This document shows, one piece after another, positions 1 to 64,000 of a stretch of 64,000 nucleotides of DNA. The notes below the pieces were generated by a model, which saw only the letters and a list, made by a program, of their open reading frames with translations, was not told where the DNA came from and made no database searches. A program made the translations under genes and the position numbers. The stretch is taken from contig WRLU01000010.1 in NCBI GenBank assembly GCA_009777475.1, forward strand, positions 1-64,000. The letters are read 5' to 3'. Origin of the DNA: Oscillospiraceae bacterium. Lineage in GTDB: Bacteria > Bacillota > Clostridia > Oscillospirales > UBA929. The first letter of the stretch is position 1; each line of letters opens with the position of its first letter.

Positions 1-123
1 GCTACCGCGGCGGAGCACAACGAGATTAAAAAGTGCAAAGGCTGTAATTACGAGCACTCTGTACGCAAAAAACACAGGTTCGACAAAAAAGGCAAGTGTA
101 AAGACTGCGGCTTTGTAAAGTGA
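1..123 (+). CDS. C-terminal end of a zinc-ribbon protein (partial)
   Basis: The window opens inside an open frame that ends at the TGA at 121-123. The 40 visible residues are very lysine rich and contain two CxxC knuckles (CKGC and CKDC) about 23 residues apart, the layout of a small zinc ribbon. The rest of the gene lies outside the window, so the function cannot be stated. A fragment of a transposase-like or ribosomal-type zinc ribbon is possible. Confidence 0.5.
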   Translation, partial: ATAAEHNEIKKCKGCNYEHSVRKKHRFDKKGKCKDCGFVK

Positions 124-581
124 TGGGGGGGGGTTGAGGAAGCACTCTACTAGCTGCTGATTGGCATGCCCAAGGCGGCCTTGGCATTCGTGTCCGTACT
201 CTAAATTTCCTTAGATGACCTTCGGGTTACACCTTGCCATTTTTCCCATGGTGTGTTACACTGGTGGACAGATGACCGGAGACGCAGATTAAAATGGTCG
301 GTCACGGTGTCCATGAAGTGGCAGAACACTCCATGGAGCGGACGAAGACTCCAAAAGCTTAGACGCACTCCCTCCGAACCCATGGGATATTCCACCGACC
401 GCAACCATTTGCAGTATAGCATAGTCGGTGAACATGGTGCAATCCCATAGAACGCGGTTTTGGCCGCGTGTAGGAGAGCGAGGCTCCGTGTGCCGATTAT
501 TTTGTTTGCCGGGCAGGGCGAGTCTGTACCTTCCTTCTTGCTCTGCCCGTGGTCATCCTCACAAGGAAAGGCGGGAGAAAA
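124..581. other. Intergenic stretch without convincing genes
   Basis: About 460 bases separate the partial zinc-ribbon gene from the next credible start. Several short frames are open on both strands, but none has a good ribosome binding site or a recognisable product. An imperfect inverted repeat (GGGCAGGGC near 505-515 against GCTCTGCCC at 540-548) could fold into a hairpin just before the next gene. Confidence 0.4.
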
Positions 582-773
582 GTGAAAGACAAAAGAGAAA
601 AAAGAAAGTTCATCAGCAAGGAATTTGACACAGAGTTTGATAATTTCTACTCGCAAACCAAGACCTCTGACACTATCCACAGCTTGATGTACGAAATTGT
701 CAGGGAATCATTTACCGCTGGATGGAAGGCGAGGGTAAAGGAAGATACAAGCAATATAGTGCATTTGCCGTAG
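582..773 (+). CDS. Small hypothetical protein
   Basis: A 63-residue frame starts at GTG 582, preceded by a GGCGGGAG Shine-Dalgarno-like stretch about 4 bases upstream; an in-frame GTG at 549 has no such site. The N-terminus is strongly basic. The C-terminal half (IHSLMYEIVRESFTAGWKAR) is amphipathic and resembles the tails of small phage or plasmid proteins, but no family is recognised. It is followed directly by a hairpin at 780-808. Confidence 0.4.
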   Translation: MKDKREKRKFISKEFDTEFDNFYSQTKTSDTIHSLMYEIVRESFTAGWKARVKEDTSNIVHLP

Positions 774-779
774 GCAGCT

Positions 780-808
780 AAATCACCGCCACAAGCAGTC
801 GGTGATTT
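780..808 (+). terminator. Hairpin after the small ORF
   Basis: AAATCACCG at 780-788 pairs perfectly with CGGTGATTT at 800-808 across an 11-base loop. A T-rich stretch (GCTTTT) follows about 10 bases later, so termination is plausible but not canonical. Confidence 0.45.
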
Positions 809-846
809 GGTTGTCTGCTTTTAAAATTCGCCTGACAAACTTATGC

Positions 847-852
847 TATAAT
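847..852 (+). promoter_or_regulatory. Extended -10 promoter of the phosphoesterase gene
   Basis: A perfect TATAAT lies 40 bases before the phosphoesterase start and is preceded by TGC, forming an extended -10 element. No good -35 box is seen at the usual distance, which fits an extended -10 promoter. Confidence 0.45.
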
Positions 853-891
853 GGCAATATTAATAATTAAATTTGGTAAAGGCGGTGCGGC

Positions 892-1377
892 ATGATCATT
901 ACTGTTTTTTCTGATAGCCATGGGTTTACAGACACAATGACATCTGTTTTGCAGCGGAATCCTCCTGAAGCATCCGGTGTTTTTATACATCTGGGAGATT
1001 TTAGCCGTGATGCGGCGGTGCTGAGACCGTTCGGTGAGGTTTTTTCAGTAAGAGGCAACTCCGATGAGTATGCCAGTCACGACAGAACAATCCCATCACG
1101 CTTACTTACCGAATATGAGGGTGTTAAAATACTGGCCTGCCATGGACATATGCATGGGGTTAAAGCTGGGCTTGAAAGGCTGTTTTCAGAGGGAAAGGAA
1201 AAAGGTGCTGATGTTATACTGTTTGGACATACCCATGTGCCGTTTTGTGAGGTGCATGACGGTGTTTTACTCGCCAATCCTGGCAGTATAGCCTGTCCCA
1301 TACCCGGGCAGCACATGAGCTATGGGGTTTTGGAAATAAAGGATAAAACTCCGTCATTTTTTATAAAGATTGCATAA
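892..1377 (+). CDS. YfcE/MJ0936-family metallophosphoesterase
   Basis: This 161-residue protein belongs to the calcineurin-like metallophosphoesterases of the YfcE/MJ0936 type, small cytoplasmic enzymes that hydrolyse phosphodiesters with a two-metal centre. The metal-binding motifs are all visible: DSH at residues 8-10, LGD near 34-36, GNSD near 55-58, a GH around residue 84, and GHTH near 111-114, followed by NPGS. Length matches the family. The start at ATG 892 follows an AAAGGCGG ribosome binding site. It is transcribed alone and ends in a strong hairpin. In many Clostridia this gene sits next to rph and rdgB; that context is missing here, which suggests it is at the edge of a rearranged region. 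The substrate is unknown. Confidence 0.9.
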   Translation: MIITVFSDSHGFTDTMTSVLQRNPPEASGVFIHLGDFSRDAAVLRPFGEVFSVRGNSDEYASHDRTIPSRLLTEYEGVKILACHGHMHGVKAGLERLFSEGKEKGADVILFGHTHVPFCEVHDGVLLANPGSIACPIPGQHMSYGVLEIKDKTPSFFIKIA

Positions 1378-1408
1378 CACACCACCCTGCCCAGGGCAGG
1401 GTGGTGTG
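1378..1408. terminator. Bidirectional terminator between phosphoesterase and cotJC remnant
   Basis: Two 15-base arms (CACACCACCCTGCCC and its exact complement) separated by one base begin directly after the phosphoesterase stop codon. The perfect palindrome separates convergent genes and probably serves both. Confidence 0.6.
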
Positions 1409-1421
1409 CCTTGCGTGTCGA

Positions 1422-1857
1422 TTAGGCGTTGAATGAAGGGTTTACAGCGTAAATGTTTTTTTGGCCCAACCGCTCCTGTGCAAGCCTTAATCCTTCACCG
1501 AAGCGTTGATAATGCACTATTTCACGGGCACGCAGGAACTTTATAACATCGCTGACGTCCGGGTCATCTGAAAGCCGCAGGATATTATCATAGGTTGTTC
1601 TGGCTTTCTGCTCCGCCGCCAAATTCTCGTGTAAGTCGGTAAGCACATCGCCTTTTGAAGCCATTCCGGCTGCAGTCCATGGCACGCCTGAGGCAGAAGC
1701 AGGATATACACCGGTTGTGTGGTCTACAAAGTAGGCATCATAGCCTCCTTTTTTGAGGTCGTCATCCTTTAGACCCCGGGTCAATTGATAAACAAGTGTG
1801 CCGACCATTTCCAGGTGACCTAATTCCTCTGTCCCTATGTCGCGTACTAAAATGTCG
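1422..1857 (-). pseudogene. cotJC: 3' fragment of spore coat gene cotJC, interrupted by the recombinase element
   Basis: In this frame the residues DIGTEELGHLEMVGT, VDHTTG, AAEQKARTTYDNI and DDPDVSDVIKFLRAREIVH match the C-terminal two-thirds of CotJC, a manganese-catalase-like spore coat protein. The conserved EELGHLEM and AREIVHYQRF segments carry metal-ligand Glu and His residues of that fold. The first ~60 residues of CotJC and a start codon are absent: upstream of DIGTEEL, near 1850, the sequence becomes the 3' end of a serine recombinase gene read in another frame. An internal ATG at 1808 could start 128 residues but would drop the first metal ligands. The missing 5' part and cotJA/cotJB are not found in the window, so the locus has been rearranged after insertion. 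Confidence 0.85.
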
Positions 1858-3522
1858 CACTTCCTCCGAGTTATTTTCTTCTGCGAGTTGGGCGGCGATT
1901 TCAGTTACCGTTCTCGCTTCAAGAGCCTGCGATACCGTATAACCCCATCTATGGGGCAGCAGATTTAGATACACGTCTATATTCTCCCTGTTGTGAACAA
2001 CCATGCGATCTAAAAGACTGCGGTAAAATTCTTCTTCTAGGGTCATACCATCAACAATCTCATTGACTGCGGATGTAATATCCCATATCAGCTCATGTTG
2101 TTGTCTTATGACCGTATCTTTCTTCTCTATGCTGTTGACCATTCTTTCCAGCGCATCTATTTCTTCATCGCACTTTGTTCGGACGGCAATAAACTCTTCC
2201 CGCCTAATGTTCTTGCCAATATAAAGCTCTAGCAGGCGGGATTTCTTTTCTTCTGCCTTGCGAACACTCTCTCGCAGACTTTCGGTGTCAACCTCAGCCA
2301 TATCGCTTAAAGCAACGGATTCAATGACTTTTATCATGTTCTTTACAATCGCCTTTTTATCTGTTTCAAGGCTATTTGAAACGAGATACATGATTTGCAG
2401 GGCATCCTCATTGCGTATGCTTTCGCAAGAACAGCCTACGTGATTGCCAGCCTTATCAATGCGCGGTTTTCCATGCCGTGTCCCTTCTAAACAACGCCAT
2501 GCTTTGTATGTGCTGCCGTCTTTGCGTTTTGTGTATCTGGCAACGAATAGCCGATTACAGCGGCCGCACCTGATTTTCCCTGAAAAACAATATCGGTTAC
2601 TGTGCTTTGTTTTGCTTTCTGGGGAGGATGAACGCTCATCCAGTATCCGGTTTGCTTCATCAAAAATCTCACGACTGACAATCGCCTCATGGTGGTCTTT
2701 GAGGATAACAAATTCCTCCTCACCGTTGTTGTATTTCTTTTCATGGGATAGGTAATCCGGCGTAATTGTTTTCTTCTGAACAAGGTCGCCGCAGTATTTT
2801 TCATTGCGCAGAATCTTATAAATGACTGTGTTTGACCACATAGCATTGCCGGTGATGGTTTTGTATCCGGCTTCTCGAAGTTCACGGGCAATAGTATGGG
2901 AACCTTTGCCCTCTTGAACGAATTTTTGAAAAACCAGACGAACAATTTTTGCACCGTCCTCATTTATAAACATCTGGCCGTTACGCACATCGTAACCCAA
3001 CATATCCCGCCCGAATACAACGCCTTGCTCCATACGGCGTTTTTGTCCCCATTTTACACGTTCGGAGGTTTTTCGACTTTCCTCCTGTGCAATAGAGGAC
3101 ATGATGGTTAAGCGAAGTTCTGCATCCGGGTCAAGAGTATTTATGTTATCGCTGAGGAATATAACACCTACTCCACGTTTTTTCAGGTCGCGGGTGTAAT
3201 ATATGCTGTCGAGCGTATTTCGGGCAAAGCGGGAAATTTCTTTTGTGATAATCAAATCGAAGTCCCCGCTTTTGGCACAGGAAATCATACGGTTAAAGCC
3301 TTTACGCTTTTTTGTATTTGTACCGGAAATACCCTCATCGGCAAAAACTTCATATAGCTCCCAATCGGGCATACGCTCAATATACTCTCGGAAATATTTT
3401 TGCTGACTTTCAAAGGAATTTGCTTGGTCATCCTTATCGGTGGACACACGGCAATAGGCCGCAACCCGTTTCTTTTTTTCTACAATCTGACGTTCTTGAT
3501 TTAGGCGTTCATACTTTTTCAT
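1762..3522 (-). CDS. Large serine recombinase, integrated in cotJC
   Basis: A 586-residue site-specific recombinase. The N-terminal catalytic domain has AAYCRVSTD (the nucleophile Ser is in this motif), DEGISGTNTKKRKGFNRM and EISRFARN. A recombinase domain follows, then a zinc ribbon (CGRCNR with a later cysteine pair) and a C-terminal coiled coil. The start at ATG 3522 is set by AAAGGAG eight bases upstream. The last ~30 residues are read out of frame through cotJC sequence, so the native C-terminus was defined by the attachment junction. Recombinases of this class excise elements that split sporulation genes such as sigK, restoring the gene in the mother cell. The position inside cotJC suggests the same arrangement once existed here. 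Confidence 0.9.
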   Translation of the reverse strand: MKKYERLNQERQIVEKKKRVAAYCRVSTDKDDQANSFESQQKYFREYIERMPDWELYEVFADEGISGTNTKKRKGFNRMISCAKSGDFDLIITKEISRFARNTLDSIYYTRDLKKRGVGVIFLSDNINTLDPDAELRLTIMSSIAQEESRKTSERVKWGQKRRMEQGVVFGRDMLGYDVRNGQMFINEDGAKIVRLVFQKFVQEGKGSHTIARELREAGYKTITGNAMWSNTVIYKILRNEKYCGDLVQKKTITPDYLSHEKKYNNGEEEFVILKDHHEAIVSREIFDEANRILDERSSSPESKTKHSNRYCFSGKIRCGRCNRLFVARYTKRKDGSTYKAWRCLEGTRHGKPRIDKAGNHVGCSCESIRNEDALQIMYLVSNSLETDKKAIVKNMIKVIESVALSDMAEVDTESLRESVRKAEEKKSRLLELYIGKNIRREEFIAVRTKCDEEIDALERMVNSIEKKDTVIRQQHELIWDITSAVNEIVDGMTLEEEFYRSLLDRMVVHNRENIDVYLNLLPHRWGYTVSQALEARTVTEIAAQLAEENNSEEVRHFSTRHRDRGIRSPGNGRHTCLSIDPGSKG

Positions 3523-3601
3523 GTAGGCATCTCCTTTCTCAGCAGATAAACTGCTGTATTCAGTATAATAAGCGAGTAAAAGAATGTCCAATGTGCAAAA
3601 A

Positions 3602-3640
3602 GATAAAATCAGCCAACCTCACAGCTTGGCTGATTTTATC
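3602..3640. terminator. Perfect 15-bp hairpin between two minus-strand genes
   Basis: GATAAAATCAGCCAA (3602-3616) pairs exactly with 3626-3640 around a 9-base loop; the outer A/T-rich arms give a U-tract in either direction. It overlaps the stop codon of the 61-residue gene at 3636 and probably ends its transcription before the recombinase gene. Confidence 0.6.
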
Positions 3641-3821
3641 CTCGGTTCGTCTGGTTCTCCAGTTTTTCAATACACCGTTCGCATTGTGATAGAGTGATCA
3701 ACCCCCGCTTTACCAAAGAAAGAAGTATTGACCTCTGATATTGCAGGAGGAAATCGGGATAATCTTCTTGTGTGATTTTGGGAACTGGCTCGCCAGTATA
3801 TACAAAGTCACGATGTTTCAA
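3636..3821 (-). CDS. Small conserved-looking protein upstream of the recombinase
   Basis: A 61-residue protein with a charged C-terminal helix (SLVKRGLITLSQCERCIEKL) of the short-oligomerisation-helix type often seen in small proteins beside clostridial recombinases. The ATG at 3821 is preceded on the minus strand by GAGGAGGTGTTGACATTTGAA, giving a ribosome binding site at slightly long spacing. Function unknown; a role in recombination directionality is conceivable because of its position but is not shown by the sequence. Confidence 0.5.
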   Translation of the reverse strand: MKHRDFVYTGEPVPKITQEDYPDFLLQYQRSILLSLVKRGLITLSQCERCIEKLENQTNRG

Positions 3822-3888
3822 ATGTCAACACCTCCTCGATGATAAATCATACTTTTATAGGCTTGTCTGTTATGACTGAATATTTCTG

Positions 3889-4077
3889 TTAAATCCCCTC
3901 TCCTGCCGCCGACCAGACCGCCACCGTTCGTCCGCTCTTGGCGCAGATTGTTTTTCCGACAGTCCGCACCAACCCAATAACCACCAATTCTGTCAGACGG
4001 GGAGCGGCAAAGTTCCGTTCATCGCTGGGAGTGATGCCCCGCTTGTGAAGCTCAGAGGCGACTTCCTGTGCTATCAT
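3889..4077 (-). CDS. Small phage-type winged-helix-like protein
   Basis: This 62-residue frame reads as a short winged helix: a helix with ELHKRGITPSDERNFAAPRL, a recognition-helix-like LTELVVIGLVRTVGK, then a beta-hairpin CAKSGRTVAVW. Proteins of this size and pattern occur in phage replication or transcription modules. The ATG at 4077 has no strong ribosome binding site and the gene may be a remnant. Neighbours are phage and Rhs fragments. Confidence 0.45.
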   Translation of the reverse strand: MIAQEVASELHKRGITPSDERNFAAPRLTELVVIGLVRTVGKTICAKSGRTVAVWSAAGEGI

Positions 4078-4279
4078 ATTGCCGCAGCCTTTTAATATGT
4101 ATTAACGAGCGAAAAAAATGCTGGAAGCACAAGCGCAGAAAATGAGGGTAGGCGCAATATGCTTCCAGCGGCATATGGGCAATAAAAACCGCGCAAAACA
4201 AACCCTAAGCAGGTTCTTTTTTGTTCGGAAAGTATTCCCTTTTTCTCGCGGTTTTTGAGAGTGCATTTTATCATTTTAT

Positions 4280-4685
4280 ATGGAGGCCATATCCGCATTT
4301 GGTCTGACAGGGGTGGGGCTGGTCAACAGGCTGGAAAACATTATGTCACAGGGGTTCATCCGTGGCAGCGACCCCCGAACCCTTATCAAGAGTATCGGGG
4401 ATTTCCTCGACCCAAAGTATATCGGCAAACGAAAAAACGGTTATAACAGTTGTGCAAGGCGGCTGATACTCACCGAATCGGCGTATTTTGCCAGCAAAGC
4501 CACCCACGATGCCTACCACAGCCAAGGCGTGAAAATGTTTCAGTTTTTGGCAACACTCGATGAAAAGACGTGTCCTATCTGTGGCGGTTTGGAAAGCTCG
4601 GAGGCAAACCAAAAGGGCTTGAAAAATTCCGTTATGACATTCTATCGAATCCGAGGGCGGAACTTAAAAAGGCCGGAGGGCAAAA
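4280..4685 (+). pseudogene. Remnant of an SPP1 gp7-like phage head morphogenesis protein
   Basis: The residues FLATLDEKTCPICGGLE preceded by TESAYFASKATHDAY match the C-terminal part of gp7/MuF-type minor head proteins of tailed phages. The fragment has lost its N-terminal half and its normal C-terminus. After GGLES the frame drifts, and another frame (with NPRAELKKAGG near 4650) looks equally protein-like, so more than one junction is present. At about 4686 the frame enters Rhs-derived sequence (LDMNG). This is a recombination scar joining phage and Rhs DNA, not a working gene. Confidence 0.6.
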
Positions 4686-5603
4686 AAATAGTGCTTGACA
4701 TGAATGGGACAAATGTGGTAACTTTTATATAAGCTCATCGTCTCCGATTATGGCTGGTACGTCCATAATGGGCGTGGGGATGTAACTGCACTGACGGATG
4801 ACGATGGGGAAATCACGGAGAACTACGACTACACGCCGTTTGGCGAGGAAAAGCTTGCGACAAATAGCGAGAATCCGTATCGGTTTTGTGGGGAGTACAC
4901 GGATACCGAGAGTGAGTATGTGTACCTCAGGGCAAGGTATTATGTGCCGGAGTTGGGGCGGTTTGTGAACGAGGATCCCGCGTTAGATGGGGACAATTGG
5001 TATGTTTACGCAAATAACGACCCGGTGAATTGGATTGACCCGACAGGTCTGTGGGGCAAGAAGGTTCATTATGACGACACAAAAAAATGGGCAAAAGAGG
5101 TTGGGATATCCACTTTATATGCAGAGATTTTGGCGAGGGCAAATTATTCAGTGGACAGCGGAAATACTAGCCCGAAAACAACTAACCAGTGGGCTTTAAG
5201 CTGGCATTTCAATAGGAATCCGAAAGGTTCTAAAGATTCGCGAATAGTACATTTTGAAAGAAAATACAAAGAGGCAAAGAAAAGCTGGAAATCTGATAAG
5301 AAAAAGGCCATGACTGCACTTGGTCAAGGCTTACACCCTTTGCAGGATTTATTTGCACATCAGGATTGGGCGGTGGGCAAAGATTTCGTTCTGCCCCATA
5401 AGGCGTGGTACATTGATAAACTTGGAAAGGCGTGGGGCGTTTGGGGTTTATTCGATAACCCCGATTATGATTTGCAAAAAAATAAACATGGTGAATATAT
5501 CGCTAAGTATAAGGGCAAAAACAATAGTCTTAGGTATAAAAATGTAATGAAAACCACTAAGGCGTGGTTAAAATACTTCAAGAAAGAGGTCGGATATAAA
5601 TAA
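4686..5603 (+). pseudogene. Orphan Rhs C-terminal end with a variable toxin tip
   Basis: Rhs core landmarks are clear: NPYRFCGEY, YLRARYYVPELGRFVNEDP and the border sequence DPVNWIDPTG, matching the Rhs copy at 8.3-9.4 kb. Up to about 4730 the homologous text (LDMNGTNVV) is in another frame and has stops, so the 5' part is broken; a frame open from 4731 runs to 5603. After the DPTG border lies a 185-residue variable tip with HPLQDLFAHQDW, a motif recalling the histidine/aspartate metal sites of zinc phospholipase C/P1-nuclease-like folds. It is basic throughout. The tip is intact but lacks its own start codon; a GTG at 4920 is not supported by a good ribosome binding site. Its likely immunity gene follows 20 bases downstream. 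Confidence 0.75.
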
Positions 5604-5622
5604 CTTAAAAAGCAGAACGTAT

Positions 5623-6081
5623 ATGAATAAAAAAGCATGGGTGGGGGTGTTGCTGTTGGCATTTAACAACACGGTAGCTTTATGCATTCATACAGTTATA
5701 GCGATTGCTGTATTTAATTTGCATATACATGGAATTATAAACGTTGATGACAATGACCTAATGCTGATTATTGTTGTGTCAGTTCTTTATATAATATGCG
5801 GCTTAATTTTTTTACGAACAGTGCATAGACGTGCCTGTTTATCCGTATCATCAGTTTTTATTGCATTATTCCTGCTTTGCTTTTTCTGCGTAATTAGCGG
5901 TGTAGTGGAAGCTGGGTTGGCTTATTTATTTTCTAACATGATTTATGCAGATTGGCTTTTTAAGCGGCTTGGCTATTCCGATGTTGGAAGCTTCGTCTCC
6001 ACAATCATCCCATCTCTGTTGATGTACATTGGACTGCTATTGAAAATGTGGTGTGTAAAAATGGTACATAAAAATTATTGA
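5623..6081 (+). CDS. Membrane protein, candidate immunity to the Rhs tip
   Basis: A 152-residue protein with four predicted transmembrane segments and a conserved-looking loop (YIICGLIFLRTVHRR). It starts at ATG 5623, 19 bases after the toxin tip, the usual place for an immunity gene. The protein at 7839-8294 has the same length and membrane layout, with matching positions (LYYLCGRFVLR; PSLAMWIG against PSLLMYIG), so the two are paralogues. No named family is recognised. If the tip attacks membranes, a membrane-embedded immunity protein would make sense; that is inference. Confidence 0.6.
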   Translation: MNKKAWVGVLLLAFNNTVALCIHTVIAIAVFNLHIHGIINVDDNDLMLIIVVSVLYIICGLIFLRTVHRRACLSVSSVFIALFLLCFFCVISGVVEAGLAYLFSNMIYADWLFKRLGYSDVGSFVSTIIPSLLMYIGLLLKMWCVKMVHKNY

Positions 6082-6096
6082 CCTCCAAATTTCCCC

Positions 6097-6125
6097 TTGC
6101 AAAAGGGCGAAAGCTGTAGTAAAAT
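6097..6125 (+). promoter_or_regulatory. Promoter of the type I toxin mRNA
   Basis: TTGCAA (6097-6102) and TAAAAT (6120-6125) are separated by exactly 17 bases, a good vegetative promoter. The transcript would have a ~70-base leader before the small toxin ORF. Confidence 0.55.
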
Positions 6126-6203
6126 AGCACCAAGCAGCGAGGGGGCTTGCTGTGGACGGTTGCCTGCCTTTACCAAACGCATTATCGCGTGAGGAAAGGG
6201 GGA

Positions 6204-6293
6204 ATGCTTGTGAGAATGATAGTTCTGCGATTTTTCGTAGTCTTTATTGGAATCCTCTGGATTCTGGTTAACATATCACCAAAAGCAATGTAG
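6204..6293 (+). CDS. Small hydrophobic peptide, candidate type I toxin
   Basis: A 29-residue peptide (MLVRMIVLRFFVVFIG then ILWILVNISPKAM) consisting of one transmembrane helix with basic N-terminal residues and a short polar tail, typical of membrane-acting type I toxins. GAAAGGGGG just before ATG 6204 is a strong ribosome binding site. Its stop codon sits in a perfect hairpin (6290-6322). A convergent promoter on the other strand would make an antisense RNA ending in the same hairpin, the txpA/ratA-like arrangement. No exact family is recognised. Confidence 0.55.
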   Translation: MLVRMIVLRFFVVFIGILWILVNISPKAM

Positions 6294-6374
6294 CCGTCCC
6301 CCCTGACACGGTTGACGGCTACAAGCTTTTAACTTAATTTAAGGGTAACCGTTTAACGGTTAGCACCCCTTGTC
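6284..6374 (-). ncRNA. Candidate antisense RNA (type I antitoxin)
   Basis: A consensus promoter on the minus strand (see 6381-6409) would start an RNA near 6374. It reads through a perfect palindrome (TAACCGT, 3-base spacer, ACGGTTA, about 6345-6361) and ends at the hairpin GTAGCCGTC/GACGGCTAC (6290-6298 with 6314-6322), followed on this strand by TTGCTTTT. The RNA is about 90 bases long and overlaps the 3' end of the toxin mRNA. Ends are predicted only from sequence signals. Confidence 0.5.
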
Positions 6375-6380
6375 GCTCTC

Positions 6381-6409
6381 ATTGTAACATCTGCAAAAAG
6401 CATTGTCAA
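6381..6409 (-). promoter_or_regulatory. Promoter of the antisense RNA
   Basis: Read on the minus strand: TTGACA (6404-6409), a 17-base spacer, and TACAAT (6381-6386). This is a near-perfect sigma-A promoter pointing at the toxin gene with no ORF of its own downstream. Confidence 0.6.
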
Positions 6410-6633
6410 GTGTAATTTTTTACAAAAAGGAATTTGATGCATATCTTGTCAAGTATCCGACAGTGAAGACTAGATTAAACCGAATTACACAGAGTTGGAC
6501 TCCAAAACAGAGGCAACCTATACCATGGTCGAAGATAGGTACCGCATTAGGTACATTAGTACTGGGGGGTATTGCCGTTGCTCTTTATATTCCCAGTGGT
6601 GGTGCGAGTATGCAATTGGTACCTATCAGGTAG
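6403..6633 (+). pseudogene. Short remnant, possibly of a toxin-tip linker
   Basis: A frame of about 76 codons has no acceptable start (TTG inside the antisense promoter). It reads a charged stretch, then WSKIGTALGTLVLGGIAVAL, a hydrophobic segment like those at the start of toxin tips. It ends in a TAG before the tandem immunity-like gene. It is best seen as debris of another toxin cassette. Confidence 0.3.
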
Positions 6634-6740
6634 AAATCGAATGTGATAATGTCAGGTAGTGTCGTGATTATGCTCCAGCCCCATTTCCTCTAAAAGATGG
6701 ATGGGATAAAAATGCGGTAAATATAGGGGTGTTTGGAAAA

Positions 6741-7697
6741 ATGAATAAAACAGCTACCAAAAAAATATTAGAAATGCTCTGCCAAATTGCCCAAAAAAAT
6801 TTGGAAACATTAGATATGCCTAATGAGTTTCGTTATGGAGAAAGAATAGATATCGAGCATGGCAGAAAGACGAAACTTAATTTACTAGAGCATATCCCCC
6901 AATATTTCAAAGACAATCAATATGAGGTAAAAGTGTCAAAAAAATTGGGAATAACCTTTGAGAAAGTAAAGGATTTTGATATTAGTACAAGCATACAAAT
7001 TACATTTTATGAGCCTTGTTGGAGATTTGAATATTTATATATCATTCAAAATGAAAAAGAAATTGGCTCCGCAGTTTCTTTTAGTTTTGCTAGCGAGGAC
7101 AATATTGATGTTCAAGGAGCGTTCGAGAACATCGTTTTTGCCACACAGTACTTAGAAAATCAAGTTGAAAAAAGGTTTATAGCAAAATGCTTACTAAAAG
7201 ATGATTCCGATACCTCAAAAGATACTGATATTCTAATAGCCGCTTTTGAGATAAATACTTTGGAGAGGCTATGTCATACTTTTGAAAAAGATATCCAAAG
7301 GCTTCCACTGCCACACAATTTCCCCTCTATCCATGATGTCTGTATTGACTTTAACAATAGATTTTATTTGGAGTTATCAAGTTTCTTTCCACAGTATTTT
7401 ATAGAAAATCATTTTGACGTTAAACGATTTGATAATTTGACAGTGAGACTTAGAAAGGCAAAGGCTTTTGGTATTGATATTAGCATCCAAATTGGGCTTA
7501 CATCTGATGGCGGTATATTTTCATACACTTATTTTATACGATATAAACACTTGTGTTCTATAGTTGACTATCGCTGTGTTTGTGAAAACGAAGAAGATGT
7601 ACAAAAAGCATTTGAGAATGCGGTTTTTATAACGCAATACTTAGCGGAATATGTTGAGAAAGCGTTTATAGAAACGTGTATAACTGGGGGGTGCTGA
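6741..7697 (+). CDS. Internally duplicated protein, candidate immunity protein
   Basis: A cytoplasmic, acidic protein of about 318 residues with no signal peptide. It is made of two ~150-residue repeats: PQYFKDNQYEVKV, FDISTSIQI, and AFENIVFATQYLENQVEKRF in the first half correspond to PQYFIENHFDVKR, FGIDISIQI, and AFENAVFITQYLAEYVEKAF in the second. Duplicated immunity genes that fuse two copies are common in polymorphic toxin loci. ATG 6741 is preferred; GTG 6729 is an in-frame alternative. The family is not recognised and the cognate toxin is not obvious, since the preceding fragment is degraded. Confidence 0.6.
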   Translation: MNKTATKKILEMLCQIAQKNLETLDMPNEFRYGERIDIEHGRKTKLNLLEHIPQYFKDNQYEVKVSKKLGITFEKVKDFDISTSIQITFYEPCWRFEYLYIIQNEKEIGSAVSFSFASEDNIDVQGAFENIVFATQYLENQVEKRFIAKCLLKDDSDTSKDTDILIAAFEINTLERLCHTFEKDIQRLPLPHNFPSIHDVCIDFNNRFYLELSSFFPQYFIENHFDVKRFDNLTVRLRKAKAFGIDISIQIGLTSDGGIFSYTYFIRYKHLCSIVDYRCVCENEEDVQKAFENAVFITQYLAEYVEKAFIETCITGGC

Positions 7698-7838
7698 ATA
7701 TGTGCAGAACGTGGAATCTAATTCCACGCAATCATAACCAAATATCCGAAGACTTAGTCAATGAAAATCACAAAATAAAACACAGTCCAGATGACAAGTG
7801 CATTTTATTTGTAAAAATATGTTGAAAGGTGGGATTTT

Positions 7839-8294
7839 ATGATAGGGAAGATACTCATAAATAATGCACTCGTTATTGGTTGCCATGCATTGTTTTGCAT
7901 AATATCAGGTGTATTTATAGCCGTTACTGCATCTATCGGTATTTCAATAGAATCCCCACAACTACACACAATATTTGTTGTTGGATATAGCATAATCTTT
8001 TTATTGCTGTATTATTTGTGCGGAAGATTTGTATTACGAAATACTTACGATGTTGGAGCGAATCTGTTATCCGTAGGCGCATTGGTTTTCATAATTTTTG
8101 CAGGGGTATTGTTCACAAAAATTTCCCCTAGTTTTGGCATGGTAAATATGCCATTTTACCCTATTTTGGTAGAGGTTTACTATTCAGAAACCCCTGAATC
8201 TTTGCATATGATTGTGCAACTGCTCGTTGCGCCGTTACCCTCTTTAGCCATGTGGATAGGGATGATTACCACAAAACTAACCGCATCTGGTTGA
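7839..8294 (+). CDS. Membrane protein, paralogue of the 5623-6081 candidate immunity gene
   Basis: A 151-residue protein with four predicted membrane helices, a weak full-length match to the protein encoded at 5623-6081. ATG 7839 follows GAAAGGTGGG, a good ribosome binding site. The final residues (TKLTASG) run into Rhs-derived DNA at about 8290, so the natural C-terminus may have been replaced. No toxin tip directly precedes it, which makes it an orphan immunity candidate. Confidence 0.55.
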   Translation: MIGKILINNALVIGCHALFCIISGVFIAVTASIGISIESPQLHTIFVVGYSIIFLLLYYLCGRFVLRNTYDVGANLLSVGALVFIIFAGVLFTKISPSFGMVNMPFYPILVEVYYSETPESLHMIVQLLVAPLPSLAMWIGMITTKLTASG

Positions 8295-9379
8295 CGATAC
8301 CACCACCACCTACACCTACGACAAAAACGACCGGCTTCTCGCCGAGGCTGTGGGCGGACAGACGACAACGTACAGCTACGATGACAACGGCAACATGACA
8401 GGCAAAACCGGCGGTGTTGTTCAGGCATTTGACACTCTTAACCGCATGACAAGCTATACCAACAGCAACGGCACAACTAACTACACCTACTATCCTGACA
8501 ATATGCGCAAGAGCAAAGGCAGTACCAAACAAATCTGGATTGGTGACGAAATCGCCCTTGACATGAATGGGAATAGTGTGGTAAGCTCTTACACACACGG
8601 CAACAAGCTGATACAGTCATCGGCATACGGCTGGTATCTGTATAATGCCCATGGTGACGTGGTGCAGTTGGCTGATGACAGCGGGGATGTTACGCACGAT
8701 TACGACTATGACCCATTTGGGAACGAGAGGGTAAGTAATGCCAGCGAGAATCCGTACCGGTTCTGCGGGGAGTATTATGATGTCGAGAGTGGGTATACAT
8801 ATCTGCGGGCGAGGTACTATGACCCGGAAATCGGAAGATTTATAAATGAGGATCCCGCGCTAGATGGAGGCAATTGGTATGTTTATTGCGGGAATGACCC
8901 GGTGAATCGAGTGGATCCCAGTGGGTTGGCTTCATATTACTTCTATGGGCCAGACCAAAAAGCTCATGCGGAAAGAAACATTGCAGATCTGAAAAAGAAC
9001 GGCAAGAAACTAGAGCCTAAATATGTAACAGATGCCGCTTCGCTCAAAAAAGAGTGGAAAAGCATGAAGAACCCCAGCATCGTTGTTATGAATTTGCATG
9101 GTTCACCCAAAAAGCTTTTCGCAAAACATGGGGCGACAGGGGTTATGGCAAGTGAGTTAGCAAGCAAAAGCATACATACGTTACTGCTACTCTCGTGCAA
9201 TAGTGCCCACAATGATTTCACTAAAAACAGTAATGGAAAACTCACCCTTAACCGTCAAGGGAAAGACCGTAAAAAGGACTCCTCATGGTCTTGAATGGTA
9301 TAAAAACGGAAAGTTCGTGAAGCATCTTGGGAAAAGCTACTCATCTATCAACAGTTTGTTGAAGAAGGTTGGAAGGTAG
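8295..9379 (+). pseudogene. Orphan Rhs C-terminal end with caspase-like tip, frameshifted
   Basis: The fragment starts inside YD repeats without a start codon and contains YSYDDNGNMTGK, NPYRFCGEYYD, YLRARYYDPEIGRFINEDP and the border DPVNRVDPSGLA. The tip reads NPSIVVMNLHGSPKK and later HTLLLLSCNSAHNDF; a His after a beta strand and a Cys after another hydrophobic strand are the signature of caspase-fold (C80/DUF4347/CHAT-like) domains. The Rhs frame ends at 9294, but another frame continues sensibly (TPHGLEWYKNGKFVKHLGKS) to the TAG at 9377-9379, so a frameshift lies near 9220-9275. An active product would need correction or slippage at that point. A lipoprotein gene follows immediately. Confidence 0.75.
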
Positions 9380-9388
9380 GTGGAGGGC

Positions 9389-9922
9389 ATGAAATTTTAC
9401 AGGCTGTATATCCTTGTCGCGGTGTGCTTTCTCCTTGCATCGTGTTCCGAAAAAAACAATGTCGAGGATGTTTCCCCAGAACCTAGTCCTAACAACGAGG
9501 GGGATAGTGAGTACGTGAGATATTGCAACAGCAAGTCCGACTTGGCTGAGCTGCTTGATGTGGATTTCACAAATCTTGAGATAGTAGATGTGGAAGTCGT
9601 GGATGATTGTAAAGTCTATGTCTTTTGTGATGGGGCGGATGATGCCTTGCAGCATAGCAATTTTGGCCAAAATGAAGCACCCTTCATTTCTTTTCCCGAT
9701 CGTGAGAACTTAGAGAAAATGGGCATAAAAGAAAGCAATGTCCAAGCAACTGGAGACAAGAGCAGGGCAGAACCTATGGCTGATCCCAATATTGATGAGG
9801 CTTACATGGTATTCTGGTATCAACTCGACAGGAATCATCCTAAAAAAGGCAATATTGTATTAAGTTCACGGTTTTCATACAAGGTCGAGGTGGATGTAGA
9901 CAAAATCACCTCCCAGAACTAG
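9389..9922 (+). CDS. Lipoprotein, candidate immunity to the caspase-like Rhs tip
   Basis: A 177-residue secreted lipoprotein: basic start, hydrophobic segment, and lipobox LLASC around residues 15-19. The mature protein is acidic with no recognised domain. ATG 9389 is chosen over GTG 9380 because AGGTGGAGG lies just before it and the signal peptide starts there. It lies 9 bases after the Rhs tip's corrected stop codon, so immunity is the most likely role; lipoprotein immunity proteins are known for Rhs/WapA-type toxins. Outer-face location would neutralise a toxin arriving from outside. Confidence 0.6.
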   Translation: MKFYRLYILVAVCFLLASCSEKNNVEDVSPEPSPNNEGDSEYVRYCNSKSDLAELLDVDFTNLEIVDVEVVDDCKVYVFCDGADDALQHSNFGQNEAPFISFPDRENLEKMGIKESNVQATGDKSRAEPMADPNIDEAYMVFWYQLDRNHPKKGNIVLSSRFSYKVEVDVDKITSQN

Positions 9923-9963
9923 TCAGTGAGAGCAAAACCAAACTACAAAAAGGAGGAGTTCTC

Positions 9964-10143
9964 ATGCTGAGCCTCACTCTCGTCCTCGCCCTGCTGTGCA
10001 GTATGTTGCCCTCAAGGGCAACTGACCCACCCGAACCTGGCGGATATGTAGAAATCACAACCGTCACCTACACCGCGACCTATTACCCTGACAATATGCG
10101 CCGGAGTAAGATAACCCCTATGACAGCGTACAAAATCGCATGA
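9964..10143 (+). CDS. Signal peptide fused to a scrap of Rhs sequence
   Basis: A 59-residue ORF with an excellent ribosome binding site (AAAAAGGAGGAG, then ATG 9964). It begins with a hydrophobic signal-peptide-like segment (SLTLVLALLCSML), then turns into ATYYPDNMRRSK, which matches TYYPDNMRKSK in the Rhs copy at 8.3-9.4 kb. It looks like the 5' end of a secreted Rhs gene collapsed onto a later part of the same gene by internal deletion. It is probably translated but unlikely to be functional. Confidence 0.5.
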   Translation: MLSLTLVLALLCSMLPSRATDPPEPGGYVEITTVTYTATYYPDNMRRSKITPMTAYKIA

Positions 10144-10166
10144 TGCAAATTTATGTTCCTCAGCAT

Positions 10167-10478
10167 TTATGCTCCCCCATACTCATAGGCTGCAGTTTTT
10201 GTGACAGCCCTCAGATACCGTCCGTGGGTTTCAAATCGAATTATATCTTTGATTTCTAAGGTTATTTCTTCGCCTTTAGAAGAGATTTTATATCTTCGCT
10301 TCATTTTTTGGTATGTTTTAACAGCACGAGTGAACTCCTTGTTGAAAACTTTCTGTTCCATAGGCTTAATCAAAAACTGAAATGAGTGCAAATGAAACGC
10401 TTCCGGGACATACTTTATATGTCCGGTTACAAAAATAATCAGCACGCTGTTATCTGTTTTTCTGATGGAACGCCCCAC
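10167..10478 (-). pseudogene. Fragment of a LytTR-family response regulator
   Basis: The frame reads LIIFVTGHIKYVPEAFHLHS then FQFLIKPM, the second half of a receiver domain (the Lys-Pro pair is the conserved switch Lys). It continues into the first strands of a LytTR DNA-binding domain (FETHGRYLRAVT). Both the phosphorylation-site half of the receiver and most of LytTR are missing, so the gene is truncated at both ends. AgrA/ComE-type regulators of this class usually control peptide-signalling operons; nothing of that kind remains nearby. Confidence 0.6.
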
Positions 10479-10721
10479 ATCAACTTATTTTATGCCTTGG
10501 CAAGCGTAATATTTCCTTTACTCAGATTTCCTCAACTATACACCGCCGATTTCCCGTGCTATACTACACTCGTATTAGGTCAAACAGGTCATCGGTTCCC
10601 CGGTTGGGGAGTGCGGCGGCGGGTCGAAGGTGAACAGGTCAAAGGGGCAAGTCTGCCAAAAATAAATCCACATCAGTTCAAAAAAACCACAACAAAAACA
10701 CAAAATATATAAAAACACCCC

Positions 10722-10750
10722 TTGACAACCACCGTATATAGTGGTATGAT
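10722..10750 (+). promoter_or_regulatory. Strong sigma-A-type promoter before non-coding DNA
   Basis: TTGACA (10722-10727), 17-base spacer and TATGAT (10745-10750). No ORF with a ribosome binding site follows for 500 bases, so it probably drives a structured RNA. Confidence 0.6.
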
Positions 10751-10756
10751 GGCATT

Positions 10757-10905
10757 GTAATTGATTTTTGTGCCTTTCTCGTCAGGGATGCGGTCAACGC
10801 ACCGCAGGGGTTTGTGAACCTCACTGCATACGTTGTTCAGGATTGTATGAAACCAACAGGATAGCCATGCCATTTCGAGGCAGGTATCTGTTGGTTTCTC
10901 ATTTT
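10757..10905 (+). ncRNA. Candidate small RNA ending in a terminator hairpin
   Basis: From the promoter at 10722-10750 a ~150-base RNA would end at a hairpin, GAAACCAACAG (10849-10859) pairing with CTGTTGGTTTC (10888-10898), followed by a T-run at 10901-10905. The loop contains a further weak stem (GCCATGCC/GGCA). The 5' part has a short hairpin around GCGGTCAACGCACCGC near 10791-10806. No known family is recognised by eye. Confidence 0.45.
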
Positions 10906-10967
10906 TATGGAAGCAGTTGCACATAAGCGGGAATGACCAAAATCAAAACTGAAAATGGGCTTCATAA

Positions 10968-11123
10968 TACTAATCCTCGATTGAAAACGTTGTAAGATTT
11001 GACGAGATATTTTTCGTCTGACAAGGCAGACAACGCAGACGGGCTTGCGCCCGTCAAGGAGGATAACGCAGTCAGACGGCAAATAGCTGACAAAGATACA
11101 ATGATTTCAATCGAGGATTAGTA
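10968..11123. repeat. 156-bp element with nested inverted repeats
   Basis: The ends are perfect 19-base inverted repeats (TACTAATCCTCGATTGAAA at 10968-10986 and its complement at 11105-11123). Inside lie a second pair (CGTCTGAC at 11015-11022 with GTCAGACG at 11071-11078) and a central hairpin GACGGGC-TTGC-GCCCGTC (11038-11055). The whole element can fold into a long cruciform or stem. It has no ORF. A MITE-like element, a structured RNA, or a recombination site are all possible. Confidence 0.6.
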
Positions 11124-11271
11124 TAAAGCCGTAAAACAGTCAAAAAAGATTTGTTTTGCGGTGTTTTTGTGCCGTTTTTTGAAAATAAAGAAAGAACCAA
11201 AACTCCCTGTGCCATACGCACAAGTGTTGGACTGCCAAGCCAATGCGGGAGCAAAAAAGGAGGAAAAAACC

Positions 11272-11604
11272 ATGTCAGGAAAGAACACAAAACCCACCCG
11301 TCAAGCAGCGAAGAGGACGGGAATTATGGGCAAATCATCTCTTTGCAGAAAGCTCTCGGCGGAGCTTTTCGAGCCGGCGGCGGACAAATTGTCCATACAG
11401 ACGGAGCCGGTTATCTTCCATTTATTAGGTCTGCCTAACGTCTGGGGCAGCCGAAAAGCACCCGCAAATGCAGCCGGATTTTTCCGGCAGGTGCTTCCCG
11501 CAGAGGGCATTTCCTCAGCCTTTTCAAAGGCTATGCGGGGTCTTACTGAACACAAAAAATGGAATAATCCGGCAGTTAATATTATAGAGACAGAGGTAAA
11601 ATAA
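11272..11604 (+). CDS. Hypothetical protein of the integrative element
   Basis: A 110-residue basic protein. ATG 11272 follows AAAAAGGAGG with ideal spacing; an in-frame ATG at 11161 lacks one. The residues WGSRKAPANAAGFFRQ and AFSKAMRGLTEHKKW suggest a globular protein, but no family is recognised. It is the first gene of a cluster in the same direction that continues to the integrase, so it probably belongs to that element. Confidence 0.4.
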   Translation: MSGKNTKPTRQAAKRTGIMGKSSLCRKLSAELFEPAADKLSIQTEPVIFHLLGLPNVWGSRKAPANAAGFFRQVLPAEGISSAFSKAMRGLTEHKKWNNPAVNIIETEVK

Positions 11605-11735
11605 TTTCGCCAATGCTTGATATTACAAGAAATTTTCGGGTCTATGACTTGGAAATCAGCCGGAAATGGATATCTGTGTCAGTGGGAGAGCTGCGCTTAT
11701 TTGCGTTTTGCGGGCAAATCGAAAGGAGTTTTTTT

Positions 11736-11879
11736 ATGTCTGCAAATACCTATATTAACCTGTTGGCTCAAGCCGAAAAGCTTCGCCGGCACAATCGCCA
11801 AGGGAGCTGGAAAACCAAGGAACGCCGCAAATTCGGTGGTGTTGACAGGACTTGGAACTGGGGGGATGAGGGTGTTTGA
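11736..11879 (+). CDS. Small hypothetical protein upstream of the excisionase
   Basis: A 47-residue, basic, tryptophan-containing peptide with a clear ribosome binding site (GAAAGGAG, 7 bases before ATG 11736). Its 3' end overlaps the start of the excisionase gene by 14 bases, so translation is probably coupled. Small ORFs of this type often precede xis-int pairs. Function unknown. Confidence 0.45.
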   Translation: MSANTYINLLAQAEKLRRHNRQGSWKTKERRKFGGVDRTWNWGDEGV

Positions 11880-12111
11880 GGGGTATAAAGATGTCGTCAC
11901 CGTCAGAGACCTTGCAAAGATGCTGAATATCGGACACAATACGGCTTACGCTCTGTTGAAAAGCAATCAAATTTCCCATGTGCGAGTGGGCAGAAAATAT
12001 ATCATCCCAAAACAATCTGTGATTGGATTTGTCGAGAAAATGTGCTATAATAACAGCATGATAATCAATGGTAGGCTAAATAATCAGTCATCGAAAGGAG
12101 AATCGCCATGA
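11866..12111 (+). CDS. Excisionase-type helix-turn-helix protein
   Basis: An 81-residue protein with an N-terminal MerR-like winged helix: VTVRDLAKMLNIGHNTAYAL then LLKSNQISHVRVGRKYIIPK, the HTH_17/excisionase pattern in which the first helix-turn-helix is followed by a wing. The stop codon overlaps the integrase ATG (ATGA), so both are translated from one mRNA. It likely controls the direction of integrase action by bending the attachment site and may also repress the operon. The start could be ATG 11866 or GTG 11872. Confidence 0.75.
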   Translation: MRVFEGYKDVVTVRDLAKMLNIGHNTAYALLKSNQISHVRVGRKYIIPKQSVIGFVEKMCYNNSMIINGRLNNQSSKGESP

Positions 12112-13238
12112 CTGGAAGCTTACAAATCAAAAGCGGTGTTTATTACGCCGTTCTAAACCTAAAAGACGAATACGGCAAGCGTTGTCCTAAGTGGATATGC
12201 ACACATCTTGAGGTTAAAAACAATAAGCGGAAAGCCGAAGAGTTTTTGAATAAACTCTTGGCGGAGTATGATGGTGTGAAAACCGCATACAGTAATGATA
12301 TTCTGTTTACAGAGTATCTGTATCAGTGGTTGGAGGCAATTTCTGGTTCGATTGAGCCGAATACATATGAATCCTACCGCTATATCATCAACCGCTATAT
12401 CGAACCGTACTTTGCCGAGAGAAAAATCAAACTGCGAAGCCTTGAACCTCAGCATATCCAAGACTTCTATAACGGTCAGTTGAAAAAGGGATTGAGTGCC
12501 AACACAATCCTCAAGCAACACGCTAACATTCGTAAGTCCCTGCAAAATGCCGTTAAGATGAACATAATCCCCTATAACCCGGCTGACCGGATAACGCTTC
12601 CCAAAAAACAAAAATACATAGCAAGCTTCTACACTGCCGGGCAAGTAAACAATCTTCTCTCCGCTGTCAAGAATGAACCAATCTATCCCGCTGTTATTCT
12701 CACAGCGTTCTATGGATTCAGGCGGAGCGAGGTGCTAGGTCTGAAATGGAAACACATAGATTTTAAGGTTGGTACAGTAACGGTACAGGACACGAGGGTG
12801 CAGTTTAAGAGCCTCATCGACAAGCCGAGGACAAAGAATAAATCCAGCCACCGTACATTGCCGCTTGTACCCGCAATGCGGGAATTCCTCTGCAACCTGA
12901 AACGTCAGCAGATGGAAAATAGGTTGTTGCTTGGAACGGGGTATATTGTCAACGATTATGTGTGTGTATGGGATGACGGCAGACCGTTTAGACCAGATTA
13001 CATCACAGACCGTTTCGGAAACCTCCTCAAACAGCACAACCTCCCCCATATCCGTTTCCACGACCTACGGCATAGTGCCGCCAGTATGCTCCTTGCCAAC
13101 GGATATTCCCTAAAAGAAATTCAAGAATGGCTAGGTCACGGAGACCTTGGGACAACCGCAAATATCTACGCACATTTAGAATTCCAAGCCAAGCAGAACA
13201 TGGCTGCTTCGTTAGGGGAAAATCTGATTATCGGGTAA
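12108..13238 (+). CDS. Tyrosine site-specific integrase (Tn916/phage type)
   Basis: A 376-residue tyrosine recombinase. Residues 1-60 form an arm-type DNA-binding domain, 65-160 the SAM-like core-binding domain, and the rest the catalytic domain. Catalytic residues are visible: Arg in FYGFRRSEVLGLKW, HDLRHSAA (His-x-x-Arg), the second His in WLGHGDLGTTANIYAH, and the Tyr nucleophile in that same segment. Length is normal and the gene is intact. It overlaps the excisionase gene by four bases and ends ~100 bases from the 3' end of tRNA-Arg, the usual position for an integrase that uses a tRNA gene as target. Confidence 0.92.
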   Translation: MTGSLQIKSGVYYAVLNLKDEYGKRCPKWICTHLEVKNNKRKAEEFLNKLLAEYDGVKTAYSNDILFTEYLYQWLEAISGSIEPNTYESYRYIINRYIEPYFAERKIKLRSLEPQHIQDFYNGQLKKGLSANTILKQHANIRKSLQNAVKMNIIPYNPADRITLPKKQKYIASFYTAGQVNNLLSAVKNEPIYPAVILTAFYGFRRSEVLGLKWKHIDFKVGTVTVQDTRVQFKSLIDKPRTKNKSSHRTLPLVPAMREFLCNLKRQQMENRLLLGTGYIVNDYVCVWDDGRPFRPDYITDRFGNLLKQHNLPHIRFHDLRHSAASMLLANGYSLKEIQEWLGHGDLGTTANIYAHLEFQAKQNMAASLGENLIIG

Positions 13239-13305
13239 GCGTTAGAAAGACGTTAGAAATCACCTAACAATTGGAGATATTTCGAGCCGCCGGGCAAAAG
13301 TTAAA

Positions 13306-13338
13306 ACCCCCATAACCTTGATGGTTACAGGGATTTTT
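13306..13338 (+). terminator. Terminator after the integrase
   Basis: CCCATAACC, a TTGAT loop and GGTTACAGGG form a stem with one bulge, followed by ATTTTTC. It sits between the integrase and the tRNA and could belong to the element side of the attachment site. Confidence 0.5.
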
Positions 13339-13340
13339 CA

Positions 13341-13846
<506 letters not shown>

Positions 13847-14833
13847 ATGCTTAGAATGACTTTAGTTTCTCCCCGAAATTTTTCCCCGGAGGAAGTTTCG
13901 GTTCCTCAGCCCGGCCCAGGGCAGGTTCTTCTTAAAATAAAGCGTATCGGGATTTGCGGCTCGGACATCCACGCCTACTATGGACTTCACCCATTCATCG
14001 ATCTGCCCATAACTCCCGGGCATGAGTTTTCGGCAGTAGTGGAGTCGTCAGGAAAAAACGCAGGTGCATGGAAACCGGGCGACAGGGTAACGGTTATGCC
14101 TCAGATTTTTTGCCGCGATTGCCCGCAATGCCGTTCGGGGAGGTATAATATCTGCCAAAACCTTAAGGTTATCGGTTGCCAGTGTACCGGAGCGGCGCAG
14201 GAATATTTGACCATCGACCATAGACTTTTGCTCAGGTTACCCGATTTGATGTCCTTTGACCAGGGTGCTATGCTCGAACCCCTTGCCGTAGGTGTTCATG
14301 CTTGCCGCCGAGTAGATATTTCGGGAAAGCGTGTTTTGGTCCAGGGAGCCGGCACAATAGGTAGCCTTGCGGCGCAGTCTGCGCAGGCCATGGGTGCCGA
14401 GGCAGTTATGATTACCGACATAAGCCGTTATCGGCTGGATTTAGCAAAAAGCTGCGGTGTGGAATATACTGCATTGCCTGAAGATGCCGGTAAGTTTTCC
14501 CCTAGCTTGATCATTGAATGTGTAGGCACCGAGGCAACTGTTGAGCAGGCAATACAGCTCGCCCCCAAGGGTTCCGATATTATTATAGCAGGGGTGTTTT
14601 CTAAGAAAGTCCCTGTGAATATGGGTCTTGTTCAGGATAAAGAGCTAAGACTAAACGGTACGCTGATGTATACACTTCAGGACTGGGAAAGCGCAGCTGA
14701 TTTTGCAGTGCAAGGGCAGGTCAAGCTTGAAAATCTTATTGCCAAGAGGTTTACCCTGCCGGAAATAGCGCAAGCTTTTAGATATATAGAGGAAAACCGT
14801 GACACTGCGGTTAAGGTCATCATAGATGTATAG
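13847..14833 (+). CDS. Zinc-dependent medium-chain alcohol/polyol dehydrogenase
   Basis: A 328-residue member of the medium-chain dehydrogenase family, closest in pattern to sorbitol or threonine dehydrogenases. Visible features: catalytic zinc ligands in GICGSDIHAYYG and GHEF, structural zinc cysteines in CRDCPQCRSGRYNIC, and the Rossmann GAGTIG motif near residue 170. ATG 13847 is chosen because GAGAGGCGG lies 9 bases upstream. The 3' end overlaps dgt by 8 bases, so the two are co-transcribed. The substrate cannot be told from sequence. Confidence 0.85.
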   Translation: MLRMTLVSPRNFSPEEVSVPQPGPGQVLLKIKRIGICGSDIHAYYGLHPFIDLPITPGHEFSAVVESSGKNAGAWKPGDRVTVMPQIFCRDCPQCRSGRYNICQNLKVIGCQCTGAAQEYLTIDHRLLLRLPDLMSFDQGAMLEPLAVGVHACRRVDISGKRVLVQGAGTIGSLAAQSAQAMGAEAVMITDISRYRLDLAKSCGVEYTALPEDAGKFSPSLIIECVGTEATVEQAIQLAPKGSDIIIAGVFSKKVPVNMGLVQDKELRLNGTLMYTLQDWESAADFAVQGQVKLENLIAKRFTLPEIAQAFRYIEENRDTAVKVIIDV

Positions 14834-15764
14834 CAGAAGCGAAAGAGGGTACCCCGAACCCGAGGACGGACTACGCACTCCCTTCCAAAGAGACACCGAC
14901 CGTATTGTGCATTCCAAGTCATTCCGCAGGCTTATGCACAAAACCCAAATGTTCCTCATGCCGGCAGGCGACCACTATCGCACTCGTCTGACCCATGCCA
15001 TAGAGGTTTCCCGCATCGCCCGCACCATGGCAAGAGGACTGGGGCTGGATGAAGATTTAACCGAGGCGATCAGCCTGGGGCATGATTTGGGTCACGCTCC
15101 CTTCGGTCACGCGGGGGAACGAGTTCTCAACGAAATTGTACCCGGCGGCTTTGCACACAACGAGCAGAGCCTGCGTTTGGTTTGCAAGCTGGAAAAGGAG
15201 GGACAAGGGCTTAACCTGTGCCAGGGAACCCGGGACGGTATATTAAACCATTCAGGGAATTTGACTCCTGCCACCCCCGAGGGCAAGCTGGTACATATAG
15301 CGGACCGAATAGCTTATCTCAGCCATGATATGGACGATGCGGTAAGAGGAGGATTGCTCAAATTAGAGGACGTGCCGTTAGAATTGCGCCAGGATTTGGG
15401 GGACACCCCCAAGGAAAGAATCAACACCTTTGTCCGCGATGCCGTTCAAACAGGAACAGATGGTGAAAATGCGGGATTGTCTCCAAAGCGTGAACACGCC
15501 ATGAATGAGCTCAGGGAATTTATGTTCGAGCGGGTTTACCGAGACCCTGTTGCCAAAAGCGAGGAAGTCAAGCTACAGGATTTAATTTCACGCCTGTATG
15601 AGCATTATCTGAATCACTTCGACAGTGTTCCTGATGAAACAGCGCGTATTGCCCAGACCGATGGCCGCGAAAGGGCTGTCTGCGACTACATAGCCGGTAT
15701 GACCGACCGTTTTTTCTACCGCCAGTGCGTTGCTCTATTCATCCCTAAGGGCTGGAACAATTGA
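14826..15764 (+). CDS. dgt: dGTP triphosphohydrolase-like HD protein
   Basis: A 312-residue HD-domain dNTP triphosphohydrolase that would convert a dNTP to a deoxynucleoside and triphosphate. The signature residues are seen in order: RTPFQRDTDRIVHSKSFRRL, a metal-binding His in LTHAIEVSRIARTMARGLGL, the HD pair in SLGHDLGHAPFGHAGE, and a later Asp in HIADRIAYLSHDMDDA. The start codon lies inside the dehydrogenase gene, implying translational coupling. dgt directly before dnaG and rpoD is a common Clostridial order, linking dNTP supply to replication. A longer form with a second substrate motif exists; this is the short, 300-residue class. Confidence 0.92.
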   Translation: MYSRSERGYPEPEDGLRTPFQRDTDRIVHSKSFRRLMHKTQMFLMPAGDHYRTRLTHAIEVSRIARTMARGLGLDEDLTEAISLGHDLGHAPFGHAGERVLNEIVPGGFAHNEQSLRLVCKLEKEGQGLNLCQGTRDGILNHSGNLTPATPEGKLVHIADRIAYLSHDMDDAVRGGLLKLEDVPLELRQDLGDTPKERINTFVRDAVQTGTDGENAGLSPKREHAMNELREFMFERVYRDPVAKSEEVKLQDLISRLYEHYLNHFDSVPDETARIAQTDGRERAVCDYIAGMTDRFFYRQCVALFIPKGWNN

Positions 15765-15818
15765 CAAGGGGAATATGTAATACATTTTTTGGCAAATATA
15801 TGTTAGAAAGGAGCCGCC

Positions 15819-17486
15819 ATGGCATTTCCCGATCACTTTTTGGACGAGTTATCCTCAAGGACAGATATGCTCGAGCTGGTCAGACAGTATCTCCCATTGC
15901 AATTAAGGGGCGGACGTTGGTGGGGGCGCTGTCCTTTCCACAGCGAAAAGGACCCTTCGTTTTCCGTTACGCCAGAAAAGGGTGCCTTTTACTGCTTTGG
16001 CTGTCAGGCTGGCGGAGGCGCGATACAGTTCCTTATGATGTCTGAAAACTTAGATTTTCATGATGCTGTAGAGCTTTTAGCCAGGCATGCCGGGCTGGAG
16101 GTCCCGGAGGACGGTGACAGAGGTTATTCAATAAAACGTAATCGTATGGCTCAAATCAACCGCTTTGCCGCCAGATGGTTTTACGAGAATCTCGGTACCC
16201 CAGAAGGCGAGGCTGCCGTTGCCTACATGAAGGAACGCGGCATACTGCCTAAATTTGCCCGCCGTTTCGGACTAGGTTACGCACCGGATCGCTGGGATGG
16301 TCTTTTGGTGGCAGCAGCTGTGGAAGGGATCGGGTCTGATGAGCTGATTTACTGCGGATTGACAACAAAGGGAGAGAGGGGTGGGCTTTACGATTCTTTT
16401 CGAAATCGGCTGATCTTCCCCATCTTTGATATGAAGGGTCAGATAATCGCCTTTTCCGGCAGAGCGTTGGACAATTCGCCTGCCAAATACAAAAACAGCC
16501 CGGAAACACCGCTCTATAAAAAACGAAACACCCTCTATGGCTCCAACTGGGCTAAGAACACCAAACGTCAGTACTGGATACTCTGTGAGGGCAACATGGA
16601 TGTGCTCATGCTCCACCAGGCAGGTTTTGACTGTGCCGTTGCCTCTTGCGGCACGGCACTGACCGATACCCAGACACGGCTGATTGCTCGTTGCACAAAG
16701 GAGGTCGTTTTATCATACGATGCGGACAATGCCGGGCAGAAAGCAGCAGGAAAGGCAACGAGCTTGTTGGAAAATGACGGACTAAAGGTACGCGTTCTGC
16801 AAATCCCGGGAGCTAAAGACCCTGACGAGTATATCTTAAAAAACGGTTCTGCGGCTTTTGAAAGGCTTGTTGAAAATTCAGGCAGTGCCGTTGAGTACCA
16901 CTTAAGGCAAATAGAAGCTCTGCACGACCTTGGAAGTGATTCTGGAAAAATTGAATTTTTACGTCAGGCAGCCTCTCTTTTGGCGAAGCTTCCCGGACAA
17001 AGCGAGCGGCAGGTATACGCCGGAAGAATTGCAGAAAGGCTAAGCATTGATTCAAAGGCGGTCATGAGGGATGTAGAGTCACAGTCAAGACGCAAGGAAA
17101 AAAAGGAGAAGCTAGAGATCAGTGCCGCACTCTTGCGTACCGGAAAAAGAGACGAAACTAAGGCTGAAAAAATGCTTGTAACCATACTTTTGCAGCGGCC
17201 TGATTTATTGGAACGATGCAGCAGATTATCCACAGAGGATTTTTCAAATACGGATTGCAAAAATCTTTTTTCGGCCATGAAGATGGGGCAAAACCCCATG
17301 TATGACCCGGAACTATCAAAAATTGCTGCTGCATTGCTTGCCCGCCCTGATCTGCCCGATCCAATGGGATCAGATGAAGTTTTGCAGGACTGCGTTTCAC
17401 GGATTATAGAAATTTCGCAAATGAGAAACATCCCGGCCTTGGAGAGATACCAAGAACTAAAAGAGAAAAAGAAGTATGGAGGTTGA
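15819..17486 (+). CDS. dnaG: DNA primase
   Basis: DNA primase of 555 residues, synthesising RNA primers at the replication fork. The CHC2 zinc-binding ligands are C38, H41, C59 and C62 ([14 protein letters not shown] ... YCFGC). The RNA-polymerase domain has GYAPDRW and FRNRLIFPI; the Toprim part shows [11 protein letters not shown] and SYDADNAG. The C-terminal region is shorter than in E. coli but should still bind the DnaB-type helicase. GAAAGGAGCCGCC before ATG 15819 is a perfect ribosome binding site. The gene ends within the ribosome binding site region of rpoD, forming the classical macromolecular-synthesis operon. Confidence 0.96.
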
Positions 17487-17491
17487 TGGCT

Positions 17492-18733
17492 ATGGGAAAA
17501 GAAAACAAAACGTTTGACTTGGCAGAAGTAATAGAATCTTGGAAAAAACGAGGTAAAATCACCACCAAAGAGCTTGCCGATGCCTTAGAGGAAGTCGAAA
17601 TAAATTCCGAGCAGTTAGATAAGCTGTACGATCATCTTGAACACCTGGATATAGAGATACAGGTTGAGGAGTACATTGAAGAACCCAAGGAGGATGTTCC
17701 TGAAGAAGAAGACTTGGATGAAATATCCCCCCCCGAATTGGAGGATCCTATCTCCCTGGCAGAAGCCTACAACATTGATGATCCTGTTCGTATGTATCTA
17801 AAGGAAATTGGCAAGGTCGCCCTTCTTACACCTGAAAAAGAGGTTGACCTGGCTCAAAAAACGGGTGCTGGGCAGGAAGCCGAGATATTTATCGCAAATT
17901 ATAACCATGCTATGGATAACCAAGATCAATCCGATGAACCTCTCCCTGAAGAATTTGCCGCCGTAACTCCTGAAAAACTAGAGGAACTCAAAAAAGTCAT
18001 ATCTGTGGGGGAACAGGCGAAAATGAAGCTGGCTGAGGCAAATTTACGACTCGTTGTTTCTATTGCCAAACGATATGTCGGCCGCGGCATGCTTTTTTTG
18101 GATCTAATCCAAGAGGGCAATCTAGGGCTTATTAAGGCGGTTGAAAAATTTGATTATTCCAAGGGCTACAAGTTCTCAACCTATGCAACCTGGTGGATTC
18201 GTCAAGCCATCACCCGCTCTATTGCCGACCAGGCGCGTACCATACGCATACCTGTGCATATGGTAGAGACTATTAATAAGGTCATCAGGGTTTCCCGTAT
18301 GCTTTTGCAGGAATTAGGCCACGATCCCAGTGCTGAGGAAATTTCCGAGGAAATGGGACTGAGTGTGGAAAAGGTACGTGAGATTATGAAGGTTGCCCAG
18401 GAACCCGTAAGCCTGGAAACACCAATCGGAGAAGAGGAGGACAGCCATTTGAGCGACTTTATCCCAGATGAAGATGCCTCCGAGCCAGCCGAGGCAGCCT
18501 CATTTGCCCTCCTCAAGGAGCAGCTTTTTGACGTAATGTCCTCCCTGACATCCCGCGAGGCAAAGGTTCTCCGTTTGCGTTTCGGCATGGAGGACGGACG
18601 CGCTCGTACGCTCGAGGAGGTTGGCAGAGTATTTAATGTCACTCGGGAGCGAATCCGTCAAATTGAAGCAAAAGCTCTCCGCAAGCTACGCCACCCCAGC
18701 CGTTCTAAAAAACTAAAGGACTTTTTGAATTAA
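17492..18733 (+). CDS. rpoD: Housekeeping RNA polymerase sigma factor (sigma-A)
   Basis: The primary sigma factor, ~413 residues. A short acidic region 1.1 ([16 protein letters not shown]) is followed by region 1.2 ([17 protein letters not shown]), region 2 ([35 protein letters not shown]), region 3 ([14 protein letters not shown]), and region 4 ([19 protein letters not shown] and the helix-turn-helix [20 protein letters not shown]). It ends KKLKDFLN, the typical primary-sigma C-terminus. GGAGG at 17478-17482 gives 9-base spacing to ATG 17492; ATG 17486 and TTG 17483 are closer in-frame alternatives. Confidence 0.97.
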
Positions 18734-18827
18734 TGCAGTCTCAACGGCAGTGTCCTGTCATATCATTCCCCGGACACGCATACAACTAACAAAGGAGCTT
18801 ACCGCACTGAAACGGAGTTGATATAGG

Positions 18828-19658
18828 TTGAGCTTGTGGGAGTCCATATTATTAGGATTAGTGCAGGGTGTTTCTGAGTTTCTCCCCATCTCGTCATCGG
18901 GACACCTGGCAATCTTCCAACATTTTTTTATAAATTTCCAAGAACCAGGCCTGCTGTTCGATGTAATGCTTCACTTGGCAACCCTCGTTGCCGTATTGAT
19001 TGCGTTCCGTAAGGATATAGCGGATATGCTGTGTGCGTTTTTCAGCCTTTTCAGAACAGATGGACAGCAGAAAGATAAGGAAGCCCCCGCACGGAGGCTG
19101 ATTTTGCTTTTGATTTTTGCGACTTTTCCTGTTGTGGCAGGGGTGTTTTTGAGCGATAGGATCGCCGCATTGAAGGAAAATTTCATCTTTGTGTGTACCG
19201 CCCTGATGTTCACTGGTGTAATTTTACTTATTGCTGACCGTTTCAAGCCAGGTAATAAAACCGAACGTTCCACACTCATAAGAGATGCCATTTTTGTTGG
19301 AATGGCACAGATATTAGCACTAATCCCGGGATTGTCACGATCCGGTACAACCATCACAGCCGGAATTGTCAGGGGATTTGACCGCTCCTTTGCGGTTAAA
19401 TTTTCTTTTCTGATGAGTATCCCGGCTATTTTAGGTGCAGTTGTTTTGGAGTTGGCAGATGCAGTTAAAGATAGTGCCGCGCCGGAGGAATTTTTAATTT
19501 TTATTCCGGGTATGCTTGTGGCCGGAATTTCAGGATACTTTTCAATCCGCTTTCTCCGGCGTATTGCCGGCAAGGGTCGTTTTGGCGGATTCGCCTTGTA
19601 CTGCTTGCTGATGGGGGCAGGGTTAATTGTAGTGAATTTGATTAAAGCCCGGATGTAA
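18828..19658 (+). CDS. uppP: Undecaprenyl-diphosphatase (bacitracin resistance)
   Basis: An integral membrane enzyme of 276 residues that dephosphorylates undecaprenyl diphosphate, recycling the lipid carrier for peptidoglycan. Signature motifs are QGVSEFLPISSSGHL near residues 15-29 and PGLSRSGTTITAGI near 170-183, which carry the catalytic Glu, His and Arg residues. About eight membrane helices are predicted. The start is TTG 18828, with GGAG ten bases upstream. The last 17 bases overlap tail-to-tail with gerAB. Confidence 0.95.
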   Translation: MSLWESILLGLVQGVSEFLPISSSGHLAIFQHFFINFQEPGLLFDVMLHLATLVAVLIAFRKDIADMLCAFFSLFRTDGQQKDKEAPARRLILLLIFATFPVVAGVFLSDRIAALKENFIFVCTALMFTGVILLIADRFKPGNKTERSTLIRDAIFVGMAQILALIPGLSRSGTTITAGIVRGFDRSFAVKFSFLMSIPAILGAVVLELADAVKDSAAPEEFLIFIPGMLVAGISGYFSIRFLRRIAGKGRFGGFALYCLLMGAGLIVVNLIKARM

Positions 19659-20739
19659 TTTCTCTGGATTTTCGTTCGGCGGCAAGCCAAATTATCAGGA
19701 TGAAGAGAAATTGAAACGGCAGGGCCGCCATGGGATAGATCCGGTATATATACTCAAACATTTTATTCGGAGTATCTAGAAACCATATCCCTGCAGCACT
19801 TAGCGGCAGGATTGTTGCCGAAAGCATAATTATAGGTTTTTTTTGTAGTGAAAGAAGATATTGCAACCCCTTGCAGGCACCATACAGGAAAACCCCTGTT
19901 CTGATAAATACGCAGAACAAGAAAACAAACCCTTCGGCTAATTGAATATTCTGCACATAATTGCTCACACTAACCCGGCTTATTGCCAATGATGACGGAA
20001 ACCAAGAGGATATAAACGCATATTCCCCTAAAATCATCACGTCGCGCATAGATATCGCAATGAAAATACCTCCCCCAAGCAATAACGGCAAAAGCATGGC
20101 TTTATATCGGCTCTGCCCCTGTTTAACAGCTCCGGCAATGGTTAAAAGGACAATAGCATCACCAAAAGGATAGGCTAAATTAGCTCGCGTACTCGAAAAA
20201 AATGAAGCCTTGGACCAGTCTTGTAAAACAGGCCGTAGGTTTTCCGTCTCCATATAAGGCAGAGAACAAATCGAAAGCAGGACAAGCAAGGCTCCTGTTA
20301 GGATAAACAGTAGCCGCCCCATACGCCCTAGCACTCCCGCACGGCCTATGCCGAGAAAGATGCATCCACCTGTCAGCGGCAATATCAAAAAAACCGGGTG
20401 GGTTTTTTCAAAAATAGTATTTGAAGAATAGAGAGAATACTGTATGTTGCCCAAAGCCGCCGAATGCAGGGCATACACAACAAATATACCGATCAACACC
20501 TTCGAGACTGTTTTCCCAAACAGCTTTTCTGTCATGCCAAACAGACTATCCCGGGGATAGAGTGATGCCGTTCTGGCACACGCTAAATACAGCGGCAATG
20601 CAGTTGCCAGCGATGCCAGGGCTGCAACCCCAATATGCCGCCCGGCATAGTGTGCGCCGTCAGTTATAAGACAACCGCCTAAGATAACCATGGTAAATGT
20701 CACGATAGACTGTCTTGAATTGATAAAAGCCTTCTGCAC
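19642..20739 (-). CDS. gerAB: GerAB-family spore germinant receptor permease subunit
   Basis: A 365-residue protein of the amino acid/polyamine permease fold used as the B subunit of germinant receptors in the spore inner membrane. Ten hydrophobic segments are evident, with RIYPMAALPFQFLFILIIWL as the last. GTG 20739 is preceded by a GGGGAG ribosome binding site. It follows gerAC by 23 bases in the same operon. A gerAA homologue, the expected first gene, is missing from this locus, so the receptor may use an A subunit encoded elsewhere. The role is inferred from the gerA family. Confidence 0.88.
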   Translation of the reverse strand: MQKAFINSRQSIVTFTMVILGGCLITDGAHYAGRHIGVAALASLATALPLYLACARTASLYPRDSLFGMTEKLFGKTVSKVLIGIFVVYALHSAALGNIQYSLYSSNTIFEKTHPVFLILPLTGGCIFLGIGRAGVLGRMGRLLFILTGALLVLLSICSLPYMETENLRPVLQDWSKASFFSSTRANLAYPFGDAIVLLTIAGAVKQGQSRYKAMLLPLLLGGGIFIAISMRDVMILGEYAFISSWFPSSLAISRVSVSNYVQNIQLAEGFVFLFCVFIRTGVFLYGACKGLQYLLSLQKKPIIMLSATILPLSAAGIWFLDTPNKMFEYIYRIYPMAALPFQFLFILIIWLAAERKSREITSGL

Positions 20740-20762
20740 AGCACCCGCTCCCCTACTTAATG

Positions 20763-21851
20763 CTAATCCCTAGCTCTTGTATTTTGCTCCGGCGATACAC
20801 TGCAATCAACATAGTACTCTATTTCTGAGCAGGAGGTATCCCAATTTTTCACCATATCCCATTGCTTAAAGCTTGTTTTTTTAAGCTTGTCCTGAACTAA
20901 AAACAAATCAATGTTCAATTCATGCTTTGCCCGCAATGCTAATTTGTCAAGACCTGCTCGCAAATAATTCTCCGTTAATCCGGCAAGCTCACGTTCAGAT
21001 GCCCCCCCGGGATATGACCCGGAAAAGGACGCCCCCGCCCGAAGGCTGACGAAAAAATGAGGTATTACCCCATTAACCCAAGCTTTTGTAGTACTCTTAC
21101 CAGATACCATGGCGTAGAAAAACTCACCCTCACCATAGGGGACAGATAGGCTGGCCTGTTTAATCTGGTTCCTGACCAGGTTATATAGGCGGGTCTCATT
21201 GCCGTCTAAAAAGCCTATCAGCATATCGTGCTTGAAGAGAGCCACCCCCTCTAAAGCAACCTCATTTTCAAACCGGTCAGCCTCAACGGCAGGAATAACT
21301 GTACTACCGGATTGGTGCAAACTGTCATATACACTCAGGAGATTGGCCTCTACGGTTTTCCCTGAGCTGTTTTTGTTAAAAAAAGCGGATTTTATCTCAA
21401 AAGACTTAGACGGCATTATTTTAGGAGGAATGCTTAAAACCCCTTGGGCAGTAAGATTTTTTGCTATTAAAACCTTTGTGCTGATATTATAATCCTTATT
21501 TCTGAAAAAACCCTCAATCAGCCCACGCAGTCCCATACATGCTTCCTTGGATAAAATAATGACTTCACAATGGCTAAAGTCTAATTTCCCGGAGGCTATG
21601 CTTATCATGTCGGAAATCGCACCCATAACGGTGGCATTTTCTTCATGTATCAGCATTTGGGTATATCCTTCCTCGGAGCTTCTGTCCATTACAATAGCTT
21701 CAGCCGTAACACGGTACTGCCCATTTTCGGTAATGTCTATGCCTAACCCGGATATGAATAACGTATTGCTAAGTTCCTTGTAATCACAGCCTGTTATTAC
21801 AAATATAAGGGTAATCATAAGAGATAACAGCTTTCCCGCAGTGCGTTTCAT
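20763..21851 (-). CDS. gerAC: GerAC-family germinant receptor lipoprotein
   Basis: The C subunit of a Ger(x)C germinant receptor, 362 residues. ATG 21851 is preferred: AGGAG lies 8 bases upstream and the product then begins with a lipoprotein signal ending in the lipobox VITGC. An upstream in-frame start would bury the signal. Typical GerC features follow: DYKELSNTLFISGLGID, LIHEENATVMGAISDM and a C-terminal FKQWDMVKNWDTS segment. It stands first in the gerAC-gerAB pair, reversing the usual AA-AB-AC order, and is divergent from the sigG remnant. Confidence 0.88.
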   Translation of the reverse strand: MKRTAGKLLSLMITLIFVITGCDYKELSNTLFISGLGIDITENGQYRVTAEAIVMDRSSEEGYTQMLIHEENATVMGAISDMISIASGKLDFSHCEVIILSKEACMGLRGLIEGFFRNKDYNISTKVLIAKNLTAQGVLSIPPKIMPSKSFEIKSAFFNKNSSGKTVEANLLSVYDSLHQSGSTVIPAVEADRFENEVALEGVALFKHDMLIGFLDGNETRLYNLVRNQIKQASLSVPYGEGEFFYAMVSGKSTTKAWVNGVIPHFFVSLRAGASFSGSYPGGASERELAGLTENYLRAGLDKLALRAKHELNIDLFLVQDKLKKTSFKQWDMVKNWDTSCSEIEYYVDCSVSPEQNTRARD

Positions 21852-22060
21852 ATTACAGGCTCCTAACCCGGCAAAGCCGAATATAATCATCCGTATGGCA
21901 TTGTTGAAAAACTCTTTTTTGATCCCAGTCCGCAAAGCGGCGGGCTGCCAAATTTGCCGTCTGAAAATAGTTTTGAACCCCAATGGCACGTTTTTCAACG
22001 TCCCCTTTAGTATTATCAGAATTTTATTGGTTATGCCTTTTTCCCAAAAGAATATTCATC

Positions 22061-22549
22061 CCGATGATTATTGGTGAAATAAGAAGGTACCTGCGTGATA
22101 ACAGCGCGATAAGGGTATCCCGGTCAGTGAGGGATACCGCCTACAAGGTTTTGAAGGCGCGAGAGGCCCTTATGTCGCAAAATCAGAGAGATCCGACTAC
22201 CGATGAGCTTTCCAGGCATCTAGAAATCCCCCGGGAGGACGTAGTCATGGCCCTGGAGGCTATTTTAGACCCGGTGAGCCTATTCGAGCCGCTATACACC
22301 GAAAGCGGCGATGCCGTCTGTGTTATGGATCAGATTTCAGATGCAAAAAACAGCGATGAAGTATGGATTGAAAAAATTTCTCTAAGTGAGGCAATAGGCC
22401 ATCTATCGGATAGGGAGAAGCACATTTTATCACTGCGTTTTTTCGAGGGTAAAACTCAGATGGAGGTTGCCGGTGAAATAGGAATCTCCCAGGCCCAAGT
22501 TTCGCGTTTAGAGAAAAACGCAGTAAATCAAATGCGAAAGTATTTATAG
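22061..22549 (+). pseudogene. sigG: 5'-truncated sporulation sigma factor sigG
   Basis: From PMIIGEIRRYLRDNS onward the frame matches forespore sigma-G: DPVSLFEPLYTESGD and VMDQISDAKN in region 3, then SLSEAIGHLSDREKHILSL and GKTQMEVAGEIGISQAQVSR, the region 4 helix-turn-helix. The first ~85-90 residues (region 1.2, 2.1-2.3) are replaced by unrelated DNA, although RFSTS at 21985 may be a scrap of the RFSTY box. The frame is open from 21983, but no product with region 2.4 alone would bind polymerase normally. Nearby sigE and spoIIGA, the usual partners, are absent. A complete sigG must exist elsewhere if this organism sporulates, or an insertion has disrupted it here. Confidence 0.75.
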
Positions 22550-22579
22550 GATAGAAAATTATTCAACTACCCTTGCGTT

Positions 22580-23062
22580 TCATAGCTCCACGGCTTCCAG
22601 CAGGCAAACCGCCATGGCGGCTATACCCTCGCCGCGCCCGGTAAACCCTAAGCCTTCCTCTGTGGTAAACTTAACGTTAATCCGCCGGAGGCCGGTTTGC
22701 AGTATTTCGGCAATGTTCCGGCGCATTTCATCACGGTAGGGTGCCAAGCGTGGGCTCTGGGCAATCAGCGTAACATCAATGTTCCCGACACAAAACCCAC
22801 TTTCCGCTACAAGCCGTCCTGCTTCCGCCAACAGCTTCAGGCTGTCGGCATTTCTATGCCTCTCATCGGTATCGGGAAAGAGTGTACCAATATCAGCTAA
22901 ACCAACCGCTCCTAACATGGAATCAATGACGGCGTGCAACAGCACGTCTGCATCGGAGTGACCGTCAAGGCCAGCCTCATATGGTATATGCACGCCGCCC
23001 AAAATAAGCCGCCGTCCCGGCTTTAGCCTGTGAACGTCATACCCCTGACCGATTCTGAGCAC
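22580..23062 (-). CDS. ispF: 2-C-methyl-D-erythritol 2,4-cyclodiphosphate synthase
   Basis: The fifth enzyme of the methylerythritol phosphate isoprenoid pathway, 160 residues, a homotrimer with a zinc site. The zinc-binding DVH in [11 protein letters not shown], the [18 protein letters not shown] block and the [15 protein letters not shown] loop are all present. GTG 23062 is chosen since AGGAGG is 7 bases upstream and the N-terminus then matches the family. Transcribed last in carD-ispD-ispF. Confidence 0.95.
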
Positions 23063-23125
23063 CAAAAAACCTCCTGTCACTTTACCTGTTTGCAACCGGA
23101 TACCGGATTACTGGTTTATTCTAAA

Positions 23126-23845
23126 TTAGGTCAGCCTTAGCGGTTTCATCCTATTTTTTAGTATCATATCTGCTAACAGTAAATCCTCTTTTGTCGTAAT
23201 TTTTATATTATTTTTGTCGCCGTCAACCATATGCACAGGCATACCCATAGCTTCAACCGCCGAGCAGTCATCGGTTAATAAAAGTTTTTTTTGAATGGAC
23301 ACCGTAAGCGCACCCTTGACTATCCCCGGCTCAAAGCATTGCGGCGTCTGAACCGTTATAAGGCGGTTGCGGTCCAAGGTTTTTGTTATTTTAAGAGTGC
23401 TGTCAATTTCCTTAACTGTATCGCTTATTCGTAGGCCCGGCACGGCCCCCCCGGTTTGAGCGGCTTTTTTTATAACCCGGCGGCAGAGGCCAGGTGTAAC
23501 ACATGGCCGGGCACCATCATGTATGACGACAATATCCGTCCTAGGTGAACTCTCCAAAGCAGCAAACAGAACCGACTCGGCGCGAGTTTCCCCGCCGCGC
23601 AAAATCTGCTTTATTTTTCGCAACCCGAGCCGCTTGCACATATCAGCAATCGCCAAAATATCTTCCTGCCGCGCCGACACGATAATTTCCTGGATTTCCG
23701 GGCAACTGTCCAGTGTCCGAAGGGTGTGTCCGATGACCGGAATTCCGCCGATATCGAAAAACATCTTGCCCGACCCATCAGCACTGCCCATGCGACTTCC
23801 CTGCCCTGCCGCAGGAACCACCGCCGAACAAAAAAGCCCACTCAC
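23126..23845 (-). CDS. ispD: 2-C-methyl-D-erythritol 4-phosphate cytidylyltransferase
   Basis: Transfers CMP from CTP to methylerythritol phosphate in the isoprenoid pathway. The nucleotide-binding VVPAAGQGSRMG motif is at residues 9-20; VIHDGARPCV and TQ-rich TVQTPQCFEPG follow, with DDCSAVEAMG near the C-terminus. GTG 23845 (after CAGAGG) gives a protein of 239 residues, normal for the family; a longer in-frame start exists but adds an unrelated tail. It lies 19 bases after carD. Confidence 0.93.
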   Translation of the reverse strand: MSGLFCSAVVPAAGQGSRMGSADGSGKMFFDIGGIPVIGHTLRTLDSCPEIQEIIVSARQEDILAIADMCKRLGLRKIKQILRGGETRAESVLFAALESSPRTDIVVIHDGARPCVTPGLCRRVIKKAAQTGGAVPGLRISDTVKEIDSTLKITKTLDRNRLITVQTPQCFEPGIVKGALTVSIQKKLLLTDDCSAVEAMGMPVHMVDGDKNNIKITTKEDLLLADMILKNRMKPLRLT

Positions 23846-23864
23846 CTTGCAACCTCTGACAGGC

Positions 23865-24362
23865 TCACGCCATAACCCCATTAAGGCGTTCTTCCACAGC
23901 ATCATATTCGGCACTCTGGGCAAGCATAATTTCCGAGATCAATATCTGCTTGGCAGAGTGCAGCATCTTGCGTTCTGCTGTTGAAAGCCCCTTTTGGCGT
24001 TCCCTGGCGGAAAGACTCTTGACAACACTTGCAACCTCAAGCAGCTCACCGCTTTTGATTTTTATCATATTCTCCCTGTACCGACGGCTCCAGTTGGAGG
24101 TACATTCGATTTCCATCCCAGTCAGGGCAATGAAAACCCCCTCTGCCGTGTCACTGTCAACAACGGCACGGATACCAATTTCCCGCGTACTGTGCACCGG
24201 AATTTGCACAAGCATTCCGGCGGAAGGAACCTTGAATATATAATATTCCCGGCTCATTCCATTGATTTTCTGGTTAATAATATCCTCAATTACTCCGGCT
24301 CCATGCATTGGATGAACAATTTTGTCCCCAACGTCAAAGGCAATATTCTCGCTTACTATCAT
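23865..24362 (-). CDS. carD: CarD-family transcription regulator
   Basis: A 165-residue CarD_TRCF protein that binds the RNA polymerase beta subunit and stabilises open promoter complexes. The N-terminal Tudor-like RNAP-interaction domain reads FDVGDKIVHPMHGAGVIEDI; the C-terminal helical DNA-binding part contains WSRRYRENMIKIKSGE and LSTAERKMLHSAKQIL. ATG 24362 follows GGGGGAG. Heading the ispD-ispF operon is a frequent arrangement in Clostridia. Confidence 0.92.
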   Translation of the reverse strand: MIVSENIAFDVGDKIVHPMHGAGVIEDIINQKINGMSREYYIFKVPSAGMLVQIPVHSTREIGIRAVVDSDTAEGVFIALTGMEIECTSNWSRRYRENMIKIKSGELLEVASVVKSLSARERQKGLSTAERKMLHSAKQILISEIMLAQSAEYDAVEERLNGVMA

Positions 24363-24464
24363 GCCCACTCCCCCAATCGATATCATTATATATCATTCTG
24401 CCTATAAAAACAAGTATGAAAACCCAGTTTTGAAAAAAATATTCGTCATAGACTAAAAATGTCA

Positions 24465-24824
24465 TTATTCGCGTTTTTGAAGCATCTCCCTAAGCCCTAT
24501 CAAAACGACACCTACGCCGAAAATTTTCCTAAGCCAGACAGCCTGTACCCCTTGGGCTAAAAATGCGGTACCGCACCCAACGGAAACCCCAGATATGACT
24601 GACGGCCATACCGCCTGCCAGTCGATTCGCTTGTCTTTTATATGACTGAATAACGCGCCGGATGCACTGGGCATAAAATACAATAGGTTAATCCCCTGTG
24701 CCATATGCTGTGCTATATTCCCCGGACCGGTCATATAGAGCATAAGCAAAGTGCCGCCGCCTATCCCTAAGCCGGTGACCACCCCGCTAACTGCTCCCGC
24801 AAGCAGAGAATACAGCCAATCCAA
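24465..24824 (-). CDS. Half-size TauE/SafE-family membrane protein (second half)
   Basis: A 119-residue, four-helix membrane protein with GVVTGLGIGGGTLLML and MPSASGALFSHIKDKRIDW, the repeat unit of TauE/SafE anion exporters, which normally have eight helices in one chain. TTG 24824 is chosen because GGGGGG lies just before it and the upstream gene has ended; the longer start at 24866 would overlap that gene. It follows the sister half with a ~14-base gap, so the two halves likely assemble as a heterodimer. Substrate (sulfite, taurine or other anion) is unknown. Confidence 0.75.
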   Translation of the reverse strand: MDWLYSLLAGAVSGVVTGLGIGGGTLLMLYMTGPGNIAQHMAQGINLLYFMPSASGALFSHIKDKRIDWQAVWPSVISGVSVGCGTAFLAQGVQAVWLRKIFGVGVVLIGLREMLQKRE

Positions 24825-24837
24825 ATACTTACCCCCC

Positions 24838-25194
24838 TCATCTGAGTAACATGCTGACCCCGCCAACTAAAAGAATTGCCCCCAATCCGCGACGCAACCA
24901 TTGGTCAGAAATTTTAGAAAACCAAATGCCCGCCAATATGCCTCCGACAAGCCCGCCCAGCATATAAGGCCAAGCAACAGTAATATCAATCTGACCGTGA
25001 TGCCAGTATATTACTGCCGACAAAGCCGAAAGAGGGGCAATGATAAAAACTGATGATGCCATAGCAGTTTTCTGCTCCAGGCCGGCCCAGTCCCGCAGAA
25101 GCGGCACCAGTATAATTCCGCCCCCCGCTCCCAATAAGCCGTTGAGAAACCCGGCCACCGCTCCGGCTATTAGGCTTTTTGCGCCTTTTTTCAT
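24838..25194 (-). CDS. Half-size TauE/SafE-family membrane protein (first half)
   Basis: A 118-residue protein, four predicted helices, with GAVAGFLNGLLGAGGGIILVP, the glycine-rich N-terminal signature of TauE/SafE, and MASSVFIIAPLSALSAVIYW. ATG 25194 has GGTGG in front. It forms an operon with the second half. Split TauE proteins are known in Clostridia; the inverted-repeat fold makes two half-chains plausible. Confidence 0.78.
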   Translation of the reverse strand: MKKGAKSLIAGAVAGFLNGLLGAGGGIILVPLLRDWAGLEQKTAMASSVFIIAPLSALSAVIYWHHGQIDITVAWPYMLGGLVGGILAGIWFSKISDQWLRRGLGAILLVGGVSMLLR

Positions 25195-25254
25195 TGAGCC
25201 ACCATCCTATCCTAATTCCCGCCAAGTCTGGAAAAGTACTTTTAGCGCTGTTGC

Positions 25255-26631
25255 TTAAGCCTGTTCATTATGAAATGTGTAATAAATGCTAACGTCTTTG
25301 CTTTGTATGACTATTTTGCCGATACAGTCCCTGATTACAGCCTGTTTTTCATGTAAAGACATATGCGGCCAGCTCTCTCGTATGCCCAAAATCTGATTGC
25401 GTACGGCACTTAGCCGTCTTGAATGTTCATGTTGTTGTTTTTCTGCTTCCAGTTCATCAGAAAGGGCTTTGTATTTCCCCTCGTTCTCTCTTATGATTTC
25501 CAGTAAAAGCTCATTTCCGGTTTCGGCGTATAGATTATACAGCCGTTTAATTTTTGAAACCAGGTGTTTTTCCTGGCCGTCTAAAAGCTCCAGGGGACCG
25601 GGTGCTTCCCCTGGCAAATCCTCTGCGCTTATGCGACAGGAAAGCCTAAACAAATCGTCTAAAACCACTCGTTCGACCTCTTGCGCCCAAACGCTTTCGT
25701 TTAGGCAGCCGCTGTCCATGACCATATGGGGCTTTGATTTGTCACGAGAGTAGCAAATCAGCTTTACTCCGGCACTTCCCCACTTTTGATAGCGCATTTT
25801 TGCCCCGCACACCCCGCAATAGCAAATGCCCGACAAGAGATATGTGCCGTTTGCAGTCCGGGCTTTAGAACGTTCCTTCATTTTTTGCATAGCCAATTCA
25901 TAGGTCCCGACCGAAATAATCGGCATATGCCTTCCGGGATACTCAACTCCGTTATAAACAATCACCCCTGTATTACTCTTCCGTCTTAGGATTTGAGTTA
26001 CCAGCCTGTCATATTTCAGCCCCAGCATCAGCGCGATTTTCCCGGGTGCATATCCTTGAATATACAACTCATAAATTTGCTTCACCTTAACCGCATCGGC
26101 ATTCGGGACAAGCACTCCGTTCTCTCTGTCATAATCATAACCAAAGGGGACACGCCCGCCGCCCATCCATAGTCCCCCTCTGACCCTCTCGGTCATGCCA
26201 GCCCGGGTACGCATAAAAATATTTTCCCTCTCCAATTGGGCAAATGCCGATAAAATGCCAATCATCGCCCTTCCATATGGAGTGGTTGTATCAATATTTT
26301 CATTTATGGATATAAAATCAATTGAATTAGGGATAAATACATCTTCGATTAAATAGAGAGTGTCTTTTTGGCTCCGGGAAAGCCTGTCAAGCTTGTAGAC
26401 TATGACATGAGAAAGCATGCCTTGGCAGGCGTGGCGTATCAGGCGTTGCATTTGAGGTCGGTCAAGATTGCTGCCGCTCTGCCCGCCGTCTATATAGGCA
26501 TCGTGGTTTTTGTAATCGCGCAGGGTGCATATACTCTCTAACTTTTCAATTTGGGCGGCAATTGAGTACCCCTCTTGTGCCTGTGCTTCAGTTGATACCC
26601 GGGCGTACAGGGCGGTTATTTTTTCGTCCAA
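25255..26631 (-). CDS. Large serine recombinase
   Basis: A 458-residue serine recombinase distinct from the one at 1.8-3.5 kb. The resolvase domain has ALYARVSTEAQAQEGYS (nucleophile Ser), DGGQSGSNLDRPQMQRL and KLDRLSRSQKDTL; the recombinase domain has GLWMGGGRVPFGYDYD; a zinc ribbon is visible as CYCGVCGAKMRY. It is shorter than phiC31-type enzymes, resembling SpoIVCA/skin-type and transposon recombinases. The start is TTG 26631, inside the upstream small ORF, implying coupling. No attachment-site halves or element cargo are recognisable beside it, so it may be a remnant or act on a distant site. Confidence 0.9.
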   Translation of the reverse strand: MDEKITALYARVSTEAQAQEGYSIAAQIEKLESICTLRDYKNHDAYIDGGQSGSNLDRPQMQRLIRHACQGMLSHVIVYKLDRLSRSQKDTLYLIEDVFIPNSIDFISINENIDTTTPYGRAMIGILSAFAQLERENIFMRTRAGMTERVRGGLWMGGGRVPFGYDYDRENGVLVPNADAVKVKQIYELYIQGYAPGKIALMLGLKYDRLVTQILRRKSNTGVIVYNGVEYPGRHMPIISVGTYELAMQKMKERSKARTANGTYLLSGICYCGVCGAKMRYQKWGSAGVKLICYSRDKSKPHMVMDSGCLNESVWAQEVERVVLDDLFRLSCRISAEDLPGEAPGPLELLDGQEKHLVSKIKRLYNLYAETGNELLLEIIRENEGKYKALSDELEAEKQQHEHSRRLSAVRNQILGIRESWPHMSLHEKQAVIRDCIGKIVIQSKDVSIYYTFHNEQA

Positions 26632-26747
26632 GCACTGCCTCTTTTCTGTGCGTTAAGCAAAACTGAGCGTGTAGCAACATTGTGAATTTCCCTTTCAGGC
26701 AATTCCCCTATGAACTCAGAATTGTTTATATATCTGCGTATTTTCAT
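26616..26747 (-). CDS. 43-residue basic protein coupled to the recombinase
   Basis: A short ORF with an ideal ribosome binding site (AAAGGAG, 7 bases before ATG 26747). The peptide begins MKIRRYINNSEFIGELPERE and ends with a basic tail. Its stop codon lies past the recombinase TTG start, a 16-base overlap that would couple translation. A DNA-binding accessory such as a recombination directionality factor is an attractive guess; the sequence alone does not prove it. Confidence 0.6.
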   Translation of the reverse strand: MKIRRYINNSEFIGELPEREIHNVATRSVLLNAQKRGSAWTKK

Positions 26748-26772
26748 ATTGTCTCTCCTTTAGCTCTTGCTT

Positions 26773-27159
26773 TTATGGGCCGAAGCCCTCTAAAAAATGC
26801 GCCAGAGACTCCTGACACTCTATCCAAATGCCGTTCCTAATCATCTCTTGGTCAGCTAACCTGAGATTTTGGAGAAGCACCGGGGTGATATACAAAGGCT
26901 CACTTTGTATGCTGTCTCCATAAACCGCAAGATAGCCACCATTCTCGCCAATCCAATAAGCACCCTTGGCCTCAGACAAGGCCCCTCCGGAGATGGCTGT
27001 TGCTTTTTCGTCCGCAGCCTCAGCAAAAACCCCAGCCTCTAAGGGCATTGGCGGAGCTTGCCGTTCACGAGAAAATGAAGCCCTCGTTGCACCAAGCAGC
27101 ATTGCCACCGCCGTCATAGATAATCCCGCCGCTATGATAATCCGTACTCTGACATCCAT
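26773..27159 (-). CDS. BofC-C-domain-like membrane-anchored sporulation protein
   Basis: A 128-residue protein with one N-terminal membrane anchor (RIIIAAGLSMTAVAMLLG). Its C-terminal ~65 residues (YWIGENGGYLAVYGD, LRLADQEMIRNGIWIECQE, LAHFLEGFG) follow the pattern of the BofC C-terminal domain, found in Clostridial sporulation proteins exposed between the forespore membranes. ATG 27159 has GAGAGGG upstream at long spacing. It stands directly upstream of the recombinase pair, separated by 25 bases. BofC itself restrains SpoIVB; whether this protein does so is unknown. Confidence 0.6.
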   Translation of the reverse strand: MDVRVRIIIAAGLSMTAVAMLLGATRASFSRERQAPPMPLEAGVFAEAADEKATAISGGALSEAKGAYWIGENGGYLAVYGDSIQSEPLYITPVLLQNLRLADQEMIRNGIWIECQESLAHFLEGFGP

Positions 27160-27339
27160 AAAAACACACCCTCTCTCTTTGCCAGTACATTTCTATATTG
27201 CCCCAAAAATGGGCTGTTCAAACTAAAAACCTATTCTTAGGCCTGCCGTTCTATTTTGATACACGCCGGAATAGTCTTATAGCACGAGCAAGGGAGGCCT
27301 CGTTATGAGACCGCCTAAAGCATTAAAGGGGGAATTTGT

Positions 27340-27825
27340 ATGTTTATCTATACAACCAAGCTCACGCGCAAGAAGCTGTCTGCGGTAATTGGTGCCGCCG
27401 GGGCATTGATTTGCGGGCTTATTCTGATTTTCGCAACAGGAGGAAGGGCGCAGGAATCAAGCACGGATATGCCGGATGGCAAAAATATCAAAACAGAACA
27501 GAGCAGAATAGACTATCTTCAAAGCTACGGCTGGGAAATCGACAAAGAGAGTGAAATCTCGCAGGAGGTTATTATTCCCAGAGAGTTTGACGAAATGTTT
27601 GAAGAGTATAACTCTTTGCAAAAAGAGCAAGGCTTTGATCTGCGCCGCCAAAGGGGCAAGCGGGTTATGCGCTATGTGTACACGATTAAAAATCACCCCC
27701 AAAATCGGGAAATCGTATATGCCAGTGTTCTGATTTATAAAAAGAAGGTTGTAGGAGGGGACGTCCAATGTCCCGCAATGGACGGCTTTATGCACGGATT
27801 AGCTATGCCCCAAACAGGAAAATAG
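27340..27825 (+). CDS. DUF4830 domain protein
   Basis: A 161-residue protein with an N-terminal membrane anchor (residues 14-33) and an extracellular DUF4830 domain: RIDYLQSYGWEID, IIPREFDEMFEEYNSLQKEQ, GFDLRRQRGKRVMRYVY and GGDVQCPAMDGFMHGL are the typical blocks. The family is widespread in Oscillospirales and of unknown function. ATG 27340 is preceded by AAAGGGGG. A clean terminator follows. Confidence 0.85.
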   Translation: MFIYTTKLTRKKLSAVIGAAGALICGLILIFATGGRAQESSTDMPDGKNIKTEQSRIDYLQSYGWEIDKESEISQEVIIPREFDEMFEEYNSLQKEQGFDLRRQRGKRVMRYVYTIKNHPQNREIVYASVLIYKKKVVGGDVQCPAMDGFMHGLAMPQTGK

Positions 27826-27840
27826 TTCTATATAACGTAT

Positions 27841-27876
27841 AAAAGCACCAAACCTTCAGCGTGTTTGGTGCTTTTT
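27841..27876 (+). terminator. Rho-independent terminator
   Basis: AAAAGCACCAAAC (27841-27853) pairs with GTTTGGTGCTTTT (27863-27875), followed by TCTTTTC. It is a strong, near-symmetric terminator for the DUF4830 gene. Confidence 0.8.
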
Positions 27877-27988
27877 CTTTTCGCTGGGATTGCTTTTTGA
27901 CAAAACCGCATTCATGCGTTTGTCGTGGGTCCAATTTTGCAGACGGCGGGGCCGCACAAAAAAATTTTAGTTTTTTTTGAAAACCTAC

Positions 27989-28017
27989 TTGACACATCGT
28001 AATTGTCGTTATATAAT
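27989..28017 (+). promoter_or_regulatory. Consensus promoter of the ABC transporter operon
   Basis: TTGACA (27989-27994), 17-base spacer, TATAAT (28012-28017): a perfect vegetative promoter. An AT-rich palindromic stretch (CATATTAATCATATAGG) just downstream could be an operator. Confidence 0.75.
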
Positions 28018-28076
28018 CAATAACATATTAATCATATAGGTTTTATCTGTATGAAAATTTAAAGGAGATGTTTACC

Positions 28077-29045
28077 ATGTTCAAGAAAGCAAAGCAATTC
28101 ATCGCAGCCCTGACGGCACCAGCCCTTTTACTTGCCCTCTTGGCGGGATGCTCAACGGAAGAGCCGGCGGAGCCGGAAAGCCAACCAGTGCCGACCAAAA
28201 TTATCGTGGCGGACGCCAAGACTACACACCACCTAAACCTCTACACCGCAAAGGAGCTGGGGCTGTTCGAGAAGTACAATCTCGATGTGCAAATCGAACC
28301 TGTGGAGGACAATGCGGCAGCTCGTGACCTGGTTGTATCCGGCGGCGCGGATGTATTCTGGACCTGCCCGACCACAGCAATCGCGGCAATCGCCAACGGC
28401 GCGACCTTCAAGACAATAGCTCAGGTCAAGAAGCCCTGCACCAGCGTGCTGCTCGTTCCGGCAGACTCCGACATAAAGGAATTGTCCAACCTGGACGGCA
28501 AGAAAATCTCCGGCATTTCGCCAACCTGCGAGGCCATTATTTCCCTGACAGTCGCCGCGAGGGACGAGGGCGCGGAGTTCAACCTAGAGCGTCTTGCGGG
28601 AGGACCTGCTATACAAGCACTGGAGGCAGGGAAGGTAGACGGCTCAATTCTCGAGGAACCGCAGGCGAGCATTGCCGAGTTAGCGGGATATGTAAGGAAA
28701 TTTGACAATGTTTCGACTAATATCCCCTGCCGCACAATCAATGCAAGTGACGGACTCTTAACCACAAATCCCGATGCGCTCAAGGACTTTATCAAGGCTG
28801 TTGACGAAGCTAACGCAATTATCCTTGCAGACCCGGTTGCTGAGAACATAGTGGAAATCGCCGCCCAATACACAGGCGCACCGGAGGATGCAATCATTCA
28901 CGGCAACCACCGCCTGTTATTTGGAACTGCACTGGAGGTTGACGGATTGAAAAAGCTCGCCGATGAGCTGGTTGCAATGGGCGACATAAGCTCGAACCCA
29001 GAAAACTCCATGTTCGCTGAAGAATTCAAGGGAATTACATGGTGA
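28077..29045 (+). CDS. ABC transporter substrate-binding lipoprotein (SsuA/ThiY-like)
   Basis: A 322-residue NMT1/SsuA-like solute receptor anchored by lipid at the lipobox LLAGC. The mature part begins with KIIVADAKTTHHLNLYTAKE and shows the alternating lobes of a class II periplasmic-type binding fold (GADVFWTCPTTAIAAI; DGSILEEPQAS). ATG 28077 follows AAAGGAG at proper spacing; ATG 28068 overlaps that site. Relatives bind sulfonates, taurine or thiamine precursors. With two cysteine synthase genes downstream, a sulfur compound such as an organosulfonate or a cysteine precursor is the best guess. Confidence 0.85.
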   Translation: MFKKAKQFIAALTAPALLLALLAGCSTEEPAEPESQPVPTKIIVADAKTTHHLNLYTAKELGLFEKYNLDVQIEPVEDNAAARDLVVSGGADVFWTCPTTAIAAIANGATFKTIAQVKKPCTSVLLVPADSDIKELSNLDGKKISGISPTCEAIISLTVAARDEGAEFNLERLAGGPAIQALEAGKVDGSILEEPQASIAELAGYVRKFDNVSTNIPCRTINASDGLLTTNPDALKDFIKAVDEANAIILADPVAENIVEIAAQYTGAPEDAIIHGNHRLLFGTALEVDGLKKLADELVAMGDISSNPENSMFAEEFKGITW

Positions 29046-29088
29046 CAGGCAATTTGCAATTGACATCCAAGCACAGCAGTCTTAAATA

Positions 29089-29117
29089 TGGCGGCGGTTT
29101 CTGTTTTTCCGCCGCCA
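29089..29117 (+). terminator. Intra-operon hairpin
   Basis: TGGCGGCGG pairs with CCGCCGCCA around a T-rich loop. It sits between the receptor gene and the permease and may allow partial read-through, raising receptor levels above permease levels, as in many ABC operons. Confidence 0.55.
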
Positions 29118-29169
29118 GTATACGTTGCCGTGCCTAATTCAAGCAAAGCAACAGGAGGGCAGGTGGACC

Positions 29170-29991
29170 ATGAGTAAATTCAAAAGCATAATTTGCTTGT
29201 TCTTTCGTGAGCTCGGCTACTTTTTCAAAGGCGCGGCGGGGAACTTATTCTCGTGGGAATTTCTGACGGTGCTGCTTCCGCTTTTGGGGCTGTGGGAACT
29301 GTTGCCGCGGCTAGGCTTGGTCAGGCGTACGCTAGCCCCGCCGCTGAGCGAGGTCGCCGTGACCTTTTGGGATATGGCAGCGAACCGGGGCTTTTTATCC
29401 GACATAGGCAACAGTATGGGGAAGTTTTTCCTGGGTCTTGGGATTGCAATCATCACGGCAATTCCAATCGGGCTTCTTATGGGCTGGAACGTCTCCATAA
29501 GAAAACGCATCCTTCCCCTATTCCAGCTGCTGTCCCCCATTCCACCTCCCGCATGGGTTCCAATTACCATTATAATTTTCGGGGTAGGGTTGCCCATGCA
29601 AATCTTTCTGATTTTCCTGGCGGCGTTTTACCCTATTTTATTTAACACCTATCAGGCGGCAAAGGACACCGATGGGCGTTACCTAGCCTCGGCGCGGATA
29701 TTCGGTGCAAGTGAATTAACCTTGATTCTGCATGTATATTTTTGGCATTCAATCGGGGCTATCATAATGAGTGTCAAAACAGGAGTGGCAATGGGGCTTG
29801 TAATGCTCGTCATTGCCGAGATGTACGGCGGGCGCACGGGAATCGGCTATGTGCTTAACGAAACCAAGGATTATTTCAGAATCCCTCAAATGGTGGTATG
29901 CATGGCCACGCTCGGCGTTATCGGCTGGTTTTTAATTGAAGTCTTAAAGTTTGCAGAGCTAAAGCTGGCTGTATGGAAGGGTGGACAGTAG
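29170..29991 (+). CDS. ABC transporter permease (SsuC-like)
   Basis: A 273-residue inner-membrane subunit with about six helices and the EAA loop region reading GRYLASARIFGASELTLILH (the ATPase-contact helix). It is of the nitrate/sulfonate/bicarbonate type. ATG 29170 follows GGAGGGCAGGTGGACC. Its stop TAG is directly followed by the ATG of the ATPase gene. Confidence 0.88.
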   Translation: MSKFKSIICLFFRELGYFFKGAAGNLFSWEFLTVLLPLLGLWELLPRLGLVRRTLAPPLSEVAVTFWDMAANRGFLSDIGNSMGKFFLGLGIAIITAIPIGLLMGWNVSIRKRILPLFQLLSPIPPPAWVPITIIIFGVGLPMQIFLIFLAAFYPILFNTYQAAKDTDGRYLASARIFGASELTLILHVYFWHSIGAIIMSVKTGVAMGLVMLVIAEMYGGRTGIGYVLNETKDYFRIPQMVVCMATLGVIGWFLIEVLKFAELKLAVWKGGQ

Positions 29992-30864
29992 ATGATTGAA
30001 TCGCGCAATGTAAGCAAGTTCTTTTCCATTGTCAATGATGACCGAACCGCAGATGGGATTACAGCGGTGCTTTCGGTATCTCTGGCAATTGATGACGGAA
30101 AAATCGTGAGCCTGCTTGGACCCTCCGGTTGCGGAAAGTCCACCTTCCTTGAAATATTAGGCGGCTTGCAGGCACCCACCGAGGGCAGCGTGTTCATTGA
30201 CGGCGTACAGGTGCTTGAACCTCTGCCTTCTACGCGAAAGGAAATGGAAGCCTACAGCCGGAGGCATAAGCTTCTGTCGCCATTTGCTAACAGCATGTTC
30301 GCAAACTCCCCCAAGCACGATATAGCCATGATTTTCCAAGACTACGCCGTGTTCCCATGGATGACGGTGCTGCAAAACGTCATGTTCACACTGAAGCTTC
30401 GGGGAGTACCTCGGCGGGAACGCGAGGGCAAGGCGTTAGTCTATTTAGGGAAGGTTGGACTTACCGATTCATTGCGGAAATATCCGTTGCAGCTTTCCGG
30501 GGGGATGAGACAGCGATTGGCTCTGGCGCGTGCATTGTCGGTGGAACCGCGGATTATTCTTATGGATGAACCGTTCGCCGCAGCGGATATACTTACCCGC
30601 GAACGCTTGCAGGATGACTTGCTGAGGCTGTGGAGCGAAATCGGCATCACGATCGTAATGGTTACGCACGACCCCGAGGAAGCATTGTACCTATCGGACG
30701 AAATCGTGGTGTTTTCCCCAAATCCCGGTTCCATACGCAATCGGTTTACGGTTAATGCACAGCGTCCGCGGCATAGGAATGATCCTGAATTGCGAGAGCT
30801 AAAATCACGTATAAACGCATTATTCAGGTACGATGCAATTCACGAAAACGATTATAGTATATAG
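29992..30864 (+). CDS. ABC transporter ATPase (SsuB-like)
   Basis: A 290-residue ATPase. Walker A is GPSGCGKST near residue 43, the signature is LSGGMRQRLALARA, Walker B is RIILMDEPF, and the H-loop His is in VMVTHDPEEAL. The segment between Walker A and the Q-loop (QDYAVFPW) is longer than in SsuB, with an insertion of about 25 residues. ATG follows the permease stop without a gap, so the two are co-translated. It energises uptake of the substrate recognised by the upstream lipoprotein. Confidence 0.9.
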   Translation: MIESRNVSKFFSIVNDDRTADGITAVLSVSLAIDDGKIVSLLGPSGCGKSTFLEILGGLQAPTEGSVFIDGVQVLEPLPSTRKEMEAYSRRHKLLSPFANSMFANSPKHDIAMIFQDYAVFPWMTVLQNVMFTLKLRGVPRREREGKALVYLGKVGLTDSLRKYPLQLSGGMRQRLALARALSVEPRIILMDEPFAAADILTRERLQDDLLRLWSEIGITIVMVTHDPEEALYLSDEIVVFSPNPGSIRNRFTVNAQRPRHRNDPELRELKSRINALFRYDAIHENDYSI

Positions 30865-30876
30865 GGAGAGTCTTAT

Positions 30877-31824
30877 ATGAAGCCATTTCGTTCAACAGCT
30901 TATGAAAATATTATAGGAACAGTTGGCGCAACGCCACTTGTATGTATGCGGAAAATCAGTGATGGGATGCCGGGTGCATTGCTTGGCAAGCTTGAAGCCT
31001 TCAACCCGGCCGGAAGCGTTAAGTGCCGCATAGGCGCGGCAATGCTCAGAGCAGCGGTTAAAGAGGGCAAGCTCAAAGACGGCGGAACGGTGATCGAACC
31101 CACAAGCGGCAATACAGGCATAGGTCTTGCGTTAGCTTGTGCAGCTATGGACTACAGATTGATTCTCACCATGCCCGAAACTATGTCCATTGAGCGGCGG
31201 AAGTTAGTGAAAATGCTCGGGGCAGAGCTGATTCTTACGCCGGGTACCGAGGGTATGTCCGGTGCAATCAAAAAAGCGCGGGAGGTTTTGACGAGAGACC
31301 CCGGTGCTTTTATGCCCATGCAGTTTGAAAATCCCGCCAACCCACAAATTCATCGTCTGACCACGGCAGAGGAAATCTGGGAAGACACCGGTGGCAAGGT
31401 TGACATCTTTGTTGCGGGCGTAGGCACCGGCGGTACGATTACGGGCGTGGGCGAGGTTTTGAAGAAACGCAAGCCCTCCGTGAAGGTCGTTGCTGTCGAG
31501 CCGGATGCTTCACCGGTACTTTCTGGGGGAAGAGCGGGCCCCCACAGGATTCAAGGCATAGGCGCGGGGTTTGTTCCGAAAATCCTCAACCGTTCGGTGA
31601 TTGATGAAATTATCACCGTAACAAACGAGGATGCCTTCGATACGGCAAAAAGGCTGGGACACCAAGAGGGTATACTCTGCGGCATATCGTCCGGTGCGGC
31701 GGTATGGGCGGCGTTGCGTATTGCGGGAAGAAACAAAAACACCGGAAAAGTTATCGTGGTCATGCTTCCCGATTCTGGTGAACGGTACCTTGCCACGCAG
31801 CTCTCAGATACCGGGAAAAAATAG
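30877..31824 (+). CDS. cysK: Cysteine synthase A-like enzyme (first copy)
   Basis: A 315-residue PLP enzyme of the O-acetylserine sulfhydrylase family. The PLP lysine is in [11 protein letters not shown] near residue 45, the substrate loop is [12 protein letters not shown], the PLP-phosphate loop is [10 protein letters not shown], and [10 protein letters not shown] is present. It starts 12 bases after the ABC ATPase gene, so uptake and cysteine synthesis are linked in one operon. The SVKCR form is the same as in enterobacterial CysK and is not unusual. Related cystathionine beta-synthase-like lyases cannot be excluded. Confidence 0.88.
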
Positions 31825-31884
31825 CGCATCCATCCATAGGTATCCTCCGGGGTTACCTGCACAAGATGCCGTTAAAAAATATAA

Positions 31885-31917
31885 CAGGCCTCACATACTG
31901 CGAAAGCGTGAGGCCTG
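31885..31917. terminator. Bidirectional terminator between two cysK genes
   Basis: CAGGCCTCAC (31885-31894) pairs with GTGAGGCCTG (31908-31917), separating the convergent genes. The A-rich stretch before it gives a U-tail for the minus-strand transcript. Confidence 0.6.
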
Positions 31918-31936
31918 ACTGTTGGATGAATAAACG

Positions 31937-32869
31937 TTAATTTTCTGTGAACAGGGGGGTTGAAAGGTACCTCTCACCGGTATCGGGCAAAATAACAAGG
32001 ATGATTTTCCCTCTGTTTTCCGGGTACCTTGCCGCTTGAGCAGCAGCCCAGACCGCCGCCCCTGACGAAATCCCCAACAAAATACCTTCCAACTTGGCGA
32101 TTTGCCTTCCTGTTTCCAAGGCGTTTTCGTTTGTTACGGTAATAATTTCATCGTAAATTGCCGTGTCTAGGGTGTCCGGTATAAATCCGGCACCAATGCC
32201 TTGTATCTTATGGGGGCCTGCTGTACCTGCCGAAAGCACAGGTGAGCCGGAGGGCTCAACGGCTATAATTTTGATGTCCGGGTTTTTCTCCTTTAAATAA
32301 CCGCCCGCACCTGTAATAGTGCCACCCGTACCTATGCCTGACACAAAAACATCCACTTTACCGCCCATATCATTCCATATTTCCGGACCTGTAGTTAACC
32401 TGTGCGTGGCGGGATTTGCAGGGTTTGTGAATTGGCCAGGGATAAAGCTGTTCGGCGTTTGAGCGGCCAACTCATCAGCTTTTTCAATAGCCCCCCTCAT
32501 GCCCTTAGCCCCCTCAGTTAAAACAAGCTCCGCGCCATATGCCTTTAGCAAATTGCGCCGCTCGATGCTCATGGTTTCCGGCATAGTCAGTATTATCCTG
32601 TACTTACGGGATGCAGCGATTGAGGCAAGCCCGATACCGGTATTTCCGCTAGTGGGCTCAATGATAACCGAATCCGGCCTTAATATGCCTTTTTTTTCGG
32701 CATCCTCTATCATTGCCTTGGATATACGGTCCTTAACGCTTCCGGCCGGATTGTAGTATTCCAGCTTGCCAATCAGTGTTGCAGGCAAATCCAGCTCTTT
32801 TTTATAGCCCGACAATTCCAGTAATGGAGTGTTGCCGATCAGATCAGTGATTTTTTCATATATTCTCAT
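31937..32869 (-). CDS. cysK: Cysteine synthase (second copy)
   Basis: A 310-residue paralogue of the enzyme at 30.9 kb, on the other strand. Motifs: [14 protein letters not shown] with the PLP lysine, [25 protein letters not shown] and [10 protein letters not shown]. It has its own consensus promoter. The SVKDR form and the YYNPAG context resemble the Clostridial housekeeping enzyme, whereas the other copy travels with the transporter. Having two convergent copies suggests separate regulation of inducible and basal cysteine synthesis. Confidence 0.92.
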
Positions 32870-32946
32870 ATCATGCCCCTCCCATTATATGCCCCATTAC
32901 CGCAGATCCCCATATAAAACATATAATACATACATAAATTATAAGC

Positions 32947-32975
32947 ATAGTAGCATACATCGAATCAAATGTCAA
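32947..32975 (-). promoter_or_regulatory. Promoter of the second cysteine synthase
   Basis: On the minus strand: TTGACA (32970-32975), 17-base spacer, TACTAT (32947-32952). The ~75-base leader is AT-rich and repetitive (TATGTATGTATTATATG), a possible operator region. Confidence 0.7.
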
Positions 32976-33178
32976 GCCCTTTTTGTAAGAATATTTTGGT
33001 TTTTAGAGCTGCAAATACGCCCCTTGGCAGCTAACCGAGGAGGTCTAACACAGTCCGGGCAGTAATGGCAGGTAATGGTGATTGAAGAAAATTCACAGAA
33101 ACTTTACACAAGAACAATTGACAAGCAACCCTTAATCATGGTACGTTGCACAGCATAAAGTAATAGGAGGAATGTTAA

Positions 33179-34978
33179 ATGATTTCAACATCCCACAAAG
33201 AGCTTAAGGCTTGGGTCGAAGAGGTCGCCGCGTTGTGCAAGCCTGACAGCGTACATTTGTGCGACGGTTCGGAGGAAGAGTACCAAAGCATGCTCCAAAT
33301 TATGGTTGACGCCGGGTTAGGAGTACAGCTTAATCAGGAAAAACGCCCCGGGTGCTATCTGTTTAGGAGCCACCCATCAGATGTAGCGCGGGTTGAAAAC
33401 CGTACCTTCATCGCCTCTAAAAATGCAGAGGATGCCCCATCCCCCGATGTCTGGATCGAACCGGAGGAATTAAAAGCTACCATGCGTAAGTCATATGACG
33501 GCTGTATGCGAGGCCGGATCATGTACGTTATCCCCTTCTCAATGGGTCCTATCGGCTCTCCCATATCCAAAATCGGCGTAGAGATTTCCGACAGCCCATA
33601 TGTTGTTTTCAACATGAAAATTATGACCAGGATCGGTACAAAAGTCCTTGAAACCCTCGGCAGTGACGGCGAATTTGTAAAATGCCTGCATTCAGTGGGC
33701 AAACCGCTTGCCGCCGGAGAAAAAGACACAGCCTGGCCCTGTGCCCCTTCAATCGATGACAAATACATCAGCCACTTCCCCGAAGAGAGGATGATTTGGT
33801 CATTCGGCTCCGGCTACGGCGGAAACGCCCTGCTGGGCAAAAAGTGCTTTGCCCTCCGCATCGCAGCCGTGCAGGCGCGTGACGAAGGCTGGCTGGCGGA
33901 GCATATGCTTATCCTGAAGCTGACCGACCCATCCGGTAAGGTGTATTATGTTTGCGGGGCATTTCCAAGTGCCTGCGGCAAAACTAATTTGGCAATGCTT
34001 GAACCCTCCTTCCCCGGCTGGAAGGTCGAAACAATCGGCGATGATATTGCTTGGATGAAATTCGGTGCCGACGGCAGGCTGTACGCCATTAACCCTGAGG
34101 CGGGATTCTTCGGTGTCGCCCCCGGTACTTCCATGCACTCTAACCCTAACGCTATGCGTTCTATTGAAAAGAACACAATTTTCACAAATGTCGGATTAAC
34201 AGATGACGGTGATGTATGGTGGGAGGGCATTGGGACCGAGCCCCCTGAGCATCTTATCGACTGGCAGGGCAATGACTGGACACCAGCATCGGGCAAGCTG
34301 GCCGCCCACGCTAACGCTCGTTTTACTGTACCGGCTGCACAATGCCCGGTTATGGGCGATGAGTGGGAGGATCCTGCCGGTGTGCCGATATCCGCTATTC
34401 TCGTTGGCGGACGCCGCGAAAATACAATTCCGCTGGTCAATGAAAGCCTCGACTGGAATCACGGTGTTTTCCTGGGGTCAATCATGGGTTCGGAAATCAC
34501 CACCGCAGCCATTACGGACGATGTGGGGCAGGTCAGGCGCGACCCATTTGCTATGTTGCCTTTCTTTGGCTACAACAAGGGCGACTATTTACAGCACTGG
34601 CTGAGCATCGGCAAAAAAACCGATGCCTGCAAGCTTCCTAAGATTTACTTTGTAAACTGGTTCCGCAAAAATGCCGACAACAAGTTTATTTGGCCCGGCT
34701 TCGGTGAAAACAGCCGTGTGCTGAAATGGATTGTCGAGAGAATTTCGGGAACCGGCAAGGCTGTGGAAACCCCCATAGGAAATCTGCCGACAGCCGATGC
34801 TATTGACACCAGCGGTCTTGATATTAGCAACGATGCTATGGCTGAGCTTTTGCAGGTTGACAAGGAGGCCTGGCTGATTGAGGTGGCATCCATCAAGGAA
34901 AACTATAAATCCTACGGAAAAGCCCTGCCCAAGGAGCTTGAGGAGCAGCTAGAGGCTCTTGAAAAACGCCTCTCTTAA
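33179..34978 (+). CDS. pckG: Phosphoenolpyruvate carboxykinase (GTP)
   Basis: A 599-residue GTP-dependent PEPCK that interconverts oxaloacetate and [16 protein letters not shown] is the kinase-1 (GTP) motif with the active-site Cys; [10 protein letters not shown] is kinase-2; [19 protein letters not shown] is the nucleotide-binding segment. The GTP type is unlike the ATP type usual in Bacilli but occurs in Clostridia and Actinobacteria. AGGAGG precedes ATG 33179. It is monocistronic and likely gives gluconeogenesis or PEP-to-oxaloacetate fermentation flux. Confidence 0.96.
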
Positions 34979-35010
34979 ATGCCCTCCCGCAAGCCAGCAG
35001 AATAAGAACT

Positions 35011-35036
35011 GTCCCAAAAGGTACACCTTTTGGGAC
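35011..35036. repeat. 26-bp palindrome, copy 1
   Basis: GTCCCAAAAGGT and ACCTTTTGGGAC flank a two-base centre, forming a perfect palindrome 33 bases after pckG. It can serve as a pckG terminator (TTTC follows), but the same sequence recurs at 35178-35203. Confidence 0.7.
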
Positions 35037-35177
35037 TTTCGTCAGTTTAGCATGGTAGAGCCTATATGTCAAGGTTTTTTTCGACGATTTTCAAAAAATT
35101 TCTTAAGTCATTCGTTTTGTTCTTGAAAATATCTAAATCTAATGATTTCACTAACCTTTCAGTACAACAAATGTAGT

Positions 35178-35203
35178 GTCCCAAAAGGTGTACCTTTTGG
35201 AAC
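35178..35203. repeat. 26-bp palindrome, copy 2
   Basis: A second copy with one arm mismatch (final GGAAC instead of GGGAC) and the centre reversed to GT. It lies ~37 bases before the LRR gene start, so it would lie in its leader or promoter region. Confidence 0.7.
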
Positions 35204-35239
35204 GGTGAAAAATAAAAAACATAGAAGGAGACATGCAAA

Positions 35240-36831
35240 ATGACAAGGACAATTCAGAAGGTAAAAGGATTTTGGGCAGTTGCCCTAGCGTTGGTGATGG
35301 GGTTGGCGTTGTTGCCGTCCGTGGGGTTGCCAAAAGTGCAAGCGGAAGAATTTGACGGCATGGCGGGGGACAGCATTTATTGGTCCTTGAATACGGAAAC
35401 AGGCGTGTTGGACATCGTGGGCGAGGGTGCAATGACAAATTGGGGAAGTCGTGTCCCGCCTTGGTCCGAACACATAGATTTCATAAAAAAGGTCAACATA
35501 TCCAACGGCGTGACTTCGATTGGCAGCTATGCGTTCAGGGATTGCACCTCACTGACTAGCATAGTCATTCCCGACGGCGTGACTTCGATTGGCAGCTATG
35601 CGTTCAGCAATTGCACTTCACTGACTAGCGTAGTCATCCCCGACGGCGTGACTTCGATTGGCAGCTATGCGTTCAGCAATTGCACTTCACTGACTAGCAT
35701 AGTCATTCCCGACGGCGTGACTTCGATTGGCGACCATGCGTTCAGGGATTGCACCTCACTGACTAGCATAGTCATTCCCGACGGCGTGACTCTGATTGAC
35801 ATCGCTGCGTTCAGGGGTTGTACCTCACTGACTAGCGTAGTCATTCCCGGCAGTGTGACTTCGATTGGCAGCTCTGCGTTCAGCGGTGTTCCTGATGCAA
35901 GTACTATATTCGTACCAAATCAACGGATAAGCAACCTTCTTGACAGCAGTCGTATTTTTTATTCTGGTAGAATAATAGTAGGTGTGGGCGTTGCTGTACC
36001 ACCTAGCGAACACATAATTGTTCCCGCAGAATATGTTCCTACACTTCCTGAAGAGAAAAGATTTTTAGGCCATAGTGATTATGGTCTTAGATTTGTTGCG
36101 TCATCTCTCAATCTAACGAATCCCTCTTCCAGCCTGGTAGATGATTCTAATTTATCTCAAGTAGCCTACAGTCTCGATGGCGGAATCAAGTGGAAAAAGT
36201 GGCCTAAAGCTCCTTCCGAACCCCGTTCTGAGTCCGATAGGGCCTATTCAATGTATGAGGCAAAACTCAAAGCCTACGAGAGGAAAATGATAGGATTCTG
36301 CGAAAGGCTTTTCAAAAAGGAGACGACTCTGCACTTGTCTTATGAGGTTGACGAAAAAGGCAAGCCCTTAACAAAAGGCATTGATCCAACATATACAGTA
36401 AAATTTCCGAAAATTAAAGCACCACCAAAAAAGAATGCCGAAAAACTCAAGCCGGTTTACAACAGGGATGCGGGGTTATGGACTCTTAAGCCAAAAACTG
36501 GGGAACGTACAGGTACTTACGAATGGTATTCACATCCATACAAGTATTCAGACGGCTCAAAGTGGCCAAAAACAGATAATAGAGGTTGGTTTACTGGCCT
36601 TGTAGACTGGCTTTCCCCTCCGGGCAAGGAAAAGATAATATACTACTTCCGCACTCCGGCTACTGCCGTTGAGGACGGCGAAACCGTTATCTACACTCCG
36701 CCCAGTCAGCAATTCAAAGTCACGGCCAAAGCTCCAAAATAACCGTACAAGCGGGGGAAATATATGATTTTTGGATGGCGGCAACGGCGAAAAAACCCGC
36801 AAGCGATACGCAGTCTATAGAGGTAGAATAA
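35240..36831 (+). pseudogene. Secreted BspA-like LRR protein with CTM C-terminal module, frameshifted at the end
   Basis: A Sec signal peptide (residues 1-36, ending KVQA) precedes six BspA/Treponema-type leucine-rich repeats of 23 residues (VIPDGVTSIGSYAFSNCTSL). The rest is the CTM shared with the proteins at 51.4, 57.2 and 61.2 kb: SLDGGIKWKKW, VKFPKIK, LWTLKPK, YYFRTPATA. The main frame stops at 36742. The next frame continues for 30 codons with KITVQAGEIYDFWMAATAKKP, matching the end motif of the relatives. Four A residues at 36736-36739 in place of five explain the break. The truncated protein (500 residues) may still be secreted. AAGGAG lies 9 bases before ATG 35240. Confidence 0.8.
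35507..35921 (+). repeat. Six tandem 69-bp repeats in the LRR gene
   Basis: Repeat units begin at 35507, 35576, 35645, 35714, 35783 and 35852. The middle units are almost identical at DNA level; the last two diverge. Such arrays can gain or lose units by slippage, changing the length of the LRR domain. Confidence 0.85.
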
Positions 36832-36857
36832 GACCGCGCTCAACCGATGCAGGGGGG

Positions 36858-38486
36858 TCAGCACAAAACCGCCCCCCTGTCTGCTGATGATACAGCTGCA
36901 GCATAGCGCTTCAAGTAGCCCTTCAGCGGCGGTTGCTCCCTTAACCGCATGGATCCCTTGCGCTTGCTCAAATCCTCGTCCGATACAAGCAGCGTAATGG
37001 CAAGGTTCTCAATATCAATATGGATTTTGTCGCCGTCAAGCACATAGGCAATAGTGCCGCCTGCCGCCGCCTCCGGGGAAATATGGCCGATAGCCGCCCC
37101 TCGTGTCGCACCGGAAAATCGGCCATCTGTAATCAATGCAACGTCAGCATCCAGCCCCATTCCGGCTATCGCCGAAGTAGGCTGAAGCATTTCACGCATA
37201 CCCGGGCCGCCGGACGGCCCCTCATATCGTATAACCAGTACATCGCCCTTTTGGATTTGACCTCCGTATATAGCGGCAACAGCTTTTTCTTCGCAGTCAA
37301 ATACTCTTGCGGTGCCGGTGAAGTCAAGCATATCATCCCGCACCGCGCTGCGCTTTACAACCGCGCCGTCCCGGGCAAGGTTGCCGAATAGTGCCGCAAG
37401 GCCGCCTGTGGCGGAATAGGTACGTATGATATTGCAGTCCTTAACCTCCGCACCCTTGAGCGTATCCCCTATAGCTTCGCAAGAAACGGTAAGCTCATCT
37501 TTGTGAAGCAAATCACCAAGCTCCTTCATAACCGCCGTTACGCCTCCTGCGCGGTGCAGGTCCTGCATATGGTGCCTGCCTGCCGGGGCAAGACGGCAGA
37601 GGTTAGGAGTTTTTTGACTGATCTCATTTATTGTATTCAAGCTAAGCGTTATACCCAGCTCCCGGGCAATGGCAATCAGGTGAAGAACGGAATTGGTTGA
37701 ACAGCCAAGTGCCATATCGACTGTCAATGCATTGCAAAACGCCCGCTGTGTCATAATACGGCTCGGTTTAATGCTTGCTCCAAGAAGCCTCATAACGCAT
37801 TCCCCGGCTCGCTTGGCAAGACGTATGCGCTGGGCGTAGACAGCGGGGATTGTCCCATTGCCGGGCAAAGCCATGCCTAATGCTTCAGACAGGCAATTCA
37901 TAGAGTTTGCAGTAAACATACCAGAACAGGAGCCGCAGCCGGGACAAGCGTTTTCCTCAATATCAAGCAACTCGGCTTTGCTGATTTTTCCCGCCTTGAC
38001 ACTTCCCACGGCTTCAAAAACAGTGTTCAGGTCAGTGCCGTCAATAGAAAGCATAGGACCGCCCGACACAAAGACAGACGGTAAATCAAGCCGTGCCGCC
38101 GCCATCAACATAGCCGGTACTATTTTATCGCAATTGGGTATAAAAACCAAGGCATCAAAGCAATGCGCTTTGACCATGCACTCAATGCTATCTGCTATGA
38201 TTTCGCGTGAGCAGAGAGAAAATCTCATTCCCTCATGACCCATGGCCAGACCATCGCAGACACCGATTGTATTAAACTCCATCGGTGTGCCGCCGTTCAT
38301 CAGAACGCCGTCTTTGACTGCCCATGCTATACTTTGCAAATGGATATGCCCAGGAACCACTTCGTTGAATGAGTTGACGATACCCACAAGAGGGCGCCCT
38401 ATTTGTCCGTCTGTATAGCCCATCGCCTTCAAAAGCGAACGCTTGGGGGAATTTTCGATGCCTGATTTCATAACATCGCTTTTCAC
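36858..38486 (-). CDS. ilvD: Dihydroxy-acid dehydratase
   Basis: The third enzyme of valine, leucine and isoleucine synthesis, 542 residues, with an iron-sulfur cluster. Conserved: [51 protein letters not shown], and the C-terminal [22 protein letters not shown]. It is slightly shorter than most homologues. The GTG start overlaps the ilvC stop (GTGA). It is the last gene of ilvB-N-C-D; a G-rich inverted repeat near 36850-36880 spans its stop and may help terminate. Confidence 0.96.
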
Positions 38487-39478
38487 CGCTTACCACCCCA
38501 GCTCATCTTCTCTCTCAGCTCAGCCCCCACTGTCTCAACAAGCAGCCCCTGTTCAAGCTTGCGGCGATTGGCAAAGCTAGGCCTTCCGTCAGCGTTTTCT
38601 TTCAGCCACCGCTCGGCAAATGAGCCATCCTGCACCTCGCTTAAAACCTTCTTCATTTCATCCTTGACAGCCTGTGTTATGATCCTGTCGCCAACACTGT
38701 AATCACCGTACTCCGCCGTATCGCTGATGGAGTGGCGCATAAATGACAAGCCACCATCAACAACTAAGTCGATGATCAGCTTCATTTCGTGAACACATTC
38801 AAAGTATGCACTCTCCGGCTGGTAGCCCGCATTCACAAGAGTTTCAAACCCGGCCTTCATCAGAGCGGCGACTCCGCCGCACAGGACGCATTGTTCACCA
38901 AACAGATCTGTTTCTGCTTCCTCTGCGAATGTTGTATCCAAAATTCCGCCCCTGCCGCCGCCTATCCCCGAGGCGTATGCCAAGGCGATTGCCCGGGCAT
39001 CGCCGGTAGTGTCGTTTTCCACAGCGACAAGACAGGGGACGCCTCTGTTTTGAACGTATTGGCTTCTTACGGTATGTCCCGGTCCCTTGGGTGCGATCAT
39101 AATTACATTGACATTTGAGGGAGGCACAATTTGTCCGTAGCGAATGTTAAACCCGTGAGCAAAGCAGAGAGTCATGCCCTTGCTGAGGCTTGGGGCAACA
39201 TCATTTTCGTAGATAGCTCTCATTTTTTCATCATTGACCAGCATCATAACAATATCCGCCTGCCCAACTGCCTCTCCGGTATTAAATACTGTAAAACCGT
39301 CGTTCCTTGCCGCATTCGCGCTTTTAGAGCCTTCATACAGCCCCACAAGCACCTTAATGCCGCTGTCACGTAGGTTCTGGGCATGGGCGTGGCCTTGGGA
39401 GCCGTAGCCGATCACTGCCACCGTCTTGTCTTTCAGAATCGCGGGATTACAATCGCTGTCGTAATACATTTTACCCAT
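38483..39478 (-). CDS. ilvC: Ketol-acid reductoisomerase
   Basis: A class I enzyme of 331 residues that isomerises and reduces acetolactate or acetohydroxybutyrate. The Rossmann motif [17 protein letters not shown] near residue 25, the metal-ligand segment [12 protein letters not shown], and [10 protein letters not shown] are present. The beta-2/alpha-B loop that sets NADPH or NADH preference reads YEGSKS. ATG 39478 is preferred; earlier ATGs are too close to the AAAGGA site. The start lies 17 bases after ilvN. Confidence 0.95.
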
Positions 39479-39495
39479 AATAAAGACCATTCCTT

Positions 39496-39744
39496 TCAAC
39501 GATTTATTTGAGTCATTAAAATTACCTTTTGAACATCGTGCAGCTTTCTGATCTGGTGTACCATTTGCGTTTGGATATACTCGCTTCCTTTAGAGGTGAT
39601 TAGCATACGTGACTTTTCCGGGTTTTCGGTTTCGTTTACATACAAACTGTCGATGTTGTAGCCACGGCGGGCATACAGCCCGGTAATACGATTTAAGACA
39701 CCATAGTGGTTGGATACGATGAGTTCAACAGTAAATCTATCCAT
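39496..39744 (-). CDS. ilvN: Acetolactate synthase small subunit
   Basis: An 82-residue regulatory subunit, consisting only of the ACT domain ([20 protein letters not shown], then [16 protein letters not shown]). The short form without a C-terminal domain is common in Clostridia. It confers valine feedback inhibition on IlvB. ATG 39744 is preceded by GGGGAG, and it starts 14 bases after ilvB. Confidence 0.92.
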
Positions 39745-39758
39745 AAAAAACACTCCCC

Positions 39759-41408
39759 TCATTTCACGATTATGTCTTTAACCGAGCCGCCCGGCGGTAT
39801 CATAGGCAGAACCCTTTCGTCCATGCCTATGCGGCAGTCTATGACCGTGGGTTTCCTGTCAGGAAGATTGTTAAGCGCGTATTCAAGCCGTGTCAGATCC
39901 TCTGCCAGATATCCTTCCGCGCCGAACGCTTTTGCCAACGCAACAAAATCGGTTTTACGGTTCAGTGTGCTTTGCGAATATCGTTTTTCAAAAAACACTC
40001 CCTGCCATTGCCGTGGTAGCCCTAAGGCGTTATTGTTTAGTATAACAATTAGGATGGGAAGCTTCTGTGATACGGCAGTAGCGAGCTCAGTTAGATTCAT
40101 TCCGAAGCTACCATCGCCGGTGAACAAAACGCTTCTTTGCCTGCCCCTTGCTATACTGCCGCCGATTGCCGCACCTAAGCCGTAGCCCATTGCCCCAAGC
40201 CCGCCAGAGGTAAGCAGGGTTCGCGGTTTTTGGAACTTATAATGCAACGTAACCCACATCTGGTGCTGCCCTACATCGGTTGCGACAACGGTATCGGCAC
40301 CACAGAAGCCTCTTACCGTTTCTATTATGTTACGCGGCGTAAATCCGGAGCTTGCGTATTCAGTTTTGCCTTTTAGCTTCAATTCATCAATACGAGCAAG
40401 CCATTCATCATTCCGCATTGCCGGAAGCAATGGAAGCAGCTGCGTCAGAACATCTTTCACATCGCCATTGACATACATATGAGGCGGAACATTTTTCCCG
40501 ATTTCAGCATGGTCTATGTCCACATGGATGATGAGCTTACCTTCGCCGTATTCAGTTGCATTTCCGGTGGCGCGGTCTGAAAACCGGACACCCAGAGCAA
40601 TCAGCACATCGCATTCCGCCTTGACTGCCGTTGCGGCAAGCTTCCCATGCATGCCTGCCATACCGAGGTTCAGCTTGTACTCGTCCGGCAAGGCGGTCAG
40701 GCCCATCATACTAAATCCAACAGGGGCGGAAAGCCTTTCGGACAATACACCAAGCTCCGGCTCCGCGTTGCTTGAGATTACTCCCCCTCCGGCGTAGATG
40801 TATGGGCGTTTACAATTCTTAATTGCACTTGAAACCTGTCCCGCATCGAATGTGCAGTATGTTTTTTTTGCTGGCAGAGGCGTTTTGTTACGATATTCGC
40901 AAATATCGGTTTGAACGCTTTTGGGTATGTCCACAAGCACCGGCCCCCGCCTGCCGCTATTTGCTATGCTAAAGGCTTGATTTAATGTGTCTTCCAGCAT
41001 AGCGACATCCCTGACCATGAAATTATGCTTTACAATAGGCTGGGTGATACCCACTATATCTACCTCTTGGAAGCTGTCCCTTCCTAACATGGATACAGCC
41101 ACGTTGCCCGTTATGGCAATCAAGGGTATGCTGTCGAGATATGCGTTCGCTATACCGGTCACAAGATTTGTAGCTCCCGGTCCGCTGGTGGCAATCACCA
41201 CGCCGGTTTCGCCGCAGGCCCTTGCCCAGCCGTCCGCCGCGTGTACGGCACCCTGTTCGTGAGCTGTGAGAATATGGTTGAGCTTGTCGGAATTTTTGTA
41301 AAGTTCATCGTATAATGGGAGGATAGCCCCGCCCGGATACCCAAAGACGGTGGTGATGCCATGCGCCAACAGCCGCTCTACAACGATTTGCGATCCGCTC
41401 AGTTTCAT
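39759..41408 (-). CDS. ilvB: Acetolactate synthase large subunit
   Basis: The thiamine diphosphate enzyme of 549 residues committing pyruvate to branched-chain amino acids. VFGYPGGAILPLYDEL carries the N-terminal part, HEQGAVHAADGWARA includes the catalytic Glu, and GDGSFGMNLTELATAV then ILNNNALGLPRQWQ form the ThDP-binding GDG...NN motif. AGGGGGGTG lies ~8 bases before ATG 41408. It heads the ilv operon. Confidence 0.96.
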   Translation of the reverse strand: MKLSGSQIVVERLLAHGITTVFGYPGGAILPLYDELYKNSDKLNHILTAHEQGAVHAADGWARACGETGVVIATSGPGATNLVTGIANAYLDSIPLIAITGNVAVSMLGRDSFQEVDIVGITQPIVKHNFMVRDVAMLEDTLNQAFSIANSGRRGPVLVDIPKSVQTDICEYRNKTPLPAKKTYCTFDAGQVSSAIKNCKRPYIYAGGGVISSNAEPELGVLSERLSAPVGFSMMGLTALPDEYKLNLGMAGMHGKLAATAVKAECDVLIALGVRFSDRATGNATEYGEGKLIIHVDIDHAEIGKNVPPHMYVNGDVKDVLTQLLPLLPAMRNDEWLARIDELKLKGKTEYASSGFTPRNIIETVRGFCGADTVVATDVGQHQMWVTLHYKFQKPRTLLTSGGLGAMGYGLGAAIGGSIARGRQRSVLFTGDGSFGMNLTELATAVSQKLPILIVILNNNALGLPRQWQGVFFEKRYSQSTLNRKTDFVALAKAFGAEGYLAEDLTRLEYALNNLPDRKPTVIDCRIGMDERVLPMIPPGGSVKDIIVK

Positions 41409-41471
41409 TCGGATTCACCCCCCTAAAGTGATTAGGCCGTTTCCGTGACAATGCCTTTTGCATAGCCAAGA

Positions 41472-41503
41472 GAGACCTCATCAGCGTTTGCTGACGAAGC
41501 CCC
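41472..41503 (-). promoter_or_regulatory. Hairpin in the ilv leader
   Basis: Between the leader peptide and ilvB, a 14-pair stem including several G-U pairs (GGGGCTT CGTCAGC on the RNA, closed by an AAAC loop) could compete with the ribosome's progress. There is no run of U after it, so it could be an anti-terminator or regulate ilvB translation. Confidence 0.45.
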
Positions 41504-41527
41504 CCCTCAGAGTTGGTAAACCTTGCT

Positions 41528-41617
41528 TCACACACCAGCTAAACACCAACCGGAGCTGCCAATAATGGCAATGCTAATTGTAGCGGCCACACCGGTCAAC
41601 AAATGAAAACAGTTCAT
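41528..41617 (-). CDS. Candidate ilv leader peptide
   Basis: A 29-residue ORF between the ilv promoter and ilvB: it begins MNCFHLLTGVAATISIAIIG and ends CLAGV. Eleven of the residues are Ile, Leu or Val, and ISIAII clusters five branched-chain codons or neighbours. A ribosome stalled there for lack of charged tRNA could control downstream folding. GGAG precedes the ATG at 41617. No T-box landmark is visible, although T-boxes are usual for this operon in Firmicutes. A small membrane peptide is an alternative reading. Confidence 0.55.
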   Translation of the reverse strand: MNCFHLLTGVAATISIAIIGSSGWCLAGV

Positions 41618-41691
41618 TCCTGCTCTCCATTGCGCTAAAAAGGTAATAACCTATTGCCACAGTCCAAACTGCTCAGCTCCCGCCCACGCTA

Positions 41692-41720
41692 AGGGTAACA
41701 CAAATTCTTTACTTTGTCAA
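41692..41720 (-). promoter_or_regulatory. Promoter of the ilv operon
   Basis: On the minus strand: TTGACA (41715-41720), 17-base spacer, TACCCT (41692-41697). The RNA would begin near 41685, about 70 bases before the leader peptide and 280 before ilvB. Confidence 0.6.
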
Positions 41721-41838
41721 AGCCCCCGAAACAAAAAATCGGCTAATCCTCAAAGTAAATTCGGCAGCAGTCCAGATGGCAGGATCCACTTTGGCAATTT
41801 TGTCTATAATCATTTTTGTATTTTTTTTAATAAAAGTA

Positions 41839-41867
41839 TTGACAAGTGATTTACTTAGGTGTATAAT
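41839..41867 (+). promoter_or_regulatory. Consensus promoter of the zinc-ribbon gene
   Basis: TTGACA (41839-41844), 17-base spacer, TATAAT (41862-41867): a perfect promoter. The ~150-base untranslated leader after it is long for a small gene and may be regulated by structure. Confidence 0.8.
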
Positions 41868-42025
41868 GCCCCTCGTTGGTGGAAACGCACCAAAAAACAG
41901 TGGCGGTAACAGGAGCAATCCTGCACGCAAATAATTATGCCCGTATCGCGCATATCCCATAGAGCCATTCAAATGTGTTCTCCAGGAAACCGGTCCGAGG
42001 CAAGAAAGCAAAGAGAGGGAAAACA

Positions 42026-42304
42026 ATGTACGAAGACAAGACGCTCCAATGCAAGGAGTGCAGCGAGGATTTCACATTCACCGCCGGTGAACAGGAATTC
42101 TACAACGAGAGAGGCTTTATGAACGAGCCTCAGCGGTGCAAGAACTGCCGTGATGCCCGCAAGAACGCGGTTCGCGGTCCGCGGGAGTTTTTTGGCGCGA
42201 CCTGTGCCTCCTGCGGAGCAGAATGCAAGGTGCCCTTCGAGCCCAAAACCGAGAGACCGGTATATTGCAGCGATTGCTTTGCCCGGGTCAGGGAAAACGG
42301 CTAA
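42026..42304 (+). CDS. Probable zinc-ribbon protein (zf-trcl type)
   Basis: A 92-residue cytoplasmic protein with two zinc-binding parts: LQCKECSEDFTFTAGEQEFY with RCKNCR downstream (the zf-trcl pattern) and a second ribbon CASCGAECKV ... YCSDCF. Such proteins are abundant in Clostridia and of unknown function, with cold-shock or ribosome-associated roles proposed for some. The promoter at 41839 and long leader indicate high expression. ATG 42026 follows GAGAGGG. Confidence 0.85.
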   Translation: MYEDKTLQCKECSEDFTFTAGEQEFYNERGFMNEPQRCKNCRDARKNAVRGPREFFGATCASCGAECKVPFEPKTERPVYCSDCFARVRENG

Positions 42305-42321
42305 CACCTGCGGAACACCTG

Positions 42322-42354
42322 AGAAACGCCCGCCTGTTCGGTGGGCGTTTCTTC
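42322..42354 (+). terminator. Rho-independent terminator
   Basis: GAAACGCCCGCC pairs with GGTGGGCGTTTC around a short loop and is followed by TTCC. It ends the zinc-ribbon gene. Confidence 0.75.
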
Positions 42355-42409
42355 CAGTCAGAAGTGTTGCTGACCGGTTTCGAGCTTTAATTGAAATTGA
42401 GGTGCAATT

Positions 42410-43093
42410 ATGCATAAAACCGCATTGATTATTGAGGATGATTCTAATATTGCCGAGCTTTTGCGACTATATCTCGGGAAGGACGCTTTTACAACCTACT
42501 TAGCTGCGAATGGCTCAGCCGGCCTGTCTCTTTTCGTGGAGCATCAGCCGGATATTGTTCTGCTTGATCTCATGCTCCCTGAGGTAGATGGCTGGACCGT
42601 CTGCCAGAGTATTCGCGCAGAAAACCGCACAGCTCCAATAATTATGATTACCGCTAAAAGCGAAACCATCGACAAGGTTCAGGGTCTGGAAATGGGTGCC
42701 GATGATTACATTACCAAGCCCTTTGACATGAAAGAGGTAATGGCACGTATCCGCGCTGTTATGCGGCGCAGCAGCGGCAGCAACAGTTGCCGCAGGGTGC
42801 AATATGACAACTTAAAGGTTGATATGGATTCCTTTACCCTTACGGTCAAGGGTAATGTTGTTGACACTCCACCCAAGGAATTAGAGCTCTTATACCACTT
42901 AGCATCCTCTCCCAACAGGGTATATACTCGTACCCAGCTTCTAGATGAGGTTTGGGGCTTTGACTATTTCGGCGACAGCCGCACAGTTGACGTGCATATA
43001 AAACGGCTGAGGGAAAAGCTTGAGAATATCTCGCAAGAGTGGTCTCTCAAAACAGTTTGGGGCGTTGGCTATAAGTTTGAGCTGACTAGATAG
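42410..43093 (+). CDS. OmpR-family response regulator
   Basis: A 227-residue two-component regulator. The receiver has IIEDDSNIAELLRLYLG (acidic pair), DIVLLDLMLP (phosphoacceptor Asp), and the switch Lys in DDYITKPFDM. The winged-helix output domain has PPKELELLYHLASSPNRVYTRTQLLDEVWG and SRTVDVHIKRLREKL. It is co-transcribed with the histidine kinase 52 bases downstream. The regulon is unknown. Confidence 0.95.
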   Translation: MHKTALIIEDDSNIAELLRLYLGKDAFTTYLAANGSAGLSLFVEHQPDIVLLDLMLPEVDGWTVCQSIRAENRTAPIIMITAKSETIDKVQGLEMGADDYITKPFDMKEVMARIRAVMRRSSGSNSCRRVQYDNLKVDMDSFTLTVKGNVVDTPPKELELLYHLASSPNRVYTRTQLLDEVWGFDYFGDSRTVDVHIKRLREKLENISQEWSLKTVWGVGYKFELTR

Positions 43094-43145
43094 CCAGCCT
43101 GCTTTGAAGAACTGCCAAGCACAAGAGCTTAGGGGGATACCGGAC

Positions 43146-44585
43146 ATGCGAAACTTATTTTTTCAATATTCTATATTTTCCCTAATCGTGGTAAGTATGA
43201 TAGTTTTGTCTGTTTCCTTCATCATGGGTGCCTCACAGGTGCTGCATAACACCGAAAGGAGGCAGATGGAAAATGTCATAGAATCAGTTTCCGTCTATAT
43301 GTCTTACTCTCGTCAGAGTGATAATTTTGACTGGAAGGAAGAAAGTATTGCTATTCGCACAATTGCCGGTGCTGTGGATGTTTATCTCGTCATATGTGAC
43401 CGAAACGGCAAAATCATCCACACACCGGATCCTTTCGACCAATCTCGAGAGATGTATTTACCCCAAAGCGTTTTATCATTATGCTCTAATGGCCAGGATA
43501 TTCCCGCCAATATAATGCCACCTGAAATACCGGAAACCTCACAGGCCTTTATTTCGCGCGCAATATTGCAAAACGGCAGGACTGAAGGATATATCCTTAC
43601 CGCTTCCCTCTTAAATAATTATCGTTCACTGATGGACGACTTTGTAAGGATTTGGGTTTCACTTGGTGTTTTTATTCTGCTTTTTGCAGGGTTAGGTGCC
43701 TTTTTCATCTCACGGCGGATGGTCAGGCCATTACACCAAATGGCAAGTTGCGCCCACACCTTTGCTCACGGCGATTTTTCAGTCAGGGTGGATACAAAAA
43801 AGCTTGGTGACGGCGAAACGCTGAAATTGGCAGTTGCCTTTAACACAATGGCCGACGCGCTGCAAAAAGGCGAGGATTTACGGCGGGGCTTTATCGCCAA
43901 TATTTCACATGAGCTAAAAACCCCTATGACCACTATAGCGGGGTTTATCGGAGGTATTTTAGACGGCACCATTCCACCTGAAAAACACGGCCAAACACAT
44001 ACTCTTGTGTACGATGAAATCATGCGGCTGTCACGCCTGGTAATCAGCATGACAAATTTGACCCATTTGCAAACAGGTCAGCTTGATTTGAGACGGCAGC
44101 CATTTAATATTTCGGAAACATCAGTTAGAATTTTGTTCGGATTTGAAAATAAAATTAACGATAAAAACCTCAATGTGAGCTTAGATATTGCCGTTTCAGA
44201 GGAATTATTTGTATTCGCCGACCCAGACTCTATTATTCAAGTTCTTACAAACCTGATAGACAACGCCATTAAATTCGCCTACCCAGATACCGATTTGTTA
44301 CTCAAAATACGTTCTAAAAACGGAAAGGCTCATATATCTATTACTAACTGCGGCCAGCGCATACCTCCAGAGGATTTGCCCTATATTTTCGACCGTTTTT
44401 ATAAGACCGACCGTTCCCGCAGCCATGACCGGAGCGGTTTAGGCTTAGGCCTTTTTTTGGCACGCAGTATCCTGTATGCCCATAACGAGGACATATGCAT
44501 CAGCTCAAATAACGGAATAACAGTGGCATCTTTTACTTTGAGTGAGGCAAAGCCTCCTAAGCACAGCAGGGAAGCGCAGACTTAA
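43146..44585 (+). CDS. Sensor histidine kinase
   Basis: A 479-residue membrane kinase. Two membrane segments (residues 8-28 and about 165-185) bracket an extracytoplasmic sensor, followed by a HAMP domain (RRMVRPLHQMASCAHTFAHG), HisKA with phosphoacceptor His in ISHELKTPMTTIAGF, and HATPase with TNLIDNAIKFA and GLGLGLFLARSI. ATG 43146 has AGGGGG 11 bases upstream; a TTG at 43104 is an alternative. Partner of the adjacent response regulator. Confidence 0.94.
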   Translation: MRNLFFQYSIFSLIVVSMIVLSVSFIMGASQVLHNTERRQMENVIESVSVYMSYSRQSDNFDWKEESIAIRTIAGAVDVYLVICDRNGKIIHTPDPFDQSREMYLPQSVLSLCSNGQDIPANIMPPEIPETSQAFISRAILQNGRTEGYILTASLLNNYRSLMDDFVRIWVSLGVFILLFAGLGAFFISRRMVRPLHQMASCAHTFAHGDFSVRVDTKKLGDGETLKLAVAFNTMADALQKGEDLRRGFIANISHELKTPMTTIAGFIGGILDGTIPPEKHGQTHTLVYDEIMRLSRLVISMTNLTHLQTGQLDLRRQPFNISETSVRILFGFENKINDKNLNVSLDIAVSEELFVFADPDSIIQVLTNLIDNAIKFAYPDTDLLLKIRSKNGKAHISITNCGQRIPPEDLPYIFDRFYKTDRSRSHDRSGLGLGLFLARSILYAHNEDICISSNNGITVASFTLSEAKPPKHSREAQT

Positions 44586-44594
44586 GTGTCCGTT

Positions 44595-45155
44595 CTAAGG
44601 TTTTTGTTCGTATCTCACCTCCGCGGCACGAGTTCCGCCGATGTACATCTCACCTATTACAGGGACAAGAGTATCGGCAGTGAAGCAAGCCGTATGTTCA
44701 AAAATTGTCTCCCCTCTTCTTGACCGATAGTTTATGACTAAAAGATTTTGACCTTGATTTTTTTCATAAAACGACCCGGTTACATATCCGGAGGACCAGT
44801 CGCTGACCATCAGCGGCAGAAACTCCAGCGGGGAAAGCCCGGTGCCTGACAACGCACCCAGCTCGAGGGATGTATCCTGATATTTAAGCTCATACCCCTC
44901 CCCTATCTCAGCAACAATCCCGGCAATGTTTTCCGGGCTTATAACCTCTATCTGCCCCTTGCCCGCCGGGTCACAGGTGTATTTCACCGAAAAGCCTACA
45001 GTCCGGTCGCCAAAGTCAACCCTCACAGCAGCATCCAACATAATTTCTGTCATTTGGGAGTATTTTTTATGAATCAGGCTATCCAGAGGCTCGTTTCGCG
45101 TACAGGAAATCAGCATGAAAAGAGATGACGCAATGATCAGTATCCTTTTACACAT
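44595..45155 (-). CDS. Lipoprotein of unknown function
   Basis: A 186-residue secreted lipoprotein; the signal ends in the lipobox MLISC. The mature protein (FSVKYTCDPAGKGQIEVISP, EFLPLMVSDWSSGYV) is beta-rich with the outline of a LolA/LppX-like half-barrel, but the match is weak. It is convergent with the histidine kinase and stands before the amidase gene in the opposite direction of the kinase pair. An association with sporulation or the cell wall is possible given its neighbour. Confidence 0.65.
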   Translation of the reverse strand: MCKRILIIASSLFMLISCTRNEPLDSLIHKKYSQMTEIMLDAAVRVDFGDRTVGFSVKYTCDPAGKGQIEVISPENIAGIVAEIGEGYELKYQDTSLELGALSGTGLSPLEFLPLMVSDWSSGYVTGSFYEKNQGQNLLVINYRSRRGETIFEHTACFTADTLVPVIGEMYIGGTRAAEVRYEQKP

Positions 45156-45255
45156 AGGGAGCTACTCCTTCCGTGTTCCCCTGAATTTCCGTCCTGCCGA
45201 ACAGAGGCATATAGTGGGGACAATCCATTATATGCCTTGTACACTGATTTATGCG

Positions 45256-45960
45256 TCAGCCCATCCGAGAAGCTTTAATTATTCCCCGGGCAATAGCGGC
45301 GGCTATTTCATCAAGCTGACTGTCAAAAATTTCGTTATCCTCCTCGCTGCACATAAAACCCAGTTCAACAAGACAGGATGTCATATTACTGCTGCCATTC
45401 ATTTTAAGGCTTACACTGGGGTTGTCATAGCTCCCCCTCTTAACTCCCCTGTCATTAAACGCGGTGCCTGCTAAAAGCTCATGGCGGATACCTTCAGCCA
45501 ACAAAACCTCCTCCTCCGAAGGCTTGCTGTTTATCCATATTTCAATCCCCGTGCCCCCCCCGATGTTTCTGTGGAGGGAAACCAGCATAGTCGCACCCTC
45601 TCCATTAGCTAAATCACAGCGTTCCTGCAACGGTACAAAAGTGTCATAAGTTCGGGTCATAAAGCTGTCTACACCCTCATCCTCGAGTATACGCTGTACC
45701 TTCTGGGCTATTTTTAGTGTATCGTTCTTTTCTGACCTCCCTTCTGCCTGTGCCCCGGGATCCCTTCCCCCATGTCCGGCATCTAAGCAAATCTTAACTG
45801 GTGCCGGAGTGGAAGGCCTGCCGGGATCTAAAAACGGAAGGACATCTTTAACTATGCTGGTACTGGCGGCAATCCAAATCACCGCACCTATCCCAAAGAG
45901 CAGCACCCCCGAAGCAATGCTGTATATCCACTTTAGTTGTTGCTTGTTTTGCTTTCTCAT
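45256..45960 (-). CDS. cwlD: N-acetylmuramoyl-L-alanine amidase (CwlD-like)
   Basis: A 234-residue amidase_3 protein with one N-terminal membrane anchor. Zinc ligands and the catalytic Glu are seen: ICLDAGHGGRDPGA, the Glu in EGRSEKNDTLKIA, SLHRN and LVELGFMCSEED. CwlD acts in the mother cell to make muramic lactam in spore cortex peptidoglycan, required for germination; membrane anchor and size fit it. It lies ~100 bases upstream of the lipoprotein, likely in the same operon. Confidence 0.85.
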   Translation of the reverse strand: MRKQNKQQLKWIYSIASGVLLFGIGAVIWIAASTSIVKDVLPFLDPGRPSTPAPVKICLDAGHGGRDPGAQAEGRSEKNDTLKIAQKVQRILEDEGVDSFMTRTYDTFVPLQERCDLANGEGATMLVSLHRNIGGGTGIEIWINSKPSEEEVLLAEGIRHELLAGTAFNDRGVKRGSYDNPSVSLKMNGSSNMTSCLVELGFMCSEEDNEIFDSQLDEIAAAIARGIIKASRMG

Positions 45961-46059
45961 TAAGCCGGTGCCTCCGTAAATCTTAGTATACGCTTTTAGT
46001 CACTCGCATAAATTAAGTTATCAATTCCGGATTATCCGGTATAACAGGAGGAATAGAAC

Positions 46060-46626
46060 ATGGGTAAAATTCTATCAGTGAACGGTAGCCCGAGAAAAAA
46101 TGGAAACACCTCTCTCATGCTCCAAACAGTCCTAGAGGCCTGCAAAGGACATGACACGGAAATGTACCAAGCGGGAGGCAATCCGGTGCAGGGCTGCAAG
46201 GCCTGCGGCGGTTGCGGCAGCCATGTGGGCAGATGTACCCAAGACGACTGGTTCAATGAGCTGTATTCCAAAATGGCGAAGGCTGATGCCATTATTTTAG
46301 GCTCCCCCACCTATGTTGCCGATGTTACGCCCGAGGTTAAGGCGGTTATTGACCGTGCTTGTTATGTATCGCGGCGTGACAATATGCGTTTTTCACGAAA
46401 AATCGGTGCTTCGGTCACTGCCGCACGCCGCGCCGGAAGTATTCAGACCTTAGATTCCATTAATCACTTTTTCTTTATCAGTGACATGATTGTTCCTGGA
46501 AGTAATTACTGGAACATGAGCCTATGTAAAGAAGCCGGCGGCTATGAGCAGGACAAAGAAGGAATTGCCACTATGCACCGACTAGGGGAAAACATAGCCT
46601 GGCTGTTGGAGAAACTAAAGGCTTAA
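46060..46626 (+). CDS. NADPH-dependent FMN reductase-family flavoprotein
   Basis: A 188-residue flavodoxin-fold protein. GSPRKNGNTSLML is the FMN phosphate-binding loop; GCKACGGCG provides cysteines that in iron-sulfur flavoproteins hold a cluster; LGSPTYVADVTPEVKAVIDRA is the conserved central segment. AGGAGG precedes ATG 46060. It is monocistronic and convergent with the nuclease gene. Electron partner unknown. Confidence 0.87.
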   Translation: MGKILSVNGSPRKNGNTSLMLQTVLEACKGHDTEMYQAGGNPVQGCKACGGCGSHVGRCTQDDWFNELYSKMAKADAIILGSPTYVADVTPEVKAVIDRACYVSRRDNMRFSRKIGASVTAARRAGSIQTLDSINHFFFISDMIVPGSNYWNMSLCKEAGGYEQDKEGIATMHRLGENIAWLLEKLKA

Positions 46627-46629
46627 TGG

Positions 46630-48228
46630 TTATTTTTCCCATTTAGAGCAAATTGTTGAAAGCTGGTTTGCCATCCTGGAAAGGTCGCGGTTAGACCATC
46701 CTCCGGCACGGCCAATCAGCGATACTAAACGCTCCTGAACGGCAAGCAACCGTGCATAAGCCGGAGATAATTTGCGTTTTTTGCGCTTTACCGCCGGGCG
46801 CATCTGCATGCCGGCATCTAGTTCGCACCCTGTGGAAAGATCCCATGAACAGCCATAAGCGGGTACGGTGACTGGACAGCCAACCTCTTGCCCGACAAGT
46901 GCGGCAAAGGCATCGCATGCGGAGGACTCCCCATGCACTATAAATAAACGCTTGGGGGCGGGGCTGAACCCCCCTGCCCATTTCAAAAGCTGTGTTTGGT
47001 CTGCATGTCCGCTGATGGCCGCCAAATTCACAATTTCAGACTTTACATAAACAGTCTCGCCGAAAAACCTAAGCTCAGATGCCCCCTCAAGCAAGGCACG
47101 CCCAACTGTTCCATTGGCTTGATAGCCTGTGAACACAATTGTACACTCCTTGCGCCATAGGTTGTGCTTTAGATGATGGCGTATACGCCCGGCATCGCAC
47201 ATTCCCGCCGCCGACAGTATGACAACCGGTTCCCTGATAAAGTTTATTGCCTTAGATTCCTCCGGGGTCAGAGAGAGCGTAAGTCCGTCAAACGCGATGG
47301 GATTAATACCTCTGCTCAATAAATCTAAGCCCTCTTGGTCATAGCAATCGCCCTGATGCCGCATAAAAACAGTTGTAGCCTCGTTTGCTAATGGGCTGTC
47401 TAAGTAAACGGCAAACCCAGCATGCCCATGAACCAAGCCGCGTTCCTTAATTTGCCGCAGAAAATAGAGCATTTCCTGGGTACGCCCTACCGCAAATGCA
47501 GGTATAACCACATTGCCGCCCCGGTCAAATGTGCGTTGTATTACTGCTGCCAATGATGCTGCGTAATCAGGGAGAAGCTCGTGCCTGCGGTTTCCGTATG
47601 TAGCCTCCATTATCACATAATCAGCTTCCCTCACAAAAGCAGGATCGCGTAGCAGAGGCTGCTCCGGATTGCCTATATCCCCGGAAAAGACAAGCTTGCG
47701 GCTTGTGCCGTTGTCCTCTGCCCACAGTTCAATGCAAGCAGAGCCGAGCAGGTGGCCTATGTCACGGAAGCGAACCTTTAAGCCCGGTGCCAAGGTTTTA
47801 ATTTGCTCGTAATCACAGGGTACAAGATCGCCTATGGCTGCCTGGGCATCAGGTATGGTGTAAAGCGGATCTATTTCAGGATGTCCGGACCGTCGTGCCT
47901 TGCGGTTTTGCCACTCAGCCTCTGACTCTTGGATATGAGCCGAGTCCAGCAACATAATTGAACAAAGATCGCAGGTAGCGGGCGTTGCGTATATCTTGCC
48001 CCTAAACCCCATTTTTTTAAGCAGTGGCAATCGTCCGGCATGGTCTATATGGGCATGGGTCAGTAAAACAAAATCCACATCACCGGCAGAGACGGGAAAC
48101 CTGAGAGGCAACTCGCAGTCACTCCCCTGCGGCAAACCGCAGTCAATGAACAGCTTGTACCCGCAAGTCTCCACAAAGTGACAGCTGCCGGTAACCTCAC
48201 GCGCCGCGCCAAAAAATGAAAGTTTCAT
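46630..48228 (-). CDS. Metallo-beta-lactamase/beta-CASP RNA-processing exonuclease
   Basis: A 532-residue beta-CASP nuclease of the RNase J/CPSF73 group. Metal-binding LTHAHIDHAGRLP in the lactamase fold, the beta-CASP motif FAVGRTQEMLYFL, the GMCDAGRIRHHLKHNLW segment, and the final histidine in HGESSA are present. ATG 48228 is preferred (GGGGGAAAG before it); the open frame extends upstream. The C-terminus (LLAVQERLVSLIGRAGGWSN) has an extra helical tail. Role: probably exoribonuclease in mRNA turnover. Confidence 0.88.
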   Translation of the reverse strand: MKLSFFGAAREVTGSCHFVETCGYKLFIDCGLPQGSDCELPLRFPVSAGDVDFVLLTHAHIDHAGRLPLLKKMGFRGKIYATPATCDLCSIMLLDSAHIQESEAEWQNRKARRSGHPEIDPLYTIPDAQAAIGDLVPCDYEQIKTLAPGLKVRFRDIGHLLGSACIELWAEDNGTSRKLVFSGDIGNPEQPLLRDPAFVREADYVIMEATYGNRRHELLPDYAASLAAVIQRTFDRGGNVVIPAFAVGRTQEMLYFLRQIKERGLVHGHAGFAVYLDSPLANEATTVFMRHQGDCYDQEGLDLLSRGINPIAFDGLTLSLTPEESKAINFIREPVVILSAAGMCDAGRIRHHLKHNLWRKECTIVFTGYQANGTVGRALLEGASELRFFGETVYVKSEIVNLAAISGHADQTQLLKWAGGFSPAPKRLFIVHGESSACDAFAALVGQEVGCPVTVPAYGCSWDLSTGCELDAGMQMRPAVKRKKRKLSPAYARLLAVQERLVSLIGRAGGWSNRDLSRMANQLSTICSKWEK

Positions 48229-48293
48229 CAGGCTTTCCCCCTTGCAACAAAAATTAAACGCTGGATTTATGGCAACCTCTAATAAGCCGCTTT

Positions 48294-48884
48294 TCATGGA
48301 TTGGCGAGTTTTTTGGACGAAAAATCGGATGCAAGTTTATTACTCAACTCCGACAGCGATTTTACGGACCCAAGATTGCTGTACTCAAAATTATGGGTAT
48401 AGCTATTCCACTGCATGAAACCGAGCAAATGCTCTCGAGGCGTATCATTTACCGTGGTTTGGATGTTTGATATGTGCCGCTCTGTGTGCAACATCTGTGT
48501 TAAGCGTGGGCTACCGCCATTATCAATATTAACGAGCAAGCCATATTTTGCGCCAGATACAAGACAATACCCCACAAGCTGAGACCACTCGCTTAACCCT
48601 GCACTTCTTACAAGTTTCACCTCTAAAATTAGTAATTCGAATTTTGCCCCATCCGTAATTAAGGCGAAAATATCAAGGCTTAATGGCGGGACTCGTTCGG
48701 CAAATTTAGTAGCACAGGAACATTTGGCAGGGTTTTCATTAATTATACGTTGGAGTTCCTTTTTGAGTTCGCCAATGCCCCAAAATACATATAATTCACG
48801 CTTGTTACTTGCGGTAAAATTGCTTTTTAGTTGGGACTCAATAAATTTCTTTATTTCAGTGTAATAGGACTTTTCGTTACGCAT
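48294..48884 (-). CDS. PD-(D/E)XK nuclease, restriction enzyme candidate
   Basis: A 196-residue protein with a PD-(D/E)XK catalytic core: D71 in PPLSLDIFALITDG, then E88 and K90 in FELLILEVKLVR, followed by a helix (GLSEWSQLVGYCLVSG). Third in the minus-strand operon with the LAGLIDADG-like protein and the cytosine methyltransferase, overlapping the middle gene by 8 bases. It may be the endonuclease subunit of a new type II restriction system. Recognition sequence unknown. Confidence 0.65.
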   Translation of the reverse strand: MRNEKSYYTEIKKFIESQLKSNFTASNKRELYVFWGIGELKKELQRIINENPAKCSCATKFAERVPPLSLDIFALITDGAKFELLILEVKLVRSAGLSEWSQLVGYCLVSGAKYGLLVNIDNGGSPRLTQMLHTERHISNIQTTVNDTPREHLLGFMQWNSYTHNFEYSNLGSVKSLSELSNKLASDFSSKKLANP

Positions 48885-50268
48885 CTCGTAAATCCTCCTC
48901 GGTTATAGGTCGGACAATTAGCTTGAAATCATTATCTGGTGAGCGTGTAATTAGTTTTTCATAAACTTTGGGATTCACCGCTCCTATTAACGCACCTCGT
49001 TCATTCCCGACAATAACTAACGGAGTAAGCAAATCTGGCTTGCGAAATAAGACGCTTAGATTCGGGTCGTTTTGAATGTGGCGTTTGATAATTTCAATGT
49101 AACCCTTTGGGCGTTTCCCAAAAAGTTCATTACTGTCAGCAACTATATATGCTGTTGTTTGTAGAATTTCGTTGATTGGATACCCGTTATCAGAATCAGT
49201 ACCATATAGCAGTCCGTTAGAATCAGATTGAAACTGCGTTAATAATGACGATACGCTCACGCTAACATCTGTATAATTTCGTTGTGCTAACAGCGGGTCG
49301 TTAGCAATAATGGTATTTATCCGCGAAATAGTATCTTTGCATTGAATAACGAAAGGAATTACCAATTCGCCAAGCCTTGAAAATTGGCTTGATACTTTAT
49401 CGAAAGGTGCGTGTTCACAACCAAGAACGGCACAAAAATGACGGTAATGAATATAATGCCCTCCGCGTATCTGCTCTGGTAAAAGCATATTATTTTCATC
49501 AGGGTGTACGCATGACGGCGTAACATTCATTCTTTGTTCCGGGCAAGGTTGAGCTACATGGGTTTGTTGTTGAAGTTCCCGATTTTCATTAGACGATTCC
49601 GCTTTTGTCCGAAAAGCGAAAGCTCCAAAACGAGCGTATTGGTCAAGTAAAATCCGCAGTTTAAATTGTTTATTCCAAGTCCGATAATATGGGTCATTTG
49701 TGCAATGGATATTAGGGTGATTCCAGTTGACTTGGTCGGGAATACAATTTATATCATGCAATAATCGGCAAAGTTCGCATACAAAATTAAAATTATGACC
49801 TTTGATTTCCAAAGAAAGAATTTGATTGTCGTCAGTAAATCTACGTTGCGATTTTGCCATACTACCGATTGAATCTGCAAGTCCTGCAATAAAACGGCGT
49901 TTCAAATTATCGTCAACCAAATCGACACAAATTTTACTTATATCCGCATTGGCTCTGACTTCACCATCACAAGGAATCCCGTAGTTTTCCAAATCCGTTT
50001 TAAGAGCGGTAGTATCGCCTTCACACAATATGTTCCATATATTTTCTGTTGCTTCAAAACTTACAATAAGGTTGTATATGTTGCGAAACATCGGGCTAAC
50101 CACATTCATAATATCGCGTGAAATTTGCCCTGCTCGTTGCGAATTTTCTAAATATGAACCCCATTTTTTGAAAGGCAACCGTATTCTAAAAATATCCTCA
50201 GCATCGCCAAAGATACCGCCGCCAATAATTAGACCCAAAAGATACGCTTTATCTGTGTTCATTGACAT
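48877..50268 (-). CDS. LAGLIDADG-like protein of the restriction operon
   Basis: A 463-residue protein whose N-terminal part resembles a two-copy LAGLIDADG homing endonuclease: YLLGLIIGGGIFG near residue 9-21 and FIAGLADSIGSM near 126-137, each followed by a beta-sheet with FRIRLPFKKWG and LSLEIKGHNFNFVCELC. The first motif has Gly-Gly where the catalytic acidic residue is expected, whereas the second keeps Asp. The C-terminal half is unlike known families. The start overlaps the methyltransferase end by ten bases. It is probably the DNA-recognition or specificity part of the restriction complex, with the PD-(D/E)XK protein cutting. Confidence 0.55.
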   Translation of the reverse strand: MSMNTDKAYLLGLIIGGGIFGDAEDIFRIRLPFKKWGSYLENSQRAGQISRDIMNVVSPMFRNIYNLIVSFEATENIWNILCEGDTTALKTDLENYGIPCDGEVRANADISKICVDLVDDNLKRRFIAGLADSIGSMAKSQRRFTDDNQILSLEIKGHNFNFVCELCRLLHDINCIPDQVNWNHPNIHCTNDPYYRTWNKQFKLRILLDQYARFGAFAFRTKAESSNENRELQQQTHVAQPCPEQRMNVTPSCVHPDENNMLLPEQIRGGHYIHYRHFCAVLGCEHAPFDKVSSQFSRLGELVIPFVIQCKDTISRINTIIANDPLLAQRNYTDVSVSVSSLLTQFQSDSNGLLYGTDSDNGYPINEILQTTAYIVADSNELFGKRPKGYIEIIKRHIQNDPNLSVLFRKPDLLTPLVIVGNERGALIGAVNPKVYEKLITRSPDNDFKLIVRPITEEDLRDA

Positions 50269-51323
50269 ACTTCATCTCCTTTGAAAACCTGCTCCATAAT
50301 AGCGGTTGCAATGTTATGTGCCAAGTTCGGGGGGACAGCATTACCTATAACCTTGTAAGCTGCCACAATGTTTTTCAAGGAGTCATCGAAAAACATAAAA
50401 TCATCGGGAAATGATTGAAACCGAGCAATTTCGCGTATTGTATATCTACGGTTTTCTGTAGGGTGGGTAATTCCGCAGTTTTCAGGTTGTGCTGATGCTG
50501 TAATCGTTCCGCAAATTTCTGTACGAGAAAAACGCCGATAAAAATTAGGAGAACGGTATTTTTTCATATCGTCTCTTATTCGTTGGAACCGTGGTGCTAA
50601 ATTTTCATAAGGCACATCTTTCCACGACCCGCCCTCTGATATTTGTTCAACCATTTCAAGTGCCTGCGGCGAATATACCCAGTGTTCTTGATTAGGCAAA
50701 CCATCGGGCATATTTAATACATCACCAACCGTTAAATTTTCTTTGTTTTGTTTCGCAGGAAATATAAAATTTCCAATTCCCAAATCTTTTCTTATGCCAA
50801 CAAAAAGTACTCTTTGTCTGTTTTGTGGGACACCATAATCAGAAGCATTAAGAAGCTCGTATACAACATCATATCCAATATCGCCTATCGTTGATAAATC
50901 TTCGATAATGGTATCCGGCAATTTTCGACCGTCTATGTACTTAGCCGACAATAAACCCTTTACGTTTTCAAATACGACAACTTTTGGCATCTTTTTTTGA
51001 ATTATGCGTAAGCACTCTTTATAGAGCATACCCCTAGAATCGTGTACACCTTTACGATTGCCAGCATTTGAAAACGGCTGACATGGGAAACCTGCCGTTA
51101 AAATGTCACCATCCGGGATTTCGTCCTCTCCAACAGTTAGAATATCTCTTCCATCTATTTCTCCGAGATTAAATTTTTTGGCGTTCTTTTTATAAACAGC
51201 TTGGGCGTCGGCATCAAAATCATTAGCCCAAACACCTTTAAATCCTGCCCGAATGAAACCGAGATCGAGGCCTCCGCATCCGGAAAACAATGATATAAGC
51301 CTTGGGGCAGTTGCTTCGGTCAT
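50259..51323 (-). CDS. DNA (cytosine-5) methyltransferase
   Basis: A 354-residue C5 methyltransferase. Motif I is SLFSGCGGLDLGFIRAGF, motif IV GFPCQPFSNAG with catalytic C81, motif VI FENVKGL, motif VIII YGVPQNRQRVLFVG, and motif X VIGNAVPP. AGGAGG lies 8 bases before ATG 51323. It is the first gene of the restriction-modification operon, protecting host DNA. The target-recognition region (about residues 180-270) is unique to this protein. Confidence 0.92.
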   Translation of the reverse strand: MTEATAPRLISLFSGCGGLDLGFIRAGFKGVWANDFDADAQAVYKKNAKKFNLGEIDGRDILTVGEDEIPDGDILTAGFPCQPFSNAGNRKGVHDSRGMLYKECLRIIQKKMPKVVVFENVKGLLSAKYIDGRKLPDTIIEDLSTIGDIGYDVVYELLNASDYGVPQNRQRVLFVGIRKDLGIGNFIFPAKQNKENLTVGDVLNMPDGLPNQEHWVYSPQALEMVEQISEGGSWKDVPYENLAPRFQRIRDDMKKYRSPNFYRRFSRTEICGTITASAQPENCGITHPTENRRYTIREIARFQSFPDDFMFFDDSLKNIVAAYKVIGNAVPPNLAHNIATAIMEQVFKGDEVCQ

Positions 51324-51358
51324 CTCGCTTGCCTCCTCTCGAACATACCGATACATTT

Positions 51359-53701
51359 TTATGACTCTATAACCAGTTTTGCACTGGCAGGTCTTTTGTG
51401 TGTTGCACCTCTCCATACCTCAATAAGGCTGTTGGACGGGATATTTTCAAAACGCTGCCGTATGGGGAAGGGCTTGCCGTCATTCTGTACCACTCCGTTT
51501 ATTTTAACGTATGAGAGCGGATTGACGAAGATATACGCAGATTCATCTTTTCTGGTGATAATCCTGTGCCTGGAGCTGTCGGGGGCTTTACGTTCGAAGG
51601 TGCCTTTTGTCCTGTAGTAATGATTTGCTTTCGTTTTAATTTTTTTATGCTTACTTGCAGGGGTATAGCTTCCGTCAGGGTTTTCCTTCGGTGCGAATCT
51701 TATAAAATAATCTAATTCCCCCATAGAATATGATTCGCACCATTTTCTCTTTTCTGCATAATCTCTTATACAAATTCCATTAGAAGAGCCGTCTATTCCG
51801 TAAAACCTACCAAACTGCCTACTGCCTTCTTTGATTTGGATACCGTCTTTTATCGACATTGTTCCTGCCCTTTCAGATAATACCCACTGACCAGGTGTTA
51901 CCCCTGTTCCATCCTCGGCAATGGCGTAATTCACATGATATTTTGGTGAAGCCGGACGTTTTCTGATAGTTGGGAAGGTTACTGTCGTTTCGCCGTTGGT
52001 TATAGAAAGTGTCATTCCCTTGTTAAGCAGCTTTTCAATGGTATATGCCGGGTTACCGTTAATAAAAGTAATTGTCCAGGCATGACCTTCCTTCCATTTT
52101 ACTCCGCCGTCAAGACTGTATTTTGTTGCTGTATAACCTTCCGGAATTTCCAATGACCCCTCTTGCAGATTGATTGAAAACCCCTCTACATCCCCATAAA
52201 CAATAAGATCCTCACCGCTGTAATCAATACAGCAATGCTCCGGGCTTGGCGATTGCTCAGGGGTAGGTTCTTCTGTTGGATCTGCCGTTGGTGTTGGGGT
52301 AGGCGCCTCTGTTGGATCGGGTGTTGGTGTTGGTTCTTGGGTCGGGGTTGGCTCGGGGGTAGGCTCTTCAGTGGGTTCAGGAGTTGGCGTGGGGGTTGGT
52401 TCCTCTGTTGGTTCAGGAGTTGGTGTTGGCGTCGGCACTGGAGTTGGCACGAAAAAAATAGGATAGCCCTGGTTTATACCCGGATCTATACTCCATATGC
52501 TTGTAAAGTCAAAGCCTGCAAAATTCTCTTGCTGCCGCATTTGAGTGCTTGTGAGCGGTGATGTAGGGTCTATCCCCCACGGCCATCCAACCCCGGCTTT
52601 TGGGTTTTGAGCAACGCCGTTCAATGTGTGAGTATTGTCAATATTCCAATACAAATCACCGCTACTGTCTTGACCGATTATAACACTGCCTGTAATAGCC
52701 CCGGCAAAAGCACCCTCAGGAAACAACACAGAGCCATTGTCTGTTTGGATACCAGAATGATAATAGGCAACTAAATCCCCAGAGCTGTAAGACTTGTTAA
52801 CTGTACCGGCTTGACCTGAAATCCCTGATGCGGCCGCACCCGAGATACTCCCCACATTATAGCAGTTGACTATATTGCTGGTACTGCTCTCACCCGCAAT
52901 GCCACCCGCAAAAAGACCGGAAAATATCCTTCCTGCATTGTAACAACGAGAAACTGTCACAAGATTATCCGCATCCTCATAACCGACATTACCTGGATGA
53001 GGACCATCGCTTGCAATAATACCGCCAGCTAATACAATCGTATTTGCCGCAGAAGGATACCTATATTGGGCGACTACATCTGCTAAATTGTAACAATCGC
53101 TGAAAAAGCTCCTGTCATCGTCTTCGCTTACAACACCGCCGCAAATCCCGCCAACGTAAGCGTTATCAGAAAAAGCGGCTATCACTCCGGTTGTGTAACA
53201 ATTTTCAACTGTACTCATGTAAAATCGAGCTGAAACCCCCGCTGCATACATGCGATAATTAATATTACTCGAAACGTTTATATCAATGTCTTCGAGTCCA
53301 ATGTTTTTTATCTCTGAATTTCTTATAAAGCCGAACAGGCCAGCATAGGGCATGACGTTGTAACTAGTCTCTCTCATCCTCATGTTCCTGATAATATACC
53401 CCTGACCATCGAAAACACCTACAAACGGATCCGCCCCACTGCCTATCGGCACCCAATCTGCCCCGCCAAGATCAATATCCGCGGTCAGATGATAAGTGCC
53501 GCTCATATTGCCCCTTATTGAGTCTAGCTGCCATCTTGAGCTTATGGGTATCGAACCCTCAGCGGGAGGGTCAATAAGGGAAAGAAATTTCCCGCCGGTA
53601 GGCCCATCGGCTCCGTACTCCCCTGCCGCCATCACCGGAACAGCCATTGACATAAACAAAACTATCGCCAAGCTAAGGGTTGAAATTTTTAGTCTTACCA
53701 C
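51359..53701 (-). CDS. Secreted GLUG-repeat protein with PT-rich linker and CTM
   Basis: A 780-residue exported protein. GTG 53701 is chosen (GGAGGG 8 bases upstream); signal peptide ends VPVMA. Residues 45-390 form a beta-helix-like region with GLUG-type units ([31 protein letters not shown]). A ~65-residue [12 protein letters not shown] linker follows, then the [65 protein letters not shown] and the final [14 protein letters not shown]. No LPXTG or membrane anchor is present, so the CTM is a candidate attachment device. Adjacent, transcribed in the same direction, to the M30-like peptidase and restriction operon. Confidence 0.82.
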
Positions 53702-53943
53702 GGCAAGCACCCTCCGTATTTTTCAAATTTTTCAGCAAATCCAACAAGATAGATTTGAGTTTCCCCAAAACGCAAAACTGAAGTTTCACAAACCATTGAC
53801 ATCATAACAAAAACAAGCACTCGAATTTTGAAATCAAAGTAAAAAACTATTCGCTCGCCTGTCACCTTTGCGCCGGATTTTTGCGGATGCTCCGCCTGTT
53901 GCGGATAGCTTCATTGGCTGTCATACTCTTTCTCTCCCTGTTT

Positions 53944-56799
53944 TTATCGTACCGTTACCTTGGCAACCTTGGTTTTCGTTGTGGACTTTTTTATAGCGGC
54001 ACTGTTGTCGGTGTTGGTGACGATGCAATAGTAATACACCGAACCTTTTTTCTTTGTTGGGGGCGTGTAGCCGGGCTTGTTGGCCTTGCGGATTTTCTTA
54101 CCGCCCGAGTTCTTATTTCTCTTGCTGCTGTACCACTGGTAGCTGAGTTTTCCGGGGTTTGCTTTGGCGGCAACAGAAAGAGTATGCTTGGCATTCCGTT
54201 TCAGTCTTTTCTTTTTTGGATGCTTGCTGATTTTGGGTCTAGCGGCAGCGGCCCGCACCTGTGTCCAATTGGCCGTGACCGTTACAGTGTTTGCGGGCAT
54301 GGTAAATGTAGTCGTAGCGTTTGTGCGATTGGCAAGAGTCACGCCGCCGCGGTTGACTGTCCAGCCGTTGAACGTGTAACCGCTTCTGGTTCCCGCCCGG
54401 ATGGTCACTGTCGCTCCTTGCGCATAGTTCCTGGCACCAGAATTGGATGTGTGGCTGCCATTTACTGTAACGGCGCGAGTGCTTTGCTTGAATTTTGCCG
54501 TTACGGTTGTCGTACCTGCGGGCATGGTGAATGTGGTGCTTCTATTAGCTGTGTTTCCAAAACTCCCGCCATTTGAGGAAGTCCAGCCATCGAAAGTATA
54601 GCCCGTATTGGCAGTGGCCGTAAGAGAAATTCTTGTACCTTCGGTATACGACCCGCCTGTAGTATTGACCCTGCCGCCTGTCTGTGCCGTTACGATCAGG
54701 GCGTACTCGGTGGGTGCGGCGGCTGTGACGGGCGGGGTAAATTCCGAATAAACCGTGTTTCCGCCTGAGGTATGTGTTGACCGGATTTTATAAACATAGG
54801 TTTTGCCGGACTCAAGCTGGCTGTTGGTATAGCTGGATGAAGAAGAGCCGGTACTGTGGATAAGCTCGTCATTGCGATAAATTTCATATCCAGATGGCGC
54901 GGCCTGACGGAGATTGGCACCATAAACGGCCGCAGCCCGTTCCCATCTGAGAGTAACGCTTTTTGCGTTGGACGAAAGCGTGGCGGAAGCATTTGTGGGT
55001 GCGGCAACCGATACCGGCAGCAGGGTAAACATAGTTTTCGTGCCGGTACTTGAGATATTCGCCGTTGAACCGATCCTACGTACAATGGCTTTTACGCTAT
55101 ATTCATAGCTTCGCCCAACTTCAAGATTGGCATATGAATCTGTACGGCCAGGTGCGGAATTGGAAGCACTTACAGTTCCAAGCAGCGTGTCGCTGCGATA
55201 CACCTCATATGATTGCAGTGCCAAATCATCGGGCAACTCTGTAAGTGCGTCCCATGATATGGCAACATTGCTTGCCCCATGTTCAACCTTGAGATTCCGC
55301 ACATCGGGCACTTGAATATCCTGGAATGGATACCGTGTATCCTTGGCAGCGGTATAGTTAACCGTGGCATCTGTGCCGCTATAGTTGTAATTGACCGCGA
55401 ACACAGCAAACTCATTGCCTTGGCCGACGGGGATGGTCATCTCCTGACCGGGGATAAGCTCGGTATATGTCCGGCCTGATGTTTCGCCAAAGCCCGAAAA
55501 CGGTTTGTTGGGATAGACTGCATAAAAACGCGATTTAGCATCGGTGTCGGTCAGCGTCATTTTGATAACATTCATATCAACAGGAAGCCTTGTGCCTTTG
55601 TGCGGGCGGACAAAATACTGCGGCATATATGGTGCTTGCAGATAAGAGAAATAGAAAGATTTCCCCGGTTCCAGCACAGGCTGGCCATACAGGTCGATCA
55701 GGCTCCATGAATTAAAGTTCACGTTTTTGATATACGGTCCCTGCTTCAAAGGGTCGGCCACATAGGTATCCAGCGCGAACTGGTTAAAAAGCTTGTTAAA
55801 ATTATCAAAGGTCGCGGAAGGTTCTGCCGCGCCTACAAAGTGGTCGCCCATTGCGATAAGAGAATCATTCCAATTGGACGTATTGCTTGCAGGGACACCA
55901 CGCGGGTCGGACAAGAGATTATAGATATTCCCGCCATGATTGTAATAGGTGAGTCCAAGCAGGACAGCCGCACCGTAGTTCGCATTTAAGAATACACTCT
56001 GACTGGTCTGCCAGCTCAAAAAACTATTATTGGGCAGGAATTGGCTGGTAAAGAACGACTGGAGCTTGCCTGTGCCGAATTGGTTATGATACAGATACCC
56101 GGCCAGCTCTGCGAAGGCTTCCTCCACAATGACATACTTCTGGTTTGTGCCGGGCATACCTGTCTGCCTGTGCGTGTAAACATGGGAAAAAGATACAAGA
56201 TGTGCATATTCGTGCATAACGGTTTGGTAAAAGCCATTGGGGTCATTTTTGAATTTTCCATATCCTTGATTTGGCGCGATGTCCACATGGATCATGGCAG
56301 CCTTGTTGGTATTTGTAAAATCAGCGGCATTGAATATACCCGATACATAGCCGCCGACTGTACTGCCTGCCTCTTTGCCGTCATCCCCAATGTCACACAG
56401 AAGGATGATAATCTTGCCGTTGCCGTTCAAATCGTAAGGTTGGCCATAATAAGCAGGAAGCCCCGGCGTGGAAATAAGGGAGTACATTTTCTCGAACTCC
56501 GCCGCGATACCCTTCGCAATGGCGTTCTCTGCCGTGCCGTTGGGATAAAAGTCTTTGTAAGAGGACAGCTTATCGCTTTTGACAACATAGACCAGTGCGT
56601 GATTGCTCTGTGCGGCCAGCACAGCATCTTCCTCTATTATAAAAAAACTTCCCGGAATTCCGAATCTCCGCTCCGAGCCGATTGCGGGATCGCTTTCCGC
56701 AGCAAAGGCCGCCGCCGGGCATATCAACGAGGTTGCCGACAGGAGCATAACGGCTATCAAGATAATACAGACTGCTTTCGTTGTACGCTGCTTTTTCAT
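53944..56799 (-). CDS. Large secreted metallopeptidase with FnIII and InlB-type repeats
   Basis: A 951-residue exported zinc peptidase. ATG 56799 follows GGGAGG; signal peptide ends AAAFA. HEYAHLVSFSH near residue 196 is the zinc-binding HExxH, and the third ligand is likely a Glu in IVEEAFAELAG, a gluzincin pattern recalling M30 hyicolysin-like enzymes. Two fibronectin type III domains follow (about 500-600 and 615-700), then two InlB/Flg_new repeats (YTFDGWTSSNGG ... YTFNGWTVNRGG) near 720-840, and a basic C-terminal Ig-like domain. This protein lacks the CTM. It probably degrades proteins outside the cell. Confidence 0.8.
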   Translation of the reverse strand: MKKQRTTKAVCIILIAVMLLSATSLICPAAAFAAESDPAIGSERRFGIPGSFFIIEEDAVLAAQSNHALVYVVKSDKLSSYKDFYPNGTAENAIAKGIAAEFEKMYSLISTPGLPAYYGQPYDLNGNGKIIILLCDIGDDGKEAGSTVGGYVSGIFNAADFTNTNKAAMIHVDIAPNQGYGKFKNDPNGFYQTVMHEYAHLVSFSHVYTHRQTGMPGTNQKYVIVEEAFAELAGYLYHNQFGTGKLQSFFTSQFLPNNSFLSWQTSQSVFLNANYGAAVLLGLTYYNHGGNIYNLLSDPRGVPASNTSNWNDSLIAMGDHFVGAAEPSATFDNFNKLFNQFALDTYVADPLKQGPYIKNVNFNSWSLIDLYGQPVLEPGKSFYFSYLQAPYMPQYFVRPHKGTRLPVDMNVIKMTLTDTDAKSRFYAVYPNKPFSGFGETSGRTYTELIPGQEMTIPVGQGNEFAVFAVNYNYSGTDATVNYTAAKDTRYPFQDIQVPDVRNLKVEHGASNVAISWDALTELPDDLALQSYEVYRSDTLLGTVSASNSAPGRTDSYANLEVGRSYEYSVKAIVRRIGSTANISSTGTKTMFTLLPVSVAAPTNASATLSSNAKSVTLRWERAAAVYGANLRQAAPSGYEIYRNDELIHSTGSSSSSYTNSQLESGKTYVYKIRSTHTSGGNTVYSEFTPPVTAAAPTEYALIVTAQTGGRVNTTGGSYTEGTRISLTATANTGYTFDGWTSSNGGSFGNTANRSTTFTMPAGTTTVTAKFKQSTRAVTVNGSHTSNSGARNYAQGATVTIRAGTRSGYTFNGWTVNRGGVTLANRTNATTTFTMPANTVTVTANWTQVRAAAARPKISKHPKKKRLKRNAKHTLSVAAKANPGKLSYQWYSSKRNKNSGGKKIRKANKPGYTPPTKKKGSVYYYCIVTNTDNSAAIKKSTTKTKVAKVTVR

Positions 56800-56847
56800 A
56801 AATAATTGCCTCCCATGTTTCTGAAATATGTTATGAGCTTTACACAT

Positions 56848-57154
56848 GGTTAGTATATCACTTTTGCTGTTTTTGTCAAATAAAAAGGTTGGCTTGCTCC
56901 TTTTTCAATCGACCGCCACGCCCGAATCAGTTGTGCTTGCCGGGGTGGACGTGAAAAATGGGGAAACTCAAAACAAGATAGAGTATTGCAATATACTGCC
57001 TCTTGTGGTATTATAACACGGTCAGCAGTCTAAAATCAATAAAAAAATTTTTCAGGCGATAAATATTAAAGTCCGCCGGACTTTCCTCCGATAATATGTA
57101 TATAGGGGGAAATCACACCGTAACGGCGCGAGAAAACAGGGAGGATGAAATATT
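56848..57154 (+). promoter_or_regulatory. Divergent intergenic region with the promoter of the second GLUG protein
   Basis: TTGCAA (56986-56991), 17-base spacer and TATTAT (57009-57014) form a promoter for the + strand gene. A perfect 8-base palindrome AAAGTCCG-C-CGGACTTT (57068-57084) lies in its leader, a candidate operator or hairpin. Nothing else is recognised in these 300 bases. Confidence 0.55.
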
Positions 57155-59473
57155 ATGAAAAGACATATGTCTTTGGCGATCTCAGTTATTATGCTTATAG
57201 GGTTAATGAATTCACCTGGTATTTTTTCCGGCTTATCCAGCGGGGTTGCCGAGATCCGGACACCGCAGGATTTGTGGGATGTACGCTACAATCTATCGGG
57301 CAGCTATAAGTTGATGAATGACATAAATTTGTCATCCTTCAACGGCGGAAACTGGGAACCCATTGGAATTGCTTCCACTAATACAGCAACATCTTTTTCC
57401 GGCACGTTTGACGGTCAGGGGTTTGTGGTTCGCAACCTCACTGTCATAGGAAGCTTTCAACACGCCGGTTTGTTTGGTCACATCAGAAATGCCACTATTA
57501 AAAATGTAGGCCTTGAGGGTGTGCAGATCCACATACTTACATCAGGTGAGTGTGCCTCCGGCGGCATAGCTGGCTACAGTGCCGGAACAAGTACTATCAG
57601 CAACTGCTACAATGCCGCACCGATTTCTTTTGTAGAGGCTTCATCTGAAACCGCCTCTGCCCATGCAGGCGGGATTGTCGGCTATGTTATGGCAGCCACC
57701 GCTATCAGCAATTGTTATAACAAGGCAGGTGTAGTTGCTAGAACCAATGGTAACTTTGATTATGCATATGCCAATGCAGGAGGCATTTTGGGATATAAAG
57801 CCAGCACAGGGAGTATTGTAAACTGTTACAGCACCGGCTTTGTAGAATCAGCAGCTTCATTCGCGCTTGCCAATTCCCGTGCAGGAGGAATTTGCGGATA
57901 CGCACTCCTTAGCACCTCAGGAATAATAAACAACGCTTACTGGAACATAGACAGCATACAAGAGGTAAGCTATTCTTCTCAAAACCCCAAAAAGGCCATC
58001 GGGCATATACTCGGCACAGGAACAAACAACTCCCCTTCTCGTACTACAGCACAGATGAAGCTCGAATCAGGCTTCAGCGGGTTTAACTTCACCAATATCT
58101 GGAGCATTGTATCGTCTTCAAATGAAGGTTATCCCATTCTTCAAAAGCCTGTCATTGTTACGCCTACTCCAACACCTACGCCTACACCCACACCTACTCC
58201 AACGCCTACACCTACAGAGGAACCTACTCCCACCCCTGAGCCTACTGAGGAGCCAACTCCTACGCCCACTCCAACGCCTACACCCACAGAAGAACCTACT
58301 CCCACTCCCGAACCCACTGAGGAACCCACGGTTGAGCCTACGCCTACTGAGGAGCCAACTCCTACGCCCACTCCAACGCCTACACCCACAGAAGAGCCTA
58401 CTCCCGAACCCACTGAGGAACCCACGGTTGAGCCTACGCCTACTGAGGAGCCAACTCCGGAGTCCACCATTGATCCGGAAGAGACCCCCACTCCAACACC
58501 CGATATTTGCTGTATTGATTACAGTCGGGATAACGACTTAATAATCCCGGCAAGGTATTTCATCAATGATGCACCAGGCGGCAATGTCCCGGGAATTGGG
58601 CTTAACATAACACAGGAAACGCTCTTCTCACCTAAAGAAAGCTACATTGTTAAATCATATAACACAGGTAAGGGTTGGAAGCAAGTAAGTGCTAAAAAGT
58701 CATTTGATTCCGATAATTACAAGGCACTGAGCAAGCTGATCAGCTCAGGCTGGCCATTGGGAGGGGCAAAAGCAAAAACAACCGGATTGCTGCTGTCCGA
58801 CCAGCCGCTTACCAAAGCCAAGACTCCGCCTGCTGATGCCCTTGTCCTATGGTTCCCGCCTGTTGAAAAACGCCCAACTCCCGACAAAATGCAGATAAAT
58901 TATTTTCTCAGACAATCCGAACCTAGCGAGTGGAGCTCCTATGACGACCCATTCACCGGCCGCTGGGTAATAACTCTCAAAAATGATGCTGAAAAACCTC
59001 TTACTAATGAGATATTAGTGGGAAAAGCTAAGCAGATATTGGGCAAGCCTGATAAGGATATCGATTCCTTTGGTTACGGCAGCTTCAAGCTTCAAGATGG
59101 TGATACACCTGGAATTTGCCTCAGACCGTTGTTTGTGAACGGTACAAAGGAAAAGGTGGAGAAATTCATTTTTTTCTACAAAACCGTGCCCATGCTGAAA
59201 AGGGATGCAGACACAAACGAAATCATTGGCTGTGTACCATCAAGCAAGCCTAAAAAAGTCAGAATCAGCGGTTTGATAAAGAGAGCTAATTATGTGCCGA
59301 AAAAAGACGGAACAATCAAGCCCAAAGCAGATACCTTCGTAAGCGTAAGCGGGGGTATTCCAGAGGCATTGATAAAGGGAGCACCATGGGAGGCTGTAAC
59401 AGGTCAAACGCTAATCTGGCAAGGAGCAAAGCCCAACGGCAAGAAGGCACCAAGCGCAAGGCAAAAGCTGTAG
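57155..59473 (+). CDS. Second secreted GLUG-repeat protein with PT-rich linker and CTM
   Basis: A 772-residue exported protein of the same plan as the one at 51.4 kb. Signal peptide at 1-30. Residues 30-320 hold GLUG-type repeats ([53 protein letters not shown]). The linker is a ~115-residue PT-rich array with near-identical DNA units (58150-58500). The CTM begins [13 protein letters not shown] and includes [47 protein letters not shown] and the final [20 protein letters not shown] precedes ATG 57155. It differs from its relative in lacking FGRFY exactly. Confidence 0.82.
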
Positions 59474-59530
59474 CACCTTCCGGAAAACCGGTCACCCAAC
59501 GTATCCCTTGCAGAAGCAGATACTGGGAAA

Positions 59531-60121
59531 TTAAATCATATCTCTCACTCTAAACTCAACGCCTAAGCTATCGGCAATTTCCTTGCATCGGTCAAGACTC
59601 TGCCGTGGCAATACATTCACAGCGGTAAGTATGACGGAGGTATATGCGGAGGCTTCCCTTGCAAAATTCAGCATGGCACTCCATGCCGCAGAACCGAAGC
59701 CCGGTCGTGTTAAGCGCAGATATTCGCTTTCATTGTCAGCGTTGAGGCTTACCGAAACCGAATCTACAGCGGCAAGCTTGCTCACGGCAAAATCGGGGTC
59801 AATCAGCTTTACAAGACCGTTTGTGTTAATTCGCAATGGCAAAGCGCATTGTTGTCTGATATAGCCGCACACCTCCATGACTAAACCAGCCCTCTCCATA
59901 GGCTCACCGTATCCACAAAAAACGATTTCCGTTATACCGCAGAGACCGCATTCTGAGAATGCGGTTTTAATTTCCTGTAAATCTGGTTCTCTTTCAAGCC
60001 ACAGGCTTTCAGCACTCCCAACGCCGTCACGCTTCGAGCGTACACAAAACAAACAGTTGCAAGGACAGGCGTTAGTTAGGTTTATAAACAGCTTATCGCC
60101 AAGAGTGTAAAAAATAGTCAT
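59531..60121 (-). CDS. Radical SAM protein (TatD-associated type)
   Basis: A 196-residue radical SAM enzyme. The cluster-binding CPCNCLFCVR motif is near residue 19, followed by the SAM-binding VFCGYGEPMERAGLV and a strand with INTNGLV. Short radical SAM proteins of this kind are often found beside tatD. No such neighbour is here; a tRNA-Leu lies upstream. ATG 60121 has AAGGCGGG before it. The reaction is unknown. Confidence 0.8.
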   Translation of the reverse strand: MTIFYTLGDKLFINLTNACPCNCLFCVRSKRDGVGSAESLWLEREPDLQEIKTAFSECGLCGITEIVFCGYGEPMERAGLVMEVCGYIRQQCALPLRINTNGLVKLIDPDFAVSKLAAVDSVSVSLNADNESEYLRLTRPGFGSAAWSAMLNFAREASAYTSVILTAVNVLPRQSLDRCKEIADSLGVEFRVRDMI

Positions 60122-60244
60122 CAATATAACCCGCCTTTTTGCGAAAGCACCTGCGAGGCCATGAAATTTGGGTGACTCCCGCTATTTTTTTTTAGTTTTC
60201 TGATATGACTGGTTCTGGAGCAACGGAGCCTGAATCCATAAGGC

Positions 60245-60301
60245 AATGCCAAGCCCCCAACAAAAAAATTCTTGAAAATTTCTTGCTGGGGGCTTGGCAT
60301 T
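60245..60301. terminator. Large hairpin next to tRNA-Leu
   Basis: AATGCCAAGCCCCCA (60245-60259) pairs with its complement at 60287-60301 across a loop with long A and T runs. It lies downstream of the minus-strand tRNA and can terminate its transcript. Confidence 0.6.
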
Positions 60302-60305
60302 AGGT

Positions 60306-60395
60306 TGGTGCGAAAGGCGGGACTTGAACCCGCACAACCAGTATTAGGTCACCAGATCCTTAGTCTGGCGCGTCTGCCAGTTCCGCCACTTTCGC
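60306..60395 (-). tRNA. tRNA-Leu (anticodon AAG)
   Basis: The minus strand gives a class II tRNA with a long variable arm: acceptor GCGAAAG/CTTTCGC, anticodon stem CCAGA/TCTGG with loop CTAAGGA (anticodon AAG, reading CTT), and T-loop TTCAAGT. CCA is encoded. Leu-AAG is uncommon in bacteria but occurs in Firmicutes. Confidence 0.9.
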
Positions 60396-60552
60396 CCCTC
60401 AACAGCCTAAGTATATAGCAGGCTTTTAGTTTTGTCAACAGTAATTTTCTTTTAAGTTTTCCTCAAAACTCACGTAGCCGCCAACCATAGCGAAAACTAT
60501 AGCCTGCCTATATCGTACAGGCGGGAGCACTTGACAATATATCCCTGAGGAA

Positions 60553-60633
60553 ATGTATGTCAGCGAAGAACAAACCCTTGTTGTCTTAGGCAAAACCACC
60601 GATGGTAAGGAGGATAAAACACAAAAATATTGA
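60553..60633 (+). CDS. Very short ORF, doubtful
   Basis: 26 codons starting at ATG 60553, with CTGAGGAA as a modest ribosome binding site; residues include SEEQTLVVLGKTTDGKED. It may be the tail of a lost gene. Convergent with the XRE regulator. Confidence 0.2.
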   Translation: MYVSEEQTLVVLGKTTDGKEDKTQKY

Positions 60634-60640
60634 ATCCACC

Positions 60641-60889
60641 CTATTCAAAATCAAGTAGGATTTTGGGTTCTACATCTAAAGCACGAGCGATTCTATACAA
60701 AGCCATCAGCGATAAACCGTAAACGTGGGGCGATTCAATATGTCCGATTGTTGCGGTTGCCAATCCTGCTTTTTCTGCAAGCTGCTCTTGTGATAAGTCC
60801 CTTTTCTTGCGGACAAATTGAATTTTGAACCCGATATTTTTCAAAAATTGCTGTTCGTTTGCTTCAAGACTCTTTGGATTAACAGGCAA
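60641..60889 (-). CDS. XRE-family helix-turn-helix regulator
   Basis: An 82-residue Cro/CI-type repressor: IGFKIQFVRKKRDLSQEQLA, then EKAGLATATIGHIESPHVYG is the helix-turn-helix, and IARALDVEPKILLDF ends the domain. It has no additional domain. The start is TTG 60889 with GAGAGG at proper spacing. It is divergent from the CTM subtilase gene, so it may control it. Confidence 0.8.
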   Translation of the reverse strand: MPVNPKSLEANEQQFLKNIGFKIQFVRKKRDLSQEQLAEKAGLATATIGHIESPHVYGLSLMALYRIARALDVEPKILLDFE

Positions 60890-60938
60890 TGGAAACGCAT
60901 CCTCTCTACATTTTTAATAATTCTATCAATATAGGGGT

Positions 60939-60967
60939 TGATGTTTAATAAAGCATAGGGTATAATT
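60939..60967 (+). promoter_or_regulatory. Promoter upstream of the CTM subtilase
   Basis: TTGATG (60939-60944), 17-base spacer, TATAAT (60962-60967). The transcript would have a ~270-base leader; a second weak -10 (TATAAC at 61213) is too close to the gene to be the main start. Nothing else is recognised between 60890 and 61235. Confidence 0.5.
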
Positions 60968-61235
60968 TATGAAGCACAGGGTATGTTAGGCGATTTTGAT
61001 GGATGTAATGGGGCGAAAATTTGGGGACGGAATCCCTTGAGTATAAGAATATCCTATGCCCCCCCAATAATTTCCCAATCCCAATCTTGTAATTCATTCT
61101 CTCCTATGATATAATCTACCATGACAGTTCGGCAGAGAGTGGACAGTCTGAACGCAAAAACCCTGCCCCCGCTCTCTACCGGGTATATCGGGCAAATTGT
61201 TCGTGTATCAAATATAACACTAGGAGGTACAAAAA

Positions 61236-63965
61236 ATGTTTGTACAAAAGGGTAAAAGGTCGATTTCTTTCCTGTGCTGCTTGGCACTGCTGTTGTCGTT
61301 GGTATCGGGGATTCCCCCTGCCATGGCTGAACCCACCGTGCCGAAAATCACCGCTGAACTGCAAGCGGAATTGGACGGGTTGGGGGATGGTGATACTGTC
61401 AAAATCCATATTTGGATTGAAGGTATCGACCGTGACGAAATCCAAGAGGAAGTCAAGGACGAACTTGGTTTCGATGGACTCATGCTTGAGCGAGAAGGTA
61501 TTGCTGTGATGGATGAATTGTTCACAGAAGGACCGGATGTGCCGGAAGACCTTTATTGGAATCATGTTCTGAATACTGGAGAACATAGAGTACTTACCAA
61601 GAAGGTTTCCGACTACATATCAGTCGAACGAAAAATCGCCCGGCAAAAATATGGCGAGTTGCACCAAGACTTTGAAGCCACTCATCTTGAGGATGCCCTG
61701 ATAGACTTCCAGTGCAATTATACTCCCATGATTATCTGCCGAGTCAGTAAGGCAGAGGTGTATACGCTCGAAGATGTCCCGGAGGTTGTATCGTTAGAAT
61801 TGTATGTGGAAACTGAAGATGAAGACGAGGGTGACTTGGAAATCAGCCTGCCCAGCATTGATGCGATTTATCCGAGAGATGAGCTCGGACTGGATGGCGG
61901 TGCCCGTGATGGAGCTCCTGCCGTTGTTGTCGGGATATTTGAGTCTCATTGGGTGCGAACGGATATTGAATCATTAAGTCATCATGCAAAAATCGACCGG
62001 CCCGGAAAGGACGGACCTATAAATTACGGTGACCACCCCTCTTTAGTTGCAAAAATCATTGCAGGGAAGGATGGATTAGTACCAAATGCAAGGCTGGTAA
62101 GTGCCAAAGCGGAGAGTTCCGATTTTTACAAAGGCATAAACACCTTGATAGAGAACGGTGTCAATGTTATCAATGTAAGCTGGGGGTTGGGCAACTCGGG
62201 GAATTATACCGCCAGAGCCAAGTGGGTTGACAGCATCATAAATGAGAACGGTGTAAGCTTTGTAAAATCTGCGGGGAATGTTGGCAACGGAAGAATCAGC
62301 GACCCAGGTATGGCGTATAATGGTATAACGGTTGGTTCGATAACCGACAAAGGCACTCTGCGCCTGAATGATGACGAATATTCCTCTTATTCAAGCTATG
62401 TGAATCTGTCGGGGTTTGCCTCCAAGCCGGATGTGCTTGCACCCGGAGAAGGCTTCATTTTGCCGGAGGGAAATGATTCTGCATACAGGCGTGGGGTAAA
62501 CGGTACCAGCTTTTCGGCTCCCCATGTTACAGGGGTTATCGCCCAGATGATGACAATAAACCCCTTGGTTCGGATGCGCCCAGACACCGTTAAGGCGGCA
62601 CTCATGGCTACCTGTAACAGAAAGGTTCCCACCACTCCCGCTGAAGCAATGTCGTCAATAACAAACAGGCAAGGTGCAGGTGTTGTAAATGCCCGGAGAG
62701 CGTGTTATGCGGTGGCTACCGGCGTACTGTCCTCAGTGGAGGCGGGTGTATTCTATAGCGACACAACTGAAGCCATAAGCAACCAAGAGGAAATAACTGC
62801 TGTTTTGATCCCTGATTTACCCGCAGTGATTACATTGTCTTGGCTTATGAAGCATACGTCAGGTGGTTTCTTTCCCGTTGACAACCCAGCGTTAGCTCTT
62901 ACCGACCTAGATTTGGAAGTTTATGACAGCGAAGGTGTATTGGTAGGGCATTCCCATTCTCGCACTAACAATGCAGAGTATGTGAGATTTACTCCGAAAT
63001 CAGATCTTCCGTACACAATCAAGGTAATACCTCATTCGGGCGATGATACCATAGAGAAATTCTCTGTGGCTTGGAGCAGTCACGAGATACCGGAATGGGG
63101 CATTGATTACGAAAATATAAACAGAATCCGTGTTCCTGGTATCTCTGATATTTCTGACGATGACAGCAGGAAATTTTGGATTGACCTTCAGGATGAAGCT
63201 CTGATTCTGCCCGAGGGGTTTGTGCCTACAAGCTTCAGTGTGAAGAGCGGAAAATGGAAAACAATAAAAAACACAGACATCACCAACTCCAAGCATCCTC
63301 TCAGTACAACAAAATTCCCAAAACTGCTCAATAAGGAGTTGTCACTTGTTATCTCCAACGGCATGGAAACGGTGACATTTGACCAGGTGAAAAAACGGCC
63401 TAAGCTAGATAAATTCAAGATCAATTATGAAGCTGCCGCAGACAAGACCGGAGTTACAACCGGATGTTGGGTTTTAACGAATACCATCAATCCATTAATC
63501 GATGAAACCAAGGCCAAGCTTCAGGTTGGTGCAGCTAAGGGCAAAACCGTTGACCCGGATACAGGCTTCGGGAGGTTCTATCCCGGATTAACCTCCGGCA
63601 TACCGATAAGACCGCTTGAGGATGGCACAAAGACAGTCTATTTCATCAGAACTGCACCTACAGATACAGGCGGCTATACCCCTGCAAGCAAACCCAAAAA
63701 AATCTCTGCAAAAAACGAGCAGAAGCCAACCAAGTATAAGAAGGATAAGCCGATTAAGCTCAAGGAAGGCGATTACATATATGCGGGGAATCTTGCTAAT
63801 CTCGGTGCAGATGCTATTCCCGCACTATCAAGCTTATCGCCGAGGACTTTGATGGTTGCCAGAGGAAAGATAACTGTTTCAATTACCGGCATATCCGAGC
63901 CGATTTATATCTGGAAAGGGGCTACTGCCAAGAAACCAGTATCACAAAAACAAATTTTAGAATAA
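61236..63965 (+). CDS. Secreted S8 subtilase-like protein with CTM
   Basis: A 909-residue exported protein; signal peptide ends PPAMA. Residues 35-200 form an uncharacterised acidic N-terminal region. The subtilase domain (about 205-500) has the serine motif NGTSFSAPHVTGVIA (S425), oxyanion Asn in SAGNVGNG, and the histidine segment GDHPSLVAKIIAG (H267). At the catalytic Asp position the frame reads GIFESHW, so Glu 236 seems to replace Asp. The CTM (about 615-909) contains IDYENINRIRVP, KRPKLDKFKINY, FGRFYPG, GIPIRPLE, YTPASKPKK and the closing IWKGATAKKPVSQKQ. AGGAGG precedes ATG 61236. Confidence 0.82.
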   Translation: MFVQKGKRSISFLCCLALLLSLVSGIPPAMAEPTVPKITAELQAELDGLGDGDTVKIHIWIEGIDRDEIQEEVKDELGFDGLMLEREGIAVMDELFTEGPDVPEDLYWNHVLNTGEHRVLTKKVSDYISVERKIARQKYGELHQDFEATHLEDALIDFQCNYTPMIICRVSKAEVYTLEDVPEVVSLELYVETEDEDEGDLEISLPSIDAIYPRDELGLDGGARDGAPAVVVGIFESHWVRTDIESLSHHAKIDRPGKDGPINYGDHPSLVAKIIAGKDGLVPNARLVSAKAESSDFYKGINTLIENGVNVINVSWGLGNSGNYTARAKWVDSIINENGVSFVKSAGNVGNGRISDPGMAYNGITVGSITDKGTLRLNDDEYSSYSSYVNLSGFASKPDVLAPGEGFILPEGNDSAYRRGVNGTSFSAPHVTGVIAQMMTINPLVRMRPDTVKAALMATCNRKVPTTPAEAMSSITNRQGAGVVNARRACYAVATGVLSSVEAGVFYSDTTEAISNQEEITAVLIPDLPAVITLSWLMKHTSGGFFPVDNPALALTDLDLEVYDSEGVLVGHSHSRTNNAEYVRFTPKSDLPYTIKVIPHSGDDTIEKFSVAWSSHEIPEWGIDYENINRIRVPGISDISDDDSRKFWIDLQDEALILPEGFVPTSFSVKSGKWKTIKNTDITNSKHPLSTTKFPKLLNKELSLVISNGMETVTFDQVKKRPKLDKFKINYEAAADKTGVTTGCWVLTNTINPLIDETKAKLQVGAAKGKTVDPDTGFGRFYPGLTSGIPIRPLEDGTKTVYFIRTAPTDTGGYTPASKPKKISAKNEQKPTKYKKDKPIKLKEGDYIYAGNLANLGADAIPALSSLSPRTLMVARGKITVSITGISEPIYIWKGATAKKPVSQKQILE

Positions 63966-63983
63966 CTTAGGGAGGGCAGCCGT

Positions 63984-64000
63984 GTGAGTTTTCATAACGG
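63984..64000 (+). CDS. Possible start of another gene (partial)
   Basis: GGGAGG 7 bases before a GTG at 63984 marks a possible start that leaves the window after five codons. It is placed in the same direction as the subtilase and is likely co-transcribed. No product can be named. Confidence 0.35.

Follow-up and report, generated by a model that had tools for sequence, protein, structure and literature searches.

A sporulation gene, cotJC, is cut at codon 62 and abuts the gene of a large serine recombinase in the DNA analyzed here (the window; 64,000 nucleotides, bases 1 to 64,000 of a 66-kb contig from an assembly of 2.2 Mb in 78 contigs). Comparison with related loci leads us to a reading to which we assign a probability of about 0.75: the window junction would be the attR end of an element inserted at codon 62, one of a widespread class of skin-like elements that are specialized for cotJC and are excised in the mother cell. 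Judging from the sequences, precise excision would repair cotJC, probably in the mother cell as the spore develops.

The cotJC remnant and the recombinase beside it

CotJC is a spore coat protein of the manganese-catalase family (Pfam PF05067). The window retains the 3' part of its gene, 137 codons and a stop (1422..1835, minus strand), which matches profile positions 58 to 197 of Mn_catalase with an E value of 2e-33 and encodes a sequence 70 to 72% identical to intact CotJC proteins of the same genus. The missing N-terminal part amounts to about 62 of 198 residues. This is the host side of the junction, and it is followed by a convergent phosphoesterase gene (892..1377, plus strand; PF12850). 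The boundary between host and element is the dinucleotide GG at 1834..1835 (minus strand), with which the Gly62 codon begins, as judged from the symmetry center of attP and from what attL and attR share in relatives. The attR arm of the element (1836..1861, minus strand) reads GTGCGACATTTTAGTACGCGACATA up to this core and has the motif and position of the attR arms of relatives. The original prediction had set the junction near 1850 and had taken CotJC to be intact from DIGTEEL to the C terminus; the 3' part is indeed intact, but the residues D-I belong to the element arm.

The recombinase is encoded by a 586-codon open reading frame (1762..3522, minus strand) and is full length, with the Resolvase, Recombinase, and zinc ribbon domains (PF00239, PF07508, and PF13408) that mark a large serine integrase. 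The predicted splitting of cotJC by such an enzyme was borne out, the truncated gene directly abutting the complete recombinase gene, and the locus shows two hallmarks of skin-like elements, an insertion within a sporulation gene and a site-specific recombinase encoded beside the junction. Rather than pointing outwards, as had been supposed, the recombinase gene is transcribed from 3522 down to 1762, into the junction and across its core, and its final 24 codons lie within cotJC DNA in a reading frame different from that of cotJC. Both the recombinase gene and the cotJC 3' half are free of disabling changes.

Directly upstream of the recombinase gene is an open reading frame of 61 amino acids (3636..3821, minus strand) that is conserved in many of the elements at codon 62 (site 62), where a frame of about 60 amino acids with a common core precedes the recombinase. 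It matched no family above the cut-off in Pfam, NCBIfam, or PHROGs. By analogy with the factors of SPbeta and gin (PMC5595907), its product is a candidate directionality factor; it may instead be a coregulator. Farther on are a small open reading frame resembling phrog_1123, a phage family of unknown function (3889..4077, minus strand), which is probably cargo of the element, and a fragment of a phage minor head protein (4280..4732, plus strand; TIGR01641, phrog_115), probably a remnant of it. The region from 4 to 13 kb is made up of Rhs fragments, this phage head fragment, and a tyrosine integrase module, and chromosomal genes begin at about 13.8 kb. At least two C-terminal fragments of Rhs cores, with differing tails and small open reading frames behind them, lie between 4920 and 9294. 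An excisionase-like open reading frame followed by the tyrosine integrase (11617 to 13238) constitutes a second integration module, which adjoins the start of the chromosomal genes.

Recombinase relatives and their attachment sites

Two sets were searched for homologues of the recombinase, 394 genomes belonging to the same order and 84,980 species genomes. At most of the approximately 110 loci obtained, the recombinase directly adjoins half of a cotJC gene that is likewise broken at codon 62, and the association with cotJC is therefore not due to chance. The close homologues, at about 44 to 70% identity, are mostly found beside a cotJC half, and both halves are present at about 20 loci. The one dinucleotide common to attL and attR in all 22 of 22 complete elements is the GG with which codon 62 (Gly) begins. 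Relatives thus have a core shared by both junctions, such as the original prediction proposed to look for; the window's own genome yielded no second att arm. The attP site rebuilt from the two element arms is an inverted repeat, its symmetry being 0.66 when centered on GG and about 0.27 at other centers (n = 22). Serine integrases are expected to use att sites of this design, an inverted repeat around a central dinucleotide, as reconstructed here. A palindromic TA core, taken from GGTACC, was considered as an explanation for the two orientations of the recombinase gene described below, and it was rejected because both the attP symmetry and the identity of attL and attR center on GG.

When the flanks were joined at a shared dinucleotide, an in-frame CotJC of 180 to 228 amino acids resulted in 27 of 28 cases among relatives, including the single-contig genome G242, with an element of 3.1 kb, and two commensal isolates with complete elements, Fusibacillus kribbianus YH-rum2234 (L073), with an element of 3.8 kb, and Bacterium 1xD42-87 (L098). 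The rejoined protein was short in G233 and L101, due to a further break near codon 178, and long in G197, where the automatic choice of the crossover was imperfect; the sole failure was G194.

Two layouts occur: the recombinase gene lies beside the 5' half and runs antisense to cotJC, or, as in the window, it lies beside the 3' half in the sense orientation. The sense layout is scattered across the recombinase tree, a pattern that would fit repeated switches of orientation by elements whose attP arms are nearly symmetric. Three different families have recombinase genes that are 97.6 to 98.6% identical at the DNA level and cotJC 5' halves that are only 66 to 71% identical, indicating that the elements move between hosts and land precisely. 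Because near-identical recombinases occur in families whose cotJC differs by about 30%, the cotJC elements as a class are not fossils.

Several relatives have peculiarities of their own. In G145:C2 (L013 and L184), the recombinase frame reads straight on into that of the cotJC 3' half, making an open reading frame of more than 700 amino acids, so that excision would alter the C terminus of the recombinase. The cargo at L053:3776-10948 resembles a peroxiredoxin and a thioredoxin reductase, that is, a peroxide defense inside an element that interrupts a catalase-family gene, and short-chain dehydrogenases recur in L053, L073, and L075. At L096:31-2820 the cotJC 3' half is present twice in tandem, and the copy nearer the recombinase has decayed.

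Four insertion sites within cotJC

Among 322 genomes of one order that bear cotJC, 129 have no near-full-length match. In 79 genomes without such a match, the cotJC pieces end at four recurrent places, at codons of about 33, 62, 137, and 178; by our reading, cotJC is fragmented in about 66 of these genomes, the other 13 having a divergent full-length homologue instead. The most extreme case is G232:C1:205516-288984 (L153 to L157), where cotJC lies in five collinear pieces over 83 kb of one contig, every junction having its own recombinase directly beside it. There are four collinear pieces over 25 kb in G050 (C1) and three, on one contig each, in G044 (C1) and G184 (C4), and across these four multiply split genes a serine recombinase adjoins most junctions. 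In G232 one flank of the codon-62 junction has lost its GG, and the site may be dead there.

The four sites correspond to four separate recombinase groups in a FastTree tree with some long branches. Aligned to manganese-catalase relatives of solved structure, they fall at GGPDGE, GTEExxH, LAAE, and HxQRFGE, which we take to be conserved metal-ligand motifs of CotJC. The high conservation of these motifs would make them natural attB sites. The sequences lead us to favor, by a small measure, the view that gut Clostridia carry cotJC as a gene in pieces, with four recombinase clades that each target one metal-ligand motif, up to four elements per copy, and a mother cell that would need as many as four precise excisions to make one coat catalase.

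Selection on the cotJC halves and proposed timing of excision

The cotJC pieces at site 62 show little decay. All 80 of the 80 5' pieces are open from the start codon to the junction, and the same is true of 37 among the 47 3' pieces; of the ten that are not open, most are cut again at codon 137. Median omega was 0.235 for 5' halves and 0.144 for 3' halves versus 0.134 for intact genes, which indicates purifying selection on both halves, although the low values may partly predate recent insertions because the elements are mobile.

Sigma-E-like promoters with spacers of 13 to 15 bp, scored as consensus matches rather than mapped start sites, precede the site-62 recombinase operons in 23 of 72 distinct regions (two thirds of regions have no match), compared with 33 of 925 control open reading frames (p = 8e-14). 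The excess was not significant at other spacers. The recombinase operons of the other three clades have such promoters in 5 of 17 cases, and no strong sigma-E match was found upstream of the window's own recombinase operon. The control open reading frames show a sigma-A spacer peak at 17 bp, so the method does work. CATAnnnT motifs occur in 56 of 88 regions upstream of cotJA and in 95 of 925 controls. The sigma-K-like score of the cotJA upstream regions is also raised, and cotJ is perhaps transcribed later than the recombinase.

The promoter signal and the undecayed state of the pieces suggest that the mother cell is where the elements would be excised, like skin, gin, and yin. The sequence of events that we propose begins with a large serine recombinase that would have inserted an integrative element into codon 62 of cotJC, leaving the window junction as attR. 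Recombination of attL with attR, as predicted from relatives that have both ends, would yield an in-frame CotJC gene and an element circle carrying the inverted-repeat attP. In the mother cell, a sigma-E-type promoter would drive expression of the recombinase and the adjacent small protein, and the recombinase would excise the element there, allowing the cotJ operon to make CotJC. The spore-bound chromosome would presumably keep the element.

The window copy and alternative explanations

The other half of cotJC had been noted to be missing from the window, and it is in fact absent from the whole assembly. A genome-wide search for the 5' part with cotJA and cotJB, proposed along with that observation, found nothing: the 99%-complete assembly (2.2 Mb, 78 contigs) has no match to the cotJC 5' part, to cotJB, or to a second cotJC or other manganese catalase, and neither cotJA nor an attL arm was found in searches of the genome and window. 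A second complete cotJC in a genome lacking a matching 5' fragment had been named as the observation that would count against a skin-like element; there is no second cotJC, and the 5' fragment is missing too. Three genomes of the same genus have an intact cotJA-cotJB-cotJC operon, and in a synteny comparison the genes adjoining the 13.8-kb boundary were not shared with same-genus genomes. The window's genome encodes SpoIVA, and the host thus has at least this component of the sporulation program.

With neither a second cotJC nor a 5' part nor cotJB in the assembly, the window copy may no longer be restorable; its missing half may reflect deletion, rearrangement, or an assembly gap. We give even odds to the window locus being a dead remnant, in which a later deletion or rearrangement took the 5' half with cotJA and cotJB and left the recombinase and the 3' half behind. 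The near-completeness of the assembly that lacks cotJB and the 5' part fits such a loss, as does the filling of the 4- to 13-kb region with Rhs, phage head, and tyrosine integrase sequences ahead of the chromosomal genes. Set against it are the undamaged recombinase gene and 3' half and the position of the junction, 1.8 kb from a contig end in an assembly of 78 contigs, where the other half has perhaps merely gone unassembled. The description of the locus as a fossil, broken up later, fits this genome in that the 5' half and cotJB are missing, but the same intact genes and possible gap weaken it, and it does not extend to the class. Death of the locus would apply to the window copy alone and does not conflict with the reading we prefer for the class. 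That the junction is an assembly chimera is highly improbable: the assembly is a draft and the junction is near a contig end, but the same type of junction occurs in isolates and in a single-contig genome, and the window's attR arm bears the family motif.

For the class as a whole, the elements could be ordinary integrative elements that land in a conserved gene, inactivate a dispensable coat protein, and excise for transfer only, with no developmental program. In favor of this, the elements move between families, they insert at the most conserved motifs, as would be expected of any integrase target, and some genomes have a single cotJC half. We nevertheless consider this unlikely given that none of the 80 5' pieces has decayed, that both halves are under purifying selection, that genes split two to four times are mostly without disabling changes, and that sigma-E-like promoters accompany the recombinase operons in the data for all sites. 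Developmental excision is the reading we prefer, and the predicted skin-like layout draws support from the precise att sites, in-frame restorations, undamaged halves, and sigma-E-like promoters of relatives; the window copy itself lacks the 5' half.

Comparison with known gene-intervening elements

Known elements that intervene in sporulation genes are skin in sigK, SPbeta in spsM, vfbin in spoVFB, and gin in gerE (PMC5595907), and yin in yabG (PMC10747680). The cotJC elements resemble them in being serine recombinase elements inside a mother-cell sporulation gene, in an inverted-repeat att site that surrounds a short core, and in the in-frame restoration of the gene by attL and attR recombination, seen for cotJC in relatives; like gin, many have no obvious phage genes. 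Excision at the time of sporulation was demonstrated for the known elements and would be expected by analogy for those in cotJC. The cotJC elements differ in that the target is new, in that a single gene has four separate sites, four recombinase clades, and up to four elements per copy, and in that many are very small (2.9 to 11 kb) and are found across several families. The open-access full text searched describes no cotJC-intervening element, and the novelty of the cotJC elements is provisional. In Clostridioides difficile, phi027 is located next to a cotJC homologue (PMC11222575), but the homologue is downstream of attR and unsplit, and the case is a different one.

The cyanobacterial interruption elements of heterocyst genes (nifD, fdxN, and hupL; PMC4874684) are likewise numerous serine recombinase elements that interrupt genes of a terminal cell type, with recombinases that cluster by insertion variant and recombinase genes in both orientations. 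The phylum, cell type, and genes differ, however, and the NCBIfam XisF match is weak and far below the cut-off. Assignment to that group was rejected, the host being of a spore-forming lineage, as SpoIVA indicates, and the gene being cotJC; the likeness is one of analogy only. The domain architecture and the att logic with a central dinucleotide are also those of the large serine integrases of phages and conjugative transposons (TP901-1, A118, and TnpX class), but identity to records of a phage collection is at most 48.5%.

Programmed gene restoration in spore formers has so far been seen in a handful of genes and few species. If the reading preferred here is true, it would be common in gut and uncultured Clostridia. 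The cotJC elements also provide natural att pairs by the dozen, one gene with four recombinase specificities, and candidate directionality factors. With them, one could test whether hosts tolerate such elements because their departure is confined to a doomed cell.

Excised circles were sought among phage and viral contigs, and the candidates were rejected. Fragments of cotJC are present in the two best phage-collection records, which are not convincing phages, and in the three IMG/VR contigs that came closest; all five are probably pieces of chromosome, and none of the seven contigs inspected has terminal repeats. Sequences filed as phage or viral that contain cotJC fragments comprise MT839280.1, MT837874.1, MT838203.1, MT839049.1, MT839831.1, MT835881.1, and the IMG/VR contigs L202 to L204; several end at the codon-62 or codon-137 break, and they are probably of bacterial chromosomal origin.
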